This document shows, piece after piece, positions 1 through 64,000 of a stretch of 64,000 nucleotides of DNA. This DNA comes from Chitinophagaceae bacterium (lineage in GTDB: Bacteria > Bacteroidota > Bacteroidia > Chitinophagales > Chitinophagaceae). Positions within the stretch are counted from its first letter, which is position 1. Each line of letters begins with the position of its first letter. The translations under genes and the position numbers were made by a program. The stretch lies in assembly GCA_947454235.1 (NCBI GenBank), contig CANGIY010000016.1, forward strand, positions 1 through 64,000. The letters are read 5' to 3'. The notes below the pieces were generated by a model. That model worked only from the letters and a program-made list of their open reading frames with translations, ran no database searches and had not been told where the DNA came from.

Positions 1-894
1 TATGTTTGGAATCCGTTCCTCGGTAGTGCTGGTGCATTCGAAGCAAAAGCTATCAACACTGTATCTCCAATTGCTTACAACATCGATATGAACACTTCAT
101 TCCAGGTACGTGCTGCTTACGATGGTGCTACTTTAAGCCTTACCGAAGCAAACAAAGTAAGTGCTGCAAGTTCAGTTCTTTTGAAAGGTACAAATAGCGC
201 AGTTGCTTCTGTTTCACTAAAAGTTGTTGATGGCAACAACCACCCTTGGGATATGACTTATATCAACTTCGACAACGCTGCTAACAGTAATGATGAGCTT
301 GATAATGACGCCGACAAACAAACTAACCCAGATTTGAACTTCTACACTTTGAGTGCTGATCACAAAAAATTGAGCATCGACGCACGACCTTTGAGCAACA
401 CTACAGTTATCCCAATGGGCTTCACTACAAGCTACGCTCAAAGGTATACTATCAAAGCTGAAGACGTTAACATGCCTGCCGGTTCAACTCTTTACCTCCA
501 CGATAAAATGAATGGTACTTATACTGAATTGGTAAGCGGTGCTCAATACAGTTTCGATATTACTGCCGATGCGAATACTCAAGGCGAAAACAGGTTTGAA
601 TTAACTGCATCTAAAGCACAAAATGCGCAAACATCTGCAGTTGCTAACAACCTTACAATGAGCGTAAGCCCTAACCCTGCAACTGAAAACGTAAGCATCC
701 GTTTCAACATGCCTTCTAATACTAAAGGTCAGTTGAACATTATGAACACTGCAGGTGTAAGCGTGGTTAACCGCACAATCGATACACAAAACGGTGCTTT
801 CAACATCAATATCAACAACCTCCCTGCTGGTATCTACATGGTAGAACTGCAAGCTGGTAACGAAAAAATGATCGAGAAACTAGTAAAACAATAA
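1..894 (+). CDS. C-terminal part of a T9SS-exported surface protein (5' end outside window)
   Basis: The reading frame is open from the first base, so the true start lies upstream of the window. The visible 297 residues are rich in Ala, Asn and Thr, as in secreted beta-sandwich proteins. The last about 75 residues form a type A T9SS sorting domain: an SPNPA motif, then a beta-rich stretch with an LPAGIYMVEL motif and a basic KLVKQ end. This tail sends the protein through the type IX secretion system to the cell surface, where it is normally removed. A terminator follows 13 bases after the stop. The passenger function cannot be read from this fragment. Confidence 0.85.
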   Translation, partial: YVWNPFLGSAGAFEAKAINTVSPIAYNIDMNTSFQVRAAYDGATLSLTEANKVSAASSVLLKGTNSAVASVSLKVVDGNNHPWDMTYINFDNAANSNDELDNDADKQTNPDLNFYTLSADHKKLSIDARPLSNTTVIPMGFTTSYAQRYTIKAEDVNMPAGSTLYLHDKMNGTYTELVSGAQYSFDITADANTQGENRFELTASKAQNAQTSAVANNLTMSVSPNPATENVSIRFNMPSNTKGQLNIMNTAGVSVVNRTIDTQNGAFNININNLPAGIYMVELQAGNEKMIEKLVKQ

Positions 895-906
895 TAGAGA
901 GAGGAT

Positions 907-958
907 GAAAAACGGGGCGGTCTCGTGATGCCAAACCACCTGGCTGACCCCATTTTTC
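907..958 (+). terminator. Probable terminator of the first gene
   Basis: GAAAAACGGGG (907-917) pairs with CCCCATTTTTC (948-958) with one mismatch. An inner GCCA/TGGC stem sits between them. The T run lies in the 3' arm, 13 bases after the stop codon of the preceding gene. Confidence 0.55.
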
Positions 959-985
959 TAACATTGAAAAATCTACTCCTGATGA

Positions 986-1120
986 ATGAACATTTTAAAA
1001 TCAAAGCTTATGCTACTGGCAATCATCGCAATCAGGATTATCATTTATTCGAATCGCCTTAGGAAAATAAACAAAGCAATAGCAGCTCTTGAGCTGAGTT
1101 TCCAAAGCGGTTTTATCTGA
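986..1120 (+). CDS. Possible small membrane protein, 44 residues
   Basis: An ATG frame of 44 codons encodes a basic N-terminus (MNILKSK), one hydrophobic segment at residues 8-21 rich in Leu and Ile, then a basic stretch (NRLRKINK) and a short amphipathic tail. That is the arrangement of a single-pass small membrane protein. It lies alone between the terminator ending at 958 and the strong terminator at 1141-1174, as an independent transcript would. There is no clear ribosome binding site, which is normal in this phylum, and no recognised promoter. It is below the size most gene finders accept. No family was recognised, and chance is a real alternative. Confidence 0.3.
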   Translation: MNILKSKLMLLAIIAIRIIIYSNRLRKINKAIAALELSFQSGFI

Positions 1121-1140
1121 CAAACCGGAAACAAAAAGAG

Positions 1141-1174
1141 AAAGCCCCGTTCGACCATCGAACGGGGCTTTTTT
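1141..1174 (+). terminator. Strong intrinsic terminator
   Basis: A perfect 14-bp stem AAAGCCCCGTTCGA (1141-1154) / TCGAACGGGGCTTT (1158-1171) with a 3-base loop is followed by a T run to 1174. It ends transcripts from the left on the plus strand. Confidence 0.9.
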
Positions 1175-1191
1175 ATGGCTACCCAACAAAT

Positions 1192-1222
1192 ACAAAGACC
1201 GCCCGAAAAAGTGGGCGGTCTC
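1192..1222 (-). terminator. Intrinsic terminator of the phage-like operon
   Basis: AGACCGCCC (1196-1204) pairs with GGGCGGTCT (1213-1221). Read on the minus strand, the stem is followed by TTTG, and it lies about 40 bases past the stop of the DUF4406 gene, so it probably ends that leftward operon. Confidence 0.6.
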
Positions 1223-1259
1223 GCAAAAATGATACTCTATATATATGAAAAAAACGAAA

Positions 1260-1550
1260 CTAGTGGTACACAACACGCATACCTAAACGAACAGCAATAT
1301 CCCGATGCAACTGCGCACCACGGCTTTCCTGCCAGTCAGGCAGCATATGAACTTCATCGCACTCCATCAGTTTCTTGATATCAGCCTTTGAAGCATCACT
1401 GTTTTGCAGCTCGCTTTCATACACACCAAGTGGGCTCACCACCTGATAACCCATGTTGATGAGTTTTTTCGCAAAAACGTTGAATTTGTTTTTGATGATT
1501 TCTTTCGGATGTCCGGATACATTACCGGAAACGTATGCTATTTTGTTCAT
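1260..1550 (-). CDS. DUF4406 family protein
   Basis: This 96-residue protein matches the DUF4406 pattern, a nucleoside 2-deoxyribosyltransferase-like fold common in phages. It has an N-terminal strand with a VSGNVSG phosphate-type loop (residues 7-13), a central VVSPLGVYE, a DI..LMECDEVHMLPDW block with the typical Cys-Asp and Leu-Pro-x-Trp, then SRGAQLHRDIAVRLGMRVVY. Some relatives are suspected to act on nucleotides, but no reaction is established for this group. It is the last gene of the leftward phage-like module, 168 bases after gam, and a terminator follows. The family call is firm; the function is unknown. Confidence 0.8.
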   Translation of the reverse strand: MNKIAYVSGNVSGHPKEIIKNKFNVFAKKLINMGYQVVSPLGVYESELQNSDASKADIKKLMECDEVHMLPDWQESRGAQLHRDIAVRLGMRVVYH

Positions 1551-1718
1551 GATGGTAGGTTTAAAAGGGTCAAAAAAACTGGGATTGTACTTACTAATAA
1601 AGACGTAAAAGTTGTCTCATTTGTTTGGTGAAAGGGTAACTTTTTTTGTTAAGGTTTATAGGGGCTGGTAATACGGGTGGAAAAGGCGCAAAAAAGGCAT
1701 CGGTGCTGCAAGCAATGC

Positions 1719-2216
1719 TCACGCAGCCATCTTGGGGTCTATGAAAAACAAATCGTCCTGAACTACTTGTATACCAATCTCTTGTAACAACGGAGCGACG
1801 TTTTCCTTGTGCCTGTCAGCTAACAACAGGTCTTTTGCAGGTTCTTCATTCACGCGTACGTATTGCGGCAGCTTTTTTTTCAGCTTGTCCAATACTGTTT
1901 TCCATGAAGTGCCTTTTGAATTCTTGATTCGGGGTGTACCCAGCCTGAAGCCTACAATGCCATGCTGCGTACCGAAACTTCTGCGTTTACTGAAAAGCAT
2001 GTTTTTGTTGCCGGTGCAATAGGCTTTAATCGTTTCAAAAGCGGCATTTTTCACCTGTGTGGCACTTTGCAGGTCTACTTCGTAGCGTGCAATTACTTCA
2101 TTCACCTCATTTTCAATGGCTTTGTTTATCTCAATGCCCCTTAGCCCGGCATCAGCATACCGTTTCATAGCTTCCTCAAATTGCGCAGGGGTAATTTCTT
2201 TGTTCTTTTTATTCAT
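1719..2216 (-). CDS. gam: Mu Gam-like double-strand DNA end-binding protein
   Basis: This 165-residue protein fits the phage Mu Gam/host-nuclease inhibitor family (PF07352, Ku-like). It has an N-terminal helical part rich in charged residues (about 10-75), then a basic core with RRSFGTQHGIVGFRLGTP (78-95) and the GTSWKTVLDKLKKK segment. It ends in a strand-rich region around QVVQDDLFFIDP. In Mu, Gam binds linear DNA ends and shields them from exonucleases. Its length is close to Mu Gam (about 174). It lies in a leftward gene row downstream of the MuB-like ATPase, matching its place in the early region of Mu-like phages. Confidence 0.85.
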   Translation of the reverse strand: MNKKNKEITPAQFEEAMKRYADAGLRGIEINKAIENEVNEVIARYEVDLQSATQVKNAAFETIKAYCTGNKNMLFSKRRSFGTQHGIVGFRLGTPRIKNSKGTSWKTVLDKLKKKLPQYVRVNEEPAKDLLLADRHKENVAPLLQEIGIQVVQDDLFFIDPKMAA

Positions 2217-2244
2217 AGGATTGTATTTTACTAGTTCAACGAAT

Positions 2245-2562
2245 TTATGCCGCCAGCCGGCTCATTTTTTTCAGCATACTTTCAACAATCACTGCCGCAT
2301 ACTTGTCATTCTTTAAGTCCAGCATTTGCCAAAGTTGGTAAAATGCGATCGACTCGGTGCCACTGAGCGCAATAGTGTATAGTTCCTGCGGTTTTTGTGT
2401 CAACTTCTTCAGCGAATGCTGCAACTCATACATGTATTCTTTGAGCAGCAGGTGGTGGTCGTTGGTAGGTTGAAAAGAATCGTTCATTTCATCACAAAGT
2501 TCTTGTAGGGCTTCTACGCGCTGATGGCTGATACGTACCCTGATTCCTCGTTTTTGAGCCAT
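2245..2562 (-). CDS. Hypothetical helical protein of the Mu-like module
   Basis: This 105-residue protein begins with a basic strand (MAQKRGIRVRIS) followed by predicted helices. No catalytic motif, signal peptide or membrane segment is visible. Its first 49 bases overlap the end of the upstream DnaA-like gene in another frame, and 28 bases separate it from gam, so it is co-transcribed and probably translationally coupled. Early regions of Mu-like phages of this phylum often carry small proteins of this type between ATPase and gam genes. No family was recognised. Confidence 0.6.
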   Translation of the reverse strand: MAQKRGIRVRISHQRVEALQELCDEMNDSFQPTNDHHLLLKEYMYELQHSLKKLTQKPQELYTIALSGTESIAFYQLWQMLDLKNDKYAAVIVESMLKKMSRLAA

Positions 2563-2978
2563 TTGTTCACCGATTTAAGAGCTTTTTCATATTTGTGTGT
2601 GAATTTTTCATCACCCACAGCAAGTAACATACCCGTACGTGCAAGTCCGTTCATAATGGAAGTATGGTCTTGCCCGCCAAAGAATACTGATATCTGCTGT
2701 AGTGTAATTGATGGGAAGTAATTTCTGAGCAGGTAAGCACATATAAACCTCAGGTCTACATACGCTCTTTCTCTTGATCTTACTCTGTAGGCAGAACTGT
2801 GCATACTTAATGCGGCGGCAACCACATCAAGCATTTGTTCCGGAGTTTTGGTTTCCTGGTTATCAGGGCATACGAGCAGCGTTACCTTCATCCCTGTTTT
2901 CTGTTTAATTTGTTGTTCGGCAGCCCGGGTGATGTTGCGTGCAAGGTTTATTTGCCTTGGAATGGTTCTTTGAATCAT
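2514..2978 (-). CDS. Orphan DnaA domain IV-like DNA-binding protein
   Basis: Residues 68-140 resemble the C-terminal DNA-binding domain of the initiator DnaA. They contain an RERAYVDLRFICAYLLR helix, an ITLQQISVFFGG helix-turn-helix and the GGQDHTSIMNG motif (101-111), equivalent to the DnaA signature GGRDHTTV that reads the DnaA box. The AAA+ ATPase domain of DnaA is absent: the protein has 154 residues against about 450-480 for DnaA. It lies between the MuB-like ATPase and the small hypothetical gene, 26 bases after the ATPase stop. It may bind DnaA-box-like sites in phage DNA or steer host replication; that role is inference. Confidence 0.8.
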   Translation of the reverse strand: MIQRTIPRQINLARNITRAAEQQIKQKTGMKVTLLVCPDNQETKTPEQMLDVVAAALSMHSSAYRVRSRERAYVDLRFICAYLLRNYFPSITLQQISVFFGGQDHTSIMNGLARTGMLLAVGDEKFTHKYEKALKSVNKWLKNEESGYVSAISA

Positions 2979-3004
2979 AGAAGTATTTTTTTAGTTTTTT
3001 ATAA

Positions 3005-3850
3005 TCAAGCTGCTTTCTTGTCAAGTAAAGCGTTGTACATATAGTCGTTAATACCGTGTAGTGAATTGCCACATGATTGTTGGATAAACCTAATGGTATG
3101 TTCGTCATAAATACCGTAGGCGTTACAAATGCACGCAATATCATGAGGACCCGGTTTGCGCATGGTCGCAAAATGGTCGCCTATAATGCCTGCAATCTTT
3201 TCACGAGCTTCATTAGTTGGGTGGTTAAAGCAATCAAAGTGTTGCTTTATGGTTTCTTGCCCCATGAAAACAATACCGGCATAGGGTTGTATCTCCAATG
3301 CCAATTCACATAAATAGTCAAAAGTGGAAGCTGGTAATCTGTCGCAATTGTCAAAAATGAAAAGTGTGCCTTCGTTGTTTGCCAGCATGTGCAACAGTTG
3401 TTGGGTTTTCCTAACCACCCTACCCCTGAAGCTCACTTTCAATGCTGACTCAATGCAAGCAAAAAGTCCGTTCTTAGTCAGGTTTTCGTTACAATGAACC
3501 AATGCTGTACGCTCATTTTGTTTCAGGAAAGCTATCGCCGCTGTGGTTTTACCAATTCCTTTGGCAAACCCCGCGCAATACATATACCTATGATTGAGTG
3601 CATCTCTGAAAATAACGTGTAGAAGTAAGTACACCGAGGTTTCACCAACCTTACGCTCACCGCTGTAAAATCCCACTTTCGATGCCACTTCCAGCCATTG
3701 GTCGTCATTGAGCAAAGACCAGTTGTCATTTTCTATGGCATTAGCTACTGGTGGTGCAATTGCAGTAGTTTCTGTTGCATTATGGGTTATTATCCATTCA
3801 TTCCAGCGCTTGAGCGCATCTTTTATCTGGTGTTTTTGAATATCGTTCAT
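3005..3850 (-). CDS. MuB-like AAA+ ATPase (transposition target-DNA activator type)
   Basis: This 281-residue ATPase has a Walker A motif GFAKGIGKT (94-102, Lys101) and a Walker B LFIFDNCD (163-170, Asp167). The N-terminal about 85 residues are helical and the C-terminal third resembles MuB/TniB-type AAA+ proteins. MuB binds DNA with ATP, delivers the target to the MuA transposase and stimulates strand transfer. Size and neighbours (Gam downstream, divergent repressor) support MuB rather than DnaC or TniB, but these families are related. It is the first gene after the repressor intergenic region, where MuA would be expected, and no MuA is present. Confidence 0.75.
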   Translation of the reverse strand: MNDIQKHQIKDALKRWNEWIITHNATETTAIAPPVANAIENDNWSLLNDDQWLEVASKVGFYSGERKVGETSVYLLLHVIFRDALNHRYMYCAGFAKGIGKTTAAIAFLKQNERTALVHCNENLTKNGLFACIESALKVSFRGRVVRKTQQLLHMLANNEGTLFIFDNCDRLPASTFDYLCELALEIQPYAGIVFMGQETIKQHFDCFNHPTNEAREKIAGIIGDHFATMRKPGPHDIACICNAYGIYDEHTIRFIQQSCGNSLHGINDYMYNALLDKKAA

Positions 3851-3905
3851 TGCAGTTCGTTTTAAAAAAAGTGATAGGATTTACAGTTATCGACATAAGA
3901 GCAAC

Positions 3906-4019
3906 AATAATTACAACTATTTTGGAATAATTATTTTGTAATGTTATCTTTGTGACCAATTGTGTTATTTACGGTACAAATTTAGTCCAAAAAAATTGAC
4001 AATTCCAAATTTTGTGGAA
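3906..4019. promoter_or_regulatory. Candidate repressor operator region
   Basis: The 190-bp space between the divergent MuB-like gene and the repressor gene holds two copies of AATAATTA (3906-3913 and 3926-3933), 20 bp apart, or two helical turns. It also holds an inverted repeat TTCCA-N7-TGGAA (4003-4019). The second AATAATTA lies between the two elements of the rightward promoter. This is a natural site for control by the neighbouring repressor; binding is inferred. Confidence 0.4.
3921..3952 (+). promoter_or_regulatory. Bacteroidota-type promoter of the repressor gene
   Basis: TTTG (3921-3924) and TATCTTTG (3945-3952) are separated by 20 bp, matching the -33 TTTG / -7 TAnnTTTG consensus of this phylum. 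It predicts a leader of about 80 bases before the repressor ATG at 4041. Confidence 0.7.
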
Positions 4020-4040
4020 AAATTTGTTTAAATTTGCAAC

Positions 4041-4859
4041 ATGAACCTACCAGCTAACCTTCGCTTTCTGAGAAAAAAAATGGGCAAAACCCAGGATGGG
4101 CTTAGCTCAGAGCTAAATATTGGTCGTACTACATTGGCCAACTACGAAGCAGGCATCAGTGAGCCTAACCTTGAGACCCTATGCACATTTTCCAATTTTT
4201 TTGGAGTTTCACTCGACGACCTCTTGTCAAAAAATTTGGAACAGCTTACTAAAGATGGTGCTTACGACTCCGAAAAAGGTGCACTCATGGCACCGCAAGA
4301 GAAATTTACAGGTGTACCCAAGGTGATAACAGTCGATGAAAAAGGTAACGACAATATTGTATATGTGCCTGTAAAGGCGCGTGCAGGCTACTTACTTGGC
4401 TATGGCGATACCGGCTTCATGGAAACTTTGCCAACATTCAGGCTGCCCGGACTCAATAACGCTACATATAGAATGTTTGAAGTAGATGGCCCGTCAATGG
4501 CTCCCAATATACTTCACGGCGATCGCCTGATTGGTGAGTGGATTGATGATATTACAAAGATTCGCGACAACCGCGTATATATAATAGTACACAAAGGGGG
4601 CGTGGCAGTAAAACGTGTGGTGAACAGACTCACTGAACGTGGCAAGATTTATTTGAAAAGCGATACTGTCGTTCATCGCCACGAATACCCTACTTTGGAA
4701 GTAGACCCATCAGATATCATGGAAGTATGGTATGGTCGCCTTAAAATCAGTGCCGACTTCTCAGAGCCGGCTGAAGTGTACCATAGGCTCGCCGACCTGG
4801 AGATGGATGTAATGGAGATGAAAAAAATGATGACACCGGGCAAAGATTTAACCAAATAA
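4041..4859 (+). CDS. Phage repressor: XRE helix-turn-helix plus S24 LexA-like autoprotease
   Basis: Residues 5-65 form an XRE-type helix-turn-helix (LRFLRKKMGKTQDGLSSELNIGRTTLANYEAG). The C-terminal half is a LexA/CI-like S24 peptidase with an Ala115-Gly116 cleavage site in the ARAGY motif, a catalytic serine at Ser152 (DGPSM) and a lysine at Lys191 (VAVKRVV). The 39-residue Ser-Lys spacing is normal. Such proteins repress phage early genes and cleave themselves when RecA is activated by DNA damage. It is divergent from the MuB-like operon, so it is probably the immunity repressor. Residues 235-272 form a charged helical tail, possibly a coiled coil. Confidence 0.9.
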   Translation: MNLPANLRFLRKKMGKTQDGLSSELNIGRTTLANYEAGISEPNLETLCTFSNFFGVSLDDLLSKNLEQLTKDGAYDSEKGALMAPQEKFTGVPKVITVDEKGNDNIVYVPVKARAGYLLGYGDTGFMETLPTFRLPGLNNATYRMFEVDGPSMAPNILHGDRLIGEWIDDITKIRDNRVYIIVHKGGVAVKRVVNRLTERGKIYLKSDTVVHRHEYPTLEVDPSDIMEVWYGRLKISADFSEPAEVYHRLADLEMDVMEMKKMMTPGKDLTK

Positions 4860-5111
4860 CAGCCCTGTAAAATTTTTGAATCGCAATATTATCTTTTCGT
4901 AAGATGTTGAACCCGTGTGGGTATTTAAGGGTGATTTCTTGGGGACTTTCCTGAAAAAGTTTGGAAATCTAAAAACCATTGTTAAGAAAATTGTAACGAA
5001 TCTTTTGATAATTCACAATCTTGCTATAAATTCACCCCCAAATGTGCGGGAACGTGTGTTCTCGCCAAAAATTGTTTCATTAACGCAGCTTTTTAAAAAG
5101 AAAAATACAGT

Positions 5112-8100
5112 ATGAGAAAAACTTCGTTACTCATTGTACCAATCCTTGCAGCTAGTATGGGTGTGCACGCTCAAACGCACAACATTACTGGTAAGGTTCT
5201 GGACGAAAACGGTCAGGGATATCCTGGTGCGGGCGTCACAGTAAAAGGTACTACAGTAGGTACGGTCACTGATGCGAATGGTGAATTTAACCTCAATGTC
5301 CCTGATGGTAAGCACAAGCTTTTATTCATGGCAATGGGTTATAACGCTGTTTCAGTGTCAGACACAGGACAAACAGAAATCGTAGTTCGCCTTAATCCGG
5401 CTCCGCACACGCTCGAAGGCGCAGTTGTTACTGCGATGGGTATGAAAAGAGAAAAAAGGGAACTTGGTTACTCATCTACTACTTTAAGTAACGAAGAGCT
5501 CACTTCAGGTCAAAACAACTCTGCAATCTCTGGTCTTGCAGGTAAAGTTGCCGGTGCTAACATTTCCAGCACTACAGGTGGTCCGGGTGGTTCTACCCGT
5601 ATCGTTTTGAGAGGTGAAAAATCAATCTTGAAAAACAACAATGCCATCATCGTTATCGATGGTATTATAATGAATAACTTCGACCGTACTGCTTCTGGTC
5701 AATTCTCTTCAGGCTCACAGCTTACGCAGGTTGACTTCGGTAACAGTGCCAACGACATTGATCCGGATGAAATCGAATCAATGACAGTACTCGAAGGTCC
5801 TGCGGCTGCCGCTCTTTATGGTTCAGCCGGTGCTAACGGTGCAGTTATGATCACCACTAAACACGGTAGAAAAGCTGATCCGGGTTCGAAAAACACTAAA
5901 ATGGACATTACGTACAAAATGACGTACACAATGTCTGATATGTTGTTCGTTCCAAAAACGCAAAAAGAATTCGGTCAGGGTTCTATCCCAACAGGTATCA
6001 TCGACGACAGGCAAGATAACTTTAGCTGGGGTCTTCCTTTCGACGGTACTTTGAAACCATGGGGTCAGGCTATCGATGGTAAGCAATTGGTGAAACCTTA
6101 TTCTTACATCAACAACAACCTGAACAACTTCTTCGACCGCGGTAAAGATTTGAACAACTTCGTTTCTGTTGCAGGTGGTACAGAGAAATCAACATACTTC
6201 TTGTCGTTGAATGCTTTAAATAGCACAGGTATCGTTCCTAACACTTTCTACAACAAGTACAGTGTAAGGTTCAACGGAACTACCGAGTTGTCAAACAACT
6301 TCTACTCTTCTATCAATTTGAATTATATCAACACTTATTCTCGCGCTGAAAACAGCGGTCAGAGTGCAGGTGGTGTGATGCAGTCATTGTTGCAAGTACC
6401 TACAGATATTCCTATTGCTGAGTTGAAAAATACCGGCAATAAGTATTATTCAATGGATTTCATTGATACTACCGGTACTCACAGGTATGGTTACTTCAAT
6501 GCTTATGCTAAAAACCCATACTGGGCTGCTAAAAACTATGACAATAGGAATAAGAGCGACAGGATTATGGGAGATGTAAATATTGGATTCAAAAAAGGTG
6601 AATTCAATGTGTTCGATCGTATTGGTGCTGATGTTACTGATGACAGGTCTTACTACAACTCTCCAAAATTCAATGTTCAACCATACGATCAAACAGGTTT
6701 GTATCCAGGTAACCCTTACGTTTCTAATGGTGGTTACAGTCAGGCTGCTTACACAGGTTTCCGTTTAACAAACGATGTGATCGTTGATTGGAAACATTCT
6801 TTCAGCGATAATTACGGTATCGACGCAAAATTGGGTCAAAACGTGACTATGCAACAAGCTGAAAGACTTGCTGCTGAAAATACAGGATTGGTTATCCCTG
6901 ATTTCTATAACATGTCTAATAACCAAGGTCCTAACAATGTTGAGAACTCTATCAGCAAACACCGCACTGTTGGTGTTTACGCTGACGTAATTCTGAACTA
7001 CAAAAGAGAAATGTACCTCGAGTTAACTGGTCGTAACGATTGGTCTTCAACTTTGGCTTTCGGTCATAACTCTTACTTCTACCCTGGTGCCAACTTCTCT
7101 TGGATTTTCACCGATCGTTTGAAAGGTGCTTTCAAAGATAAAGTGCTTAACTACGGTAAATTGCGTATGGGTTCTGCAGGTGTTGGTAGCGATGGTATTG
7201 CTTATGCTAACAATAACGCATACTACTACCAAAACTCAATCAACAACGCATTTGGTACAATCACTCCGCCATTCTCAAATGCTGTATCAGGTACAGTACC
7301 TGCTTATTCAGTATCTCACATCTTTGGTGCAACAAACTTGAAACCAGAGTTGACTCGTGAATATGAAATTGGTGTTGATCTTTCTTTCTTGCACGATAGG
7401 TTGTCTGCTTCGTTCACTTATTACAACAACTACACACACAACCTCATCACTTCAGTTCCGGTTCCATATTCTGCAGGTTATGCATTGCAATATGTTAACG
7501 TAGGCGATATCTCTAACAAAGGTGTTGAATTGGCATTGCGTGGTACTCCAATCAAAACTAAATGGGGTCTTAACTGGGAATTGTTCGGTACTTACACACA
7601 CAACGTGAACAGGGTTGAAAGCCTTACAGGTGGTGTCGACCAAGTTAACCTCGGTGGTTTCAACGGTATGTCTATCGTAGCTGCTGTAGGTCGTCCGTTC
7701 GGTACTTTCTATGCTGCTGATATCAAATATTGGAATGGTCACGCAGTAGTTGATGCGAGCGGTGTTCCTGTTCCAACTGATAAACCGGTTTATGCAGGTT
7801 CTTACCAACCAAGGTTTATTGCTTCATGGGGAACTGACCTTTCTTACAAAGGCATCAAATTGCACGCTTTGTTCACTACAAAACAAGGTGGACAATTCTA
7901 CAGCCAAACAAAATCATTGCTTGACTTTACCGGTAATTCTGAAGAGTCAGCTCAAAACCATCGTAACCCGTATGTTTGGGCTAATTCAGTACAACAAATC
8001 GGAACAACTGATAACTACGTAGCAAACACTACTAAATTCAATCCATACAATTACTGGGTGAATGTAGCAGGTCAAAATATCGTTCCTGCTCAAATGTTAG

Positions 8101-8357
8101 TTGACGCTAGTTATGTAAGGTTGCAAGAATTGTCATTGTCTTACAAAATCCCTGCTAAATACTACAAGAAAACTCCATTCGGTAATCTTGAAGCAGGTCT
8201 TTTTGGAAACAATCTGTTCTTATGGACTGCTTCAAGCAACAAATATGACGATCCTGAAATGTCATCAGCAGGTTCTGCAAGTAACGGACAGGGTTTCAAC
8301 TTCAATGCACGCCCATCTTTGAGAAACTATGGTGTGTTTGTAAAAGTTAATTTCTAA
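5112..8357 (+). CDS. SusC/RagA-family TonB-linked outer membrane transporter
   Basis: This 1081-residue protein has a signal peptide (1-20, ending VHAQ), a carboxypeptidase-like regulatory Ig fold (about 24-100, NITGKVLDENGQGYPGAGV), a TonB plug domain (about 115-230, with VIDGI and MTVLEGPAAAALYG) and a long beta-barrel ending in aromatic VFVKVNF. SusC proteins form the outer membrane channel capped by a SusD lipoprotein and import oligomers using TonB energy. susD follows after 22 bases. No glycoside hydrolase, peptidase or ECF sigma/anti-sigma gene is adjacent, so the substrate cannot be deduced. Confidence 0.95.
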   Translation: MRKTSLLIVPILAASMGVHAQTHNITGKVLDENGQGYPGAGVTVKGTTVGTVTDANGEFNLNVPDGKHKLLFMAMGYNAVSVSDTGQTEIVVRLNPAPHTLEGAVVTAMGMKREKRELGYSSTTLSNEELTSGQNNSAISGLAGKVAGANISSTTGGPGGSTRIVLRGEKSILKNNNAIIVIDGIIMNNFDRTASGQFSSGSQLTQVDFGNSANDIDPDEIESMTVLEGPAAAALYGSAGANGAVMITTKHGRKADPGSKNTKMDITYKMTYTMSDMLFVPKTQKEFGQGSIPTGIIDDRQDNFSWGLPFDGTLKPWGQAIDGKQLVKPYSYINNNLNNFFDRGKDLNNFVSVAGGTEKSTYFLSLNALNSTGIVPNTFYNKYSVRFNGTTELSNNFYSSINLNYINTYSRAENSGQSAGGVMQSLLQVPTDIPIAELKNTGNKYYSMDFIDTTGTHRYGYFNAYAKNPYWAAKNYDNRNKSDRIMGDVNIGFKKGEFNVFDRIGADVTDDRSYYNSPKFNVQPYDQTGLYPGNPYVSNGGYSQAAYTGFRLTNDVIVDWKHSFSDNYGIDAKLGQNVTMQQAERLAAENTGLVIPDFYNMSNNQGPNNVENSISKHRTVGVYADVILNYKREMYLELTGRNDWSSTLAFGHNSYFYPGANFSWIFTDRLKGAFKDKVLNYGKLRMGSAGVGSDGIAYANNNAYYYQNSINNAFGTITPPFSNAVSGTVPAYSVSHIFGATNLKPELTREYEIGVDLSFLHDRLSASFTYYNNYTHNLITSVPVPYSAGYALQYVNVGDISNKGVELALRGTPIKTKWGLNWELFGTYTHNVNRVESLTGGVDQVNLGGFNGMSIVAAVGRPFGTFYAADIKYWNGHAVVDASGVPVPTDKPVYAGSYQPRFIASWGTDLSYKGIKLHALFTTKQGGQFYSQTKSLLDFTGNSEESAQNHRNPYVWANSVQQIGTTDNYVANTTKFNPYNYWVNVAGQNIVPAQMLVDASYVRLQELSLSYKIPAKYYKKTPFGNLEAGLFGNNLFLWTASSNKYDDPEMSSAGSASNGQGFNFNARPSLRNYGVFVKVNF

Positions 8358-8379
8358 ACCCTAAAAAACGAATCGAATT

Positions 8380-9894
8380 ATGTTGAAAAATAAAAGTATC
8401 ATAGCATTATTAGGTTGCTGCATTTTAGGTACAGCTTCCTGTAAGAAATTTTTGGACGTAAATACCAACCCAAATGTGGCTCACACGGTAACAATGGAAA
8501 CTATGTTGCCTGCTGCTCAACTTTATGTAGGTAGTGCACTCGGTTGCGACCTTAACCTTACTGGTGCATATTGGGTACAATACTGGACACAAAGTCCTTC
8601 TGCAAGCCAGTACGTAAACCTCGATAAATATTCAATCGGTCAAGACCAATGGTCTGCTGCCTGGAGGAATCTTTATTACGGTGCGGAAAACTTCTATCAG
8701 CTTTCTAAATTAGCTGACTCACAAAAAAGCAAGCAATACAAGGCTATCTCTTTGTTGATGTCTGCCTATACATTCCAACTGATTACTGATGGTTGGGGTG
8801 ATGTTCCTTACAGAGAAGCTTTGAACGGTCAGCCTTCTGACGGTTACAAAGTAAATCCTAAGTACGATTCTCAACTTGTTGTTTACAATGGTATTCTGAA
8901 CCTGATTGACTCTGCTAACAAATACATTGATGTAGCAGCCGATAACAAAGTTCAAAATGTTGACCTCGTTTACCAAGGTAACATGAGCAAATGGTTGAAG
9001 TTCTCAAACACTTTGAAACTGAAAACTTTGATGCGCATGTTGAACAGAAACACTACTGGTGTAACTGCAGCAATCAATACATTCCTTGCAACAGGTCCTG
9101 ATTTCATTGGCTCTGGCGATGGTGCAATGATTTACTACGGTGGTAACACGAATAGCCGTAACCCAATGTACGACGAAGAGTATCATTTGAACTTTACTCA
9201 AAACTTCATTGCGAGTAAAACTTCAATTGACAGCTTGTTGTCAAACAATGACTACAGGATTGGTGCATTCTACAATACCAATGCTGCTGGTGGTTTCGCT
9301 GGTATTCCTCAAGGTTTGTTGTCAAACAACTTCACTGTAACAAGTAACTCAACGCCGTCATCAACTGTAGGTGCCGATCCTTCAAATTCAGCTTCTGCAA
9401 ATGCTCCTGTAATCTTCATATCAGCATCTGAAAGTTACTTCCTTCAGGCTGAAGCGATTGTTAAAGGTTTCATTACCGGCGACGATTCGGCTATGTACTA
9501 TCAAGGTGTTTATGAAAGCTTCAGCTTCTACGGCAGTGCAATCAACAGTGCTTTCTCAGTTTCAGCCGATACTGCTTATGGTCGTTATGTAATGGGTGAG
9601 GCTGGCGCTGCTCCGGGTTATTGGGCTGTTTATCCTACTCATGGCACATCTGCTGCTAGACTTCAATTCATTGCTACTCAAAAATGGTTCTCAATGAATG
9701 GTAACCAAGGTTATGAAGCATGGTGCGAATACAGAAGAACAGGTTACCCTGACTTCCTGACTATTCCTTTGGATAGAAGTAATGCAAGCGTTGACCATCC
9801 GGCTCGCCTTCTTTACCCTACTACTGAAAGTAACGTAAACGCAAACTATCCTGGTTTGCAATTGTTGAACTCAAAAGTTTGGTGGGCTAAGTAA
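8380..9894 (+). CDS. SusD/RagB-family nutrient-binding lipoprotein
   Basis: This 504-residue lipoprotein has the lipobox GTASC (Cys21), followed by KKFLDVNTNPN, the opening typical of the SusD-like_2 group that often pairs with peptide- or unknown-substrate SusC proteins. Helical TPR-like segments alternate with loops, and the C-terminus includes the AWCEYRRTGYPDF stretch found in nearly all members. It sits on the cell surface as a lid over the SusC barrel encoded 22 bases upstream. The next gene starts 24 bases downstream in the same operon. Confidence 0.95.
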   Translation: MLKNKSIIALLGCCILGTASCKKFLDVNTNPNVAHTVTMETMLPAAQLYVGSALGCDLNLTGAYWVQYWTQSPSASQYVNLDKYSIGQDQWSAAWRNLYYGAENFYQLSKLADSQKSKQYKAISLLMSAYTFQLITDGWGDVPYREALNGQPSDGYKVNPKYDSQLVVYNGILNLIDSANKYIDVAADNKVQNVDLVYQGNMSKWLKFSNTLKLKTLMRMLNRNTTGVTAAINTFLATGPDFIGSGDGAMIYYGGNTNSRNPMYDEEYHLNFTQNFIASKTSIDSLLSNNDYRIGAFYNTNAAGGFAGIPQGLLSNNFTVTSNSTPSSTVGADPSNSASANAPVIFISASESYFLQAEAIVKGFITGDDSAMYYQGVYESFSFYGSAINSAFSVSADTAYGRYVMGEAGAAPGYWAVYPTHGTSAARLQFIATQKWFSMNGNQGYEAWCEYRRTGYPDFLTIPLDRSNASVDHPARLLYPTTESNVNANYPGLQLLNSKVWWAK

Positions 9895-9918
9895 TTAAAA
9901 ACCGATAAAACAATTCTG

Positions 9919-10560
9919 ATGAGAAAAATATTATTATTAGCAGTTTTAGCAGCCGTTTCGTTTGCTAGCTGTAAGAAAACAGTAAATGACGTTTCTACTG
10001 AAGTTACGGTTTCGTTTCCAATAATTTCCTTTGGTGGCGCAAGCCCGTACTATAGCATTCCTGTAGGAGGGAGCCTTCCGGCGATTCAGGCGACAGCTCA
10101 GGATACTTTCTACAAAGAGTACGATTCAGTTCTTATTGATAAAAGTACTTTAGACAATACAACTCCGGGCTTATACATCGTAACAGCTTCAGCTCGTAAC
10201 AAGTATGGCTTCACTTCGTATGCTTCAATCTACGTTGCAGTAACTAATGTAAATTCTTCTTACAACTACGGAGGAAAGTGGTATAGAGCTTTAACAAATG
10301 ATACTGTAACAGTTACGAAACTTGGTACAGGACTATATCATACCAATGACTTATTAGGAAATCCAAATGCAATTGTACCAGCTTACTTTGTTCAGCTTGA
10401 TGACACAACATTAAGCATTCCATCACAAGATGGCGGTTCATTTGGTAGCATATCAGGTGACAAGGCAAAAATTTATGCCACACCAATGGATACTACTATG
10501 CAATACATTGTAGTTGGTACAGGTATTGGAACTTCCGTAAGAAGATTTGTAAAGCTGTAA
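9919..10560 (+). CDS. SusCD-associated lipoprotein with Ig-like domain
   Basis: This 213-residue protein has a lipoprotein signal (SFASC, Cys18). Residues about 45-110 look like the Ig-like domain of small lipoproteins encoded after SusD (BT_2262/DUF5012-like type): a proline-glycine-rich start, then TTPGLYIVTASARNKYGFTS. The C-terminal half is beta-rich. It is the third gene of the susCD operon and is followed by a terminator. It probably sits at the outer membrane with SusC/SusD as an accessory binding protein, in the role of SusE/SusF. The family assignment is tentative; the lipoprotein nature is clear. Confidence 0.7.
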   Translation: MRKILLLAVLAAVSFASCKKTVNDVSTEVTVSFPIISFGGASPYYSIPVGGSLPAIQATAQDTFYKEYDSVLIDKSTLDNTTPGLYIVTASARNKYGFTSYASIYVAVTNVNSSYNYGGKWYRALTNDTVTVTKLGTGLYHTNDLLGNPNAIVPAYFVQLDDTTLSIPSQDGGSFGSISGDKAKIYATPMDTTMQYIVVGTGIGTSVRRFVKL

Positions 10561-10586
10561 TAAAGTTTGTAGAATACGATATTTCA

Positions 10587-10622
10587 AAAGAGAGCCACGA
10601 AAATTTCGGGGCTCTCTTTTTA
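10587..10622. terminator. Bidirectional terminator between the sus operon and the amidase gene
   Basis: AAAGAGAGCC (10587-10596) pairs with GGCTCTCTTT (10610-10619) and a T run follows. The 5' arm starts with A residues, so it can also work on the minus strand, where the amidase stop codon (10620-10622) abuts it. Confidence 0.85.
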
Positions 10623-11402
10623 TGTAATAATGTATTTATCTGCATCTTTAAGGAAGGGTAGCTTTTCCCTCGTTCCAGTCAAATGTTCCCTATTGAGGAA
10701 AACGGTTTGGGTACAATCGTTACCCGCATCTGTCCAAAGCAATTCACCCAATGGCCCAAATACCGAACTGTCGCCCGAGTAAGTAAGCCCCTTTGCATCA
10801 TTGCCCACACGGTTTACCCCCACCACATAGCACATGTTTTCAATAGCCCTCGCCTGCAACAATGTTTTCCATGCTGTTGAGCGCACTTGTGGCCAGTTAG
10901 CAACATAAATCAGCACATCATAAGCCTCTCCTGCATTTCTTGCCCACACCGGGAATCTCAAGTCATAACATATTTGAAGGTTAATGCGCCATCCGTTCAC
11001 CTGTACAATCTGGCGTGTTTCACCACGGGTGTAATGTTGGTCTTCTTTTGCATATCCAAACAAATGGCGCTTGTCGTAGTAGCCCATATTGCCGTCAGGT
11101 TGCATCCAAACCATTCGGTTGTAAAAGCAATTGTCCTCTTCAATAATCAAGCTACCGGTAAGTATAATTTTATGTTTCGCGGCTTGTTGCGCCATCCACC
11201 TAACTGTTGGGCCGTCCATTAGCTCAGCTAGTTCTTTCGCATTCATACTGAAACCGGTACTGAACATTTCAGGCAGTATCACTATGCACTTTCTTTCCTT
11301 AATACCTTCAATTTTCGCTTCATAGTGTTTTAGGTTGGTCGCTTTGTCTTCCCAAACTATGTCTGATTGAATCAGAGTTACACTCAGTTCTTGTTGATTC
11401 AT
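10620..11402 (-). CDS. Omega-amidase-type nitrilase superfamily hydrolase (YafV-like)
   Basis: This 260-residue cytosolic enzyme carries the nitrilase catalytic triad Glu45 (LPEMF), Lys111 (YDKRHLF) and Cys145 (QICYDLRFP). The YDKRHLF and CYDLRFP motifs are those of the omega-amidase branch (mammalian Nit2, bacterial YafV). That branch hydrolyses alpha-ketoglutaramate and alpha-ketosuccinamate, removing by-products of glutamine transamination. Its length matches the family. It is monocistronic and faces the end of the sus operon. The superfamily call is certain; the substrate is inferred from the motifs. Confidence 0.88.
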   Translation of the reverse strand: MNQQELSVTLIQSDIVWEDKATNLKHYEAKIEGIKERKCIVILPEMFSTGFSMNAKELAELMDGPTVRWMAQQAAKHKIILTGSLIIEEDNCFYNRMVWMQPDGNMGYYDKRHLFGYAKEDQHYTRGETRQIVQVNGWRINLQICYDLRFPVWARNAGEAYDVLIYVANWPQVRSTAWKTLLQARAIENMCYVVGVNRVGNDAKGLTYSGDSSVFGPLGELLWTDAGNDCTQTVFLNREHLTGTREKLPFLKDADKYIIT

Positions 11403-11578
11403 ACTTTCAAAGTTACCCCCTGTGCATTTAAAAAGATAATTTCGTGCCCGGAAAATAATTCAACTTTTTTTGCGTTTTGATAGCAACGCAGAAAAACGGG
11501 CTTAAAAATTCAACCGACTGCGTGTCTCTGGAAACGGAAAAGAAAAAATACTGGTTTGGTGTTACTGCTAAAAGGCGA

Positions 11579-13882
11579 ATGAAGAAAGCCCTCTTTTCAT
11601 TGGTTGGCTTTATACTGTTATTTTTCTTCCTCGATTTAATATTTCCGCTAAAGCCCAATATTGAATACTCCCAACTAGTTCTAGCCCGCGATGGTACAGT
11701 GGTGCATGAGTATCTAGGTAAAGACCGTCAGTGGCGTTTTTTCGCTCGCCTCGATGAAATAACCCCGGAACTTAAAAACGCCGTCATTTACAAAGAAGAC
11801 AAAGGGTTTTATCACCACATAGGTGTAAACCCACTCGCGGTGGGTAGGGCATTGGTCAATAATATTTTCAGGATGCACCGCACTTCGGGTGCGTCAACTA
11901 TTACCATGCAGGTAGCCCGTATGCTTGACCCCAAGCCAAGAACATATTTCAACAAGTGCATAGAGATGTTCAGGGCTACGCAAATGGAGCTGCACTTTTC
12001 GAAAGATGAAATATTGCAGATGTACTTCAACCTGGCACCCTATGGTTCTAATATATCAGGTGTTAAAGCTGCTTCGCTCATGTACTTCGATAAAATGCCT
12101 GATCATTTGTCGCTGGCAGAAATCACAGCCCTGAGTATTATTCCCAATCGCCCCAATTACATGGTGATGGGCAAAGACAACCTGAGAATTGAGAAGGAGC
12201 GCAATAAGTGGCTTGAAAAGTATCGAACCGAAGATGTATTTCCAAAGCACACCATCGACGACGCTATCATTGAACCATTAAATGCCTACCGTCACGCAGC
12301 CAAAGGGGCATTACCTCAACTTTCTTACCGGCTAAAGCGCATGAATGCACTGGAACACGATTTAAATACAACCATCGATGCGGCAATGCAACAAAAGGCA
12401 GAAGGCATTACAGCTAATTATGTAAATCAGATTAAACACCGAAATATCAACAATGCTGCTGTGCTGGTGATTGATAATAAAACAAGAGAAATACTGGTGT
12501 ACATTGGTTCATCTGATTTTTCTGACCGAATAAATTTTGGGCAAGTGGATGGGGTGAAAGCAGTACGTTCTCCCGGTAGTACCTTAAAACCACTGTTGTA
12601 TGGATTGTGCATGGATAAGGGGCTCATAACAGCGAAATCGGTACTAAACGATGTTCCCATCAATATTGCCGGCTATACACCTGAAAACTATGACAGAACT
12701 TTTTTAGGGCTTGTAACTGCTGAACAAGCACTCAGTAATTCCCTGAATATTCCGGCAGTAAAACTATTAGATACCGAAGGGGTAGTATCGTTTGTGCAAA
12801 CGATGCAGGCATGTAATTTCAAATCCATCAATCGAAAAAATGTGGGCTTGTCCATGATACTAGGTGGTTGTGGTGTTTCGCTGCAAGAGTTATCAGGGCT
12901 TTACTGCACATTTGCCAATGCGGGCGTTTACAAACCACTGGTAATGCTGCGAAAGGGAAGTGACCACAAAAAAAACAAAGAAACTGTAGCTGCAGTAAAA
13001 GTGCTTACACCGGCAGCAACTTACATGGTATCGAAAATACTCACCCAGCTCAAACGCCCCGATTTGCCTACAAATGTAGATATGGTCAAAGATATTCCCC
13101 ACATCGCATGGAAAACGGGTACTTCTTATGGGCGTAAAGATGCGTGGAGTATAGGCTACAATCAGAAATACACAATAGGGGTGTGGTTGGGTAACTTTTC
13201 AGGCCTTGGTGTCCCCGATCTATCGGGCGCGACGGTCGCAACTCCGCTATTGTTTCAACTGTTTAATGCACTCGACCACTCTGAGTCAGCCGAGTGGTTA
13301 GAAAGGCCGTCAGAAGTTGGGTTTAGATTGGTGTGCAGGGAAACGGGAAAAATACCCAACGAGTTTTGCAACAATCAGGTGATGGACGACTACATACCGG
13401 GAGTATCAAACTGCGAACGTTGCAACCACTTACAGCAGGTGTGGCTCTCTGCCGATGAAAAGTTTACATATTGCGCCGCATGTCTGCCACCTGCCGGCTT
13501 TAAAACAAAATTATTGCCATACACATCTCCTGAGTTGGCGAGTTGGTACGAGATTTCGCACACAAAGTATTTCAGATTGCCGCCTCACAACCCCGCTTGT
13601 TCAAAAGTTTTCGACGGAAAACCACCTATAATCAAGTCGCTCACCCACGGCATGACGTACATTATTGAAAACCCGGAAGAGCAAAAACTTCAGCTCCTGT
13701 GTGCTACATCACCCGACGTTACAAAGGTGTACTGGTACATTAACGATCAACTTGTAAAAGAATGTGCAGCGAATGAAAAGTGCTTCTTTATGCCGCCACC
13801 GGGAAAGGTGAAAATAAGTTGCACCGACGATAAAGGTCGAACATCGCACATCCAGATTATAATAAAACTCATGAAGCACTAA
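11579..13882 (+). CDS. pbpC: Penicillin-binding protein 1C (bifunctional peptidoglycan synthase)
   Basis: With the ATG at 11579 the protein has 767 residues and starts directly with a membrane anchor (residues 3-20). A longer frame back to a TTG at 11477 adds only a non-conserved polar segment. The glycosyltransferase domain has KEDKGFYHH (Glu73) and GASTITMQVARML. The transpeptidase domain has SPGSTLKP (Ser334), SNSLN and KTGTS. The C-terminus matches the BiPBP_C domain of PBP1C. Cysteine pairs CERC and CAAC lie between the transpeptidase and BiPBP_C parts. The alpha-2-macroglobulin gene that often accompanies pbpC is absent here. Confidence 0.93.
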   Translation: MKKALFSLVGFILLFFFLDLIFPLKPNIEYSQLVLARDGTVVHEYLGKDRQWRFFARLDEITPELKNAVIYKEDKGFYHHIGVNPLAVGRALVNNIFRMHRTSGASTITMQVARMLDPKPRTYFNKCIEMFRATQMELHFSKDEILQMYFNLAPYGSNISGVKAASLMYFDKMPDHLSLAEITALSIIPNRPNYMVMGKDNLRIEKERNKWLEKYRTEDVFPKHTIDDAIIEPLNAYRHAAKGALPQLSYRLKRMNALEHDLNTTIDAAMQQKAEGITANYVNQIKHRNINNAAVLVIDNKTREILVYIGSSDFSDRINFGQVDGVKAVRSPGSTLKPLLYGLCMDKGLITAKSVLNDVPINIAGYTPENYDRTFLGLVTAEQALSNSLNIPAVKLLDTEGVVSFVQTMQACNFKSINRKNVGLSMILGGCGVSLQELSGLYCTFANAGVYKPLVMLRKGSDHKKNKETVAAVKVLTPAATYMVSKILTQLKRPDLPTNVDMVKDIPHIAWKTGTSYGRKDAWSIGYNQKYTIGVWLGNFSGLGVPDLSGATVATPLLFQLFNALDHSESAEWLERPSEVGFRLVCRETGKIPNEFCNNQVMDDYIPGVSNCERCNHLQQVWLSADEKFTYCAACLPPAGFKTKLLPYTSPELASWYEISHTKYFRLPPHNPACSKVFDGKPPIIKSLTHGMTYIIENPEEQKLQLLCATSPDVTKVYWYINDQLVKECAANEKCFFMPPPGKVKISCTDDKGRTSHIQIIIKLMKH

Positions 13883-13910
13883 AAAACCCGCAGATTGTAC
13901 ACCTGCGGGT
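13881..13910 (-). terminator. Terminator of the DUF1015 gene
   Basis: ACCCGCAG (13886-13893) pairs with CTGCGGGT (13903-13910). On the minus strand the stem is followed by six T residues. It lies 27 bases past the DUF1015 stop and only 3 bases past the pbpC stop. Confidence 0.8.
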
Positions 13911-13937
13911 CGAAATATAATATTGTTGAATGATGTT

Positions 13938-15179
13938 TTAGATTGTATAAACCACCAATCCGTCGCGTAGTTTAGGCTCAAACCATGTGCTTTTTGGCGG
14001 CATTACATTACCCGAATCAGCGATTGTGAATAATTGTTGAATAGATACCGGATAGATAGAAAATGCAACAGCCATTTCACCGCTGTCAACCCTTTTTTGC
14101 AACCCTTCCATACCCCTTATACCACCAACAAAGTCAATGCGCTTATCAGTACGCTGGTCTTTAATACCCAAAATCGGATCCAAAACGTTGTTTGATAAAA
14201 TAGACACGTCAAGAATACCAATTGGGTCGGTAGTGTAAGTTCCTTCTTTCGAAACCAGCTTGTACCAGTTCTTTTCAAGGTACATACCAAATTCGTGTGG
14301 TTTACCAGGTTTAAATGCAGTTTTACCAACCAGGTTCACTTCAAAATCGTGTTCAAGCGTCGCCAATAGTTGTTCAGCACTGTGATTGTTCAAGTCTTTT
14401 ACAACCCTGTTGTAATCTAAGATTGCAAGTTCGCTGGCAGGGAATATGCAAGTGATGAAGTAATGAAAAGCCTCGTCACCACCAATTGAATAACCGTTTT
14501 TAGTCATTTCTTTACACACTTTAGCGGCCGATGCAGCCCTATGGTGCCCGTCAGCTATGTATGTGCAAGGCACATCAACACTAAAATTATGAGTGATGGC
14601 AGCCACTTTTGCATAATTGTCAATCACCCAAAGACGATGAGTAATACCATCTTTTGCCGTGAAATCATATACTGGTTGGTGAGTAGCTTTCCAATCGTTG
14701 ATGATGCTTTGAACGCTTTCTGTATCGTTATAAGCCAGGAACACAACGCCGGTTTGTGCACCTGTAATTGTAATATGGTCTATCCTGTCTTTTTCTTTTT
14801 CAGGGCGTGTGTACTCGTGTTTTTTTATAATGCCGTTTTCGTAATCAGCAACCGAAGAACCACAAACAAGTCCGGTTTGTGATCTGCCGTCCATCACCAA
14901 TTCATAGATATAATAACAAAGTTCATTGTCCTGAACTAAAATACCTTCTTTAAGGAATGCCTCCAGATTTTCCTTCGCTTTTTCATACACAGTGTAACTA
15001 TGCACCTCAATGCCTTCAGGAAGGTCAATTTCAGAACGGGTTATATGATAGAAATTGTATTTTTCTTTCCTAAACTCTTTTGCTTCAGCCACACTCACAA
15101 CGTCATAGGGTAGGGTTGCAACCTGGTCAGCCAAATCTTTTGCAGGTCTGAGACCCTTAAATGGAGTAATCTTTGCCAT
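13938..15179 (-). CDS. DUF1015 family protein
   Basis: This 413-residue soluble protein has the hallmarks of DUF1015: the N-terminal PFKGLRP and LPYDVVS motifs, NFYHITRSEIDLP, the central HEYTRPEKEKDRIDH, and the nucleotide-binding-like ADGHHRAASA motif. The family is related to ParB/sulfiredoxin-fold proteins, and some members have been proposed to be free-serine kinases. In many Bacteroidota it neighbours serC and serA, but neither is present here. A TAATTTTG promoter element lies just upstream. The family call is firm; a kinase role is inference. Confidence 0.88.
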   Translation of the reverse strand: MAKITPFKGLRPAKDLADQVATLPYDVVSVAEAKEFRKEKYNFYHITRSEIDLPEGIEVHSYTVYEKAKENLEAFLKEGILVQDNELCYYIYELVMDGRSQTGLVCGSSVADYENGIIKKHEYTRPEKEKDRIDHITITGAQTGVVFLAYNDTESVQSIINDWKATHQPVYDFTAKDGITHRLWVIDNYAKVAAITHNFSVDVPCTYIADGHHRAASAAKVCKEMTKNGYSIGGDEAFHYFITCIFPASELAILDYNRVVKDLNNHSAEQLLATLEHDFEVNLVGKTAFKPGKPHEFGMYLEKNWYKLVSKEGTYTTDPIGILDVSILSNNVLDPILGIKDQRTDKRIDFVGGIRGMEGLQKRVDSGEMAVAFSIYPVSIQQLFTIADSGNVMPPKSTWFEPKLRDGLVVYTI

Positions 15180-15201
15180 TTCAATATGCTTTTACGGTGG
15201 G

Positions 15202-15209
15202 CAAAATTA
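15202..15209 (-). promoter_or_regulatory. -7 element of the DUF1015 gene
   Basis: On the minus strand TAATTTTG matches TAnnTTTG and lies 22 bases before the DUF1015 start codon. No clear -33 TTTG is present. Confidence 0.45.
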
Positions 15210-15281
15210 AACTTTTAAGATTAACGCTGTTAGTTAAAATGCACTCGATGCATCTAACGGACATTTGATGCAATTTCGCAT

Positions 15282-15289
15282 TAACTTTG
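15282..15289 (+). promoter_or_regulatory. -7 element of the first DUF4199 gene
   Basis: TAACTTTG matches TAnnTTTG, 17 bases before the ATG at 15307. A TTTG occurs at 15264-15267 but the 14-bp spacing is shorter than usual. Confidence 0.5.
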
Positions 15290-15306
15290 GCTAGTAAAAT
15301 GACAAT

Positions 15307-15837
15307 ATGAAAAAGAATGAACTCTTTATTACCTACGGTGCAATTTTAGGTTTTGTAGTTATTATCTATGAGTTCTTCCTTGAAATGACGGGTTTACAAT
15401 ACAAAGCCGGTTACCCTCACTACATATCACACATAGTTGGGCTAGCTATGTATATTGTTTTCGCAATTTCCTACTCCAGGGCTAAATCTAAACAAGTGAC
15501 ATTTGGTCAGTTGTTTGGGCAATGTATGAGAGTAGCTACAGTAGCTGCTATTATTATAATTACATACCGCGTCGCGATCTATTTTGCTATACCAAATCTC
15601 AAAGACAAATCGTGGCAAATGGCGCAGGAAATAATGGCGAAGAATCCGAGAATGACCGATGACTTGATGGAAACCGCAAAATCATTTTCCGACAAATGGT
15701 TCGTTTACAGCTATTTTTTTACTGCAGTATTCGGTCCGTTTGCCTCAGGCGCAATTTTTGGGCTTATCGCATCGGGTACAGCACCTAAGAAACCAGAAAA
15801 TCCATTCTCTGATGCGCCTGAAAGCAACCTTAGCTAA
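15307..15837 (+). CDS. DUF4199 family membrane protein
   Basis: This 176-residue protein has four predicted membrane segments (about 8-28, 40-55, 75-95 and 135-158) and a soluble stretch between the third and fourth with IMAKNPRMTDDLMETAKSF. This arrangement is typical of DUF4199, a family almost confined to Bacteroidota, often next to glycosyltransferases or in pairs. No function is established. Its last 8 bases overlap the end of the convergent MerR-type gene. A second member lies at 16621-17133, so the two flank the regulator. Confidence 0.82.
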   Translation: MKKNELFITYGAILGFVVIIYEFFLEMTGLQYKAGYPHYISHIVGLAMYIVFAISYSRAKSKQVTFGQLFGQCMRVATVAAIIIITYRVAIYFAIPNLKDKSWQMAQEIMAKNPRMTDDLMETAKSFSDKWFVYSYFFTAVFGPFASGAIFGLIASGTAPKKPENPFSDAPESNLS

Positions 15838-16453
15838 GTTTGTTCTTGATATTAACCAGCTTAGTTCTCAATTGAAGTAGTGAAGTTTTTAAATCAAGGC
15901 TTTCAACTTCAATTTTCTTGCGAGAATTCAATTTCTCACGTGCTCCAGCCAAGGTAAATTTTCTATCGTTCACCAAATGGTAAATAGCCCGTAGCTCCTT
16001 CACTTGTTCAGGTGTAAAAAGACGGTCGCCTTTTTTAGTAGTCCTGATTTTCATTTTGAACTCGTTGCACCAAAAACGCACTTTTGATGTCTTGATTTCC
16101 ATCAATTCAGCTACTTCACCAATGGAATAATATTGTTTAGAGCCCTTCCAGTCATCCTGATAAGGCACCTCTTCAACAATTACCGCTGCCGGAACTTCTT
16201 CAGCAACAACAATTGGTTCTGGTGCAGTAGCTACTACAGGTTCAGGAACCGTCACTGGCGGTGCAGGTGCAACTTCTACCACAGCCGCTACAGGTTCGGC
16301 TTCTTCATTTTTTTCAACTTCGCCTTCACCGTTTAAATCATCTTCTGTCTCGTCAGTCGAACCATCTTGCTTTTTCTTGGCACGTGGTTTTGGTTGTTTC
16401 GGTGCTTCCGGAAACAATTCTTCACCAAATAAAGTCATGATTTTTTCGCTCAT
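15830..16453 (-). CDS. MerR-family transcriptional regulator with Pro/Glu/Val-rich N-terminus
   Basis: Residues about 105-175 form a MerR winged helix-turn-helix: YYSIGEVAELMEIKTSKVRFW, the wing RTTKKGDRLFTPEQVKEL and a following helix. The first about 100 residues are low-complexity, with a basic Pro-Lys patch (KQPKPRAKKK), then acidic and Pro/Val/Ala-rich repeats, unlike classical MerR proteins. No C-terminal effector domain or metal-binding Cys is present: the protein ends in a coiled-coil-like helix. This small MerR-HTH type is common in Bacteroidota as an uncharacterised regulator. It probably binds DNA as a dimer, and its signal is unknown. Confidence 0.85.
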   Translation of the reverse strand: MSEKIMTLFGEELFPEAPKQPKPRAKKKQDGSTDETEDDLNGEGEVEKNEEAEPVAAVVEVAPAPPVTVPEPVVATAPEPIVVAEEVPAAVIVEEVPYQDDWKGSKQYYSIGEVAELMEIKTSKVRFWCNEFKMKIRTTKKGDRLFTPEQVKELRAIYHLVNDRKFTLAGAREKLNSRKKIEVESLDLKTSLLQLRTKLVNIKNKLS

Positions 16454-16596
16454 CTGTCAGAATATTAGAAGGTTGTAGCGTGCAAAGTTCGTCAAAATTC
16501 ACGATTTGTCAGGCAATTTCTCTTATTAAAATTGTTCTTGAAAATCAGCACTTTCTGAATGTTACTTGTACATCCGTTTTCCAACAAAGAAAATTC

Positions 16597-16604
16597 TATT
16601 TTTG
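16597..16604 (+). promoter_or_regulatory. -7 element fixing the start of the second DUF4199 gene
   Basis: TATTTTTG matches TAnnTTTG and lies 16 bases before the ATG at 16621. This makes the upstream in-frame start at 16480 unlikely because it would precede the promoter. Confidence 0.55.
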
Positions 16605-16620
16605 TGTGACAGTCACAGTA

Positions 16621-17133
16621 ATGAAGTTAAAACAAACATACCTAAAATACAGCATCATACTATCAGTTTACTTAATACTGTCTAGTATGGCTTTTACTTT
16701 ACACTGGGTGAAAAACAATGCCTTATTAACTTCTCTGAACTTAATTGTGCCGGTAGTTTTATTTTTAATGAATGCTGCTGAATTCAAAAGAGTAAATCAG
16801 GGAAAAGCGAAAAATCGCGATTCATTTGTTGAAGGCATGAAGTTGACAATTGTACTTTTTATAGTAAACATGGCGACGTTCCTTCTGAATACTTTCGTGT
16901 TCAACACCGGTGCACAGTCGCGCATGATTGAAATGCAAAAGCAAAAGTTTCAAAACGACCCTCACATGACCGACATGGCACTGGAACAAAACCTAAAGAT
17001 GACGAAGTTGATGATGAGTCCGCAAATGATATTTGTTTTTGTGCTCGCACCAGTCATTTTTGGCGTAATAATGAGCATTGTATCAGCATTAATTTTCCCT
17101 CCTCAATACACGCCCGATTTCGAAGAGCACTAA
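16621..17133 (+). CDS. DUF4199-like membrane protein (second copy)
   Basis: From the ATG at 16621 the protein has 170 residues with four hydrophobic segments (about 9-30, 36-52, 75-95, 138-160). A soluble loop (QKQKFQNDPHMTDMALEQ) corresponds to the DPRMTDD-type loop of the DUF4199 protein at 15307, so the two are probably paralogues. The upstream extension to 16480 is polar, Cys- and Phe-rich and not membrane-like, and the promoter element at 16597 lies inside it. Function is unknown. The stop is 5 bases from the convergent small gene at 17139. Confidence 0.72.
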   Translation: MKLKQTYLKYSIILSVYLILSSMAFTLHWVKNNALLTSLNLIVPVVLFLMNAAEFKRVNQGKAKNRDSFVEGMKLTIVLFIVNMATFLLNTFVFNTGAQSRMIEMQKQKFQNDPHMTDMALEQNLKMTKLMMSPQMIFVFVLAPVIFGVIMSIVSALIFPPQYTPDFEEH

Positions 17134-17138
17134 AACGC

Positions 17139-17447
17139 TCACCACTTAAAGTGAGGCCACTTCGCTTTAAGTTCCTGTACCGGTAGTTGTTGTTCCTTAA
17201 TCACTTTCAATCGTTCAACATTGTTTTGTACAATTCGGGTGATACTGATTTGAGACAGAAAAAACTCTTTAACTAAAATTGCCATGATGTCTTCAAAACA
17301 TCGGTTACTGAAATAAGAGTAATAGTAGTACCGGTCTAGCAAACAACAATTGCGTGATTCTAATAGTGCATCATTCCTACCCTTCTTAACAGCTACAAAT
17401 TGTTTTGGGCGACCCGATATTTCATTGAATAGTTTTTGTCCTTTCAT
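17139..17447 (-). CDS. Hypothetical protein with helix-turn-helix-like segment
   Basis: This 102-residue basic protein has no signal peptide. A Tyr-rich stretch LLDRYYYYSYF (about 36-46) is followed by CFEDIMAILVKEFFLSQISITRIVQNN, which reads like a helix-turn-helix. The C-terminus ends in KAKWPHFKW. The pattern resembles small Bacteroidota proteins found near mobile DNA, but I cannot name a family. It could be a DNA-binding accessory protein. It stands alone between convergent and co-directional neighbours with no clear promoter. Confidence 0.55.
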   Translation of the reverse strand: MKGQKLFNEISGRPKQFVAVKKGRNDALLESRNCCLLDRYYYYSYFSNRCFEDIMAILVKEFFLSQISITRIVQNNVERLKVIKEQQLPVQELKAKWPHFKW

Positions 17448-17589
17448 AGATGTTTTTGAAACAAATCTAGTGCTTCAAAACAGGGCTTTACAAACCAATT
17501 TATAGACAAAAAACAGCATTAATTAGCTGCAAAACATTGGTAATCAAATAACAAGAAAATGTTCGTGAAGTGGATAAATGCGTAAAATG

Positions 17590-18312
17590 CTAGCGAACAA
17601 TGCGCACCCTGGTTCCTACATTCACTATAGAAAATAGCTCGTCAACGTCTTTATTCTTAATTGCAACACAACCGTCGGTCCACCCTACGCCTAGTTCTAT
17701 CAAATCTTCAGCACCCTTCCAGGTTCCATGAATACCAACGTTACCACCCATGCGGGCTTCTCCCGGAATGCTTTTTTGTTGTTTCAGTTTATTGAAGCGT
17801 ACTACAGAAGAATCATTAGGATAATCGAGCAACATGAATTTATTATACTTCGATGCCGAATTTTTTGCTTTAATCTTAAACCACCCCTCCGGTGTGCACC
17901 TGTCTCCTTCCACACATTTGTTTTCCATAGGTCTAGGACCGAAAACGGCGGCATAGGTGCGTATCTTAAACTTCTTATAATACACATCAACCTTATAAGC
18001 CGATTTGTTCACCACCAGGTACACCGAGTCTTTATTAATAGTATCAAGTCGCACCATTTTCATAGGTACAACAGCTCTATCTTTTGGCTTTGGTTTAATA
18101 ATAAGTTCAGTAACTCTCATGTGACCCTGGTTGTATTGTATTTTTCTTACAAAACTTCCGTCTTGGTCGTAATACTCATCGAGTACCTTAATATCAGTGG
18201 GTTTAGGCAGTTCTTTAGCAAGGTCAGCATTCCTCTCATCCAGCTTAGCTTGCCCCATTGAGCTAAAGCATGAAAGAATGAAGACTAGGAATGTGAGGCT
18301 AAAAACGCGCAT
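17590..18312 (-). CDS. L,D-transpeptidase (YkuD fold, YafK/DpaA-like motif)
   Basis: This 240-residue exported protein has a signal peptide (about 1-20, cleavage near SMGQA). The YkuD domain occupies about 105-240, with VNKSAYKVDVYYK, FGPRPMENK, GIHGTWKG (His195) and GWTDGCVAI (catalytic Cys215). The TDGC form, with Asp instead of His before Gly-Cys, is that of the YafK/DpaA branch. That branch cuts or forms meso-DAP linkages between peptidoglycan and lipoprotein rather than cross-linking glycan peptides. It acts in the periplasm. Which of these reactions it performs is inference. Confidence 0.87.
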   Translation of the reverse strand: MRVFSLTFLVFILSCFSSMGQAKLDERNADLAKELPKPTDIKVLDEYYDQDGSFVRKIQYNQGHMRVTELIIKPKPKDRAVVPMKMVRLDTINKDSVYLVVNKSAYKVDVYYKKFKIRTYAAVFGPRPMENKCVEGDRCTPEGWFKIKAKNSASKYNKFMLLDYPNDSSVVRFNKLKQQKSIPGEARMGGNVGIHGTWKGAEDLIELGVGWTDGCVAIKNKDVDELFSIVNVGTRVRIVR

Positions 18313-18392
18313 TGAGACAACCTTAATGAGTTCGAAATTTACAAAAGATTTGTTTTTAATGCACTAATACCCCGAAAAACTCAAAATCTAGT

Positions 18393-18400
18393 TATGTTTG
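18393..18400 (+). promoter_or_regulatory. -7 element of the cyanophycinase gene
   Basis: TATGTTTG matches TAnnTTTG. It overlaps a possible TTG start at 18398, so translation must begin downstream, most likely at the GTG at 18428. Confidence 0.6.
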
Positions 18401-18427
18401 TGCCCAATTATTTTAAATAGAACAAAA

Positions 18428-19303
18428 GTGAATCAACCTAAAGGACATCTCATTGCCGTAGGTGGAGCTGAAGATAAGGGTACTGACCTCGAAAAAGGAA
18501 TTCTCCAAAGAAACAGACTCAACTTTTTTGAACTTGGGATTTTAAAAAACATTGTGAGCCTGATTCCCGGCAAAGAACCTCACGTTGAAGTAATTACGAC
18601 CGCCTCTACCATCCCCGATGAGGTGTTTGATAACTACCGCGATGCGTTTGGTAAATTGGGTTGTCAAAACGTAGGTCACCTGCGCATTCGCAATCGCGAA
18701 GACGCTTCTAACCCTGAGTTTATAGAGCGTATCAAAGCTTGTAACTGTATTATGTTCTCAGGCGGAAATCAGTTAAGGTTATCTTCAATTTTTGGAGGAA
18801 CCGAATTTCTGGATATTCTTCTGAAGCGTTACCAGGAAGAAGATTTTCCGATAGGTGGTACCAGTGCCGGTGCAATGGCCATGAGCAGCACAATGATTTA
18901 CGAAGGTAGTGCAACACTGGCACACCTGAAAGGTGAGGTAAAAATCACTACGGGTCTTGGGTTGCTACAGAATGTAATTATTGATACACACTTCGACAAG
19001 CGTGGTCGTTTCAATCGCTTGGCACAGGCTGTCGCTGCACAACCGGGTGCTATCGGTATTGGTTTAGGCGAAGACACTGGTGTCATAGTTTCAGAAGGTA
19101 AAATCCTTCAGGCTATTGGTTCCGGCAGTGTTATCATCATCGACGGTAAAAACATTGAATACAACAATATCGCTGACATTCGCTTTGGTGAGCCTATTTC
19201 GGTAGGTAATATCACCGTGCACATCATGTCAAAGGGTGGTGTTTACAACATTGTATCTCGCCGTTTTGAGGGTTGCGAAATAGTGGTTGACGACGACGAA
19301 TAG
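18428..19303 (+). CDS. cphB: Cyanophycinase-like serine peptidase (S51)
   Basis: From the GTG at 18428 the protein has 291 residues. It matches cyanophycinase: an N-terminal GHLIAVGGAEDKG, a central FSGGNQLRLSS, the nucleophile motif IGGTSAGAMAMS (Ser in TSAG), then IIDTHFDKRGRFNRL and GIGLGEDTGVIV. Cyanophycinase is an exo-acting peptidase that releases beta-Asp-Arg dipeptides from cyanophycin. There is no signal peptide, so it is cytosolic. No cyanophycin synthetase gene (cphA) is in the window; in Bacteroidota cphA usually lies near cphB, possibly elsewhere in this genome. The start choice rests on the promoter at 18393. Confidence 0.88.
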   Translation: MNQPKGHLIAVGGAEDKGTDLEKGILQRNRLNFFELGILKNIVSLIPGKEPHVEVITTASTIPDEVFDNYRDAFGKLGCQNVGHLRIRNREDASNPEFIERIKACNCIMFSGGNQLRLSSIFGGTEFLDILLKRYQEEDFPIGGTSAGAMAMSSTMIYEGSATLAHLKGEVKITTGLGLLQNVIIDTHFDKRGRFNRLAQAVAAQPGAIGIGLGEDTGVIVSEGKILQAIGSGSVIIIDGKNIEYNNIADIRFGEPISVGNITVHIMSKGGVYNIVSRRFEGCEIVVDDDE

Positions 19304-19377
19304 TCCTAATCGCCTTATTTCCACAGTCAAGTTGATTTTCTGCACTCGTTAAAGGTGGCAATCCATTGTTTTCTTGC

Positions 19378-19385
19378 TACTTTTG
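19378..19385 (+). promoter_or_regulatory. -7 element of glyS
   Basis: TACTTTTG matches TAnnTTTG and ends only 7 bases before the ATG at 19393, predicting a leaderless or nearly leaderless mRNA. It lies inside the longer frame that begins at 19366, which argues against that start. Confidence 0.55.
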
Positions 19386-19392
19386 CGCCGCT

Positions 19393-20826
19393 ATGGCAAA
19401 CGAAAATAAACTTCAAAATATTATCGCCCACTGTAAGGAATACGGTTTTGTATTCCAGTCAAGTGAAATTTACGATGGACTTTCTGCCGTGTATGACTAT
19501 GGCCAGAATGGTGCTGAACTGAAAAAAAACATCCGCGAATACTGGTGGAAAAGCATGACCCAAATGCACGAAAACATTGTGGGTATCGATGCTGCTATCT
19601 TCATGCACCCAACAGTTTGGAAAGCAAGCGGTCACGTTGATAACTTCAGCGACCCAATGATTGACAACAAAGACAGCCAAAAGCGGTACCGTGTCGATCA
19701 CCTGATTGAAGGTTACGTTGAAACATTGAACGACGACGCAAAAGGAAAAGCACTCATTGCTGAAATGGATGCTTTGCTGGCCAACAACGACCTCGCAGGG
19801 CTCAAAAAACTCATAGAAGACAATAAGATTTGCTGTGGTATCAGCAATACCTGTAACTGGACCGATGTACGCCAGTTTAACCTGATGTTCAGTACCCAAT
19901 TGGGTTCTGTTGCCGAAGAAGCGTCAGAGATTTACTTGCGCCCTGAAACAGCTCAAGGTATTTTCGTAAACTTCCTGAACGTACAAAAAACCGGACGTAT
20001 GAAAATACCATTCGGTATTGCACAAACAGGTAAAGCTTTCAGAAATGAGATTGTAGCCCGCGGCTTCATTTTCCGTATGAGGGAGTTTGAACAAATGGAA
20101 ATGCAATTCTTCGTGCGTCCCGGCACCCAAGCTGAATGGTACAACTACTGGAAAGAAACACGTATGAAGTGGCATTTGGCTCTAGGCATTGCTCCTGAAA
20201 AATACCGCTTCCACGACCACGTTAAACTCGCTCACTACGCCGATATGGCTTGCGATATCGAGTACGATTTCCCAATGGGTTTTAAAGAAGTAGAAGGTGT
20301 GCACAGTCGTACCGACTTCGACCTGAAGCAACACCAGCAGTACAGCGGTAAAAAATTGACTTATTTCGATACCGAAATCAACCAACACTATGTGCCTTAC
20401 GTCATTGAGACTTCAATTGGGCTTGATAGGGCTGTAATGATGGTATTGAGTGAGGCATACGAAGAGCAAGACCTCAGCACTGAAGAAAAAACAGACAGCA
20501 GGGTAGTTTTAAAACTTCCTGCAATGCTGGCTCCAATCAAACTAGCAGTATTACCACTCACTAAGAAAGACGGTCTTCCTGAAATTGCGCGCGACCTCAT
20601 TAACGAGTGTAAGCCTTACTTCAGGTGTTTTTACGAAGAGAAAGATACAATTGGAAAACGTTACCGCCGTATGGATGCATTGGGTACGCCTTACTGCATC
20701 ACCATCGACCACCAAACGAAAGAAGATGGTACAGTAACCATTCGCGACAGGGATACGATGCAACAAGAACGCATTGCACTAGTTGATGTACGTGCCATGA
20801 TTATGGAAAAAACAAAGATGTTTTAG
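19393..20826 (+). CDS. glyS: Glycyl-tRNA synthetase, single-chain class II
   Basis: This 477-residue enzyme is the eukaryote/Firmicutes-type homodimeric GlyRS, not the bacterial alpha2beta2 form. Class II motifs are visible: a motif 1 region, motif 2 FRNEIVARGFIFRMREFEQMEMQ, and motif 3 ETSIGLDRAVM. The anticodon-binding domain follows at about 370-470 (KLAVLPLTKKDGLPE). It attaches glycine to tRNA-Gly in the cytosol. ATG 19393 is preferred over an upstream frame start because of the adjacent promoter element and because MANENKL is the usual opening. A bidirectional terminator follows. Confidence 0.97.
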   Translation: MANENKLQNIIAHCKEYGFVFQSSEIYDGLSAVYDYGQNGAELKKNIREYWWKSMTQMHENIVGIDAAIFMHPTVWKASGHVDNFSDPMIDNKDSQKRYRVDHLIEGYVETLNDDAKGKALIAEMDALLANNDLAGLKKLIEDNKICCGISNTCNWTDVRQFNLMFSTQLGSVAEEASEIYLRPETAQGIFVNFLNVQKTGRMKIPFGIAQTGKAFRNEIVARGFIFRMREFEQMEMQFFVRPGTQAEWYNYWKETRMKWHLALGIAPEKYRFHDHVKLAHYADMACDIEYDFPMGFKEVEGVHSRTDFDLKQHQQYSGKKLTYFDTEINQHYVPYVIETSIGLDRAVMMVLSEAYEEQDLSTEEKTDSRVVLKLPAMLAPIKLAVLPLTKKDGLPEIARDLINECKPYFRCFYEEKDTIGKRYRRMDALGTPYCITIDHQTKEDGTVTIRDRDTMQQERIALVDVRAMIMEKTKMF

Positions 20827-20858
20827 TCATCTTCACTTAGTACTATAGCATGATAAGA

Positions 20859-20900
20859 AATGAGCCGCTCCTTTTTTAGTGAGCGGCTCATTTTATTTTT
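20859..20900. terminator. Bidirectional terminator after glyS
   Basis: AATGAGCCGCTC (20859-20870) pairs perfectly with GAGCGGCTCATT (20881-20892), followed by a T-rich run on the plus strand. The stop codon of the convergent thioredoxin-like gene starts right at its edge. Confidence 0.88.
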
Positions 20901-21432
20901 TGTGGGTGAGTTCATACAGTTCTGTAACTGTTGTACCACCATCCCAAAATTTTACATACTTTTTGTTTTCGTCATACAGCACTAAGCCTGGTGTATGTTG
21001 GGGTTTAAAGTAGTCTATGAAGAAAAATTCATAGTCTCTGCCTATTATTTTTAGGTTTTTTAAATCCCTGAAATGGAAGTCGTCATAAAACTGGCGGGTG
21101 AGCGTCATACTGCTATTCAATGTCATCCAGTACATATCAATATCAGCAAGCGAGTCTTTCTTCTCCATAAAAACGCGGGTCAGGTCTTTGCAGTGTTTGC
21201 AATCAGGGTCAAACAGAACTAGCAATACCGGCTTACCTTTCGGTATATTAAACGTATTATAAACGGTAAAGCTATCCAGTAGCCTGATGTTGAAACTTGG
21301 CAAATCAGGATAAGTCACGTAAGTAGGTGGAGCATCTTTTTTAGCAGCGCCCTTTTTAGGTTTGTCCTGTGCCATTAAAGCTGTTGCAGCAAACAACGGC
21401 AAAATAAGTGCAGTGAGCAATTTCTTAATCAT
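20893..21432 (-). CDS. Periplasmic thioredoxin-fold protein (TlpA/ResA-like)
   Basis: This 179-residue protein has a signal peptide (1-21, ALMAQ) and a Lys/Ala/Pro-rich linker. Its thioredoxin domain has KPVLLVLFDPDCKHCKDLTRVF (redox pair CKHC at about 78-81) and a cis-proline loop QHTPGLVLYD. TlpA-like proteins in the periplasm reduce disulfides, for example in cytochrome maturation, or sense redox state. The sequence between the motifs resembles the redoxin proteins that are abundant in Bacteroidota. It is monocistronic. Fold and redox motif are clear; the partner is unknown. Confidence 0.85.
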   Translation of the reverse strand: MIKKLLTALILPLFAATALMAQDKPKKGAAKKDAPPTYVTYPDLPSFNIRLLDSFTVYNTFNIPKGKPVLLVLFDPDCKHCKDLTRVFMEKKDSLADIDMYWMTLNSSMTLTRQFYDDFHFRDLKNLKIIGRDYEFFFIDYFKPQHTPGLVLYDENKKYVKFWDGGTTVTELYELTHKK

Positions 21433-21591
21433 GATTTCAAAGTTAGTGTACTATCAAATACCAAGGCAAATTAAATGCCATAAATATGAACAATGTGCTG
21501 TTGTCTCAATTTTTTTTGAAATAACACGTGCATATCGAAACATAAAACACTGTTATAGTAATAAATTATCGGAAGAAGCATTAAGAGTCAC

Positions 21592-21599
21592 TATTTTTG
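21592..21599 (+). promoter_or_regulatory. -7 element of the nfu gene
   Basis: TATTTTTG matches TAnnTTTG, 16 bases before the ATG at 21616. Confidence 0.55.
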
Positions 21600-21615
21600 T
21601 GCAAAATCTAAACCA

Positions 21616-22206
21616 ATGGTGAAGACAGGTAACACAATCGTAAGCATTTATACAGAAATGACCCCTAATCCGGAAACAATGAAGTTTGTAGCCAACAAAC
21701 TGTTGTATCCCGGTAAAAGCATTGATTTTCCTGATGAGGCTTCAGCAGGTCCTTCTCCATTGGCAAAAGAGTTGTTTGCATTTCCATTCATTAAAAGTGT
21801 GTTCATTGCCAGCAATTTTGTGACACTCACAAAAACTGTTGATACACAATGGGAAGAAATTATCCCAAATATGCGCGACTTCCTTAAGCAATACCTTGAA
21901 GCTGGAAAGGGCGTTGTGAACGAAGACGAAGTACCTCAAAAAATTGAAGCGAACATTGTTAGCGACAATGATACCGATGTGGTGGTGCGTATCAAGGAAT
22001 TGCTTGAAAATTATGTAAAACCTGCTGTTGAAATGGATGGCGGTGCTATCAGTTTCAAAGGTTTTGACGATGGCGTTGTAACCTTAATGTTACAAGGTTC
22101 TTGCAGTGGTTGCCCTTCTTCTATGATTACGCTTAAATCGGGTATTGAAGCCATGATGAAAAGAATGATTCCTGAAGTAGTAGAGGTCGTTGCAGAAGCT
22201 GAATAA
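21616..22206 (+). CDS. nfuA: Nfu-type iron-sulfur cluster carrier
   Basis: The 196-residue protein joins an Nfu N-terminal domain (about 8-100, starting YTEMTPNPETMKFV) to a NifU C-terminal domain (about 120-192) with the cluster ligands CSGCPSS. Nfu proteins receive 4Fe-4S clusters from the assembly machinery and hand them to client enzymes in the cytosol. Length and domain order match the Bacteroidota/mitochondrial Nfu form. It is monocistronic with its own promoter element and terminator. The symbol follows general use; the protein is closer to Nfu1 than to E. coli NfuA. Confidence 0.9.
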   Translation: MVKTGNTIVSIYTEMTPNPETMKFVANKLLYPGKSIDFPDEASAGPSPLAKELFAFPFIKSVFIASNFVTLTKTVDTQWEEIIPNMRDFLKQYLEAGKGVVNEDEVPQKIEANIVSDNDTDVVVRIKELLENYVKPAVEMDGGAISFKGFDDGVVTLMLQGSCSGCPSSMITLKSGIEAMMKRMIPEVVEVVAEAE

Positions 22207-22230
22207 TTCAATACGCTTTATAAATCATTG

Positions 22231-22263
22231 AGAAGCAGGGCATTGACTCTGCTTCTTTTTTTA
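22231..22263 (+). terminator. Terminator after nfu
   Basis: AGAAGCAG (22231-22238) pairs with CTGCTTCT (22249-22256), followed by a T run to 22262. Confidence 0.85.
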
Positions 22264-22423
22264 TGTCCCTAGAAATTTTCTCACTAACATTAGGTTTTTT
22301 AAAGGAAATGTCACTACTTTGGCTTTCTTAATAAAAATGAAGTGATAACATGTTTATAACAAAGTATAGCTGAGTTATAAGATTATTATTCATAAACCGT
22401 AAAGAAGCGCCGGTAACCTTGCT

Positions 22424-22951
22424 ATGCAAAAATCGATTATTAACGTAATTGTTTTGTTCTTTCTATGCTCATTTTTGGGTGTAAAGGGCATGGCGCAACA
22501 GAGTTACAACTTCAAACAGAATTCAGTATACATATACAACTTCATCAAGTACACCGAGTGGGCATCTCGTAAGTCAACCATTGTTGTAGGCATTGTTGGC
22601 TCCACCCCAGTTGAAGAAGAGTTGAAATCTTTAATTAACCACAAGAAATCTCCGGGATTAAGCCTCGTCATCAAAAGAGTATCGGTTGAAGAGGCAAAGA
22701 AATGTGATGTGTTGGTAGTTGCTCAATCTGCAATAGAAGAACTCAAAGCACTAGCAAAAGTTACCGACAAGCTACCTATATTAGTAATAACTGAAAGACC
22801 TAACATGAGTAGGTACGGAGCTTGTATATCTTTCACCATCAATGAAGACGAAGACTTTAAAACCGAATACCAGCTTTCTTTGAAAAATTGTAAAGCCCGC
22901 GGCCTTAAAATTAGTGATCAAATAAAAAACAATGCCGAGTTAATGCGTTAA
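22424..22951 (+). CDS. YfiR-like periplasmic protein (DUF4154)
   Basis: This 175-residue protein has a signal peptide (about 1-25, GMAQQ) and a DUF4154/YfiR domain: VYIYNFIKYTEWASR near the start, IVVGIVG, then a series of alternating strands ending in SLKNCKARGLKISDQI. YfiR in Pseudomonas is a periplasmic, redox-controlled inhibitor of the diguanylate cyclase YfiN. Here only 2 bases separate it from the receptor gene, and no cyclase is encoded. It is therefore likely to pass a signal between the receptor and the histidine kinase of this operon. That role is inference; the family call is good. Confidence 0.85.
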   Translation: MQKSIINVIVLFFLCSFLGVKGMAQQSYNFKQNSVYIYNFIKYTEWASRKSTIVVGIVGSTPVEEELKSLINHKKSPGLSLVIKRVSVEEAKKCDVLVVAQSAIEELKALAKVTDKLPILVITERPNMSRYGACISFTINEDEDFKTEYQLSLKNCKARGLKISDQIKNNAELMR

Positions 22952-22953
22952 CC

Positions 22954-25032
22954 ATGAGAACTATTATCCTAGCCATATTATGTATGTTTTGTTCCCATAA
23001 CACTTGTGCACAGCAAGACATGCCTCAGCCTATCGATACAACTGATTTGTCGGGGCTATCATTGGAGCAATTGAAGCACCTAAAGTCGCAATATGCTGCA
23101 ACCGATATGGAGAAGAACATCAACCTTGCTATCGAGGCTGCTTCCAATAACCCATTGAGTTTAAGAAAGTCTCCTTCTATCATATCAGTAATTACCGGAG
23201 AGGAAATCACCCGAACAGGTGCCAAAACTTTGCTGGATGTATTGAAAACCATTCCCGGTATGGAGGTAAACGTCGATGTTCAAGGCGTTGTGGCGCTATC
23301 ATTCAGGGGGCTGTGGGCTAATGAAGGTAACCTGATGCTGATGATTGATGGTTTTGAATTCAATGAAAATGCATACAATTCTCTTCAATTAGGAAACCAT
23401 TACCCCGTTTCTGATATAAAACGCATCGAAGTAATAAGAGGCCCCGGTTCAGCGATTTATGGTGGAACCGCTGAGTTTGCCGTTATCAACATCATGACAC
23501 AAAGAGGCGAGGATATTAAGGGCGGAAAGTTAGGTGTAGTTGCCGGTCAGGCACAAAACGGTTTCACGCAACAGAATGTTAACTGGGCTATTGGTAACAA
23601 AGTGAATAATTTTGGCTATTCGCTCACAGGTGTCTTTGGGCGCGCTCAAACTAGCCAGTCTGACTATAAAGATGTGTACGGTACAAGTTTCAATATGACC
23701 GACAATGCTCCATCGCAAACCTTATACTTAAACGGAAACGTTTCCTTTAAAAACTGGGCTTTTAAAATTATTTACGACGACTACCAATGCTATACCCGCG
23801 ATGGTTATCAGGCAGCACTTTCTAAACCTTATCCAAATTATTTTAAAAATGTAATGGGCGACGTGCGCTATCGTAAAGCCATTGGTAAAAAATGGAACAT
23901 TCAATCAAGGCTCAGTTACAAACAATGTATACCATGGCAAAATAAGCTTGAAATTGCCCCGGTTGACACAGGTAATTTCAATGTTTACAGCCTTCGTGCA
24001 GAAAGATATAAATTCAATATTTCAGCTAATTGGGAACACAGCAAGCGTTTTTCAGCCAATTTTGGGGTAGATGCTAATTACGATATAGGCACTAAAACCG
24101 ACGGAGAATTATTCAAAAACAATAACGCTACACAATTTAGTTTCTTCAATTACGCACCTTTTGCCCAGTTGTTGTTCAATCATAGAATTGCAAATGTTAC
24201 GCTCGGTGCCAGGTACGATGTAAGTAGTGCCTATGGCAGTGCTTTCAACCCGCGTTTGGGCATCACAAAACGAGTGGGTGTTGCTAATTTCAAGCTGCTA
24301 TTCGCTTCTAGTTTCCGGGCACCTTCAATAGAGAATATTGATTACAGCCTAAATAAAGTAGAACTTAAACCCGAGAGATCCAACACTATCGAGTTTGAAG
24401 CAAGTTTCAAAATCTCAAAGTACATGTTCCTTTCAGCTAACCTTTTTGACATTACAACAGAAAATGCCATTAAGTATTTCGTTCGCAGTGATTCTCTTAC
24501 CGTAGGCGATCCTGATGGATATAGAAATTCAAATGTACGATGTGGAAGCAGAGGCTTTGAACTTGAATATAAATACACGACACCCAAAGGTATGCTGAGG
24601 ATAAATTATTCTTATAATTCAACTGCGGGTAAGCAAATTGATTCGCTCAATATGGTGCCGGGACACTCTGAAAGCACTTTGGGTATTGCTCCGTATAAAT
24701 TTTCAGTATTAGCAAGTAAAACAGTGCTCAAGAAATTTTATGTTGCACCATCGTTCCAATTTATTGGCGAACGTTTTGCAATCACTGCCCTTACCTCAAC
24801 AGGTTCGCCTATTTATTCAACAATTCCGGCGCAATCTGTTTTTAACCTTCATATAGGCACCGATGCGATGATTAGAAATGTCAGCCTCGGATTAGGTGTT
24901 AAAAATCTTACCGATGAAAAAATACTCTACCCTCAGGCTTACAACAGTCTTCATGCCCCACTACCGGGTATGGGACGCGAATTATATTTAATGGTGAACT
25001 ACTCTTTCAGGAAAAAAGAACAAAATAAGTAG
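22954..25032 (+). CDS. TonB-dependent outer membrane receptor of the YfiR signalling operon
   Basis: This 692-residue protein has a signal peptide (about 1-19) and a short leader with DLSGLSLEQLKHL. The plug domain (about 70-180) has IISVITGEEITRTGAKTLLDVLKTIPGMEV and IEVIRGPGSAIYG. The 22-strand barrel ends in ELYLMVNYSFRKK. It lacks the carboxypeptidase-like domain of SusC proteins and no SusD partner follows. This receptor type often travels with YfiR and signalling output genes. It may import a ligand, act as a signal sensor, or both. The kinase gene begins 8 bases after its stop. Confidence 0.92.
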   Translation: MRTIILAILCMFCSHNTCAQQDMPQPIDTTDLSGLSLEQLKHLKSQYAATDMEKNINLAIEAASNNPLSLRKSPSIISVITGEEITRTGAKTLLDVLKTIPGMEVNVDVQGVVALSFRGLWANEGNLMLMIDGFEFNENAYNSLQLGNHYPVSDIKRIEVIRGPGSAIYGGTAEFAVINIMTQRGEDIKGGKLGVVAGQAQNGFTQQNVNWAIGNKVNNFGYSLTGVFGRAQTSQSDYKDVYGTSFNMTDNAPSQTLYLNGNVSFKNWAFKIIYDDYQCYTRDGYQAALSKPYPNYFKNVMGDVRYRKAIGKKWNIQSRLSYKQCIPWQNKLEIAPVDTGNFNVYSLRAERYKFNISANWEHSKRFSANFGVDANYDIGTKTDGELFKNNNATQFSFFNYAPFAQLLFNHRIANVTLGARYDVSSAYGSAFNPRLGITKRVGVANFKLLFASSFRAPSIENIDYSLNKVELKPERSNTIEFEASFKISKYMFLSANLFDITTENAIKYFVRSDSLTVGDPDGYRNSNVRCGSRGFELEYKYTTPKGMLRINYSYNSTAGKQIDSLNMVPGHSESTLGIAPYKFSVLASKTVLKKFYVAPSFQFIGERFAITALTSTGSPIYSTIPAQSVFNLHIGTDAMIRNVSLGLGVKNLTDEKILYPQAYNSLHAPLPGMGRELYLMVNYSFRKKEQNK

Positions 25033-25040
25033 CACAATCA

Positions 25041-27056
25041 ATGAAAAAAGGACTGGCAAATAAACTTCTTACTACCTATCTGGCTATTATTTTAGCCACG
25101 GCAGTGAGCGGCTTTTTCTGTCTGTTCGTGCTCAAGATGAATAAGAAGTCCAATCAGGAACTTCGGTATGTCATAATGCCTTCTCTTTCTGAATTAAAGG
25201 AATTGAAAGCCGTTTTTCAGGAATCTAAAAGACTAACCAACTCCTGGATTGTTACTTCTAATTCTAAAGATCAGGAAAGGTTAGGCGCCATATTGTATAA
25301 AGACTATCCGCTGCTGTCTAAAAACTTATTTGAGCATGCGATGCTTTGGGAGAGCGATTCTGAAAGAAACTACCTTCATCTCATACTTGCCAACGACTCT
25401 TCAATAATTGTTGAAATAAAACAAGTGACTGAATTGTTGAACAATGAAGATGCATACCTTGATGACTCTAAAGTTGATAGGGCTATTGACGTGTACAGCA
25501 ATCTGGCTAAAAAAATTGCTACCAACGATAAACTCTATGAAAGCCTCATTAGCATCATTAATTTCAATGTCACAAATGAACAGAAAAATGTAGATGACTG
25601 GCTCAGGTATTTATCAATGGTATTGATAGCAGCTTTCCTGTTTACAATCGTCATTACCTTTTGGGCTTTAAGGTTTTCGCAAAAATATATCATCAATCCC
25701 ATCATCGCATTCAATTCAACCATCAGTGATTTGGCTAATGGCGATACTGTACATGTTGAGACTACCCTGAATGAAGATGAAATAGGGCAAATGCACAATG
25801 CCATCGCTGCTCTTGTTGAAGGTATCAATCAGAAAATCAATTTTGCTGATCAGATCGGTAAAGGCAACTATAATTCCGAATTCAAGCTATTATCTGAAAA
25901 AGATAGGCTGGGGCTTGCGCTTCTGGACATGAAAAATGACCTGAAGGCATCACACGAGGAAATACTGGAACAAGATAAACGCCTGCTCGATGCGCAGCGC
26001 CTCGCTAAAGTAGGCAACTACTACTTCTACGCCAATACCATGACTTTCCAAAGCTCAGTAGCTTTTGATGAAATACTCGGTCTTGATGATACTTTCGATA
26101 AAGTTGTGAAAAACTGGATGGATTTGATTTTGCCTGAATTCATTGAATCGGTAAGGAGTAAAGCAAGCGAATCAATAACAACCGGCGTAAAATTCAACGA
26201 CCAATATCAAATAAGAAAGTACAAAACGAATGAAATTTTCTGGGTGCGTTCAACTGGCGAAACAATCAAAGACAACTCAGGAAAGGTAATAGGCATATTT
26301 GGAACACTGCAAGATATTACCGAAAGTAAATTGTTGGAAATTGAGATTCAGGAATCATATAGATTGGCAACCGAACAAAACAAACGACTTTCTAATTTCT
26401 CATACATCGTTTCTCATAACCTCCGCATGCACGCCGTTAACATTAAAGGCTTGCTCTCTTTATTAGACGATGCCGAATCGCAAGAAGAGCGCGACGAAAC
26501 AATAGTACTCATTAAAAAAGCTGCCGGGCACCTCGACGAAACAATGCACCACCTGAATGACGTTGTGGAAATGCAAAATGCGGTAAGCGTTGAGATAGAA
26601 CCACAATTGCTGAACCGGCATATTGAACATGCTGTAGCCGTTTTGAAGACCCAGATCGCTAACAAAAATGTGCTTATCGAAAATAATATACCTCCTGAAA
26701 CTACAGTTAATTATAATTCTGCGTATCTTGAATCAATTGTTTTGAATCTAATTTCAAATGCAATTAAGTACAGCCACCCTGAAAGGCAACCCGTAGTACA
26801 ACTCGATTTCAGTTATGAAGGCGGATTACGCGGTCAGACAAGAGGGCTTTTGACTGTTACCGACAATGGCATAGGCATTGATATGCACCGTAACGGGCAT
26901 AAGTTGTTTGGAATGTACAAGACCTTCCACAATAACAAAGATGCCAAAGGAATTGGTTTATTTATGACAAGGTACCAGGTAGAGGCTATGGGTGGCGAAA
27001 TAGTAGCTGATAGCGAACCTGGAATAGGAACAACTTTTAAAGTCTATTTTAAATAA
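25041..27056 (+). CDS. Membrane sensor histidine kinase with HAMP and PAS
   Basis: This 671-residue kinase has TM1 (9-31), a helical periplasmic domain of about 155 residues (four-helix-bundle type), TM2 (about 190-210), HAMP (about 211-265), a linker helix and a PAS/PAC domain (about 315-435, ending GTLQDITESK). A HisKA domain follows with phospho-acceptor His459 in YIVSHNLRMHA. The HATPase has NLISNAIKYSHP, DNGIGID and AKGIGLFMTRY. The SHNLR H-box is that of the bacteriophytochrome-like kinase group common in Bacteroidota. The next gene is a stand-alone receiver, 5 bases downstream, so phosphotransfer to it is expected. Confidence 0.95.
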   Translation: MKKGLANKLLTTYLAIILATAVSGFFCLFVLKMNKKSNQELRYVIMPSLSELKELKAVFQESKRLTNSWIVTSNSKDQERLGAILYKDYPLLSKNLFEHAMLWESDSERNYLHLILANDSSIIVEIKQVTELLNNEDAYLDDSKVDRAIDVYSNLAKKIATNDKLYESLISIINFNVTNEQKNVDDWLRYLSMVLIAAFLFTIVITFWALRFSQKYIINPIIAFNSTISDLANGDTVHVETTLNEDEIGQMHNAIAALVEGINQKINFADQIGKGNYNSEFKLLSEKDRLGLALLDMKNDLKASHEEILEQDKRLLDAQRLAKVGNYYFYANTMTFQSSVAFDEILGLDDTFDKVVKNWMDLILPEFIESVRSKASESITTGVKFNDQYQIRKYKTNEIFWVRSTGETIKDNSGKVIGIFGTLQDITESKLLEIEIQESYRLATEQNKRLSNFSYIVSHNLRMHAVNIKGLLSLLDDAESQEERDETIVLIKKAAGHLDETMHHLNDVVEMQNAVSVEIEPQLLNRHIEHAVAVLKTQIANKNVLIENNIPPETTVNYNSAYLESIVLNLISNAIKYSHPERQPVVQLDFSYEGGLRGQTRGLLTVTDNGIGIDMHRNGHKLFGMYKTFHNNKDAKGIGLFMTRYQVEAMGGEIVADSEPGIGTTFKVYFK

Positions 27057-27061
27057 GGCGA

Positions 27062-27445
27062 ATGAAAACTGTATTGATAATTGACGACGACGAACTTTAC
27101 CAATTGGTGCTGAAAAGAACCATTAGAAAAGTAGCGCCCGAAACAAATATCGTTTCTTGCTGGAATGGCGAAGAAGCATTAGATACGTTTGCTACTATGT
27201 TTATGGATAATACGCCGTTGCCCGACGTAGTGTTTCTGGATATCAATATGCCAGTGCTCGATGGTTGGCAATTCCTTGACGGATTAGAAAAAATAAAACC
27301 CAATGCTGGCGAGTTGTTCTCGATCTACATGATCAGCACTTCACTTGACTTCACTGACAGGCAAAAAGCGACAAAAAGCCATACTATCAAAAAGTTTCTG
27401 ACGAAACCACTTGAGAAACACACACTGGAAGAAATATTGTGCTAA
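27062..27445 (+). CDS. Single-domain response regulator
   Basis: The 127 residues are one receiver domain: acidic pair Asp9/Asp10, phospho-acceptor Asp60 in VFLDINMPVLDGW, the switch Thr in MIST (about 93) and conserved Lys in KKFLTKP. No output domain is attached. This group of receivers is usually encoded next to hybrid or PAS kinases in Bacteroidota and acts by protein contact or phosphorelay. It ends the four-gene YfiR operon. Its stop directly abuts the stop of the convergent gene at 27446. Confidence 0.95.
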   Translation: MKTVLIIDDDELYQLVLKRTIRKVAPETNIVSCWNGEEALDTFATMFMDNTPLPDVVFLDINMPVLDGWQFLDGLEKIKPNAGELFSIYMISTSLDFTDRQKATKSHTIKKFLTKPLEKHTLEEILC

Positions 27446-28066
27446 CTATTTTTTGCCGTTATCTAAAGCAAATTGGAAACCCAGCCCAAAAATTACACCA
27501 CCAGGCGAAATCGAATTTAAGGTTGATATAGAAAGATCACTTGCTTGCGTACCTCCAGTTTGTATTACATAATCGCTGCTGATATTTGCTGAATAGCCGG
27601 CATCTATAAATAAAATGTTTCCGTTTTTACCCAGGTACCACATTTTATATGCTTCAAAATGTATACAATTCACTGGTTTTAGATTAAACGTCAACTCCTC
27701 AATTTCTTCGTTGATGTTTTTTAGGCTCATGGTAAACCTATTAAGACCAGTAGAATGCGTAAAGCCGAAACCCAACCCAAATCTGCTGTTGTGATTTTTA
27801 GGGAAGAGGTATTTTCCGCCAATGTTAAACTTCCATCCCCAGGTACTAAGCCCCAACCCCATGTCAAAAGAAGTATTTTCAACCGGATAATAGCTGAAAT
27901 TCAGTCCAATTATGCCGGTATGTTGGTTTATGCCGGTACTCGTACCCAGAAAAAAAGAAGCATCTGATTCCTTACGTTTTGATTGGGCATAAGTAACACC
28001 GTTTTTTTCTTGAGCAAAACCTGTAAAACTCGATAATACTAGAAGATGGATAAATACTCTTTTCAT
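27446..28066 (-). CDS. Probable outer membrane beta-barrel protein
   Basis: This 206-residue protein has a signal peptide (about 1-18, SFTGFAQ) and alternating amphipathic strands with Gly-aromatic turns: GIIGLNFSYYPV, FNIGGKYLFP, FGLGFGFTHS, then FIDAGYSANIS and GVIFGLGFQFAL near the end. This is the pattern of a small 8-10-strand outer membrane barrel. No named family was recognised. Its stop abuts that of the response regulator, so the two transcripts converge with no space for a separate terminator. Confidence 0.65.
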   Translation of the reverse strand: MKRVFIHLLVLSSFTGFAQEKNGVTYAQSKRKESDASFFLGTSTGINQHTGIIGLNFSYYPVENTSFDMGLGLSTWGWKFNIGGKYLFPKNHNSRFGLGFGFTHSTGLNRFTMSLKNINEEIEELTFNLKPVNCIHFEAYKMWYLGKNGNILFIDAGYSANISSDYVIQTGGTQASDLSISTLNSISPGGVIFGLGFQFALDNGKK

Positions 28067-28164
28067 GGCATGGAAGTTTCAACAAAAATGCAAAATCATT
28101 CGGATATTTTTAGCAAATCCGACGGCATATTATGTAATGAACAGCAAAAAACTTCAGCGAAAAC

Positions 28165-28194
28165 ATTGATATTTTAATTTTATCTTTAACTTTG
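28165..28194 (+). promoter_or_regulatory. Promoter of the small secreted protein gene
   Basis: ATTG (28165-28168) and TAACTTTG (28187-28194), 18 bp apart, resemble -33/-7 elements. The ATG lies at 28243, giving a leader of about 40 bases. Confidence 0.5.
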
Positions 28195-28242
28195 ATAGGC
28201 ATAAAAACACCCTCACCAAAATAATTTAAAACTAGTAAACAA

Positions 28243-28626
28243 ATGAAAGCCGTTAAAAAACTATTTTTTGCTGCATTGTGCTGTGTATCAATGTCAAGCT
28301 TTGCACAACAATCAACTTTGCCACAGGCACAGTTTGGTGCGTTTCAAAACAATGCTACTACTACCGTTCAACAAGTGCTTGGTAACCCAAGGTTGATAGT
28401 AATGGATCCAATCGCTGTTGTAAGTGATTTCAAGTTTTCTATCGTTCCAGCTAAGGGTAAGTCTTATGGTCCTGTAACAAACACAGGAATCGAACTTACC
28501 GCTGAAGAAATGAAAGCACTTGAAAAAATGCCGAATGGCAAAATTGTTTTGTCTGATATTCATGTGAAAATGGGTACCAAAACAGTTACGCTCCCTAACA
28601 TGACAATCAACATCTCTGATAAATAA
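28243..28626 (+). CDS. Small secreted protein with GldM C-terminal-like pattern
   Basis: This 127-residue protein has a signal peptide (1-21, SSFAQ). The rest forms a beta-rich domain: FKFSIVPAKGKSYGPV, then GIELTAEEMKALEKMPNGKIVLSDIHVKMG. The order of a strand pair, an 'LT.EE...L..MP.G' helix and an 'I.V..' strand resembles the last Ig-like domain of the T9SS/gliding motor protein GldM. At this length it is not GldM. It could be a stand-alone homologue of that domain. It is monocistronic with its own promoter and terminator. Confidence 0.55.
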   Translation: MKAVKKLFFAALCCVSMSSFAQQSTLPQAQFGAFQNNATTTVQQVLGNPRLIVMDPIAVVSDFKFSIVPAKGKSYGPVTNTGIELTAEEMKALEKMPNGKIVLSDIHVKMGTKTVTLPNMTINISDK

Positions 28627-28650
28627 TCTTAGCAGAAAGTAACACAAATA

Positions 28651-28684
28651 AATAAGCCGCCGGAACTCCGGCGGCTTATTTTGT
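28651..28684 (+). terminator. Strong intrinsic terminator
   Basis: A perfect stem AATAAGCCGCCGG / CCGGCGGCTTATT (28651-28680) with a small loop is followed by TTTTG. The A-rich 5' side may also let it serve the convergent gene at 28706. Confidence 0.88.
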
Positions 28685-28705
28685 ATTCCTTAAATGGAGC
28701 AAACA

Positions 28706-29242
28706 CTATTGTTTGATAGCATTTGTGAAAGTAAGGATAAGTGCAGTTGAATGCGGATGCGCTTCAGTAAGGCTGATAGACGCTGCAGTTGCAGAGATTG
28801 TACCAGTACCAGAATAAGTATTTGTATCATTAACAGTAGAAGTAATGTTATAAGTACTTGATGTACCGAAGTTAGTCAATACAACCGGCAATTGCTTAGG
28901 AATAGCAAGTGTGTTGGTGTTGTCATAGATAAACAGGCTCATTTTCGTATAATCTGAAGTATCGGTACCTGCAGAATATGCTAATTTCCAGTTTGTATAT
29001 GTGTAACCATCATTGTCGGTACCGTTACCAACATAGTTGTTATTATAAAGGCTTCTGTACACTGTTTCGCAAGTGTTACCACCTATACCTGAAGGGCAAG
29101 TACAAGTACCACCATCGCAAGTACCACTGTTGAGGCATGTAACACCTTTACAAGCATCTTTAGTACAAGAAGTGTACAACACACCCGAGAATGCTCCCAC
29201 TGTAACCAATGCGCTTAGCGCAACAAGACGAATTTTTTTCAT
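28706..29242 (-). CDS. Lipoprotein with EGF-like domain
   Basis: This 178-residue protein has a lipoprotein signal (LYTSC, Cys26). Residues 31-59 form an EGF-like module with six cysteines (ACKGVTC, SGTCDGGTCTC, GGNTCE), rare in bacteria but frequent in Bacteroidota surface lipoproteins. The remaining about 115 residues are Thr/Ser/Asn-rich and beta-stranded, like small ligand-binding or adhesive domains. It probably sits at the cell surface. The partner is unknown. It is monocistronic and convergent to the gene at 28243. Confidence 0.75.
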   Translation of the reverse strand: MKKIRLVALSALVTVGAFSGVLYTSCTKDACKGVTCLNSGTCDGGTCTCPSGIGGNTCETVYRSLYNNNYVGNGTDNDGYTYTNWKLAYSAGTDTSDYTKMSLFIYDNTNTLAIPKQLPVVLTNFGTSSTYNITSTVNDTNTYSGTGTISATAASISLTEAHPHSTALILTFTNAIKQ

Positions 29243-29341
29243 ATGTTTTTTGTATTAAAATTTTTCCGTTTGCAAAAATAAGAACTAAAAACGGCTTACC
29301 CAAAAAATTAATTCGACAAACTCACTACCAATTGGTCTAAA

Positions 29342-30415
29342 TTAATGACCATTTTTGTTAATGAGTGCATTTTTAGCTCTTTCTGGTGTTTTACCGGCTT
29401 CATCAGGCGTATAAAACTCATAAGCCCTTCTCAGCAGTTTCTCAAACATCAACATCTGAATCATGGCAGTGTCTTTGTTTTCGTTGTACACCGCATACAT
29501 ACGATCTGCGTCATAATCATCTGGGGCGTCTTCGTTGGCCATAATTCTGTTCTTGCTTCGCTTGTTCAATGGCATCCAGAATATACCTACATGGTATTTT
29601 TGATTGTCGACTGTCTCTATATCTAAATCAGCACGTTTTTTAGTCATTTTAAACGTAGAGTCTACGTCTTCATAGCCATTTACGTAACCCTCGCAGTTTA
29701 CGTTGCTGAAAAAAGTGATGTATCGTTGTATTCTGCCTCTGTTAAGTGTATCAAGGTTTTTAGTCACACTTGGGTCTCCTTTTACATCATATCCGTTATT
29801 TGTTCTTTCAAGCACAAATGAGTTGATCGGGTTAGTAACATAACTCACCGAAACAGATTTTAATTTTTCAGCAGGAATATCGAATACTGTGCGGTCGCGC
29901 CAGTCTTTTTTAGCAACTGTATATCTCGGTCTTAGGTCACCCACAAAGCCTGGTGTTTGTACAATATAGGGTTGACTGGCGCCATCCATTAACATATAAG
30001 TGCCATCATTTGAAGTGGTAGATCCGCCAACATAAAAGGTACTCATTTTTTCACCTTTTAAATCATACACTTCCACTTTAATACCATCTGTTGAAAGCTC
30101 TTTTACAACGTTGTTATAAGCCGCTTTTGTCGATGGGCAAACTGCTATCTGGCTTTGCAGTGTGTAGAGCACCATTCTTACCGTCGATGGCAGTGCCTTG
30201 TATTCGTTATTCACCATCCAATATCCACTTTTGCGCTCTACTGTAACGTGTTCACCCGAATGAAGTGCAATGAAAATTTTGCCTACCTGCGATGTGTCTT
30301 TTATTGTAAATCCGGCCTCTTTCGCTCCGAAAGGATTACTTTTTTCTTTGAATATCAGAAAATAAACACCGGTGCCAAGTATGGCAAGAATGAGTAAGTA
30401 AAGAAGATTTTTCAT
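29342..30415 (-). CDS. DUF4340 protein of the gldFG operon
   Basis: This 357-residue protein has one N-terminal membrane anchor (about 3-22), then a large extracytoplasmic beta-rich domain matching DUF4340 (GKIFIALHSGEHVTVERKSGYWMVN; later FVGDLRPRYTVAKKDWRDRTVFDI). DUF4340 genes commonly follow GldG-type auxiliary proteins in ABC transporter operons. The start is 8 bases after gldG, so it belongs to gldF-gldG-DUF4340. It probably works with the GldF/GldG complex in the envelope. The exact role is unknown. Confidence 0.82.
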   Translation of the reverse strand: MKNLLYLLILAILGTGVYFLIFKEKSNPFGAKEAGFTIKDTSQVGKIFIALHSGEHVTVERKSGYWMVNNEYKALPSTVRMVLYTLQSQIAVCPSTKAAYNNVVKELSTDGIKVEVYDLKGEKMSTFYVGGSTTSNDGTYMLMDGASQPYIVQTPGFVGDLRPRYTVAKKDWRDRTVFDIPAEKLKSVSVSYVTNPINSFVLERTNNGYDVKGDPSVTKNLDTLNRGRIQRYITFFSNVNCEGYVNGYEDVDSTFKMTKKRADLDIETVDNQKYHVGIFWMPLNKRSKNRIMANEDAPDDYDADRMYAVYNENKDTAMIQMLMFEKLLRRAYEFYTPDEAGKTPERAKNALINKNGH

Positions 30416-30423
30416 TTTAATAC

Positions 30424-32154
30424 CTAGGCAGGGTTTTGATTCATTTTCACCTCATACTTCTTCTTCCTGAAGAACATATAAGCCGAAGCAAACATCAATA
30501 TCAACGCAATTGGAATACCGATATTAATAGCCTGCCACATGTCTTTTTCGTCCTTGGTTCTGCCTTTATCCAATAACCGTAATTTGGCATCTTTATTGCG
30601 TGATTCCAGTATCCCCGATTTGTCAGTCAGATACTCGATACAGTTCATCAGGAAGTCTTTGTTCGCAAATAATTCGCCGGAATACTTGTAATATCCCAAA
30701 CGCAACGGACCGTCTTTTTGAGTAAAATCGTTTTTGAAAACATCACCTATAGATGTTACAATGATGCTGGTACTTTTTTCACATTGCGGTTTAAATGGCT
30801 CATTAATTGAGTCGAGGTGAGCAAGGTACGATGGTGCAAGTTTGCCTTTGTATACACTTTGAAACTTACCTTCCAGTAATACAGCAACATTTCGGTATGG
30901 TTTATTAAAATACTCGTTGGTTCCCGGAAACACCGCCTGATTCAGGTTGATAGTAACTGGGCTAGACGATGTTCTGCTGTATTTTGAGGTTGTAAGCAAA
31001 ACGGTCTTTTTAATGCCCGATGCAAGAATGGTATCAATTGAATTGGTGAATTCTCCCTTCACGAAATCCATATTTTTTACAATAGGGTGTTCGCCGGTAG
31101 GGTTTATTTTAGGGAAGTAAATCCAATCTCTTTTCTCCATTTGCCCATACCTGTTCAGAATTGGAATTTCCAAACAGCTTTGGTCTTGAACTAAATCATT
31201 GTTTACCCTTACGCCATACTTAAACAGTATGTCATCCAGATTCAGGCCACGCTCTGTAGCCATGAATTTCGCAGCCCCATTGTTAAGGCTGTCCATCGAT
31301 GCATTCAAGCTGTTTACTACCCAAAGTACGTGACCGCCGCGCATCACGAATTGGTCAATCCTTAGTTTTTCAGGATCAGTGAAAGGAGTTGTGGGATTAT
31401 TAATAATTATGAGCTGGTAGGCATTAGAAATGTGTCCATTGTTCTTCAGGTTCAGGGTATCAAAGTTGTAATAGGCCAATATAGATTGAAGCATATCGAT
31501 AGAATGCTGACCTACGTCTTCACCATGACCTGTAAGGTATGCTACATGCGGACTTTCAGCCCTTGAAAGCTCATTGATAGCCGATGCAAATTTGTATTCA
31601 AGCAAAGCCGAAGCGTATACAATTTGTTGTGTTCTGTCTTTACCCGGCGGTGACTCCAGCAAAGTAATAGGCATTTCACGACCATTGTATTGCAATAAAG
31701 CATAGGGGAAGCACACTTTCATGGAATACCCTTCTTCTTCCTGCGTAGGTAGCGGCATTATTTCAATACCTTTTTGGTGAAGTTCAAGGGCAATTTGCTT
31801 TTGTTCATTTTCAGCTTTGCCTTCAAAGGGGTCTACGAAAGTGTAAATCAGTTTTTTCCCTGCAATGTCTTTAAACGAAGCTAACTCTTCCCTCACAGCT
31901 TCTTGCATTCTTTGCATATCAGCAGGGAATTTGCCTTTCATGTACACTGTAATGGAAGCTACTTCTTTCATGTTCTTCAACAGGTTAACTGTTGAATCGG
32001 AAAGAGTAAACCTTTTTTCACGAGTAAGATCGAGACCCTTATGGAAATAAGAAGTAAGAAAATTGAGGCAAACCAATATCAGCCCAAGCATCACCAGCCT
32101 CATGGCTGCCGACCCCTTTTTACCGCTGTTATTTTTAACCTGAGCTTCTGCCAT
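30424..32154 (-). CDS. gldG: GldG, gliding-associated ABC transporter auxiliary protein
   Basis: This 576-residue protein has an N-terminal membrane segment (about 18-36) and the GldG opening FHKGLDLTREKRFTLSDSTVNLLK. Its extracytoplasmic domain has VTVYMKG-like strands and the conserved VAYLTGHGE loop, with a C-terminal membrane segment (about 545-563). GldG acts with the permease GldF and ATPase GldA as an ABC transporter needed for gliding in Flavobacterium johnsoniae. gldF is 14 bases upstream and DUF4340 8 bases downstream. gldA is not in the neighbourhood; the ATPase at 49001 is a different exporter type. Confidence 0.92.
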   Translation of the reverse strand: MAEAQVKNNSGKKGSAAMRLVMLGLILVCLNFLTSYFHKGLDLTREKRFTLSDSTVNLLKNMKEVASITVYMKGKFPADMQRMQEAVREELASFKDIAGKKLIYTFVDPFEGKAENEQKQIALELHQKGIEIMPLPTQEEEGYSMKVCFPYALLQYNGREMPITLLESPPGKDRTQQIVYASALLEYKFASAINELSRAESPHVAYLTGHGEDVGQHSIDMLQSILAYYNFDTLNLKNNGHISNAYQLIIINNPTTPFTDPEKLRIDQFVMRGGHVLWVVNSLNASMDSLNNGAAKFMATERGLNLDDILFKYGVRVNNDLVQDQSCLEIPILNRYGQMEKRDWIYFPKINPTGEHPIVKNMDFVKGEFTNSIDTILASGIKKTVLLTTSKYSRTSSSPVTINLNQAVFPGTNEYFNKPYRNVAVLLEGKFQSVYKGKLAPSYLAHLDSINEPFKPQCEKSTSIIVTSIGDVFKNDFTQKDGPLRLGYYKYSGELFANKDFLMNCIEYLTDKSGILESRNKDAKLRLLDKGRTKDEKDMWQAINIGIPIALILMFASAYMFFRKKKYEVKMNQNPA

Positions 32155-32168
32155 TGTCGCAAAAAGAT

Positions 32169-32918
32169 TTAACTATGCCTTACTCCCTCAGTAGTTCTGT
32201 TACGGAGCATAAACCTTGTTAAAGAAATGAAGAAAAATATAACTGAAAGAAAATAAATCACATCGCGGGAATCTATAAGACCCCTGCTAATGGAATTATA
32301 ATGAAACTCCATACCTACCATGCTTAAATAATAGTCGATACCCTGTGCAAACGCCGGAACATGGCTCAGGCGTTCAAAACCGGTATAAAGCAAAAAGCAT
32401 GATAGCAATGAAATAAGAAAGCCAACTACCTGATTGGCAGTTAGTGAACTACAAAATACGCCAACAGCCGCAAACGTGGCTGCCAAAAAAAACAGCCCGC
32501 AATAAGAACCAATAATAGCACCGTAATCGGGATTATTGTCAGGTAAAGCAAGACTGTAAATAGTTATTACGTAAATAACTGTAGGTAAAATGGCGAAGAA
32601 TATAAGAGCAAGGGTTGCAAAGTATTTCCCCAAAATAATATCTAAATCCCTGAGTGGTTTTGTCGATAGCCATTCTATAGTGCCTGTTCTGAACTCATCA
32701 GAGAATGAACGCATGGTAACAGCCGGAACTAACAATAACAAAAGCCACGGCGCAATTTCGAAGAATCGATCCATAGAAGCGTAGCCAAAGTTCAGCATAC
32801 TGTAGTCGGGTATTACCCATAAAAACAGGCTACATGCAATGATGAAAACCAATAGCGCTACGTAGCCTACTATCGAACTAAAAAACGAATTAATCTCTTT
32901 GTAAAATATACTTCGCAT
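32169..32918 (-). CDS. gldF: GldF, ABC-2 type permease for gliding motility
   Basis: This 249-residue permease has six membrane helices. It begins with FYKEINSFFSSIVGYVALLVF and contains the GldF/NosY-type signature MRSFSDEFRTGTIEWLSTKPL. It forms the membrane pore of the GldAFG transporter. It is the first gene of a leftward operon with gldG and DUF4340. The upstream 254 bases separate it from a divergent lipoprotein gene; no clear promoter motif could be assigned there. Confidence 0.92.
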   Translation of the reverse strand: MRSIFYKEINSFFSSIVGYVALLVFIIACSLFLWVIPDYSMLNFGYASMDRFFEIAPWLLLLLVPAVTMRSFSDEFRTGTIEWLSTKPLRDLDIILGKYFATLALIFFAILPTVIYVITIYSLALPDNNPDYGAIIGSYCGLFFLAATFAAVGVFCSSLTANQVVGFLISLLSCFLLYTGFERLSHVPAFAQGIDYYLSMVGMEFHYNSISRGLIDSRDVIYFLSVIFFFISLTRFMLRNRTTEGVRHS

Positions 32919-33172
32919 TGCGAGTTATCGTGGGCGGCAAATATAAGCATAACCGTTACTGTATTCCTATGCCTGTGTTCCATTTAAAAGTTAAAATTTA
33001 TCTGTTTAAGCTTATTCTATAGAGCTTTTATTAAAAAAATAGGTGCCTGCACAGGCAAAAAATGCTTCAGTGGTTGAAATCTCACCTGTATATTGATATA
33101 TTTGTTGCGCATTCCCAAAATAGTGTTTTTGTTCAACATGGTTTCTGGGCTAGCATATAACAACATTCAATC

Positions 33173-33613
33173 ATGAAAAGGTCAAATATGATGAGGTTAT
33201 TCGGAGTATCGTTCGTTGCGGCGGTATTTACACTGTTGGTGGGTGGCTGTACTAAAACAGCCGATAATGGTGCTACGGCTCCGTTTGTTGGAAACTGGGC
33301 TGGTACTGGTTGTTCAGGTAACACTTCGGTACGTATCGATAAATCGAACACTAACTATACCATGACCATATCATATATGATAGCTTCCGATTCTTGTCAA
33401 CAGCAGGTAAATATGTTAGCTACAGTAAGCAGCATCGACATGAGCAACTTCTCAATGGGCGTTCAACGATTTATTGACAAGTGCGGCACTCAATTTACAT
33501 TAAGCGGTGGCGGTGCTATTACAACCAACGATACAATGCTGATAACAGTTTATTCTCAATCAGCGAAAACCGGTATTCAGGCTTGTACATTTAAAGGATA
33601 CAAAGTTCTCTAA
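33173..33613 (+). CDS. Small lipoprotein of unknown function
   Basis: This 146-residue protein has a lipoprotein signal with LVGGC (Cys26), then a compact beta-rich domain: FVGNWAGTGCSG, YTMTISYMI, MLATVSSID, FTLSGGGAITTNDTMLITVYS and TFKGYKVL. The pattern looks like a small lipocalin-like or META-type barrel. Five cysteines lie in the mature domain. No family was named with confidence. It is monocistronic with its own terminator, divergent from gldF. An internal Met (33188 or 33191) could also be the start. Confidence 0.6.
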   Translation: MKRSNMMRLFGVSFVAAVFTLLVGGCTKTADNGATAPFVGNWAGTGCSGNTSVRIDKSNTNYTMTISYMIASDSCQQQVNMLATVSSIDMSNFSMGVQRFIDKCGTQFTLSGGGAITTNDTMLITVYSQSAKTGIQACTFKGYKVL

Positions 33614-33638
33614 ATTTTTAAGTGAAATATTTTTTAGG

Positions 33639-33667
33639 CAGCTCCGATTTTCGGGGCTGTTTTTTTA
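33639..33667 (+). terminator. Intrinsic terminator
   Basis: CAGCTCCG (33639-33646) pairs with CGGGGCTG (33652-33659) with one G-T pair, followed by eight T residues. Confidence 0.85.
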
Positions 33668-33694
33668 TGCTAAAACTGCTAATTTCGGTGCAAT

Positions 33695-34333
33695 ATGAAT
33701 TTTGATGTTTTCATTGATTTAGTCACAAAAAGGTTGTGCGAAACATTACCCGGCAGGGCTGCACATGAAAAGATGCTGGGCAGGGTGAAGAACATGCCAA
33801 CACAATTGCCCGAAAATGCGCGTCAAAGTGCAGTTTTATGCCTATTGTTTCCGAAAAATGGCGAGTTACATGTTGTATTAATGAAGCGTATGGAAGACAA
33901 CACGCCACACAGTGGGCAGGTTAGTTTTCCCGGCGGCAGATTTGAAGAAGAAGATATTGATTTTCAGGCAACAGCACTAAGAGAAGCACAAGAAGAAGTA
34001 GGCATAAAACCTACCGATGTACAAGTACTTGGTCCCCTTAGTTCATTGTATATACCGGTGAGTAATTTCAATGTAAATCCATATCTGGCATACCATGCAT
34101 CGCACCCCGACTATCAACTAAACATTGATGAAGTAAGGCATGTGCTAGAAGTACCACTCAGCAGGCTTTTTGCGCCTGACACTAAAAAACGCACAAATGT
34201 GGTATCGCCAGCCATCCCCAACCAAACTTTTGAAGTGAACGCCTACATTCTACCTGACAATACCATTATTTGGGGAGCAACAGCTATGATTCTCTCAGAA
34301 ATTGAACATTTACTCAACGAGCTTCAACCTTAA
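33695..34333 (+). CDS. CoA pyrophosphatase-type Nudix hydrolase (NudL-like)
   Basis: This 212-residue enzyme has the NudL/UPF0035 signature HSGQVSFPGGR, then an extended Nudix box GGRFEEEDIDF...ALREAQEEVGI with the metal-binding REAQEE helix. The preceding block AVLCLLFP..G.LHVVLMKR is also typical. Members of this branch cleave CoA and its derivatives to 3',5'-ADP and phosphopantetheine in the cytosol. The length fits the family. It is tail-to-tail with the DUF4197 gene, 7 bases apart. Confidence 0.88.
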   Translation: MNFDVFIDLVTKRLCETLPGRAAHEKMLGRVKNMPTQLPENARQSAVLCLLFPKNGELHVVLMKRMEDNTPHSGQVSFPGGRFEEEDIDFQATALREAQEEVGIKPTDVQVLGPLSSLYIPVSNFNVNPYLAYHASHPDYQLNIDEVRHVLEVPLSRLFAPDTKKRTNVVSPAIPNQTFEVNAYILPDNTIIWGATAMILSEIEHLLNELQP

Positions 34334-34340
34334 AGCGAGA

Positions 34341-35093
34341 TTATGAACCAAATACTTTTTTCAAAATATCGGTGATACGGGCAGCAGGGTTGGTTCTAAT
34401 TTTGCCTTCCTCTTCTTCGATGTACTTGAATACGCCATCTAAGGCTTTCTGAGTAACATATTCAGCCAAGTCAGGGTTTACTTTATTAAATGTAGTAGGA
34501 AGTGCATTGTACACTTCAAAAACTTCTCTCCAGTACTTTGTAGCATTTACTTTATCAAGGCTGGCACTTATCACTGGTTTGAAAGCTGATTTTAATTGCG
34601 CAGTTGTTTTTCCCTTCAGGTATTGAGTAGCAGCATTGTTACTACCTTTCAAAATGCCCAACGCATCGGTGATAGACATGCTGGTAATGGCGTTGGTGAA
34701 TATTGGAAGTGCTTTTGTAGCAGCATCTTCAGCAGCGCGGTTCATGCTTAATATTGCTTTATCAACGTACTGGCCCATCCCAATTTCTCTAAGCGTATTT
34801 TCTACTTTTTTCGCTTCAGGCGGCATCAGAACTTTTACCAGGGCATTGCCAAAAAATCCATCAGCAATGGCAAGTTTTCCCGTTGCACTTTTCGCACCCA
34901 ATTGCAGGGCTTCTTTCAAACCTTTTGAAATATCAAGATCTGAAAGCGCGCTACCGCCACTCTTTTTCTTTTTGTTCTTGTTGTAGATTTTGGAAGCATC
35001 ATTTAAATATTCCCTCAACAATTGAGCATGTGATTGTTGCGTAAAAGCAATCAACAACAATAGTACCAGCGACGATTTGGCGAAACGTTTCAT
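34341..35093 (-). CDS. DUF4197 family exported protein
   Basis: With the ATG at 35093 the protein has 250 residues and begins with a clear signal peptide (MKRFAKSSLVLLLLIAF...SHAQ). A frame reaching back to 35204 adds non-signal residues and is unlikely. The mature part matches DUF4197: DISKGLKEALQLGAKSATGKLA, then FFGNALVKVLMPPEAKKVENTLR and MNRAAEDAATKALPIFTNAI. It is helical and expected in the periplasm or outer membrane. No role is established. It is convergent to the Nudix gene. Confidence 0.87.
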   Translation of the reverse strand: MKRFAKSSLVLLLLIAFTQQSHAQLLREYLNDASKIYNKNKKKKSGGSALSDLDISKGLKEALQLGAKSATGKLAIADGFFGNALVKVLMPPEAKKVENTLREIGMGQYVDKAILSMNRAAEDAATKALPIFTNAITSMSITDALGILKGSNNAATQYLKGKTTAQLKSAFKPVISASLDKVNATKYWREVFEVYNALPTTFNKVNPDLAEYVTQKALDGVFKYIEEEEGKIRTNPAARITDILKKVFGS

Positions 35094-35268
35094 AAAATAA
35101 CTTCCTTTTTGATGGCCCGAAATTAGGCATTTAGTTTTATATGTCCCTTGACTACTATCCAAAACCATGCCATTTGAGTTTGAGCAGCCAAAGGCACTAA
35201 GCATTATTTTATTTTCGGAGCCAAAAAATGATTCAAAAATCCAATATTGCAGAAAGGTTAAAACGTTT

Positions 35269-35276
35269 TACCTTTG
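35269..35276 (+). promoter_or_regulatory. -7 element of the NuoG-like gene
   Basis: TACCTTTG matches TAnnTTTG, about 56 bases before the ATG at 35333. Confidence 0.55.
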
Positions 35277-35332
35277 AGCAGTTTTGCAGGTTTAGGCCTT
35301 AAAACACTTACCCAATAAAAAAGGTAGAGACA

Positions 35333-36409
35333 ATGAGTGAACCAACTCCTAAATTCAAGGTTACAATTGATAACATTACTGTAGAGGTTGATCCCGGTAC
35401 CACTATTCTTAATGCTGCTCGTGCGATTGGCGGAGAAGTAGCACCACCGGCTATGTGTTATTACAGCAAGTTAAAAAACAGCGGTGGTAAGTGCCGTACT
35501 TGTCTCGTAGAGGTAAGTAAAGGTTCTGAGAAAGATCCTCGCCCAATGCCAAAGCTTGTTGCAAGCTGCCGAACTACTGTAATGGATGGAATGGAAGTGA
35601 AAAACATTACATCACCTAAAGTGCAAGATGCACGTAATGGCGTTGTTGAATTCCTGCTGTTGAACCATCCTTTAGATTGCCCTGTTTGTGACCAGGCGGG
35701 TGAATGCGATTTACAAAATCTTAGCTACAACCACGGTCAGGAAAATACTCGTTACGAGTTCCCGAGAAGAACATTCGAAAAAGAAGACTTAGGTCCTTAC
35801 ATTTCATTGCACATGAACCGTTGTATCATGTGTTTCCGTTGCGTATATGCTGCCGGTCAACTCACAGACAAACGCGAACATGGTGTTTTAGAACGTGGCG
35901 ATCACGCTCAAATCAGTACCATGCTCAATAAAGCCCTCGACAACGAATTCATTGGCAACGTTATCGACGTTTGCCCGGTGGGTGCCTTAACAGACAAAAC
36001 ATTCCGTTTTAAAAACAGGGTTTGGTTCACTAAACCTATGGATGCACATCGCGACTGCCCAACATGCTCGGGTAAAGTGAGGTTGTGGATGCGCGGCGAA
36101 GAGGTGTTTAGAGTAACTGCTCGTAAAGACCAATGGGGTGAAGTTGAAGATTGGATTTGTAATGACTGTCGTTTCCATAAAAAAGAAACAAAAGATTGGG
36201 TGATTGAAGGACCGACTAATGTTTCCCGTAAGAGCGTTATTTCTCAAGGACATTATGTAGGTACAAGAAAAACACCTGTGCTTATTGACAAGGTAATGGG
36301 TAAAACACCTAATTACCGCCTCGAGATTCATGAGATTAGTGACGTAAACAAACCGAATGTGCATTTGTCTCAAATTAGCGGACCAGCGCATTCTGACGAC
36401 TTTAAATAA
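35333..36409 (+). CDS. nuoG: NuoG-like iron-sulfur subunit (short form) of NADH:quinone oxidoreductase
   Basis: This 358-residue protein covers the iron-sulfur half of complex I subunit G. It has a 2Fe-2S ferredoxin domain (Cys42, Cys54, Cys57, Cys79), a His-Cys3 cluster site (His112, Cys116, Cys119, Cys125) and a 4Fe-4S site (Cys164, Cys167, Cys170, Cys214). A further cysteine set at 242-280 (CPTC, CNDC) starts the molybdopterin-type domain. The rest of the molybdopterin-like domain is absent, as in the short NuoG of many Bacteroidota. It carries electrons from NADH toward quinone on the cytosolic arm. It stands alone here, with its own promoter and terminator and no other nuo gene nearby. 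Confidence 0.87.
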   Translation: MSEPTPKFKVTIDNITVEVDPGTTILNAARAIGGEVAPPAMCYYSKLKNSGGKCRTCLVEVSKGSEKDPRPMPKLVASCRTTVMDGMEVKNITSPKVQDARNGVVEFLLLNHPLDCPVCDQAGECDLQNLSYNHGQENTRYEFPRRTFEKEDLGPYISLHMNRCIMCFRCVYAAGQLTDKREHGVLERGDHAQISTMLNKALDNEFIGNVIDVCPVGALTDKTFRFKNRVWFTKPMDAHRDCPTCSGKVRLWMRGEEVFRVTARKDQWGEVEDWICNDCRFHKKETKDWVIEGPTNVSRKSVISQGHYVGTRKTPVLIDKVMGKTPNYRLEIHEISDVNKPNVHLSQISGPAHSDDFK

Positions 36410-36430
36410 CCAATTAAAAATATTTCTAAA

Positions 36431-36466
36431 AAGCCGGAACGATTACTAACGTTTCCGGCTTTTTTA
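36431..36466 (+). terminator. Terminator of the NuoG-like gene
   Basis: AAGCCGGAA (36431-36439) pairs with TTCCGGCTT (36453-36461), followed by T residues to 36465. Confidence 0.88.
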
Positions 36467-36570
36467 TCGTCTATAATTCCTAGTGTTGGCAAAATGCTAA
36501 AGAAAAGTTAAAACGGTTTGAGTATTTAACATATACCTGTTAATTACTGAAAAAAATATGCTTCTTTTCT

Positions 36571-36578
36571 ACTTTTGC
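36571..36578 (+). promoter_or_regulatory. -7 element of the first giant repeat gene
   Basis: TACTTTTG matches TAnnTTTG, 52 bases before the ATG at 36631. Confidence 0.5.
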
Positions 36579-36630
36579 TGACTATTTTTTAGTTTATAAC
36601 AGAACCACAATAAAGCAAAACTACTCTACT

Positions 36631-39600
36631 ATGAGAAAGTCTTTCTCTTTCTTCCTATCGCTGTTGGCACTTACCCTACTCGTGTCAACAAAAACGATGG
36701 CAATTGGTGCAATAACAGGTGCCGATTCTGTCTGTGCTGGAACCACCACTACAATGGCAGATACGACCGCGGGAGGAACTTGGTCAACATCAAGTTCAAC
36801 TATTGCTACCATCAACTCATCGGGCGTAGTTTATGCAGTTTCTGCTGGTACAGTTACCATCTCTTACGTTACTACCGGTACTGGTGGTGGGGTGGCTACC
36901 AGAACATTGGTAGTTAAAGCAACCCCTGCTGCAATATCAGGCAGTGCTACAGCAGTTTGTACTGGCTCAACCATAACGTTTTCTGACGCTACAACCGGGG
37001 GAACCTGGTCTAGTTCCGCCACTTATACATTTACTGTAAGTGCGACGGGTACCGGTACTACGGCCACTGTAGGCGGTGTATCAGTAGGTACCGGTACTTT
37101 AAGTTACACCGTGAGTGGTTGTTCGGCTTATGCTTATATTACAGTTATTGCAGCACCTATTGCAGGTACAATATCAGGCGATACAGTACTTTGTGTGGGT
37201 GGTACTGGTCACTTTACAACTTCAGGCGCCAGCGGAACAGGTAACTGGTCTTCAAGCGATGCATCTATCGAATCAATAGGCGCAGGAACTGGTGTGTCTA
37301 CTGCACGTGCAGTAGGTACTGTCACTATTTCCTATACAGTTTCTAGTTCTTGTGGTTCAGCTGTTTCAACTTTTTCAACTCGCGTAGCTTCTGGTTCAAC
37401 ACCATCAGCGGGTACTATTACCGGTACTGCGACAATTTGCCCTGGCGCAAATGATACTTTTACAGCTGTTGGTGCTACTTCAGGTGGTACATGGACTTCA
37501 AGTGCCACATCTGTAGCAACAATCGGTAGCACATCGGGCATTGCACGTGGTGTTGCTCCAGGTACAACTACTATTACTTATTCTGTTTCTTCAGCTTGTG
37601 CTACTGTTTACACTACCTACCCTTTAACTGTAGGTTCAGGTGGTTCAGCCGGTACAATCGGTGGGCCAACCACAATTTGTGTTGGTTATACCGGTACAAT
37701 GACTTCAACGGTTACTGGCGGTACTTGGACTATTACTCCAACAGCCGTTGCAACAGTTAATGCATCTACTGGTGTCGTAACTGGTGTGAGCGCTGGTTCT
37801 GCAACAGTTACCTACACGGTAACTGGTAGTTGCGGAACAACATCTACAACGAGGCCATTATCAATACCCGGCGCACCATCGTCTGGGTACATAGTTGGTC
37901 CTACATCGGTTTGTGTATCATCATCAATTACACTTCGCGACTCAGCAGGTACAGCAGGTGGATATTGGTTGTCATCAAATCCTAGTCGTGCATCAGTAAA
38001 TAGTTCAGGTATTGTTACTGGTAACTCAGCTGGCACTGTAACCATAACTTATTATGTAACCAGCTCTTGTGGAGGCTCAGGTTATGTTTCATCAACTTAT
38101 ACAATCACTGTATTATCTCGCCCGGCGGTAAGTCCTATTTCAGGTCCTTCAACTGTTTGTATCGGTTCTCCGATTACTTTATCTGATACTGCTTCAGGCG
38201 GTACTTGGACTAGCAGAAATACATCAATTGCAACTGTTGGTGCTACTACTGGTGTAGTGAGCGGTGTAGCATCCGGAAATGATACAATTGTCTACGCTGT
38301 TACCAATACGTGCGGAACAGCTTCAACGTTTAAAATAGTTACAGTAAGTGCAGCACCTACAATTGGTGCAATATCTGGTGCTTCGTCAGTTTGCGCCGGT
38401 TCTAATATCACGCTTACCGATACAACTTCAGGCGGTACATGGACAAGTAGCAATACATCTGTAGCTACTGTTGCCGGCGGTGTTGTAACCGGTAGGGCAG
38501 GTGGTTCAGTGAATATCACATATTCAAAAACATATTCTTGCGGTACGGTTTATGTAACAAAAGCAATTACTGTTAATCCGCTACCTACTACTAGCCGCAT
38601 CACTGGTCCTGCTTCAATTTGTCGCACAAGTGGCAGCGTTACCTATACCGATTCAGTATCAGGTGGTACCTGGTCAAGCTCTAGCCCAACAGTTGTTACT
38701 ATTAATAGTTCAACAGGTGTTGCAATAGGAACAAACGTTGGTAGTGCTACTATTACTTATACAACTTCTAATAGCTGTGGAACTTCTCAGGCGTTGATTA
38801 ACGTAACAGTTGTTAACACACCAAGTGCAGGAACCATTGTTGGTCCTCTGTCTTCAGTATGTACTGGTTCAACCATCAACTTCTACGATACTACTGCTTC
38901 AGCAGCAGGTACATGGAGCAGCAGCAACAGTTCTATCGCTTCAGTAAATACAGGTTTAGTGAGAGGCAATGGAGTTGGAACTGCAACTATTTCTTACTCA
39001 GTTACAAACGCCTGCGGTACAGCAGTAGCAACGCACTCAGTTTTAGTTACTATTTCAGCAAGTGCAGGAACAGTAAATGGTCCTGTTCAGGTGTGTGCAG
39101 GTTCTACAATCTCTTTAAATGATACAACTTCTACAAGCCTCGGTTCATGGAGCTCAAGCGATATTTCAATTGCAACGGTAAATGCCTCAGGTGTTGTTTA
39201 TGGCGTTTCTTCAGGCTCTGTAACAATTTCTTACTCAGTTTCAGGTACGTGCGGTTCAGCTTCAGCTACTAAATCTATCACAGTATTAACAGCTTCTGCT
39301 GGTTCTATCTCAGGTCCAACTTCAGTTTGTATCGGTAACACAGTTTCTTTAAGCGACGCTATCTCTGGCGGTACCTGGACAAGTGGAAGCCCTTCAGTTG
39401 CTACGGTTAATGCATCAACAGGAGTTGTTACAGGCGTTGCAACAGGTACAGCAATCATAACTTACACTGTTACTAATATTTGCGGTACAGCTTATACAAT
39501 TTATACAATGTCCGTTGGCACACCGCCGGCTGCACCTGCAGCAATTACCGGTCCGGCAACAGTGTGCGTGGGTTCAACAATAACACTTTCTGACGCTACT

Positions 39601-41883
39601 ACAGGTGGCACATGGGGTATCTTTAATACATCATTAGCATCCATTGGTGCAACAACAGGTATTGTTACGGGTGTGGCTCCGGGCAGAGATACTGTAAAAT
39701 ACAGTGTTACAAATACTTGTGGTTCAACTACAGTTACTTACGTAATTAATATTATCACCGTTCCTGCAACACCGGCAGCTATTGCAGGTAGCAATTCGGT
39801 ATGTACAGGTTCTTCAGTTACTTTAACTGATGCCACTACAGGTGGAGTATGGTATAGCGGCAACCTTGCTGTTGCTACGGTAAGCCCAACAGGTGTTGTA
39901 ACAGGTATCTCAGGTGGAACAACTACTATCAGTTATACGGTTACAAATACATGCGGAGCTACATCTGCAACAATGAGTTTCACGGTTAATCCTGCGCCAA
40001 CCGCTGGTGTAGTTTCAGGTGCTTCTACTGTTTGTACAGGAACATCTACTACATTTACCAGCACCGTTACTGGTGGTACCTGGTCAAGTGCTAATAGCGC
40101 TATCGCAAGCGTTTCAACATCAGGTGTTGTTTACGGAGTTGCTTCTGGTACTACAACAATTGACTATACCGTCGTTGGTACATGTGGTACTGCAACTGCA
40201 ACACGTTCAATCGTTGTTAACCCTGGTCCTACAAACGGTCCAATTACTGGTCTTAGTTCAGTTTGCCCTGGTGCAACTATCGCATTGGCTGATACTACTT
40301 TAGGTGGTGTTTGGACTTCTTCTGATTCAACGATCGCTAGCGTTAACGCTGTAGGTGTTGTTACCGGAATGGCTCCTGGCACTGTAACAATTAGCTATAC
40401 TACAACAAATAGCTGTGGTGCAATTTCAAACACTAAATCAATCACAGTTAACCCGGGTTCTTATGCCGGAATTATCTCAGGTGCATCAATTCTTTGCGTA
40501 GGCTCTAGTTCAACTTTGTCAAGCACTGTTGCCGGTGGTACATGGACAAGCTCTAACCCCGCAGCGGTTACAATTAGTGCTTCTACGGGTTCAATGACTG
40601 CGCTTACAACTGGTTCGGCTACTATTACTTATACTACAAGTAGCGTGTGCGGTTCTGCCGTTGCAGGTTATGTAGTTTCTGTAGGTTCGTTACCTGTTTC
40701 AGGTACAATTTCTGGTCCTACTGGTTTGTGCGCAGGTACAACAATTACTCTTTCTACAACAGGTACAGGCGGTTCATGGGTAAGCTCTAATACTACCTTG
40801 GCTACTGTTTCTGCTGCAGGTGTTGTTACAGGTGTTGCAGGCGGGTCGGTAACTATAAGTTATGTTGTTTCATCTTCTTGCGCAACTTCTACTTCAACAT
40901 ATTCAATTACAATTAGTCCGGCAGGTACAGCAGGTACACTTTCAGGTCTTGCTACAGTTTGCCCTGGTGCTAACATCACGCTTACAACAAGTGGTGCTAC
41001 CGGTGGTACTTGGAGTTCAAGTAATACTGCTCGTGCTACAGTAAGTTCAACAGGTGTAGTTTACGGTGTATCGGTAGGTAGTTTGGTTATTTCCTATGCA
41101 ATCAGCAACAGTTGCGGTACTACTACTGCTACTAAAACAATCACTGTAAATCCATTGCCTTATGTATCAGTTTTAAGCGGTCCTTCAGCAGTGTGCGTAG
41201 GTTCTACTATCACTCTTACCGACTCAGTTACCGGAACAGGTACAGCTTGGTTGAGCAGCAACACTGCAATTGCAACAGTAGCATCTGGTGTTGTTAGGGG
41301 CGTTGCAGCAGGTACAGCAATTATTACTTTCTATCAAACAAATAGCTGCGGCACAGCTCGTACTACCAAATCAGTTACAGTAAGTACTCTATCAGCAGGT
41401 GTTATTACTGGTTCTACTACAGTTGCTGTTGGTCGTGTCATTACTTTAAGTGCAAGCATCACAGGTGGTACATGGAGCAGCGTTTACACATCGCTTGCCA
41501 CGGTATCTACTGCTGGAGCAGTTACAGGTGTGGCAGTTGGTACTGATACGATAAAATATGCTGTAACAAACGCCTGTGGTACTGCAATTGCAAGGTATAC
41601 AGTCAATGTAACTGCAACAAGACCAGCTATAGAATCAAATTCGTCAGATGAAGATTTGAAACTTTATCCTAACCCTACAACTGGTTCATTCATGATAGAG
41701 TTTGCAGGTCAACCATCAAATACTATTGTACGTATCTTCGATATGTCAGGTAAAATGGTAGGTGAGATGGAAGGCTCTGAAAAAGTGATGAACTTCGATG
41801 TTTCAAATTATGCGTCAGGTACTTATCTGGTAAGAATAGAAACAGGTGAAAATGTAATATCAAGAAAATTAATCATTCAGTAA
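36631..41883 (+). CDS. Giant T9SS-exported protein with 21 Ig-like (BIG_2) repeats
   Basis: This 1750-residue protein has a signal peptide (about 1-24). It then has about 21 tandem repeats of about 77 residues, each with the pattern I-x-G-x-x-x-V-C-x-G, GGTW, S(S/T)xxS(V/I)ATV, GVVxGVxxGTxTIxYxVxxxCGT. That is the bacterial Ig-like 2 (invasin/intimin-like) fold. Each repeat has two cysteines, except that the last lacks the first. The C-terminus (about 1670-1750) is a type A T9SS domain (LYPNPTTGSF, YASGTYLVRIETG). The role is probably adhesion or a surface fibre; no catalytic domain is visible. It has its own promoter and terminator. Confidence 0.9.
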   Translation: MRKSFSFFLSLLALTLLVSTKTMAIGAITGADSVCAGTTTTMADTTAGGTWSTSSSTIATINSSGVVYAVSAGTVTISYVTTGTGGGVATRTLVVKATPAAISGSATAVCTGSTITFSDATTGGTWSSSATYTFTVSATGTGTTATVGGVSVGTGTLSYTVSGCSAYAYITVIAAPIAGTISGDTVLCVGGTGHFTTSGASGTGNWSSSDASIESIGAGTGVSTARAVGTVTISYTVSSSCGSAVSTFSTRVASGSTPSAGTITGTATICPGANDTFTAVGATSGGTWTSSATSVATIGSTSGIARGVAPGTTTITYSVSSACATVYTTYPLTVGSGGSAGTIGGPTTICVGYTGTMTSTVTGGTWTITPTAVATVNASTGVVTGVSAGSATVTYTVTGSCGTTSTTRPLSIPGAPSSGYIVGPTSVCVSSSITLRDSAGTAGGYWLSSNPSRASVNSSGIVTGNSAGTVTITYYVTSSCGGSGYVSSTYTITVLSRPAVSPISGPSTVCIGSPITLSDTASGGTWTSRNTSIATVGATTGVVSGVASGNDTIVYAVTNTCGTASTFKIVTVSAAPTIGAISGASSVCAGSNITLTDTTSGGTWTSSNTSVATVAGGVVTGRAGGSVNITYSKTYSCGTVYVTKAITVNPLPTTSRITGPASICRTSGSVTYTDSVSGGTWSSSSPTVVTINSSTGVAIGTNVGSATITYTTSNSCGTSQALINVTVVNTPSAGTIVGPLSSVCTGSTINFYDTTASAAGTWSSSNSSIASVNTGLVRGNGVGTATISYSVTNACGTAVATHSVLVTISASAGTVNGPVQVCAGSTISLNDTTSTSLGSWSSSDISIATVNASGVVYGVSSGSVTISYSVSGTCGSASATKSITVLTASAGSISGPTSVCIGNTVSLSDAISGGTWTSGSPSVATVNASTGVVTGVATGTAIITYTVTNICGTAYTIYTMSVGTPPAAPAAITGPATVCVGSTITLSDATTGGTWGIFNTSLASIGATTGIVTGVAPGRDTVKYSVTNTCGSTTVTYVINIITVPATPAAIAGSNSVCTGSSVTLTDATTGGVWYSGNLAVATVSPTGVVTGISGGTTTISYTVTNTCGATSATMSFTVNPAPTAGVVSGASTVCTGTSTTFTSTVTGGTWSSANSAIASVSTSGVVYGVASGTTTIDYTVVGTCGTATATRSIVVNPGPTNGPITGLSSVCPGATIALADTTLGGVWTSSDSTIASVNAVGVVTGMAPGTVTISYTTTNSCGAISNTKSITVNPGSYAGIISGASILCVGSSSTLSSTVAGGTWTSSNPAAVTISASTGSMTALTTGSATITYTTSSVCGSAVAGYVVSVGSLPVSGTISGPTGLCAGTTITLSTTGTGGSWVSSNTTLATVSAAGVVTGVAGGSVTISYVVSSSCATSTSTYSITISPAGTAGTLSGLATVCPGANITLTTSGATGGTWSSSNTARATVSSTGVVYGVSVGSLVISYAISNSCGTTTATKTITVNPLPYVSVLSGPSAVCVGSTITLTDSVTGTGTAWLSSNTAIATVASGVVRGVAAGTAIITFYQTNSCGTARTTKSVTVSTLSAGVITGSTTVAVGRVITLSASITGGTWSSVYTSLATVSTAGAVTGVAVGTDTIKYAVTNACGTAIARYTVNVTATRPAIESNSSDEDLKLYPNPTTGSFMIEFAGQPSNTIVRIFDMSGKMVGEMEGSEKVMNFDVSNYASGTYLVRIETGENVISRKLIIQ
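36709..41631 (+). repeat. Array of 21 Ig-like coding repeats
   Basis: About 21 in-frame repeats of about 230 bp, recognised from the recurring VCxG, GGTW and CGT protein motifs. Repeats are diverged at DNA level, but the short Ser/Thr-rich codon runs are similar, which makes the array prone to slippage and recombination. The last four repeats align in order with the last four of the array in the next gene. Confidence 0.88.
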
Positions 41884-41900
41884 ATGATTTTAAACTAATC

Positions 41901-41942
41901 AATCGGGCGACAGTCAAAAACTGTTGCCCGATTTAATTTTTT
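41901..41942 (+). terminator. Terminator of the first giant repeat gene
   Basis: AATCGGGCGACAG (41901-41913) pairs with CTGTTGCCCGATT (41921-41933) with one G-T pair, followed by a T-rich run. It separates the two repeat genes into independent transcripts. Confidence 0.87.
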
Positions 41943-42078
41943 TTATTGCTATAAATTAATAATACTCGAGGCAAACCAAAAACCATTAAGATTTTCAGTT
42001 ATTTCAGTGTAAACATTTGTTTATTCTGCAATGTTGCGATAATTTTACAATCCTGTGTTCAAAATACAATTCTAGAAA

Positions 42079-45000
42079 ATGAAAAAAACACTATTACTAT
42101 TACCTGTCATTCTTGGAATCTTCGGCATGATGACGTTGATGAGTAGCTCTAGCGGCTACACATCTGATGTCACTGGTGCACTCGGTACAACTTCCGGTTG
42201 CGGTGGCAGTGGCTGTCATGGTACTGCGTCAACATCTGGTATCACAATATCAGTTAGTCTCGACTCAGCCGGAACTACGCTAACCAGCTATGTGCCTGGA
42301 GCTACCTACAACATTAAAATTACTGCTACAAACACAACCTCTTCAAGCCTACCGAATTTTGGATTTGAATTGGCTGCTGTTAGAGCAACAGGAGCTGGTT
42401 CTACATCGGCTACCGACGCCGGTACTTGGGGATCTTCGCTCCCTTCTGGCTGTCGTAACCGTACAGTTGGTAGTCGCCACATTATAGAACAAAGTACTAC
42501 GCTTTCTGCTACTTCAGGATCTGGAGGCTCAGGTACTACTTACACTGAATTAATTCCTTGGACTGCACCTGCGTCAGGTACAGGTTCTGTAAAAATATTC
42601 GGTATAGTAAACGCAGTTAATAACGATGGTCGTGCAGCTGCTACCGATAAATGGAATTTAGGAAACGCTACAATCACTGAGCGCGCTACTACTTCATCAC
42701 TCCCTGCAATTACCGGTCCTTCAACAGTATGTGTTGGATCTACAATTACATTAGCTGACTCAATTTCTGGTGGTCGTTGGTCAAGTTCGACACCTACAGT
42801 TGCAACCATCGATACAGTTGGTCATGTAACTGGTGTCAGAGTAGGTACCACCACTATTACTTATACATATTCTGGCAGTTCTGTTTACAGAACTATCACT
42901 GTCATGGGTCTGCCGGATGTGGGTACAATTATCGGCCCAAGTGCTGTTTGTACTGGTTCTTCAATTACTTTACGTGATACTACAGCACCAGGAGGTCGTT
43001 GGAGTTCTGTAACAACAAGCATTGCAACTGTAGATTCAACAGGAGTTGTCTATGGTGTTTCTGCTGGTGTCGATACTATTAAATATACAGTAACCAATAG
43101 TTGCGGTTCGCGCTCTGCAGTAAAAGTAATTACCGTAAGCACCGCTCCTGTTGTTGCTTCAATTACCGGTCTTTCTACAATATGCGTGGGTTCACTTGAC
43201 ACTTTAAGAGATTCAACAACCGGTGGTTTTTGGTCGTCTAGTACTACATCAGTTGCTACTATTGGTACTTCAGGTATCGCGCGTGGCGTAGGTGTTGGTA
43301 CAACAACAATTAGTTATACTGTTGCAAGTGGAGGTGGATGTTACACAACCCGTACGTTTACACTTACAGTGGGTGCTGCCGGTACTGCCGGTACAATAAC
43401 AGGTGCTTCTTCAGTTTGCCGTGGTACACATACTACTCTTGCTGACACTGTTTCAGGTGGTACATGGACAAGTGGTAATACTTCAATAGCAACAGTAACT
43501 TCTGCGGGTGCAGTTTATGGTGTTACTGCCGGAACTGTAACTATCAGTTATGGCGTATCTTCTTCATGTGGTACAGTTTATGCTACCCGTTCAATGACGG
43601 TGATGGCTGCACCTTCACCGGTGGCCATTTCTGGTCCTTCTACAGTTTGTTTGGGAGGTTCTATCACTTTGGTTGATACTTCTTCCGGAGGTACTTGGAG
43701 CTCTAGTGCTTCTTCAATTGCAACTGTGACTTCAGGTGGTATTGTTTATGGATTGTCAGTTGGTTCTGCAACCATCACATATTCAGTTACCAATTCTTGC
43801 GGAACAGGAATTACAGTTAAAAACGTAAGCGTTGTTGCTACTCCTTCTGCAGGTAGTATTTCTGGTCCGTCTTCAGTGTGCGGTATGCCAACGACATTGG
43901 TTGATACAATTTCAGGTGGTACTTGGTCTAGTTCAAATACCGCTGTTGCAACTGTTAGTTCAGCTGGCATTGTTTATCCGGTTTCAACTGGTACAGTAAC
44001 TATAACATATACTATCGCAACAAGCTGCGGAACAGCATACGCTACTAGAGTTGAGAACGTTTCAATGTCTTATCCTTACGGCGTTATCTCTGGTCCAACT
44101 TCAGTTTGCGTCGGTTCAAGCATTTCTTTGCGCGATTCAACAGTGGCTACTTCAGTTACCTGGGCGTCTTCAAGTTCTGGTATTGCAACAATCAACCCTT
44201 CTACAGGTGTTGTAACAGGTGTTAGTGCCGGTACAGTTACTATAACTACTACAGAAGTTTCAACTTGCGGTACTGCAAATTCATTCTATAATGTTACCGT
44301 AATTCCTATGCCGAATGCTGGTACAATCAGTGGTCCAACTTCAGTTTGTACGGGTGCTTCAATCACACTTACTGATTCCGTAGGTGGAGGTACATGGTCA
44401 ATTTCTTCTGGATCTTTGGCTAATATTTCACCATCTGGCACTACATGTGTTATTTCAGGTGTTGCTACCGGTACTGCAACAATTTCTTATACTGTAACAA
44501 ATACATGCGGAACAGCAACAGCAACTACAACAGTTACTATCTTAACTACACCTACGGTAGCTGCAATCACAGGCGGTTCATCAGTTTGTACAGGTACTAA
44601 CACTACTTTGGCTGATGGCACTTCTGGTGGTACATGGACTTCTTCTAATACATCGCTAGCAACTGTAAGTTCTTCAGGTATTGTAAGGGGTGTTGCTGGT
44701 GGTTCAGTAACTATCACTTACACAGTTACAAATGTGTGTGGTGCTAACTTTGCTACAAAAGCAATGACGGTTATTGCAACTCCGACAAGTGGAGTTATCT
44801 CTGGTTCTTCAACTGTTTGTACTTCTTCAACTACTACTCTTTCTGAGACAGTTTCAGGTGGTACATGGAGTTCATCAAACACAGCAGTAGCAACAGTTAA
44901 CTCTGCTACAGGTGTTGTTTCGGGTGTGTCTGCTGGTTCTGTAACTATTACTTACACTAATTCAAATGCTTGCGGAACTGCTACTGCTACTTATGCAATG

Positions 45001-47124
45001 ACAGTTATCGCTCCTCCGGCTACTCCTTCGGCTATTTCAGGTGCTATCAGCATTTGTACTGGTACAACTGCTACATTCACTGATGCTACTACTGGTGGTA
45101 CATGGAGCAGCAGTAACTCTTCTGTTGCTTCGGTTTCTAGCACTGGTGTTGTTTCAGGCGTTTCAGTAGGTACAGCTACTATTTCTTATTCATTCACAAA
45201 TGCTTGCGGAACAACTGCTGCAACATTCAATACAACAGTTACATCAACTCCTTCAGCAGGTACAATAACTGGTGCTACATCAATCTGTCAAGGTTCAAGC
45301 ACTACACTTGCTGATGCAACTTCTGGTGGTAGCTGGTCAAGCAGCAACTCTTCTGTTGCAGCTATCAACGTTGGTACAGGTGTAACAACTGGCGTTTCAG
45401 CAGGTACAGTTACAATCACGTACACTGTTACTAACTCTTGTGGTACTGCTAGAACAACTGCTTCTCTCACTGTTAATCCATTGCCTTTGGCAGGAACAAT
45501 TACTGGTGCATCAACAATGTGTCCTGGTAATACACAAACATTGCTTGATACTGTTTCTGGCGGTACATGGAGCAGCAGCAACACGGCAATAGCTACTGTA
45601 TCTTCTACAGGTGTTGTTACAGCAGTTGCTACTGGTTCGGTTACTATCTCTTATTCTAAATCAAACGCTTGCGGTACAACACGAGCTACTTTCGCAATTA
45701 CAGTTGGTGGTGCACCTTCAGCAGGAACAGTTTCAGGTGCTTCTACTTTATGTGTAGGTGGTTCTACTACGCTCACTGATACTGTTTCAGGTGGTCTTTG
45801 GTCAAGTAGTAACACTGCAATACTTACTGTAACTTCTTCTGGTGTTGTAACTGCTGTTTCTACCGGTACAGCTTCAATTTCTTACACAGTTACTAATGCG
45901 TGCGGTTCTACAACAGCAGCTAAATTGATTACCGTTGGTGCATTACCAACATCTGGTACTATCAGCGGTCCTACAGGTGCATGTGTTGGTACAACTATCA
46001 ACCTCAGCGAAACTGTAACAGGTGGTACTTGGGTAAGCAGTAGTTCTTCAATTGCTACTGTTTCTACTTCAGGTGTCGTTACTGGTGTAAGCGCTGGTTC
46101 TGCCGTTATTTCTTATGTAGTTTCAACTTCTTGCGCTACTTCAATTGCAACATATCCAATCACTGTTTCTTCTTCAGCTAGCGCTGGTACTATAACAGGT
46201 TTGGCTACAGTTTGTTTGAGTGCTTCAATCACTCTTACCGATGCTGTAACTGGTGGTACATGGAGTTCTAGCAACCCTTCAGTTGCAAGCGTTTCTGCTA
46301 CAGGTATTGTATTTGGTGTAACAACCGGAACTGCAACAATTTCTTACTCAGTTTCAGGAAGTTGTGGTGCTGTAGTTGCCACTAAAAACATTACAGTTAA
46401 TTCAACACCTACAGTAAGTGCAAGTACTGGTGCATCTTCAGTATGTGTTGGTACAACAACTACACTTACCAACTCTACATCAGGTGGCGCGTGGATCAGC
46501 AGTAATACTGCGGTAGCTACGGTTAGTTCTGCTGGAGTTGTTAGAGGTGTTGCTGTTGGTACAGTAAACATCACTTACTATGTAACTACTGCTTGTGGCA
46601 CTGCTACTACAGTGAAAACAATGACAGTTACTACGCTTTCTGCTGGTTTAATTTCTGGTCCGGTGACAGTTGCGGTAGGTAATGTAATATCTCTTTCCAG
46701 CTCAATCACTGGCGGTACATGGGCAAGTGTTAGCACAGCTACAGCAACTGTAACAAGCGCAGGTGTTGTAACAGGTGTAACTCCTGGCATTGATACAATT
46801 ACTTATACAGTTACAAATGCTTGTGGTTCTGCAACAGCAAGAAAAGCAATCAACGTTACTGCAACACGTACTGCACTTACAAGTACAGTTGAAGGTATCA
46901 ATGTATTCCCTAACCCAACTAGCGGTTTGGTGACCATCGAATTGCCTGCTGGTGCTACTAATGCTTCTTTGATTATTGCTGATATGAGCGGTAAAGCTTC
47001 TGAAATCAGAGATATTACTGATAACAAATCTAATGTTGACCTTTCTGGTTACGCTCCTGGTACTTACATCATCAATGTAAATGTTGATGGTAAAGTATAC
47101 AGCCAACGAGTAGTGATTCAATAA
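42079..47124 (+). CDS. Giant T9SS-exported protein: choice-anchor V-like N-terminus plus 18 Ig-like repeats
   Basis: This 1681-residue protein has a signal peptide (about 1-22). The N-terminal domain of about 190 residues opens with a Cys41-x4-Cys46-His47 motif after VTGALGTTSG and continues as a beta-sandwich with FGFELAAVRATG. This resembles the Reeler/choice-of-anchor V domain of Bacteroidota, whose CxxCH-type start may bind heme. About 18 BIG_2-like repeats follow, with the same motifs as the previous gene, then a type A T9SS tail (VFPNPTSGLVTIEL, YAPGTYIINV). The final repeat again lacks the first cysteine. It is a probable surface adhesin or structural protein, paralogous in its C-terminal half to the gene at 36631. 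Confidence 0.88.
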   Translation: MKKTLLLLPVILGIFGMMTLMSSSSGYTSDVTGALGTTSGCGGSGCHGTASTSGITISVSLDSAGTTLTSYVPGATYNIKITATNTTSSSLPNFGFELAAVRATGAGSTSATDAGTWGSSLPSGCRNRTVGSRHIIEQSTTLSATSGSGGSGTTYTELIPWTAPASGTGSVKIFGIVNAVNNDGRAAATDKWNLGNATITERATTSSLPAITGPSTVCVGSTITLADSISGGRWSSSTPTVATIDTVGHVTGVRVGTTTITYTYSGSSVYRTITVMGLPDVGTIIGPSAVCTGSSITLRDTTAPGGRWSSVTTSIATVDSTGVVYGVSAGVDTIKYTVTNSCGSRSAVKVITVSTAPVVASITGLSTICVGSLDTLRDSTTGGFWSSSTTSVATIGTSGIARGVGVGTTTISYTVASGGGCYTTRTFTLTVGAAGTAGTITGASSVCRGTHTTLADTVSGGTWTSGNTSIATVTSAGAVYGVTAGTVTISYGVSSSCGTVYATRSMTVMAAPSPVAISGPSTVCLGGSITLVDTSSGGTWSSSASSIATVTSGGIVYGLSVGSATITYSVTNSCGTGITVKNVSVVATPSAGSISGPSSVCGMPTTLVDTISGGTWSSSNTAVATVSSAGIVYPVSTGTVTITYTIATSCGTAYATRVENVSMSYPYGVISGPTSVCVGSSISLRDSTVATSVTWASSSSGIATINPSTGVVTGVSAGTVTITTTEVSTCGTANSFYNVTVIPMPNAGTISGPTSVCTGASITLTDSVGGGTWSISSGSLANISPSGTTCVISGVATGTATISYTVTNTCGTATATTTVTILTTPTVAAITGGSSVCTGTNTTLADGTSGGTWTSSNTSLATVSSSGIVRGVAGGSVTITYTVTNVCGANFATKAMTVIATPTSGVISGSSTVCTSSTTTLSETVSGGTWSSSNTAVATVNSATGVVSGVSAGSVTITYTNSNACGTATATYAMTVIAPPATPSAISGAISICTGTTATFTDATTGGTWSSSNSSVASVSSTGVVSGVSVGTATISYSFTNACGTTAATFNTTVTSTPSAGTITGATSICQGSSTTLADATSGGSWSSSNSSVAAINVGTGVTTGVSAGTVTITYTVTNSCGTARTTASLTVNPLPLAGTITGASTMCPGNTQTLLDTVSGGTWSSSNTAIATVSSTGVVTAVATGSVTISYSKSNACGTTRATFAITVGGAPSAGTVSGASTLCVGGSTTLTDTVSGGLWSSSNTAILTVTSSGVVTAVSTGTASISYTVTNACGSTTAAKLITVGALPTSGTISGPTGACVGTTINLSETVTGGTWVSSSSSIATVSTSGVVTGVSAGSAVISYVVSTSCATSIATYPITVSSSASAGTITGLATVCLSASITLTDAVTGGTWSSSNPSVASVSATGIVFGVTTGTATISYSVSGSCGAVVATKNITVNSTPTVSASTGASSVCVGTTTTLTNSTSGGAWISSNTAVATVSSAGVVRGVAVGTVNITYYVTTACGTATTVKTMTVTTLSAGLISGPVTVAVGNVISLSSSITGGTWASVSTATATVTSAGVVTGVTPGIDTITYTVTNACGSATARKAINVTATRTALTSTVEGINVFPNPTSGLVTIELPAGATNASLIIADMSGKASEIRDITDNKSNVDLSGYAPGTYIINVNVDGKVYSQRVVIQ
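42709..46872 (+). repeat. Array of 18 Ig-like coding repeats
   Basis: About 18 in-frame repeats of about 230 bp with the same VCxG, GGTW and CGT motifs as the array in the preceding gene. Repeats 15-18 here correspond in order to repeats 18-21 there, including the unusual SCATS variant and the cysteine-less VAVG repeat. Confidence 0.88.
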
Positions 47125-47141
47125 ACTGGTCAGTTACTTTA

Positions 47142-47187
47142 AAAATAATAAGGGCATCCTCAAAAAGGGGTGCCCTTATTATTTTTG
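47142..47187 (+). terminator. Terminator of the second giant repeat gene
   Basis: ATAATAAGGGCATCC pairs with GGGTGCCCTTATTAT with one wobble pair, around 47146-47182, followed by TTTTTG. Confidence 0.87.
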
Positions 47188-47697
47188 TATGATTGCTGCT
47201 TGTTTTATCCCTTTTTGATGTACCGTCGGCATCTTTTCTGAATGTCAAAACTAGGCGCCCAATGCGGTTTGTATAGTGTTTTAAAAGGATGTACTTGTGG
47301 TTGATAGGTAAAGCTGATTCTGTTTTTAATAGCATTTATTTGGGATAAATGAACATAGACGTTAAGTACAACCGGGTATTGAAACCTATTAGTGAAGTGC
47401 GTCAATTTCATGGCTCCAAATCTTTCCATCAGAGTTTTTAACCCAAAGGAAGCAGCTTTTTAGTCATTGCTCTCACTTGCCTCAAACCTAATGCAGTAAT
47501 TGGTTTCAGCCGTTTTTAGCCTGAATTTTGTCCACTTCCTTTTCTTTCACTTGCTTCAAACCTCGTTCAGTAAAGGGTTTCAGACAATTTCACCAACTAT
47601 TTTGGCCATTAACCCCAATTTTAGATGACAGGCTTGCACAAAAAAACAGACCCCGTATTTTGAGGTCTGTTAACTTTCTTTAGACTGATTTAAACAC
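47188..47697. other. Gene-poor gap between the repeat gene and the ABC exporter
   Basis: About 510 bases without a convincing gene. A 74-codon minus-strand frame (47205-47429) encodes an aromatic and basic sequence with no recognised family, signal or membrane segment; it could be decayed. The only other structure seen is a pair of imperfect direct repeats at 47472-47586. No promoter or RNA gene was identified. Confidence 0.5.
47472..47586. repeat. Two imperfect 41-bp direct repeats, 74 bp apart
   Basis: 47472-47512 and 47546-47586 share CTTGCxTCAAACCT, then CAGTAA and GGTTTCAG in register, with about 10 differences. Each copy is weakly palindromic (CAAACC ... GGTTTCA). Only two copies are present and no cas gene is nearby, so a CRISPR array is not supported. 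They may be a decayed repeat family or RNA stem-loops. Confidence 0.4.
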
Positions 47698-48990
47698 CTA
47701 GTCGCGGTATTTAAACCACTTGATAATTTCTTTGTAGCTCGCTTTTTTACCGTACATAAGTACACCCGTTCTGTAAATACGTCCCGCAACCCACGTAGTA
47801 AATATGAAACCCGCAACCATAAGTGCCATAGAGCCTGCTATCTGCAAAGGTGGTACGTGATATGGCAGTCGCACCATCATTGCAATTGGTGCAGTGAATG
47901 GAATCATAGATAGCCAAACAGCGATATTGCTGTGGGGATTGTTGATAATAACAAACTGCGAAACATAGATAGTGAACAACAAGGGCAATGTAATAGGTAT
48001 CATAAATTGCTGTGTTTCCGTTTCATTATCTACTGCCGAGCCTACTGCAGCGAACAATGCCGAATAAAGCAGGTAGCCAAAAAGGAAATAGAAGATAAAT
48101 CCAAAAATAATGGTTAAAACAGGCAAGCCATCCATACTTTGGAAGAGTTCCCCAATTGAACCTATATCTCCCGAGTTTGTTGCGTGAGTTGCTGCCGCTT
48201 GTTGTGCTTCAGCCATTTTTTCAGCATTATTGCCAGTTAGCATGGGTATTAGTGTATAGCCCAAAATGGCAGTAGAACCAATCCATAAAAGAAACTGGGT
48301 GAGCCCTACCATACCTACACCCACAATCTTACCCATCATCAACTGAAAAGGCTTTACAGATGAGATAACAACCTCAATGATTCTGCTTGTTTTCTCTTCG
48401 ATTACTCCCTTCATTACTTGCACACCATAAAGGAACAGCGTCAAATAGATAAGAATAGCACCCAAAAGACCCACAACCTGCGCCACCACAACCTGTGTCT
48501 TTTTCTCTCCTTTTTCTGATATGGATGTGGTTGAAATTGACACTGATTTCATTGCATTGGCAAGAATCCCTGAATCTATGTGAGCCTCAGCTAGCCTGCG
48601 AGAATGGATAATACTGTTGATTTCATCTTCAACAACTGATTTGTCCATTGCTCCTGGTGTTTTTTCGGCGAACATTTGAATGTTGTTCAAGTTCGCTGGT
48701 ATGTAAACCAGATAATCATAACCATCTTTAACGAACGCTTCCTTGTTAGCGGCAAAACCTTCAGCAAATGAGTACTCCATTTTTTTGGAGTTTTTCAATG
48801 TTGTTTTAAACCATCCGCTCTCATCAACTACCCTGATTTTCTTTTTATCGCCTTGGTTGACTGCTAAGAAGATAACCAACGACATCATACCTATGAAAAG
48901 CAACGGTACACCAAATGTCACATACAAAAACGACTTTTTCTTTACTCTAGAAAGGTACTCCCTTTTTATTATGAGCCAAATCTTATTCAT
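47698..48990 (-). CDS. ABC-2 type exporter permease (NatB-like)
   Basis: This 430-residue permease has an N-terminal membrane helix (about 22-42), a long extracytoplasmic region (about 45-175) and a C-terminal block of five or more helices. Motifs typical of the NatB/ABC2_membrane_3 family are visible: IIKREYLSRVKKKSFL at the start, MKGVIEEKTSRIIEVVISSVKPFQLMMGKIVGVG in the middle. The ATPase gene lies just upstream (10-base gap) and the two form a transporter. Bacterial NatAB exports sodium ions, but many relatives export other small molecules. The substrate here is unknown. Confidence 0.9.
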   Translation of the reverse strand: MNKIWLIIKREYLSRVKKKSFLYVTFGVPLLFIGMMSLVIFLAVNQGDKKKIRVVDESGWFKTTLKNSKKMEYSFAEGFAANKEAFVKDGYDYLVYIPANLNNIQMFAEKTPGAMDKSVVEDEINSIIHSRRLAEAHIDSGILANAMKSVSISTTSISEKGEKKTQVVVAQVVGLLGAILIYLTLFLYGVQVMKGVIEEKTSRIIEVVISSVKPFQLMMGKIVGVGMVGLTQFLLWIGSTAILGYTLIPMLTGNNAEKMAEAQQAAATHATNSGDIGSIGELFQSMDGLPVLTIIFGFIFYFLFGYLLYSALFAAVGSAVDNETETQQFMIPITLPLLFTIYVSQFVIINNPHSNIAVWLSMIPFTAPIAMMVRLPYHVPPLQIAGSMALMVAGFIFTTWVAGRIYRTGVLMYGKKASYKEIIKWFKYRD

Positions 48991-49000
48991 TGTTGTTCTT

Positions 49001-49930
49001 TTAGCCTTTTGATTTCTGTGTTTGTTTGTTTACTGTTTCAATGAATATCTCATTCATGGATGGAATCTTCTCTTCTACCTTCAACAATTGCACCTTTGGA
49101 AGCAGTTCTGCCAGTACATTATTGAGGTGCACACCTTGCCTGAGTTTTATTTGCAGTCTGGTGCCAAAGTCTATTGATTCACTTTTCAGCAGTTCAAATT
49201 GACTTGACTGTTGCGCATCAGTATTATTGCCTTCGTATTCTACAATATAAGTTCCGGTGCGATATTGGTTTTTGATTTCAGTAACCTTACCATCCAGTAT
49301 TTTATGCGATAGATTTATAAGTGCAATTGAATCGCAGAGTTCTTCTACACTTTCCATTCTGTGCGTTGAAAAAATGATAGTAGCACCGTTTTTATTCAGT
49401 TCCAATATCTCATTTTTAATTAATTCAGCGTTTATGGGGTCAAACCCGGAGAAAGGTTCGTCTAGTATAATCAGTTCAGGTTCATGAAGAACTGTAGCAA
49501 TAAACTGGGCTTTCTGTTGCATGCCTTTTGAAAGCTCCTCAATCTTTTTATTCCACCACGATTCAATTTCCAGCTTTCGGAACCACTTAACTGCACGTGC
49601 TTTGGCTTCTTCGCGGGGCATACCTTTCAACTGGGCCAGATACAATATCTGTTCGCCAATCTCCATTTTCTTATAAAGTCCGCGTTCTTCAGGCAGGTAT
49701 CCAATTTTGCCAATGTGGCTTTCCGAGAGCTTGGTACCATTAAAAAGTATTTCTCCCGAATCAGGACCGGTAATCTGATTGATGATCCTGATTAATGAAG
49801 TTTTTCCGGCACCATTTGGACCAAGCAATCCAAAAACTTCTCCCTTTTTAATGTCCATGCTCACATCAGAGAGTGCCTTATGCCCAGCATATTGCTTTAC
49901 TATATTGCGAATGCTAATCATCGATTCCAT
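49001..49930 (-). CDS. ABC transporter ATP-binding protein (NatA-like)
   Basis: This 309-residue ATPase has Walker A GPNGAGKT (37-44), signature LSKGMQQK, Walker B LIILDEPFSGFDP and an H-loop STHRM. A C-terminal extension of about 80 residues (DUF4162-like) is typical of NatA/CcmA-type exporters. It powers the permease encoded 10 bases downstream in the same leftward operon. A second start at the Met of MISIRNI (residue 4) is possible. The substrate is unknown. Confidence 0.92.
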   Translation of the reverse strand: MESMISIRNIVKQYAGHKALSDVSMDIKKGEVFGLLGPNGAGKTSLIRIINQITGPDSGEILFNGTKLSESHIGKIGYLPEERGLYKKMEIGEQILYLAQLKGMPREEAKARAVKWFRKLEIESWWNKKIEELSKGMQQKAQFIATVLHEPELIILDEPFSGFDPINAELIKNEILELNKNGATIIFSTHRMESVEELCDSIALINLSHKILDGKVTEIKNQYRTGTYIVEYEGNNTDAQQSSQFELLKSESIDFGTRLQIKLRQGVHLNNVLAELLPKVQLLKVEEKIPSMNEIFIETVNKQTQKSKG

Positions 49931-49993
49931 GTATTAAACAATAAATTTAGGGATTTATCTCGGTAACATGGTCCCTAATCATTGAGAAGTAAT

Positions 49994-50024
49994 TAAAAAA
50001 CCGCTCCGGGAACTCCGGAGCGGC
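49994..50024 (-). terminator. Terminator of the second small T9SS gene
   Basis: On the minus strand GCCGCTCCGG and CCGGAGCGG form a stem (about 50001-50024) followed by six T residues. It lies 20 bases after the stop of the gene at 50044. Confidence 0.88.
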
Positions 50025-50043
50025 ATAAATTCAATTTATTACA

Positions 50044-50802
50044 TTAATCTTCTTTCGTGAATTTCTTGATTGCAACTACATCGCCTTTGACATCAATGAA
50101 TTTTAAAAAGTACACGCCCGAAGGTATACTCTCAATATTTAGGTTTGCACTTGCACCATCGAATTTATAGACGTTTACAAGCTTACCAATTACATTGTAA
50201 ATGCAAATCGTATTCGATTCCTGGGTGTAGCTATAGATTACATTTACTTCGTTTTTGGCAGGGTTGGGATAGAGGCTAATTTCATTGTTGACGATTTTTT
50301 CAACTACAGGGGCTTCTGTCGGAAATTTATTGACTATAAATGTTACAAATTTAGTAGGTGCAAGCGACCCGCCAATAGACTGCCAAGAGCAAGTTAGGTA
50401 GTGCGTTCCATTACTGGCATGTGCCAAATCGAGCACCAAATCGAAATTCGCTTTTTGCCCGGGGCGTATGGTGTCAGAGATAAATGAACCTAACGACGAA
50501 ACATTGGAAATACAGTTCCATAAAAAAGTATCTCTGTCATTTTGCCTGCATGTCTTGTTATCACAAATTCCCAAAATGGAGGTGTCAGCCCAATCCCTCG
50601 GAAAATCTGTAGCTGTAATTTTCCACTTAACAACAATTTTATTCGCATCAGCACTTACCATATTATTGTACACACTTAGCGGACTTCCATTCCAACTGGC
50701 GTAAACAGTATCGCCTTTATCAGGAGTAACACCCTGTGCAAGTACTGCACCAACCGGCATACACAATAAAATAGAGGTAAGTAATGATAGAATGAACTTC
50801 AT
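50044..50802 (-). CDS. Small T9SS-exported Ig-like protein, copy 2
   Basis: This 252-residue protein has a signal peptide (about 1-22, AVLAQG). Its beta-sandwich domain (about 25-155) has SILGICDNKTCRQNDRDT, with two cysteines that could form a disulfide, and HASNGTHYLTCSW. The type A T9SS tail (about 175-252) has LYPNPAKNEVNVIY, SGVYFLKFID and ends KKFTKED. It is a tandem paralogue of the gene at 50978, of identical length. No enzyme motif is visible; binding or adhesion is likely. The gene has its own terminator. Confidence 0.85.
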   Translation of the reverse strand: MKFILSLLTSILLCMPVGAVLAQGVTPDKGDTVYASWNGSPLSVYNNMVSADANKIVVKWKITATDFPRDWADTSILGICDNKTCRQNDRDTFLWNCISNVSSLGSFISDTIRPGQKANFDLVLDLAHASNGTHYLTCSWQSIGGSLAPTKFVTFIVNKFPTEAPVVEKIVNNEISLYPNPAKNEVNVIYSYTQESNTICIYNVIGKLVNVYKFDGASANLNIESIPSGVYFLKFIDVKGDVVAIKKFTKED

Positions 50803-50924
50803 ATGCAGAATATATTTTTGGCAAAAATTGGGATTGTAAACTAAGATACGGGATTATTTTCATTCAACACATCATTTGGTTGAACTTTATTTTAGCTAAA
50901 AGTTAAAGAAATGCCACCAGGGCA

Positions 50925-50958
50925 TAAAAAAACCGCCCTACAATAGTAGAGCGGTTTA
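50925..50958 (-). terminator. Terminator of the first small T9SS gene
   Basis: On the minus strand AACCGCTCTAC and GTAGGGCGGTT pair with one wobble, followed by six T residues. It lies 20 bases after the stop of the gene at 50978, the same arrangement as in its paralogue. Confidence 0.85.
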
Positions 50959-50977
50959 TTAAATATCGTAATGATGA

Positions 50978-51736
50978 TTAATCTTCTTTCGTGAATTTCT
51001 TAACTGCAACAACATCACCTTTAGAATCGATGAACTTGAGGAAGTAAATACCTGAAGGAATATTTTCAATGTTTAGGTTAGCGCTAGCACCATCAAATTT
51101 GTAAACACTTACAATTTTACCGATGATGTTGTAGATGCAAATTGTGTTTGACTCTTGAGCGTATCCGTAAATAACATTGATTTCCTTCTTAGCAGGGTTA
51201 GGATACATTGAAATTTCATGGTTAGTTACTTTTTCAACAGCAGGGGTTTCAGTTGGGAATTTGTTGATTACAAAAGTTACATACTTTACAGGGTAAATTG
51301 AACTTCCTACTGCTTGCCAAGAACAAGTCATGTAGTGTGTACCATTACTTGCATGTGTAAGGTCTAGCACCAAATCAAATGTACCCGTATCACCAGCGTT
51401 AATTACGTTTGAAGTAAACAAAGTATTTGATGGGCGACTTGTAAGGCTGTTCCACAACAATGTGTCACGGTCGTTCTGTCTGCAAATATTGTTGTCGCAA
51501 ATACCAAGGATTGAAGTATCAGACCAATCTCTAGGGAAATCGGAAGCAGTTACTTTCCATTTAACGCGTAGAGTGCCAGTATCAGCACTTACCATGTTAT
51601 TATAAACGGCCATAGGAGTACCACTCCATGTTGCATATACGGTATCGCCACGCTCAGGATTAACTCCTTGTGCACTCGATGTATTAGATGAAAATAGACC
51701 TAATAAAGCTATTAAAAAAGGTAAAAACTTTCTCAT
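50978..51736 (-). CDS. Small T9SS-exported Ig-like protein, copy 1
   Basis: This 252-residue protein parallels its neighbour at 50044 along the whole length. It has a signal peptide (about 1-22, SSAQG), a domain with SILGICDNNICRQNDRDT and HASNGTHYMTCSW, and a T9SS tail (MYPNPAKKEINVIY, SGIYFLKFID, KKFTKED). The C-terminal about 90 residues are nearly identical between copies, while the N-terminal passenger is more diverged. Each copy has its own terminator, so they are separate units produced by tandem duplication. The function is unknown. Confidence 0.85.
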   Translation of the reverse strand: MRKFLPFLIALLGLFSSNTSSAQGVNPERGDTVYATWSGTPMAVYNNMVSADTGTLRVKWKVTASDFPRDWSDTSILGICDNNICRQNDRDTLLWNSLTSRPSNTLFTSNVINAGDTGTFDLVLDLTHASNGTHYMTCSWQAVGSSIYPVKYVTFVINKFPTETPAVEKVTNHEISMYPNPAKKEINVIYGYAQESNTICIYNIIGKIVSVYKFDGASANLNIENIPSGIYFLKFIDSKGDVVAVKKFTKED

Positions 51737-52098
51737 GATTATATAAAAAAGACTCGGTTTATAAATAGAAAATTATTGCAAGGTACAACATTTACACCTT
51801 GTTTGCACATTGCCATTGTTAATTTTCCCAAAATTGACAACAATATTGCAATTGCAACAAAATAAATTCAGTGGTGCATTTATTAGTAGATTGTGATTGC
51901 TGTTTAATCAGCGTTTTCTGCAGCGAGAATGTGATTCGGTGTGTTTTATTCAGGTTCGACAAATTCTAAAAAAGGTTGTGCTATTTCATTAATTGACTTT
52001 AATAAAAAAAATATCTGAAAAAATTTCAAGAAATCTCTAACAAACGAGCGAAGTGTTGCGTCATACTACATGACAATCCTTTGGAATACTGTTTAACA
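51737..52098. other. AT-rich divergent intergenic region
   Basis: About 360 bases between divergent genes hold no credible frame. The region is AT-rich with A-runs and should contain promoters for both sides, but no good -33/-7 pair could be assigned. No RNA structure or repeat was recognised. Confidence 0.5.
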
Positions 52099-53133
52099 AT
52101 GAACAAACTTTTTAAAATACTCTTCGCCTGCTGTACAATGATAATGATGTTCTTTACATCTTGTCACAAATCAGTAGTTACTGAAGTGAGCATCATTGAC
52201 AGTACCGCAAATAATGTAGTAGATTATTCTTCGGTAAATAAACTGTTCGATGCAATGAGGCCTTCAGCTCAAACATACAGAGTTGAAGCGGGCACAAACG
52301 CTGTAGTCCGCGGCATGTACGGTACAGCACTTAAATTTTACCCTAACTCGTTCAAAGATCAGGCGGGCAATGTAGTTACCTCAGGTATCGTGAATGTGAC
52401 CATTTATGAATACTATGGAATAGGTGGTCAAATGATTGCAGGGTCTTCTGCGACAGCAGCAGGCAAATTGCTCGACGTGAAAGGTCAGGTTTTCGTAAGT
52501 GCTTCTTGTAACGGACAACAGTTGAATGCTAATAAATACAGCATCGGCTTCAAGTCTAATCAACCTATGCGCCAGCACAATGCGCTGTTTGTAGGTAAAG
52601 TACTGGCTAAAGATTCTGTTGTAAGCTGGACTGAAACGTCAGGTGCTGTCGGTACTGCAACTGAAGGAACTGTACTTGATAGTTTCAACATCGTTACAGT
52701 CGATTCTAGCGGAACTAAGCTCGATACAATGATGATTCATACCAACTACAATCGATTTGACAGTTGTACTTCATTTGGCTGGATCAGTGCTGCGAATTTC
52801 TTCGCTTCGGGAGGAAACCTCACTAACATGACTGTCGCACCAAACGATACCATGTTTAAAAGTACCAACACCGTAGTTTATCTGGCATTCTCTGACATCA
52901 GGTCAAGTTGTTATTTGAATGCTTACAACAATACAACCCATCAATTTTCATTCAACACCGGATATGAAGTTCCTGTAGGTGTGAGGGCCAATTTGATAGC
53001 AGTATCAAATATCGGTGGTCATTACTACTTCTATATTGCGCGTAACATGACTATCGCAAATGGAATGAACCTCCATATAAACCTTCAACCTTCAACCTTA
53101 CGAAATATTCTAGATGAATTGCAATCACTGTAA
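52099..53133 (+). CDS. Lipoprotein of unknown function
   Basis: From the ATG at 52099 the protein has 344 residues and a lipoprotein signal (MMFFTSC, Cys22). An in-frame TTG at 52081 is less likely because the Met start gives a proper signal peptide. Residues about 60-150 look like a beta-rich domain (TALKFYPNSFKDQAGNVVTSGIVNVTIYEY), a pattern of Bacteroidota surface lipoproteins with a carboxypeptidase-regulatory-like or ZU5-like fold. The second half is Thr/Asn-rich and beta-stranded. No enzyme motif was seen. An unusual C-rich tract follows the gene. Confidence 0.7.
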   Translation: MNKLFKILFACCTMIMMFFTSCHKSVVTEVSIIDSTANNVVDYSSVNKLFDAMRPSAQTYRVEAGTNAVVRGMYGTALKFYPNSFKDQAGNVVTSGIVNVTIYEYYGIGGQMIAGSSATAAGKLLDVKGQVFVSASCNGQQLNANKYSIGFKSNQPMRQHNALFVGKVLAKDSVVSWTETSGAVGTATEGTVLDSFNIVTVDSSGTKLDTMMIHTNYNRFDSCTSFGWISAANFFASGGNLTNMTVAPNDTMFKSTNTVVYLAFSDIRSSCYLNAYNNTTHQFSFNTGYEVPVGVRANLIAVSNIGGHYYFYIARNMTIANGMNLHINLQPSTLRNILDELQSL

Positions 53134-53482
53134 ATAACAAAATCCTGTCACGACCTATAAACCAGTATCTGTAAACCTTAAAACTATGAACCCTATCTCT
53201 TTTTGAAAACAAGTACTATGACCCCTGCTATGAACAAGAACCCTTTTTAAAACCCTTAATTTGAATATAAGCTAGCCCCTATTTTCCCCTATCACTATTA
53301 AAAACTGTATAGCCCCTGCTTAAACCGTCACAAAGATCAACTGAACTAAAAAGAAAATAACAAACAACACCCTATTAATCATATATTTCAACATGCACAA
53401 CCCTCTCAACCTTGGAAAACAAAATGCCCTATAACCCTACCCTGTGAACCCCCTCAATTTACCTTTAAACTCTCTCAGTAAT
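53134..53482 (+). other. C-rich, G-poor noncoding tract with repeated CCCT
   Basis: About 350 bases with no open frame. A hand count over 53161-53460 gives about 83 C and 25 G, and CCCT occurs about 13 times on the plus strand. As RNA this would be largely unstructured and C-rich, the property of Rho-loading (rut) sites. It lies between the lipoprotein stop and an intrinsic terminator at 53484, so it could be a long 3' untranslated region. Function is inferred from composition only. Confidence 0.45.
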
Positions 53483-53483
53483 T

Positions 53484-53505
53484 AGCGGCTTTCAAGCCGC
53501 TTTTT
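53484..53505 (+). terminator. Intrinsic terminator after the C-rich tract
   Basis: AGCGGCT (53484-53490), loop TTCA, AGCCGCT (53495-53501), then TTTT. Confidence 0.8.
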
Positions 53506-53573
53506 CATTTTAACCCTGTCATAAAACTGTAGTTGGTTATATCTTCAGTACGTTTTTCCCTACCTTAGTGCCT

Positions 53574-54737
53574 ATGATACTACCGGTTTACAAAGATCAG
53601 TTTTTGATAGACAAGAATATTACGTTCCTTAATTTTGGTTCATTTGGAGCCTGTCCGAAGCCGATTTTTGATGAATACATTCGCTGGCAATACGTTTTAG
53701 AAAACGAGCCGGTGCGTTTCATAGCACACAATGCAATGCCCAATCTGGAAACATCAAGGAAAGCACTCGGTGCTTTTTTAAACTGCCATCACGATCACTT
53801 AGTTTACGTACCCAACCCGACCTATGCGGTAAACATTGTTGCGAAAAATTTCCCACTTCGACCAGGTGACGAGATTTTAAGTACCGACCTCGAATACGGT
53901 GCTTGCGATAGAACCTGGAATTATTATTGTCGCAAAGCAGGTGCGACCTATGTTCGGCAACACATAGGCATACCTGTTACTTCAAAAGACCAGATTATTG
54001 AACAGTTCAAAAAGGGATATTCTTCAAAAACGAAGGCCATATTTATTTCTCATATCACCAGCAGCACTGCCTTAAGGCTTCCTGTAGAAGAGATTTGCGA
54101 ATGGGCTAAAAGCATAGGTTTGATAACAATTGTTGATGGAGCGCACGTGCCGGCACATATACCGCTCGACCTATCAACACTCAAAGCCGATATATATACC
54201 GGGGCTTGCCATAAATGGATGATGACACCAAAGGGCAGTACATTTTTCTACGCAAAGCCTGAGTTTCAGGATATGTTTGACCCCTTGATTATAAGCTGGG
54301 GTTATGAAGCTGCAATGCCATCGCATTCACAATTTCTGGACTATCATCAAATGACAGGTACTCGCGATTTTTCAGCATACCTAACTGTACCTAAAGCAAT
54401 AGAATTTCTAAAAGACCATAACTGGACTGAAGTTTCAGCAGCATGTAGGAAAATGGTGCAAGATAACTACCCGGTTATTTGCGATTTGTTGGGTACTCAA
54501 CCGCTGTGCCCTATCAACGATGACTTTTTAGGCCAAATGTGCAGCACACCTATCAATTGCCCCGAGCCTGAGAAATTACACCAGTTATTGTTCAATGAAT
54601 ACAAAATTGAGATTCCTGTATTCAGACATGGCGACAAAGTATTTATCAGGTTTTCGGTACAGGCATTCAATAGCCAGCAAGACCTTGATTACCTATTTGC
54701 TACATTGAAGACACTGAAAACGAAGGGCATGTTTTAA
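53574..54737 (+). CDS. Aminotransferase class V-fold PLP enzyme (isopenicillin-N epimerase-like)
   Basis: From the ATG at 53574 the protein has 387 residues (a GTG two codons earlier is possible). The fold type I PLP pattern is clear: FLNFGSFGACPKPI near the start, VDGAHVPAHIPLDL with the PLP-binding Asp, and the Schiff-base lysine in CHKWMMTPKG (Lys214). The family includes isopenicillin-N epimerase CefD and related amino acid lyases and epimerases; the substrate cannot be told. It is cytosolic and monocistronic. A near-consensus TACCTTAG at 53561 lies just before the start. Confidence 0.87.
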   Translation: MILPVYKDQFLIDKNITFLNFGSFGACPKPIFDEYIRWQYVLENEPVRFIAHNAMPNLETSRKALGAFLNCHHDHLVYVPNPTYAVNIVAKNFPLRPGDEILSTDLEYGACDRTWNYYCRKAGATYVRQHIGIPVTSKDQIIEQFKKGYSSKTKAIFISHITSSTALRLPVEEICEWAKSIGLITIVDGAHVPAHIPLDLSTLKADIYTGACHKWMMTPKGSTFFYAKPEFQDMFDPLIISWGYEAAMPSHSQFLDYHQMTGTRDFSAYLTVPKAIEFLKDHNWTEVSAACRKMVQDNYPVICDLLGTQPLCPINDDFLGQMCSTPINCPEPEKLHQLLFNEYKIEIPVFRHGDKVFIRFSVQAFNSQQDLDYLFATLKTLKTKGMF

Positions 54738-54810
54738 GTATGGTGTTTAGGGTTTAAAAAATTAAGATTGGCGATAGTTTCTAGTTTTTTAGGCGATCGA
54801 AGAACAATTT

Positions 54811-55314
54811 TTAATTCGATGTTGCCATTTTTAAGAGCTCACCAAGCGTAGTGTGTTTACTTTTCTGTGGCTCAAACACCTGTTTCATGCGTTTTAAAAC
54901 ACCCGCATTAATGCCATATTCTGCCAACTCTTGAATCAGCCCATCTAAATTTGATGCTGTAACAGTAGTTGCCAAAAGCTGAGGCAATCGCACTGTTTGT
55001 TTACGAAGGTGGCGGTATTCGTCGGTATTTCTGTATTCCCTGAGTACGATAAATAAGTCGCCGACAGTTTTTACAATTGCGGCATTTTCTGTCATTTTAA
55101 TACCAAGCATTTGTGGTGTACAAAGGAGCGCAACATCTACCGAATCAAAGCCACAAGCCTCCATCTTAGTAAATACACCTGCCAGGTCAGCAACAGGCAG
55201 TGCATCAATTTTAATCTTCATTATGCTGTCACAAGCTCCGTTACGGCTAAGTGCAAACGCACCTTGAATTGATGTTACCATCACCAAAATCAAAAAGAAT
55301 AGCCTGTTTTTCAT
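54811..55314 (-). CDS. Exported helical protein of unknown function
   Basis: This 167-residue protein has a signal peptide (about 1-21, GAFALS). The mature part is mainly helical, with repeated Leu/Val patterns and two cysteines near the start (Cys28, Cys54). No lipobox, metal motif or known domain was recognised. It is expected in the periplasm. It stands alone, convergent with the PLP enzyme gene and divergent from the riboswitch-controlled antiporter gene. Confidence 0.6.
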   Translation of the reverse strand: MKNRLFFLILVMVTSIQGAFALSRNGACDSIMKIKIDALPVADLAGVFTKMEACGFDSVDVALLCTPQMLGIKMTENAAIVKTVGDLFIVLREYRNTDEYRHLRKQTVRLPQLLATTVTASNLDGLIQELAEYGINAGVLKRMKQVFEPQKSKHTTLGELLKMATSN

Positions 55315-55468
55315 GATTTCACCTAATTAAATCGTTTTATTGCAATAAATAGATTTAGTACTTATTGTTTCAATGGGATATCTCCTTCGGCACTCTTAAA
55401 CTCAAACCTATGGGACCGTTCTCCGCTAATAACACGAGTGAACAAATTTAGTTAATTTTACACCTCAA

Positions 55469-55522
55469 TCAGGAAATGGTGTCTTCCTGTCCCAACCGCG
55501 TAATGCTGATGGCGCCTGCTTC
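55469..55522 (+). promoter_or_regulatory. Fluoride riboswitch (crcB motif)
   Basis: All key parts of the fluoride aptamer are present in order. P1 is CAGGAA (55470-55475) / TTCCTG (55484-55489). The ATGG-containing loop has GGTGTC (55478-55483), which pairs with GGCGCC (55511-55516). AACCGC lies at 55494-55499, followed by a short P3 and the conserved GCTGATGG (55505-55512) and CCTGCT end. It lies 46 bases before the start codon of a CLC antiporter of the fluoride type. A TAAACC/GGTTTA hairpin (55529-55548) follows without a T run, so how fluoride binding controls expression is unclear. Confidence 0.9.
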
Positions 55523-55567
55523 ATTCGGTAAACCTAAAAATGGGTTTATCATTAATGCATTGCAGAA

Positions 55568-56827
55568 ATGGGAATCGTCAATAATAAAAAAATCTTAGAA
55601 ATGCCCGGGTATTTGGGCAAATGGTTGCTTCGGGCGGCAGTGTTGGCGCTGCCTGTAGGTACCATCGTTGCATTCTTTTTATGGTCGCTCGATAAAGTAG
55701 TAAGTACGTTTAATGCGTACCAGGGATTTCTTTTCGCTTTGCCATTGGCAGGTATTGCTATACATTTTCTCTACAAGGCATGGGGTAAAAGTGCAGAGGC
55801 GGGAAACAATTTAATTATTGACGAAATTCACCAACCGGGTGGCGGAGTTCCATTCAGGATGGCGCCCTTAGTTTTAGTTACAACTTTAATCACGCATCTG
55901 TTTGGCGGTTCCGCCGGGAGGGAAGGAACTGCGGTTCAAATAGGTGGTGGCTTAGCTGGCTATCTTTCTAAAAAGCTAGGCCTAAACCACGAAGATGTAA
56001 AAGTGTTCCTGATGATGGGTATTTCAGCCGGTTTTGGGGCGGTATTCGGAACACCCATTGCAGGAGCCATATTCGCAATCGAAGTTCTTACCATCGGTCG
56101 GTTTAAATACCAGGCAATTGTACCATGCATATTAGCTGCCGTTTTTGCCGATAGGGTGTGTATGTTTTATCCGGTACACCATACGCACTACAACATAGCT
56201 TCTGGTTTTTTACCGACGGGTATGTGGGGCTTTACTAAATTCGGATTGGCATTATTGTTTTCCGGTGTTGCTTTTGGTTTGGCTGCACGACTGTTCGCCT
56301 CTCTCACCCACAACATCAAAGACAACGGAAAGAAAATATTTAAGAAACACTTGTGGTTAATGCCCGCAACGGGGGGCGTTGTTATTATTTGCCTCACATT
56401 TGCTGTAGGCAATTGTGATTTTAACTGTTTAGGAGTCACAGGCACTAACCCCGATAGCTGTTCAATAGTCAATGCATTCGTTCCTAGCGGCGGTAATAAC
56501 TGGGGGTGGTTGCTGAAACTCGTGTTTACTGCCATTACAATAGGTTCTGGTTTCAAGGGTGGGGAGGTGACACCATTATTTTTCATTGGTGCCACCTTGG
56601 GCAAAGCACTCGCATTGCAATTTGGTTTACCCGTTGACCTATGGGCAGGACTTGGTTTTATAGCAGTATTCGCTGGCGCAGCCAACACACCTCTGGCATG
56701 TGCTGTAATGGGTGTAGAATTATTCGGCGGAACTTATTTTATTTACTTCTTAGCTGCATGCTTCATCGCATTCGCTGTAAGTGGTAAAAAGGGTATTTAC
56801 AGTGCGCAACGAGTGAGAAGGGGTTAA
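55568..56827 (+). CDS. eriC: CLC-F type fluoride/proton antiporter
   Basis: This 419-residue membrane protein has the CLC fold with about 10-12 hydrophobic segments. The gating glutamate is Glu119 in GGSAGREGTAVQ. The anion-coordinating Ser motif GSGIP of chloride CLCs is replaced by GNNLI (79-83), placing Asn80 39 residues before Glu119, the same spacing as Met79/Glu118 in the Enterococcus CLC-F. Later motifs GSGFKGGEVTPLFFIG also fit. CLC-F proteins expel fluoride in exchange for protons. The fluoride riboswitch directly upstream makes this role nearly certain. It ends 5 bases from the convergent Panacea operon. Confidence 0.92.
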   Translation: MGIVNNKKILEMPGYLGKWLLRAAVLALPVGTIVAFFLWSLDKVVSTFNAYQGFLFALPLAGIAIHFLYKAWGKSAEAGNNLIIDEIHQPGGGVPFRMAPLVLVTTLITHLFGGSAGREGTAVQIGGGLAGYLSKKLGLNHEDVKVFLMMGISAGFGAVFGTPIAGAIFAIEVLTIGRFKYQAIVPCILAAVFADRVCMFYPVHHTHYNIASGFLPTGMWGFTKFGLALLFSGVAFGLAARLFASLTHNIKDNGKKIFKKHLWLMPATGGVVIICLTFAVGNCDFNCLGVTGTNPDSCSIVNAFVPSGGNNWGWLLKLVFTAITIGSGFKGGEVTPLFFIGATLGKALALQFGLPVDLWAGLGFIAVFAGAANTPLACAVMGVELFGGTYFIYFLAACFIAFAVSGKKGIYSAQRVRRG

Positions 56828-56832
56828 AACAA

Positions 56833-57285
56833 TTACCAGTTCTGCATCATCTTCCTGAACTTGTTTTTCAGGCTTGACGAGTTTTTCAGGCAATCGATAA
56901 TTTCGCGATACATAGCATCAGATATTTTTCCGCAATACTCGTAGTTTTCATCTTTTACCCTGTAGGTTAAACTTAGAGTTTCAACTGAATAGTCTTCCAC
57001 CCATTTACCATAAATGAAAGTATTGAGCCTGAATGAATACCCTAAGTCTGTGACTGATTTACCTTTTCCAATACAATAACAATTAAAACTCACCTCTGGC
57101 AAATCAATGCAGCCTTCCTTTAGATTATTATCCGGAAACGGGACATACATCTGACTTGTCGGTAGGTTGGCAAGAATAACATCTTCGCCAATTTGTTTCA
57201 ATACAAGAAAATACTTTGGTGAGGCTGCATTGCCGTCTTTAAATTAAAATGGCGTGCAGTATAAAAGTGATTTCTCTTCAAACAC
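56833..57285 (-). pseudogene. Interrupted partner of the Panacea antitoxin (MazF/PemK-like pattern)
   Basis: A frame starting with GTG at 57285, two bases after the antitoxin stop, reads 13 codons (MFEEKSLLYCTPF), meets TAA at 57244-57246, then stays open to 56833 with no internal ATG near the break. Residues flanking the stop join as LYCTPF-stop-FKDGNAASPKYFLVLKQ. This looks like the first strands of a MazF/PemK SH3-like barrel (xLVxPFxFxDG...PxLVL). The rest (LANLPTS, FRLNTFIYG) has no named motif. A TTG at 57201 could in principle start a 122-residue product. Its position suggests the toxin of a PanAT system, now probably inactive. Confidence 0.6.
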
Positions 57286-57287
57286 CT

Positions 57288-57899
57288 TTAAGCCGATTTT
57301 AAAGAATTATTAAAATCAAGCATTTCAAGCTGGTTATAGTAAAAGTCACGAATCTCCTTTCTTTCAATCAAATCACCGAAATCCAGAATAATGTCGCTTG
57401 TGGTTTGTTTCCTGGATTCAAATCGCTCCATCAAACCATCTTCTTTTGAAACTGTTTTATGCCATAACGATGTGCCCTTGTGGGTAATGAATACAAGATG
57501 TTGCGCATCATGGAATTTAAATTCCTGAGCAATGTGTTGCAATATCAACATTTCATCTTCACTAAACTCATCGTCGTTAAATGCCTTCAATGGTTTTACA
57601 AGGTATTTATTGCCATCAAACTCATTGGAAACGAATTCAGAAATCAAACTTGAGCCTTTCAGACTGGGGTCGAGATTTGCCCAAAGCTCCCTTTGAACAG
57701 GTCCAAATTGCCACGCGTAAAACGGAACTCCCAGAAACGGAGTAGCATGGTTTTTCACGAATAGCTCCTCGGCTAAATACACAAGCTTCAACAGCTTGGT
57801 TTTAGATAGTTCATTCGTGTTTTCAGCAAAATAAGTAGCTACATTGCCCATTCGGTTGATTTGGTCAATTGTGAGGTTGCTTTTTATTCTTGGCGACAT
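57288..57899 (-). CDS. Panacea-domain antitoxin (DUF4065, PanA/SocA-like)
   Basis: This 203-residue protein carries the Panacea (DUF4065) domain: IDQINRMGNVATYF, LSKTKLLKLVYLAEELFVKN, then PFYAWQFGPVQRELW and a C-terminal helical block with FSEDEMLILQHIAQEF. This domain was first seen in the ClpXP adaptor SocA and defines hyper-promiscuous antitoxins (PanA) that neutralise many unrelated toxins. A broken reading frame starts two bases after its stop, as expected for its toxin partner. It is intact and cytosolic. It could alternatively act as a proteolysis adaptor. Confidence 0.85.
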   Translation of the reverse strand: MSPRIKSNLTIDQINRMGNVATYFAENTNELSKTKLLKLVYLAEELFVKNHATPFLGVPFYAWQFGPVQRELWANLDPSLKGSSLISEFVSNEFDGNKYLVKPLKAFNDDEFSEDEMLILQHIAQEFKFHDAQHLVFITHKGTSLWHKTVSKEDGLMERFESRKQTTSDIILDFGDLIERKEIRDFYYNQLEMLDFNNSLKSA

Positions 57900-58072
57900 A
57901 ATAAAAAGATATGAAATGAAATTATGTTTTCATCAATGTTTAAGTTAAGTATTCCAAAAAAGTTGACAAAACGGGTGATATTGCTTTTTTGGCTTTAAAT
58001 GTCATGAAAATTAGAATCGCAGCCGCTTCAATGTATTTACCATTGCACCCCGCTTTAGAACTTTTATTAACG

Positions 58073-58080
58073 TACCTTTG
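58073..58080 (+). promoter_or_regulatory. -7 element of der
   Basis: TACCTTTG matches TAnnTTTG, 23 bases before the ATG at 58104. Confidence 0.55.
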
Positions 58081-58103
58081 CACACTAAAATTTTAAATAT
58101 TAC

Positions 58104-59417
58104 ATGCCCGGATTTACAGTTGCCATAGTGGGTAGGCCGAATGTTGGAAAGTCAACTTTATTTAATCGCTTGCTTGAACAACGCAAGGCAATCGTCGATG
58201 ACATTAGCGGTGTAACCCGCGACCGTCAGTACGGCGACGCTGAATGGAATGGCAAAACATTCAATGTCATTGATACGGGAGGCTTTGTAGCCAGAAGTGA
58301 AGACGTTTTTGAAAAAGAGATACGCAAACAAGTTCAAATAGCCGTAGATGAGGCAGATTTGATCCTTTTTGTTTGTGACACCATCACAGGTATCACCGAC
58401 CAGGATTCAGATATGGCTGATGTGTTGCGTAGGTCGACAAAGCCGGTGCTGTTGGTTGTCAATAAAGTAGACAACTCTGAAAGAGCATTGTTAGCGACAG
58501 AATTCTATGCGCTTGGTTTCGAACACGTGTACATGCTGTCATCAATTTCAGGCAGTGGTACAGGTGAATTGCTCGATGCAGTAGTAGATTTCATTCCGGA
58601 AGATGCTGGAGATGCCAATGCAGAAGATGCACTGCCAAAATTTGCCATCATCGGTCAACCGAATGCAGGTAAATCAACGCTCCTGAATGCATTATTGAAT
58701 CAGGAGAGAACTATTGTATCAGACGTAGCAGGTACAACCCGCGATACCATACATACACACTATAAACTATTCGGCAAAGAGTTTTGGCTGATAGATACTG
58801 CCGGTATCAGGAAGAAGAAAAACGTTTCTGAAGACCTTGAGTTCTATTCGGTTATCCGTGCCATTCGTGCCATGGAAGAAGCCGATGTGTGTATGTTATT
58901 GATTGATGCTGCTGTAGGTGTAACATCTCAGGATGTAGCAATTTTCAGTTTGGCTACCCGTAAGGGAAAAGGTTGTGTGATACTCGTGAACAAGTGGGAT
59001 ACCATGACCAAGGAAACCAACACTGCGCGCGACTACGAGAAAGAGATCAAAAAACGCATTGCGCCACTTACCGATATCCCGGTGATATTCGTTTCGGCTA
59101 AAGACAAGACGCGCATATTCCAGGCCATGGAAAAAGCCCTTGAAGTGCACGAAAACAGAATCAGGAAAATACCTACTTCTCAGCTCAACGATATCATGCT
59201 GAAGGAGATAGAGCACTTCCCACCACCAATGACACGTGGTTATTCAGTAAAAATCAAGTTTGTGCAGCAGGTGCCTACGTTTGTACCGTCGTTTGCCTTT
59301 TACGCCAACCACCCCGATGGCGTTAAAGAACCATATAAAAACTTCCTTGAAAATAAATTGCGTAGCCACTTCAAGTTCAGCGGTGTGCCTATCAGAATTT
59401 TCATTCGTAAAAAATAG
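58104..59417 (+). CDS. der: GTPase Der (EngA), ribosome assembly
   Basis: This 437-residue protein has two tandem GTPase domains and a KH-like C-terminus. The first has GRPNVGKS (10-17), DTGG and NKVD (120-123). The second has GQPNAGKS (184-191), DTAG and NKWD. The last about 80 residues form the RNA-binding KH-like domain (KIKFVQQVPTFVPSFAFYANHP). Der binds the 50S ribosomal subunit and is essential for its maturation. It is monocistronic with a promoter element and terminator. Confidence 0.97.
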   Translation: MPGFTVAIVGRPNVGKSTLFNRLLEQRKAIVDDISGVTRDRQYGDAEWNGKTFNVIDTGGFVARSEDVFEKEIRKQVQIAVDEADLILFVCDTITGITDQDSDMADVLRRSTKPVLLVVNKVDNSERALLATEFYALGFEHVYMLSSISGSGTGELLDAVVDFIPEDAGDANAEDALPKFAIIGQPNAGKSTLLNALLNQERTIVSDVAGTTRDTIHTHYKLFGKEFWLIDTAGIRKKKNVSEDLEFYSVIRAIRAMEEADVCMLLIDAAVGVTSQDVAIFSLATRKGKGCVILVNKWDTMTKETNTARDYEKEIKKRIAPLTDIPVIFVSAKDKTRIFQAMEKALEVHENRIRKIPTSQLNDIMLKEIEHFPPPMTRGYSVKIKFVQQVPTFVPSFAFYANHPDGVKEPYKNFLENKLRSHFKFSGVPIRIFIRKK

Positions 59418-59450
59418 ATACCGGTCGGTTTCAACTACCGCCAGTGCAAC

Positions 59451-59484
59451 AAAAAAGCCACCTCGTTATGAAGTGGCTTTTTTA
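59451..59484 (+). terminator. Terminator of der
   Basis: AAAAAAGCCAC (59451-59461) pairs with GTGGCTTTTTT (59473-59483). Confidence 0.88.
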
Positions 59485-59543
59485 GTGAAGCTGACAAAAT
59501 AAATGCCATCAAGTTTAATTATTATGTTTCTTTTGTGCTAGGC

Positions 59544-59586
59544 GCAAAATCCTTATTCCGAAAGCATTCGGAATAAGGACTTTTGC
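59544..59586. terminator. Long hairpin, probable terminator of sucC
   Basis: TCCTTATTCCGAA (59550-59562) pairs perfectly with TTCGGAATAAGGA (59567-59579) around the loop AGCA. The outer GCAAAA/TTTTGC arms extend the stem past a one-base bulge to 19 bp. On the minus strand it lies about 85 bases past the sucC stop and ends in TTTTGC. It could also be a processing or stabilising structure. Confidence 0.6.
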
Positions 59587-59671
59587 AACGACGCAGAAAT
59601 GGAACAGAATGGTTGAAATCCTGGTATTTATTTTGTCATCTTCACTTAGTGTATTTGGAGATAACTATTTA

Positions 59672-60892
59672 CTAGTTAGCATTGATAGCGTTTTGTACAA
59701 GTTGTGCAGCTTCGCTCAATAGGATTGCTGATTGTACTTTAAGACCTGAGTTTACAATCAATTCTTTTGCAGCTTCAGCGTTAGTACCTTGCAAACGAAC
59801 AATGATTGGGATATTGATGTTGCCCATTTTATTGTAAGCTTCAATAACACCCGCAGCAACCCTGTCGCAACGAACGATACCACCGAAGATGTTAACGAGG
59901 ATCGCTTTAACGTTAGGGTCTTTCATAATGATTCTGAAACCTGCTTCTACTGTTTGAGCGTTAGCGGTACCACCTACGTCAAGGAAGTTAGCCGGCTCAC
60001 CACCTGCAAGTTTAATCATATCCATTGTAGCCATAGCCAAACCTGCACCATTTACCATGCAACCTACGTTACCGTCAAGTTTTACATAGTTAAGGTTGTG
60101 TTCGCCGGCTTCAACTTCTGTTGCGTCTTCTTCGCTTTTGTCGCGCATGTCAGCCAAATCAGGGTGACGCATCAAAGCGTTGTCGTCAAGGTTCATTTTA
60201 CAGTCAACTGCAAGAATCTTGTCGTCAGCTGATTTGAACAATGGGTTGATTTCAAGCATTGAACAATCAAGACCAACGTAGGCATCGTACAGATTAGTAA
60301 CGAATTTCACCATGTTCTTGAAAGCAGTTCCGCTCAAGCCAAGGTTGAAAGCGATTTTACGCGCCTGGAAGCCTTGAAGCGGGAAGCCAGGTTGTACCCA
60401 CTCTTTGAAAATTTTCTCAGGAGTGTGGTGAGCAACTTCTTCAATATCCATACCGCCTTCAGTGCTGTACATTACTACGTTTTGTTTTGTAGCACGGTCA
60501 AGCAAAATAGACATATAGAACTCTTTTCTGTCGCTAGGTCCATCATAGTACATATCCTGAGCAACGAGAATTTTATTTACTTTTTTACCTGCAGGACCAG
60601 TTTGGATAGTAACAAGTGTATTACCCAAAATGTTTTTAGCAACAGTTTCAACGCCTTCAGCGTTTTTAACTACCGCAACACCACTTTGTTCTGGTACTTC
60701 AACCATACGTCCTTTACCACGTCCACCAGCATGGATTTGCGCTTTAACAACAGCAAACCTTGAACCGGATTCTACCGATATTTGATTATATGCTTGAATT
60801 GCTTCATCAACATTTGATACTGCGATGCCTTCCTGTGTAGGAACGTTGTAACGCTTTAATAACGACTTGGCCTGATATTCGTGCAAGTTCAT
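59672..60892 (-). CDS. sucC: Succinyl-CoA synthetase beta subunit
   Basis: This 406-residue protein begins MNLHEYQAKSLLKRYNVPTQEG, standard for SucC. It has an N-terminal ATP-grasp domain (VKAQIHAGGRGKG, LVAQDMYYDG, LEINPLF) and a C-terminal CoA-ligase domain (NFLDVGGTANAQTV, VNIFGGIVRCDRVA). With SucD it converts succinyl-CoA, ADP and phosphate to succinate, CoA and ATP in the TCA cycle. sucD is not adjacent, as is common in Bacteroidota. It is slightly longer than E. coli SucC (388). Confidence 0.97.
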   Translation of the reverse strand: MNLHEYQAKSLLKRYNVPTQEGIAVSNVDEAIQAYNQISVESGSRFAVVKAQIHAGGRGKGRMVEVPEQSGVAVVKNAEGVETVAKNILGNTLVTIQTGPAGKKVNKILVAQDMYYDGPSDRKEFYMSILLDRATKQNVVMYSTEGGMDIEEVAHHTPEKIFKEWVQPGFPLQGFQARKIAFNLGLSGTAFKNMVKFVTNLYDAYVGLDCSMLEINPLFKSADDKILAVDCKMNLDDNALMRHPDLADMRDKSEEDATEVEAGEHNLNYVKLDGNVGCMVNGAGLAMATMDMIKLAGGEPANFLDVGGTANAQTVEAGFRIIMKDPNVKAILVNIFGGIVRCDRVAAGVIEAYNKMGNINIPIIVRLQGTNAEAAKELIVNSGLKVQSAILLSEAAQLVQNAINAN

Positions 60893-61050
60893 GGAATAAA
60901 AATTTTGGCGAAAGTAATACTTTTGAATTAAGGGAACAACAAGAAAACAGTGTCAATTTCGTAATACAAAAGTTTCGGTTAGTAAGTTAAAATAAGTGAA
61001 TCGATACCGCATTCTCTTACAACCTCACTATTTTTACTAAAATTGCATTC

Positions 61051-61866
61051 ATGAAGTCTATTCTTACTACAATCATACTTGCGCTTACGTTTTCAAGTGC
61101 TTTTGCGCTCAAGCCTTCTAAAACGTACACCATGAAGCCTGATACGCTGCAAATGCCGTACGAAACCAACATTGTTAAGGTCAACGACTCGGTAAAGCTG
61201 CAATCGTGGACGTTCCTACCCAATGATGTAGACAACAAAAAGACAACAATAATACTCGCCTACGCCGATGCAGGAAATATGTCTTCATGGCTCATGCAAG
61301 GCTCTTTGATGGCTCAGGTAGGTTTCACTGTAGTAATGTTCGACTACCGTGGTTTTGGTGCCAGTTCCGATTTCAAAATTGATTCCAAAATGCTCTATTA
61401 CAATCAGTTTGCCGATGACTTAACTGCTATGTTTCAGTTCGCCAGGAAGAAATATCCCGACAACAAAAAAACCGGCGTTTGGGCGTTTTCAATGGGTACT
61501 ATCGCAACAACTCTGGCTTACGAAAAGTCGAAACCCGATTTCATCATTGGCGATGGTTATGTGGTGAGCCCTAAAAAAATCAAACAATTTTATGAAGGCA
61601 AGCGCGACCCGATTTTGTTACCTGCCGATGCTGATAAGTATGAAGAAAAATTGAAAAACGTTAAGGCGAATATGCTGGTGTTTTCAGGCAGCGACGACAA
61701 GGTGACACCGTATGAAGATGTGATGGTTATAAAAGGTAACAATGCCAAAAACAAAATTATTCAATTCAAGGGCGGACACATGGCGGGTTTCTCTGTTTTG
61801 GGTGGAGATTATCCCGGCCAAAAGTACATGGATGCAGTAGTTGACTTCCTCAAGAAAACAAAATAG
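61051..61866 (+). CDS. Exported alpha/beta-hydrolase
   Basis: This 271-residue protein has a signal peptide (1-19, AFAL). The hydrolase core shows a DYRGFGASS loop, a nucleophile elbow WAFSMGTIA (Ser in AFSMG; the usual first Gly is Ala), an acid GSDDKVTP and a His in FKGGHMAG. It is related to prolyl oligopeptidase-like/BAAT-type hydrolases. It probably acts in the periplasm on an ester or peptide; the substrate is unknown. Its last 17 bases overlap the end of the convergent gluQ gene. Confidence 0.82.
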   Translation: MKSILTTIILALTFSSAFALKPSKTYTMKPDTLQMPYETNIVKVNDSVKLQSWTFLPNDVDNKKTTIILAYADAGNMSSWLMQGSLMAQVGFTVVMFDYRGFGASSDFKIDSKMLYYNQFADDLTAMFQFARKKYPDNKKTGVWAFSMGTIATTLAYEKSKPDFIIGDGYVVSPKKIKQFYEGKRDPILLPADADKYEEKLKNVKANMLVFSGSDDKVTPYEDVMVIKGNNAKNKIIQFKGGHMAGFSVLGGDYPGQKYMDAVVDFLKKTK

Positions 61867-62695
61867 TATCGCCCTTTTGGGTGATTAATTGTAGTATATC
61901 AGCCCTTGTGGCACCCTGTTCCCGCTGGTATTTAATAGAGGTTGCTCCCGCCGATTTCGACAGTTTCATATTGCCGGTATCGGTGAGTAACGGGTGGTGG
62001 TGGAACACAGTTTGTTGGAAACCGGGTTGGTTCAATGCCTTAGCCAGTCCTAGTTGCGCGCAAGTAGAATCCCAAAGGTCAATGCCACGTACAACAAGGT
62101 CAACCCCAAAGTGCAGGTCGTCAATCAAAGATGTGAGTTGATATGCCGGAAAACCATCTTTTTTACGCACTACAAAATAGTGCACCGATTCAGGTAATAA
62201 CATATCAACGCCACCATTTTCAAGTGTGTTTACGTGTACTTGTTCCAAACTTGTTGTATCAATCCTCCAGCTTACACCCGGTGTATCGAGCGGAATACTC
62301 TTGTGCATGCAAGTACCTTGATAGTGCCCCAGCGGGTGGTCTTGCAACACTTTAGTACGCGAGCAATCGCAGGCAAATACAAGTCCCGAATCCCTCAATT
62401 GTTCCAGTGCGGCATTATACAAATCCATCCTCTGCAATTGTGACCAGTTCTCTTCAAAATCGGTAACATTGCCGGGACCACCCTTGTACTGAAGTTGCAT
62501 AAACTGCAGCGTGTCAAAGATATCAGCCACATATTCTGGGCGCATACGCTCGCGGTCCATATCATCAATGCGCAACATGATTTCCGCACCATGTTTTTGA
62601 GCTAAAGATGCTGTAACAAGAAACGAATACACATTGCCAATGTGCAAGAACCCACTTGGTGTAGGCGCAAACCGTGTTCTTTTAAATCGCATCAC
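61850..62695 (-). CDS. gluQ: Glutamyl-queuosine tRNA(Asp) synthetase-like (GluQ-RS)
   Basis: This 281-residue protein is the catalytic half of a glutamyl-tRNA synthetase without the anticodon-binding domain. It has RFAPTPSGFLHIGN (HIGH motif), a zinc-site-like CDCSR...GTC stretch (CxC then C) and a KLSKS motif near the end. GluQ-RS attaches glutamate to the queuosine base in the anticodon of tRNA-Asp. The length fits GluQ-RS (about 300). The first codons MMRFK leave either Met as start. Two stem-loops lie upstream, between this gene and the SCO gene. Confidence 0.88.
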   Translation of the reverse strand: MMRFKRTRFAPTPSGFLHIGNVYSFLVTASLAQKHGAEIMLRIDDMDRERMRPEYVADIFDTLQFMQLQYKGGPGNVTDFEENWSQLQRMDLYNAALEQLRDSGLVFACDCSRTKVLQDHPLGHYQGTCMHKSIPLDTPGVSWRIDTTSLEQVHVNTLENGGVDMLLPESVHYFVVRKKDGFPAYQLTSLIDDLHFGVDLVVRGIDLWDSTCAQLGLAKALNQPGFQQTVFHHHPLLTDTGNMKLSKSAGATSIKYQREQGATRADILQLITQKGDTILFS

Positions 62696-62734
62696 TGCCC
62701 TAAAATAATATTTCTGCTGTTAAACACACACTCT

Positions 62735-62784
62735 GGTCTCAGGATTTCCTGAGACCCACCATTCAGGAAGCATGTGCTTCTGAA
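62735..62784. other. Two adjacent stem-loops between the SCO and gluQ genes
   Basis: GGTCTCAGG (62735-62743) pairs perfectly with CCTGAGACC (62748-62756). TTCAG-AAGC (62762-62771, one bulged G) pairs with GCTTCTGAA (62776-62784). Neither is followed by a T run on the minus strand, so they are not classical terminators. They could stabilise the 3' end of the SCO transcript or control gluQ. Confidence 0.5.
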
Positions 62785-62863
62785 AAAAGAATCATAGTCT
62801 ATCCAACAATCATTTGAATCATAGTTCTAAATTTCCTCAAATAACAAACTAAAATACCACCAT

Positions 62864-63544
62864 TTACTCCTCAAGCAACATTTTTATATCTGCTGCTGCT
62901 TTGTCTATTTCGCCCGGTAGTGTGGCATCGTATACACCCCTTATCCTCGACTGTTGGTCAATTAAGAGCATTGCCTGTGTATGGAGAAATTCAGTGGCTT
63001 CTTTTTTAAGGCCTTCCTTCTTTTCAGCGAAAAAAGATTGCCTGCCGAGCGTATTAATTGCTTGTTCGTCGCCGGTAAGTAAGTGCCATTTCATAGGGTT
63101 AATTTCCATCCTTTGGCCATAAGCTGCCAATTGTGCAACACTGTCGGTGCCGGGCATCACCGAAAAAGAAATCATCTGTACGCGTTCGTCTTTAAAAAAA
63201 CTGTCCTGCAACTTTTTTAGGTTATGCATCATAGGTGGGCAAATACTGGTGCAGATGGTGAAGAAGAAATTGGCGGTATAAACCTTGCCCTTTAGCGACT
63301 CGTTGGTAAACGTATGACCAAGCTGATCGCAAAATGAGAACTTGCCTATTTTATGAATATTGTCATACCCTTTGTCACCACGTTTGATCCATTCAGCGGT
63401 AAAATCGGCAGTATTATAAAAGGGCAGTTTTTCAACTTTTGGCTTTGCAGCGCAACCACAAAGCAATAGCATAGCCATTAACTTCAAGCCTGGCAAACTA
63501 GTGCTCGGCACCCGGGATGCAGCTTTGAACTTTGACAATTCCAT
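62864..63544 (-). CDS. SCO1/SenC-family copper chaperone lipoprotein
   Basis: This 226-residue protein has a lipobox LLLCGC (Cys31), preceded by a long polar start; a later Met at 63478 would give a shorter signal. The thioredoxin-like SCO domain has the copper ligands CTSIC (Cys98, Cys102) and a His in FLHTQAMLLID. SCO proteins deliver copper to the CuA site of cytochrome c oxidase or act as thiol reductases. The first 47 bases overlap the end of the upstream MORN-repeat gene, so the two are co-transcribed. No oxidase genes are in view. Confidence 0.88.
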   Translation of the reverse strand: MELSKFKAASRVPSTSLPGLKLMAMLLLCGCAAKPKVEKLPFYNTADFTAEWIKRGDKGYDNIHKIGKFSFCDQLGHTFTNESLKGKVYTANFFFTICTSICPPMMHNLKKLQDSFFKDERVQMISFSVMPGTDSVAQLAAYGQRMEINPMKWHLLTGDEQAINTLGRQSFFAEKKEGLKKEATEFLHTQAMLLIDQQSRIRGVYDATLPGEIDKAAADIKMLLEE

Positions 63545-64000
63545 ATATCCTTTTGTCCTTGATTGTATAATTCGAGATCAGTTGCCCGTTTTCATCCCAC
63601 ACCCTTTGTATGCCTTCGAGTGCACCATTCAGGTAATTAGCTTCTTCGCGAATTTTTCCGCATATGAAATAGGCTCTTTGTGTGCCGTCCAATTGATTGT
63701 TCCTGTAAAAAAGCGTGTATCGGTACTTGCCATTGCGCCACCATCGGTTACTTTGTCCATCCAAAATACCATGAACGAAAGTATTCTCGATCATCTTTTG
63801 ACCATTATCGTAGAATCCAACAAATGTACCATGTGGTAAGCCATCTTTAACCGGCATATCAGAAAGAACCAGGTTACTAGATTGGTCTTCGTGAATATGC
63901 CCATTAAAAGGGCGACCGCCATAGTACCAGCGCCCTTCAACGATATACAGATTGGGGTTGTTTCGCGCTATTTTAAAATCAGGGACTGCAGATTCCCTGC
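63498..64000 (-). CDS. MORN-repeat protein (YwqK-like), 5' end outside window
   Basis: The frame stays open from the window edge (64000) to its stop at 63498, so the N-terminus is missing. The visible 166 residues contain MORN-type repeats of about 22 residues: GGRPFNGHIHE, KDGLPHGTFVGFYDNGQK, HGILDGQSNRWWRNGKYRY, NNQLDGTQRAYF and NGALEGIQRVWDENGQL. Such YwqK-like proteins occur widely in Bacteroidota. The automatic label 'antitoxin YwqK' has little direct support. The gene overlaps the SCO gene start by 47 bases. Confidence 0.8.
   Translation of the reverse strand, partial: RESAVPDFKIARNNPNLYIVEGRWYYGGRPFNGHIHEDQSSNLVLSDMPVKDGLPHGTFVGFYDNGQKMIENTFVHGILDGQSNRWWRNGKYRYTLFYRNNQLDGTQRAYFICGKIREEANYLNGALEGIQRVWDENGQLISNYTIKDKRIYGIVKVQSCIPGAEH

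What the first reader, a model, noticed from the sequence alone, without database searches (positions are those of the whole stretch)
56833..57899. Panacea (PanA-like) operon whose toxin-position gene is broken by an in-frame stop
An intact DUF4065 gene is followed two bases after its stop by a GTG-started frame on the same strand. The frame reads 13 codons, hits TAA (57244-57246), then continues open for about 137 codons. The residues on both sides of the stop join into a convincing MazF/PemK-like first strand pair, so the stop looks like a recent nonsense mutation rather than a spacer. PanA antitoxins pair with very diverse toxins, so the partner may be a little-studied family. Loss of toxin with retained antitoxin would be a snapshot of TA decay or an anti-addiction state.
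Basis: partly seen in the sequence, partly recalled or inferred. Interest (0 to 1): 0.75.

Follow-up and report, generated by a model that had tools for sequence, protein, structure and literature searches.

The report
Antitoxin kept, partner toxin gene broken
In this bacterial toxin-antitoxin gene pair the antitoxin is intact while a stop codon early in the toxin gene appears to have switched the toxin off very recently, and several relatives show the same one-sided loss in a toxin family that the libraries searched here do not name.

Summary
On the minus strand an intact Panacea (PF13274) antitoxin gene (57899-57288) is followed after 2 bp by a GTG-started frame that stops after 13 codons (TAA 57246-57244) and then stays open for 136 codons. 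The frame is a real toxin-position gene: 25 strong homologues (window included) all lie directly behind a PF13274 gene (gap -8 to +5 bp), and 20 of 25 are intact, starting before the stop position. Against the nearest relative, the 13 residues before the stop are identical despite 6 nucleotide differences, and the rest evolves no faster than the antitoxin. So the stop is a very recent nonsense mutation; an assembly error is not excluded. Five of 25 toxins are broken, at different places, against none of 24 complete antitoxins; one weaker relative shows the reverse, and the asymmetry is only modestly significant. One genome has a toxin-less Panacea gene. The toxin family has no Pfam, PHROG or PDB sequence match; low-confidence models resemble MazF/Kid but are not separated from unrelated folds. 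Two phage-like contigs carry the intact pair. Overall: a new member of the known PanAT kind, caught at toxin loss; why the antitoxin persists is open.

The parts
57288..57899 (-). intact Panacea-domain (PF13274) antitoxin gene, 203 aa, ATG start
   Evidence: the only PF13274 match found in its genome; 68% identical to the PanA of L003
57247..57285 (-). first 13 codons of the toxin-position gene (GTG start), in front of the nonsense codon
   Evidence: 13 of 13 residues identical to L003 with 6 nucleotide differences
57244..57246 (-). in-frame TAA at residue 14 of the toxin frame
   Evidence: column is Y or F in 16 of 20 intact strong relatives
56833..57243 (-). remaining 136 codons and own stop of the toxin frame, no further stop; contains the 122-aa TTG-started ORF 57201-56833
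   Evidence: 68% identical to L003, pN 0.20 against 0.21 for the antitoxin; keeps 17 of 17 columns invariant among 12 intact toxins
55568..56827 (+). convergent neighbour: voltage-gated chloride channel (PF00654), ends 5 bp from the toxin frame; context only
58104..59417 (+). divergent neighbour: Der/EngA-type GTPase (PF01926, PF14714); context only

Best explanation
The locus is a two-gene toxin-antitoxin operon of the Panacea (PanAT) kind whose toxin gene was very recently inactivated by a nonsense mutation at codon 14, leaving an intact antitoxin. SHOWN by sequence: a conserved antitoxin-first pair; a toxin frame that was under purifying selection like the antitoxin until recently; a stop in a mostly aromatic column; the same one-sided breakage, with different lesions, in four other genomes. 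INFERRED: the toxin blocks growth, perhaps as a MazF-like RNase that stops translation; PanA binds and neutralises it; a 13-residue peptide is inactive, and restart at the internal TTG would lack the first predicted strand. Toxin loss is tolerated because the antitoxin is still there, whereas antitoxin loss beside an active toxin is lethal, so decay tends to start in the toxin. The antitoxin is then either not yet hit by decay or kept for another use.
For: PF13274 gene directly upstream in 25 of 25 strong loci, gap -8 to +5 bp. Toxin and antitoxin distances correlate over 22 of these loci, r 0.80, 0 of 2000 permutations reach it. 13 of 13 pre-stop residues identical with 6 nucleotide differences; 17 of 17 columns invariant among 12 intact toxins kept; no consistent excess of window-specific changes in the toxin against 11 outgroups. 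Broken toxin with open antitoxin frame in 5 of 25: window, G340 and G750 (nonsense at residues 14, 23, 94), G046 and G727 (frameshift); 0 of 24 complete antitoxins broken. G607 keeps a PanA (PF13274 48.9 bits) with no toxin found near it. No tRNA with anticodon TTA called.
Against: No reads: one wrong base would give the same picture, and an otherwise pristine frame is what an error would look like. The asymmetry is modest: Fisher one-sided p 0.028 for 5/25 against 0/24, 0.060 without the window, 0.105 with the six weak relatives, where G051 has a frameshifted PanA beside an open toxin frame. G340 keeps only 12 of 17 invariant columns, so its loss looks older than the window's. Toxicity and neutralisation are untested. 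Fold models have mean pLDDT 57.
Confidence: 0.8

Rival explanations
1. Sequencing or assembly error: the toxin gene is intact in the cell and the TAA is a miscalled base in the assembly.
For: Everything else in the frame is pristine. Read data were not available; I had no second strain of the species.
Against: The assembly is listed with 47 contigs, completeness 100 and contamination 1.47. Breakage of the same gene in four other genomes, with stops and frameshifts at different sites, makes real loss in this family plausible, though the same caveat applies to each of them.
Confidence: 0.15
2. The stop is bypassed: readthrough, a suppressor tRNA, or internal restart at TTG 57201 gives a working or regulatory product, and the stop tunes toxin dose.
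For: Frame well conserved after the stop; a hairpin is predicted over the stop, z -2.15, 5 of 200 shuffles fold as well. G750 also has a single stop in a frame that keeps 17 of 17 invariant columns.
Against: No tRNA with a TTA anticodon was called at the 33 listed tRNA places; but one partial place gave no call and the first look scored only 150 of 258 candidates, so the list may be incomplete. The stops of the three nonsense loci are at residues 14, 23 and 94, so there is no shared recoding site. Restart at 57201 would lose the first predicted strand and part of the second.
Confidence: 0.05
3. The antitoxin is kept by selection: PanA has an independent benefit, such as neutralising toxins of incoming phages that carry the same pair (anti-addiction), or a sensor or regulatory role.
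For: PanA frames are open in all five strong loci with broken toxins and in the toxin-less G607; two viral contigs carry the pair intact.
Against: Loss may be too recent for PanA to have decayed. G511 has a 63-residue PanA remnant and no toxin found, and G607's PanA has a replaced C-terminus, so solo PanAs also change or decay. No direct test.
Confidence: 0.2

Closest known systems
PanAT systems (Panacea/DUF4065 antitoxin with diverse toxins), Kurata et al. 2022, PMC8832971 (abstract, section 5 part 1 and found passages seen)
   Same: Panacea domain; two adjacent genes; antitoxin first; partner often without a domain hit. The paper names two PanTs predicted by HHpred to resemble EndoA/PemK/MazF and shown to inhibit protein synthesis.
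   Different: This toxin is broken. Whether its family is one of the paper's 88 toxin clusters could not be checked (its datasets were not readable here).
NetFlax network of TA systems, PMC10440598 (passages seen)
   Same: MazF/PemK listed among the common folds; Panacea-containing systems the largest group.
   Different: Deals with gene pairs; 'orphan' does not occur in its main text.
MazF/PemK/Kid toxins (PF02452)
   Same: Structural neighbours of two low-confidence models.
   Different: PF02452 is not among the Pfam matches of any of 18 family members at E up to 5; profile comparison not significant; family members are 145-153 aa against mostly 106-119 aa in the PF02452 set; partner is Panacea.
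Orphan antitoxins of the Klebsiella pneumoniae complex, PMC7192599 (passages seen)
   Same: Antitoxins without a working toxin are abundant; degraded pairs and anti-addiction are proposed there as explanations.
   Different: Other species; here the single first lesion and apparent later stages in relatives are seen for one Panacea family.
SocA (NCBIfam NF047745)
   Same: Match over residues 3-153, 52.2 bits.
   Different: Far below the equivalog cut-off of 190 bits.

Membership tests
PanAT toxin-antitoxin systems | Panacea (PF13274/DUF4065) domain in one gene | tested here: met
   59.6 bits against cut-off 25.7; over the cut-off in 25 of 25 strong loci
[quoted passage not shown]
   25 of 25 strong loci, gap -8 to +5 bp
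PanAT toxin-antitoxin systems | Intact toxin gene in this copy | tested here: not met
   TAA at residue 14; 20 of 25 strong loci are intact
PanAT toxin-antitoxin systems | Toxin inhibits growth and PanA neutralises it by binding | not testable with these tools
   needs bench assays
MazF/PemK toxins | Match to PF02452 over its cut-off | tested here: not met
   0 of 18 family members list PF02452 at E up to 5; no PF02452 match in the window genome
MazF/PemK toxins | Profile-profile similarity to PF02452 proteins | tested here: inconclusive
   hhalign probability 2.3%, score 19.0, above the 16.4 maximum of 40 column shuffles but not significant
MazF/PemK toxins | MazF/Kid fold | tested here: inconclusive
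   models of mean pLDDT 56.7 and 57.0; 39 of 50 and 29 of 50 VIA-align rows name MazF or Kid, best Z 6.4 and 5.9, but ribosomal or Spindlin rows lie within 1 Z of them; Foldseek best E 0.15
MazF/PemK toxins | mRNA cleavage | not testable with these tools
   needs bench assays
SocAB (NF047745 equivalog) | Score over the curated cut-off | tested here: not met
   52.2 bits against 190

The most novel reading that the evidence does not exclude
This Panacea family is kept selectively after toxin loss: the pair spreads on phages, the toxin is repeatedly broken once it sits in a chromosome, and the solo PanA stays as immunity against phages or elements that carry the same toxin. The locus would then be a freshly made anti-addiction gene, and the toxin an unnamed family with a MazF-like fold but no recognisable MazF sequence.
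Probability: 0.17. Interest if true: 0.65.

Novelty: new member of a known kind. Interest (0 to 1): 0.42.

Why it matters
It shows what looks like the first step of toxin-antitoxin decay at single-codon resolution, with apparent later stages in relatives (frameshifts, toxin loss, antitoxin remnant). It adds a toxin family, absent from the libraries searched, to the partners of the hyperpromiscuous Panacea antitoxin, with copies in viral contigs. That makes the question whether solo antitoxins are kept as immunity or simply lag behind in decay directly testable.

Tried and rejected
Empty site: der orthologues were found in 8 of the 10 same-genus genomes; none of the eight has the ClC gene or the pair within 1.5 kb upstream, and the upstream genes differ, so no clean empty site could be shown.

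MazF by sequence: Pfam, NCBIfam, PDB sequences and hhalign gave nothing significant. My first PF02452 alignment held one wrongly chosen ORF (L069) and a long outlier (L083); both were dropped. A DUF5131 match at E 0.019 in 1 of 18 members, PHROG matches at 0.038 and above and PDB sequence hits at E 0.39 and above were taken as chance. VIA-align rows for the toxin models also include CcdB, ribosomal proteins and Spindlin.

INPHARED phage and PLSDB plasmid records: no match to the intact relative. PADLOC: one match at E 0.041, taken as chance. Inverted repeats around the operon: two weak pairs. The hairpin over the stop was not followed.

dN/dS against L003 could not be computed for the antitoxin and the post-stop part: synonymous sites are saturated; I used pN, identity and relative-rate counts.

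Dropped before counting: G1045 (E 8.1e-4; no Panacea gene seen directly upstream) and G907 (E 7.4e-4, 46 model positions; not examined further). Kept apart as weak: G051, G735, G807, G820, G895, G1015. In five of these six the upstream gene matches PF13274; G051's is frameshifted and was not scanned. G895's toxin may be frameshifted and was not counted as broken. G530's antitoxin is cut by the contig end and is left out of the antitoxin count.

Full report
OBSERVATION. The minus strand of the window carries a 203-aa Panacea-domain gene (57899-57288; PF13274, E 6.9e-16) and, 2 bp after its stop, a GTG-started frame that reads 13 codons, meets TAA at 57246-57244 and stays open for 136 further codons to 56833. 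The genome (4.17 Mb, 47 contigs) has one PF13274 match, one match to the toxin frame and no PF02452 match. The pair lies between a ClC channel gene and a der-type GTPase gene, among ordinary chromosomal genes.

THE TOXIN FRAME IS A REAL GENE. Homologues were sought in genome contigs (2 loci), in relatives (4 of 99 genomes), the order (6 of 396), the family (17 of 394), the class (11 of 395), the phylum (5 of 296), one other genus (2 of 5) and viral contigs (2 loci; a second scan returned one of them). The genome counts include the window's own genome, the sets overlap, and only some candidates per genome are scored, so they are lower bounds. Merged by hand these are 33 distinct loci: 25 strong (window included), 6 weak, 2 dropped as chance. 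In all 25 strong loci the gene directly upstream matches PF13274 over its cut-off (in G530 a part cut by the contig end), with a gap of -8 to +5 bp. Twenty of the 25 are intact, and all 20 start before the stop position. Toxin and antitoxin distances are correlated over 22 of the 25 loci (r 0.80; 0 of 2000 label permutations reach it; left out were the two frameshifted loci and G530).

THE STOP IS A RECENT LESION. The nearest relative is L003, an uncultured Bacteroidetes MAG: an intact 150-aa GTG-started gene directly behind its Panacea gene, 70% identical over the whole frame. The 13 residues before the stop are identical in both although 6 nucleotides differ, the mark of purifying selection on translated codons. 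After the stop, amino-acid identity is 0.68 and pN 0.20, against 0.68 and 0.21 for the antitoxin. Relative-rate counts with 11 outgroups show no consistent excess of window-specific changes in the toxin (5 to 12 against 4 to 11 for L003). The window keeps 17 of 17 columns invariant among 12 of the intact toxins, and the stop column is Y or F in 16 of the 20 intact toxins. A spacer or an old pseudogene would not look like this.

IT HAPPENED MORE THAN ONCE. Among the 25, five toxins are broken: the window (stop at residue 14), G340 (23), G750 (94), G046 and G727 (frameshifts). The antitoxin frame is open in all five, and none of the 24 complete antitoxins is broken. G750 still keeps 17 of 17 invariant columns, G340 only 12 of 17. 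One-sided Fisher p is 0.028, or 0.060 without the window, which was chosen for being broken. The weak set weakens it: G051 has a frameshifted Panacea gene beside an open distant toxin frame, and with all 31 loci p is 0.105. An antitoxin search (60 of 324 family genomes with any match) also found G607, a Panacea gene of this subfamily (168 bits; PF13274 48.9 bits) with no toxin match in the 9 kb around it and a replaced C-terminus, and G511, a 63-residue Panacea remnant 68% identical to the window's, again without a toxin match in 7 kb. Read together these look like successive stages: nonsense, frameshift, toxin deletion, antitoxin remnant. That order is inference.

WHAT THE TOXIN IS. Pfam gave only chance-level matches for 18 members (best E 0.019 to DUF5131 in one member), NCBIfam none at E up to 1 (window frame only), PHROGs nothing better than 0.038, PDB sequences nothing better than 0.39. 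Two AlphaFold models, led by L003 and by the viral protein L066, with five sequences each, have mean pLDDT 56.7 and 57.0. In the VIA-align lists 39 of 50 and 29 of 50 rows name MazF or Kid, and 8 more in each are toxins or endoribonucleases that I take, from recall, for the same family; best Z 6.4 (rmsd 3.3 over 87) and 5.9 (rmsd 3.5 over 88). Foldseek gave E 0.15 at best, also a MazF. Profile comparison with PF02452 proteins was not significant. MazF-like PanTs are known: Kurata et al. 2022 (PMC8832971; abstract, section 5 part 1 and passages seen).

MOBILITY. Two IMG/VR contigs carry the intact pair: L066 between genes that match a virion structural protein and tape-measure proteins, L067 near an endolysin gene. 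INPHARED phages and PLSDB plasmids gave no match. Ten same-genus genomes gave no match.

RIVALS. A miscalled base cannot be excluded without reads. Bypass of the stop is unlikely: no tRNA with a TTA anticodon was called at the 33 listed tRNA places (one partial place gave no call and not all candidates were scored), and the stops of the three nonsense loci fall at different positions. Selective retention of the antitoxin is possible and is the interesting version; nothing here separates it from decay that has not yet reached the antitoxin.

NOVELTY. A new member of a known kind (PanAT), with a toxin family unnamed in the libraries searched. Orphan antitoxins and degraded pairs are known (PMC7192599, passages seen). 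Literature searches on Panacea, DUF4065 and toxin decay were made; in the listings I saw no title or abstract start that describes this family or its decay, but only open-licence papers are held, listings are capped, and the cluster lists of Kurata et al. could not be read.

Noticed in passing
L066 2398-3453; L067 2424-3441: Intact Panacea antitoxin plus this toxin in two viral contigs, one between structural genes, one near an endolysin gene.
   Followed up: partly
L126 1414-2055 (G607), L144: Toxin-less Panacea gene of the same subfamily with a replaced C-terminus.
   Followed up: partly
L128 1480-1737 (G511), L145: N-terminal Panacea remnant (63 residues, 68% identical to the window's) running into unrelated sequence, no toxin found.
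   Followed up: partly
L055 (G051): Distant homologue whose Panacea gene is frameshifted while the toxin frame is open: the one reverse case.
   Followed up: partly
window 50044-50802 and 50978-51736: Two similar 252-aa proteins in tandem; the first has a secretion sorting tail (PF18962).
   Followed up: no
L155 1500-1783: ARAGORN calls an odd tRNA-Ser(act) between two tRNA-Val(tac) genes; possibly a false call.
   Followed up: no
L003 1990-3018: A transposase-like ORF (by its look, not searched) lies about 300 bp upstream of the intact pair.
   Followed up: no
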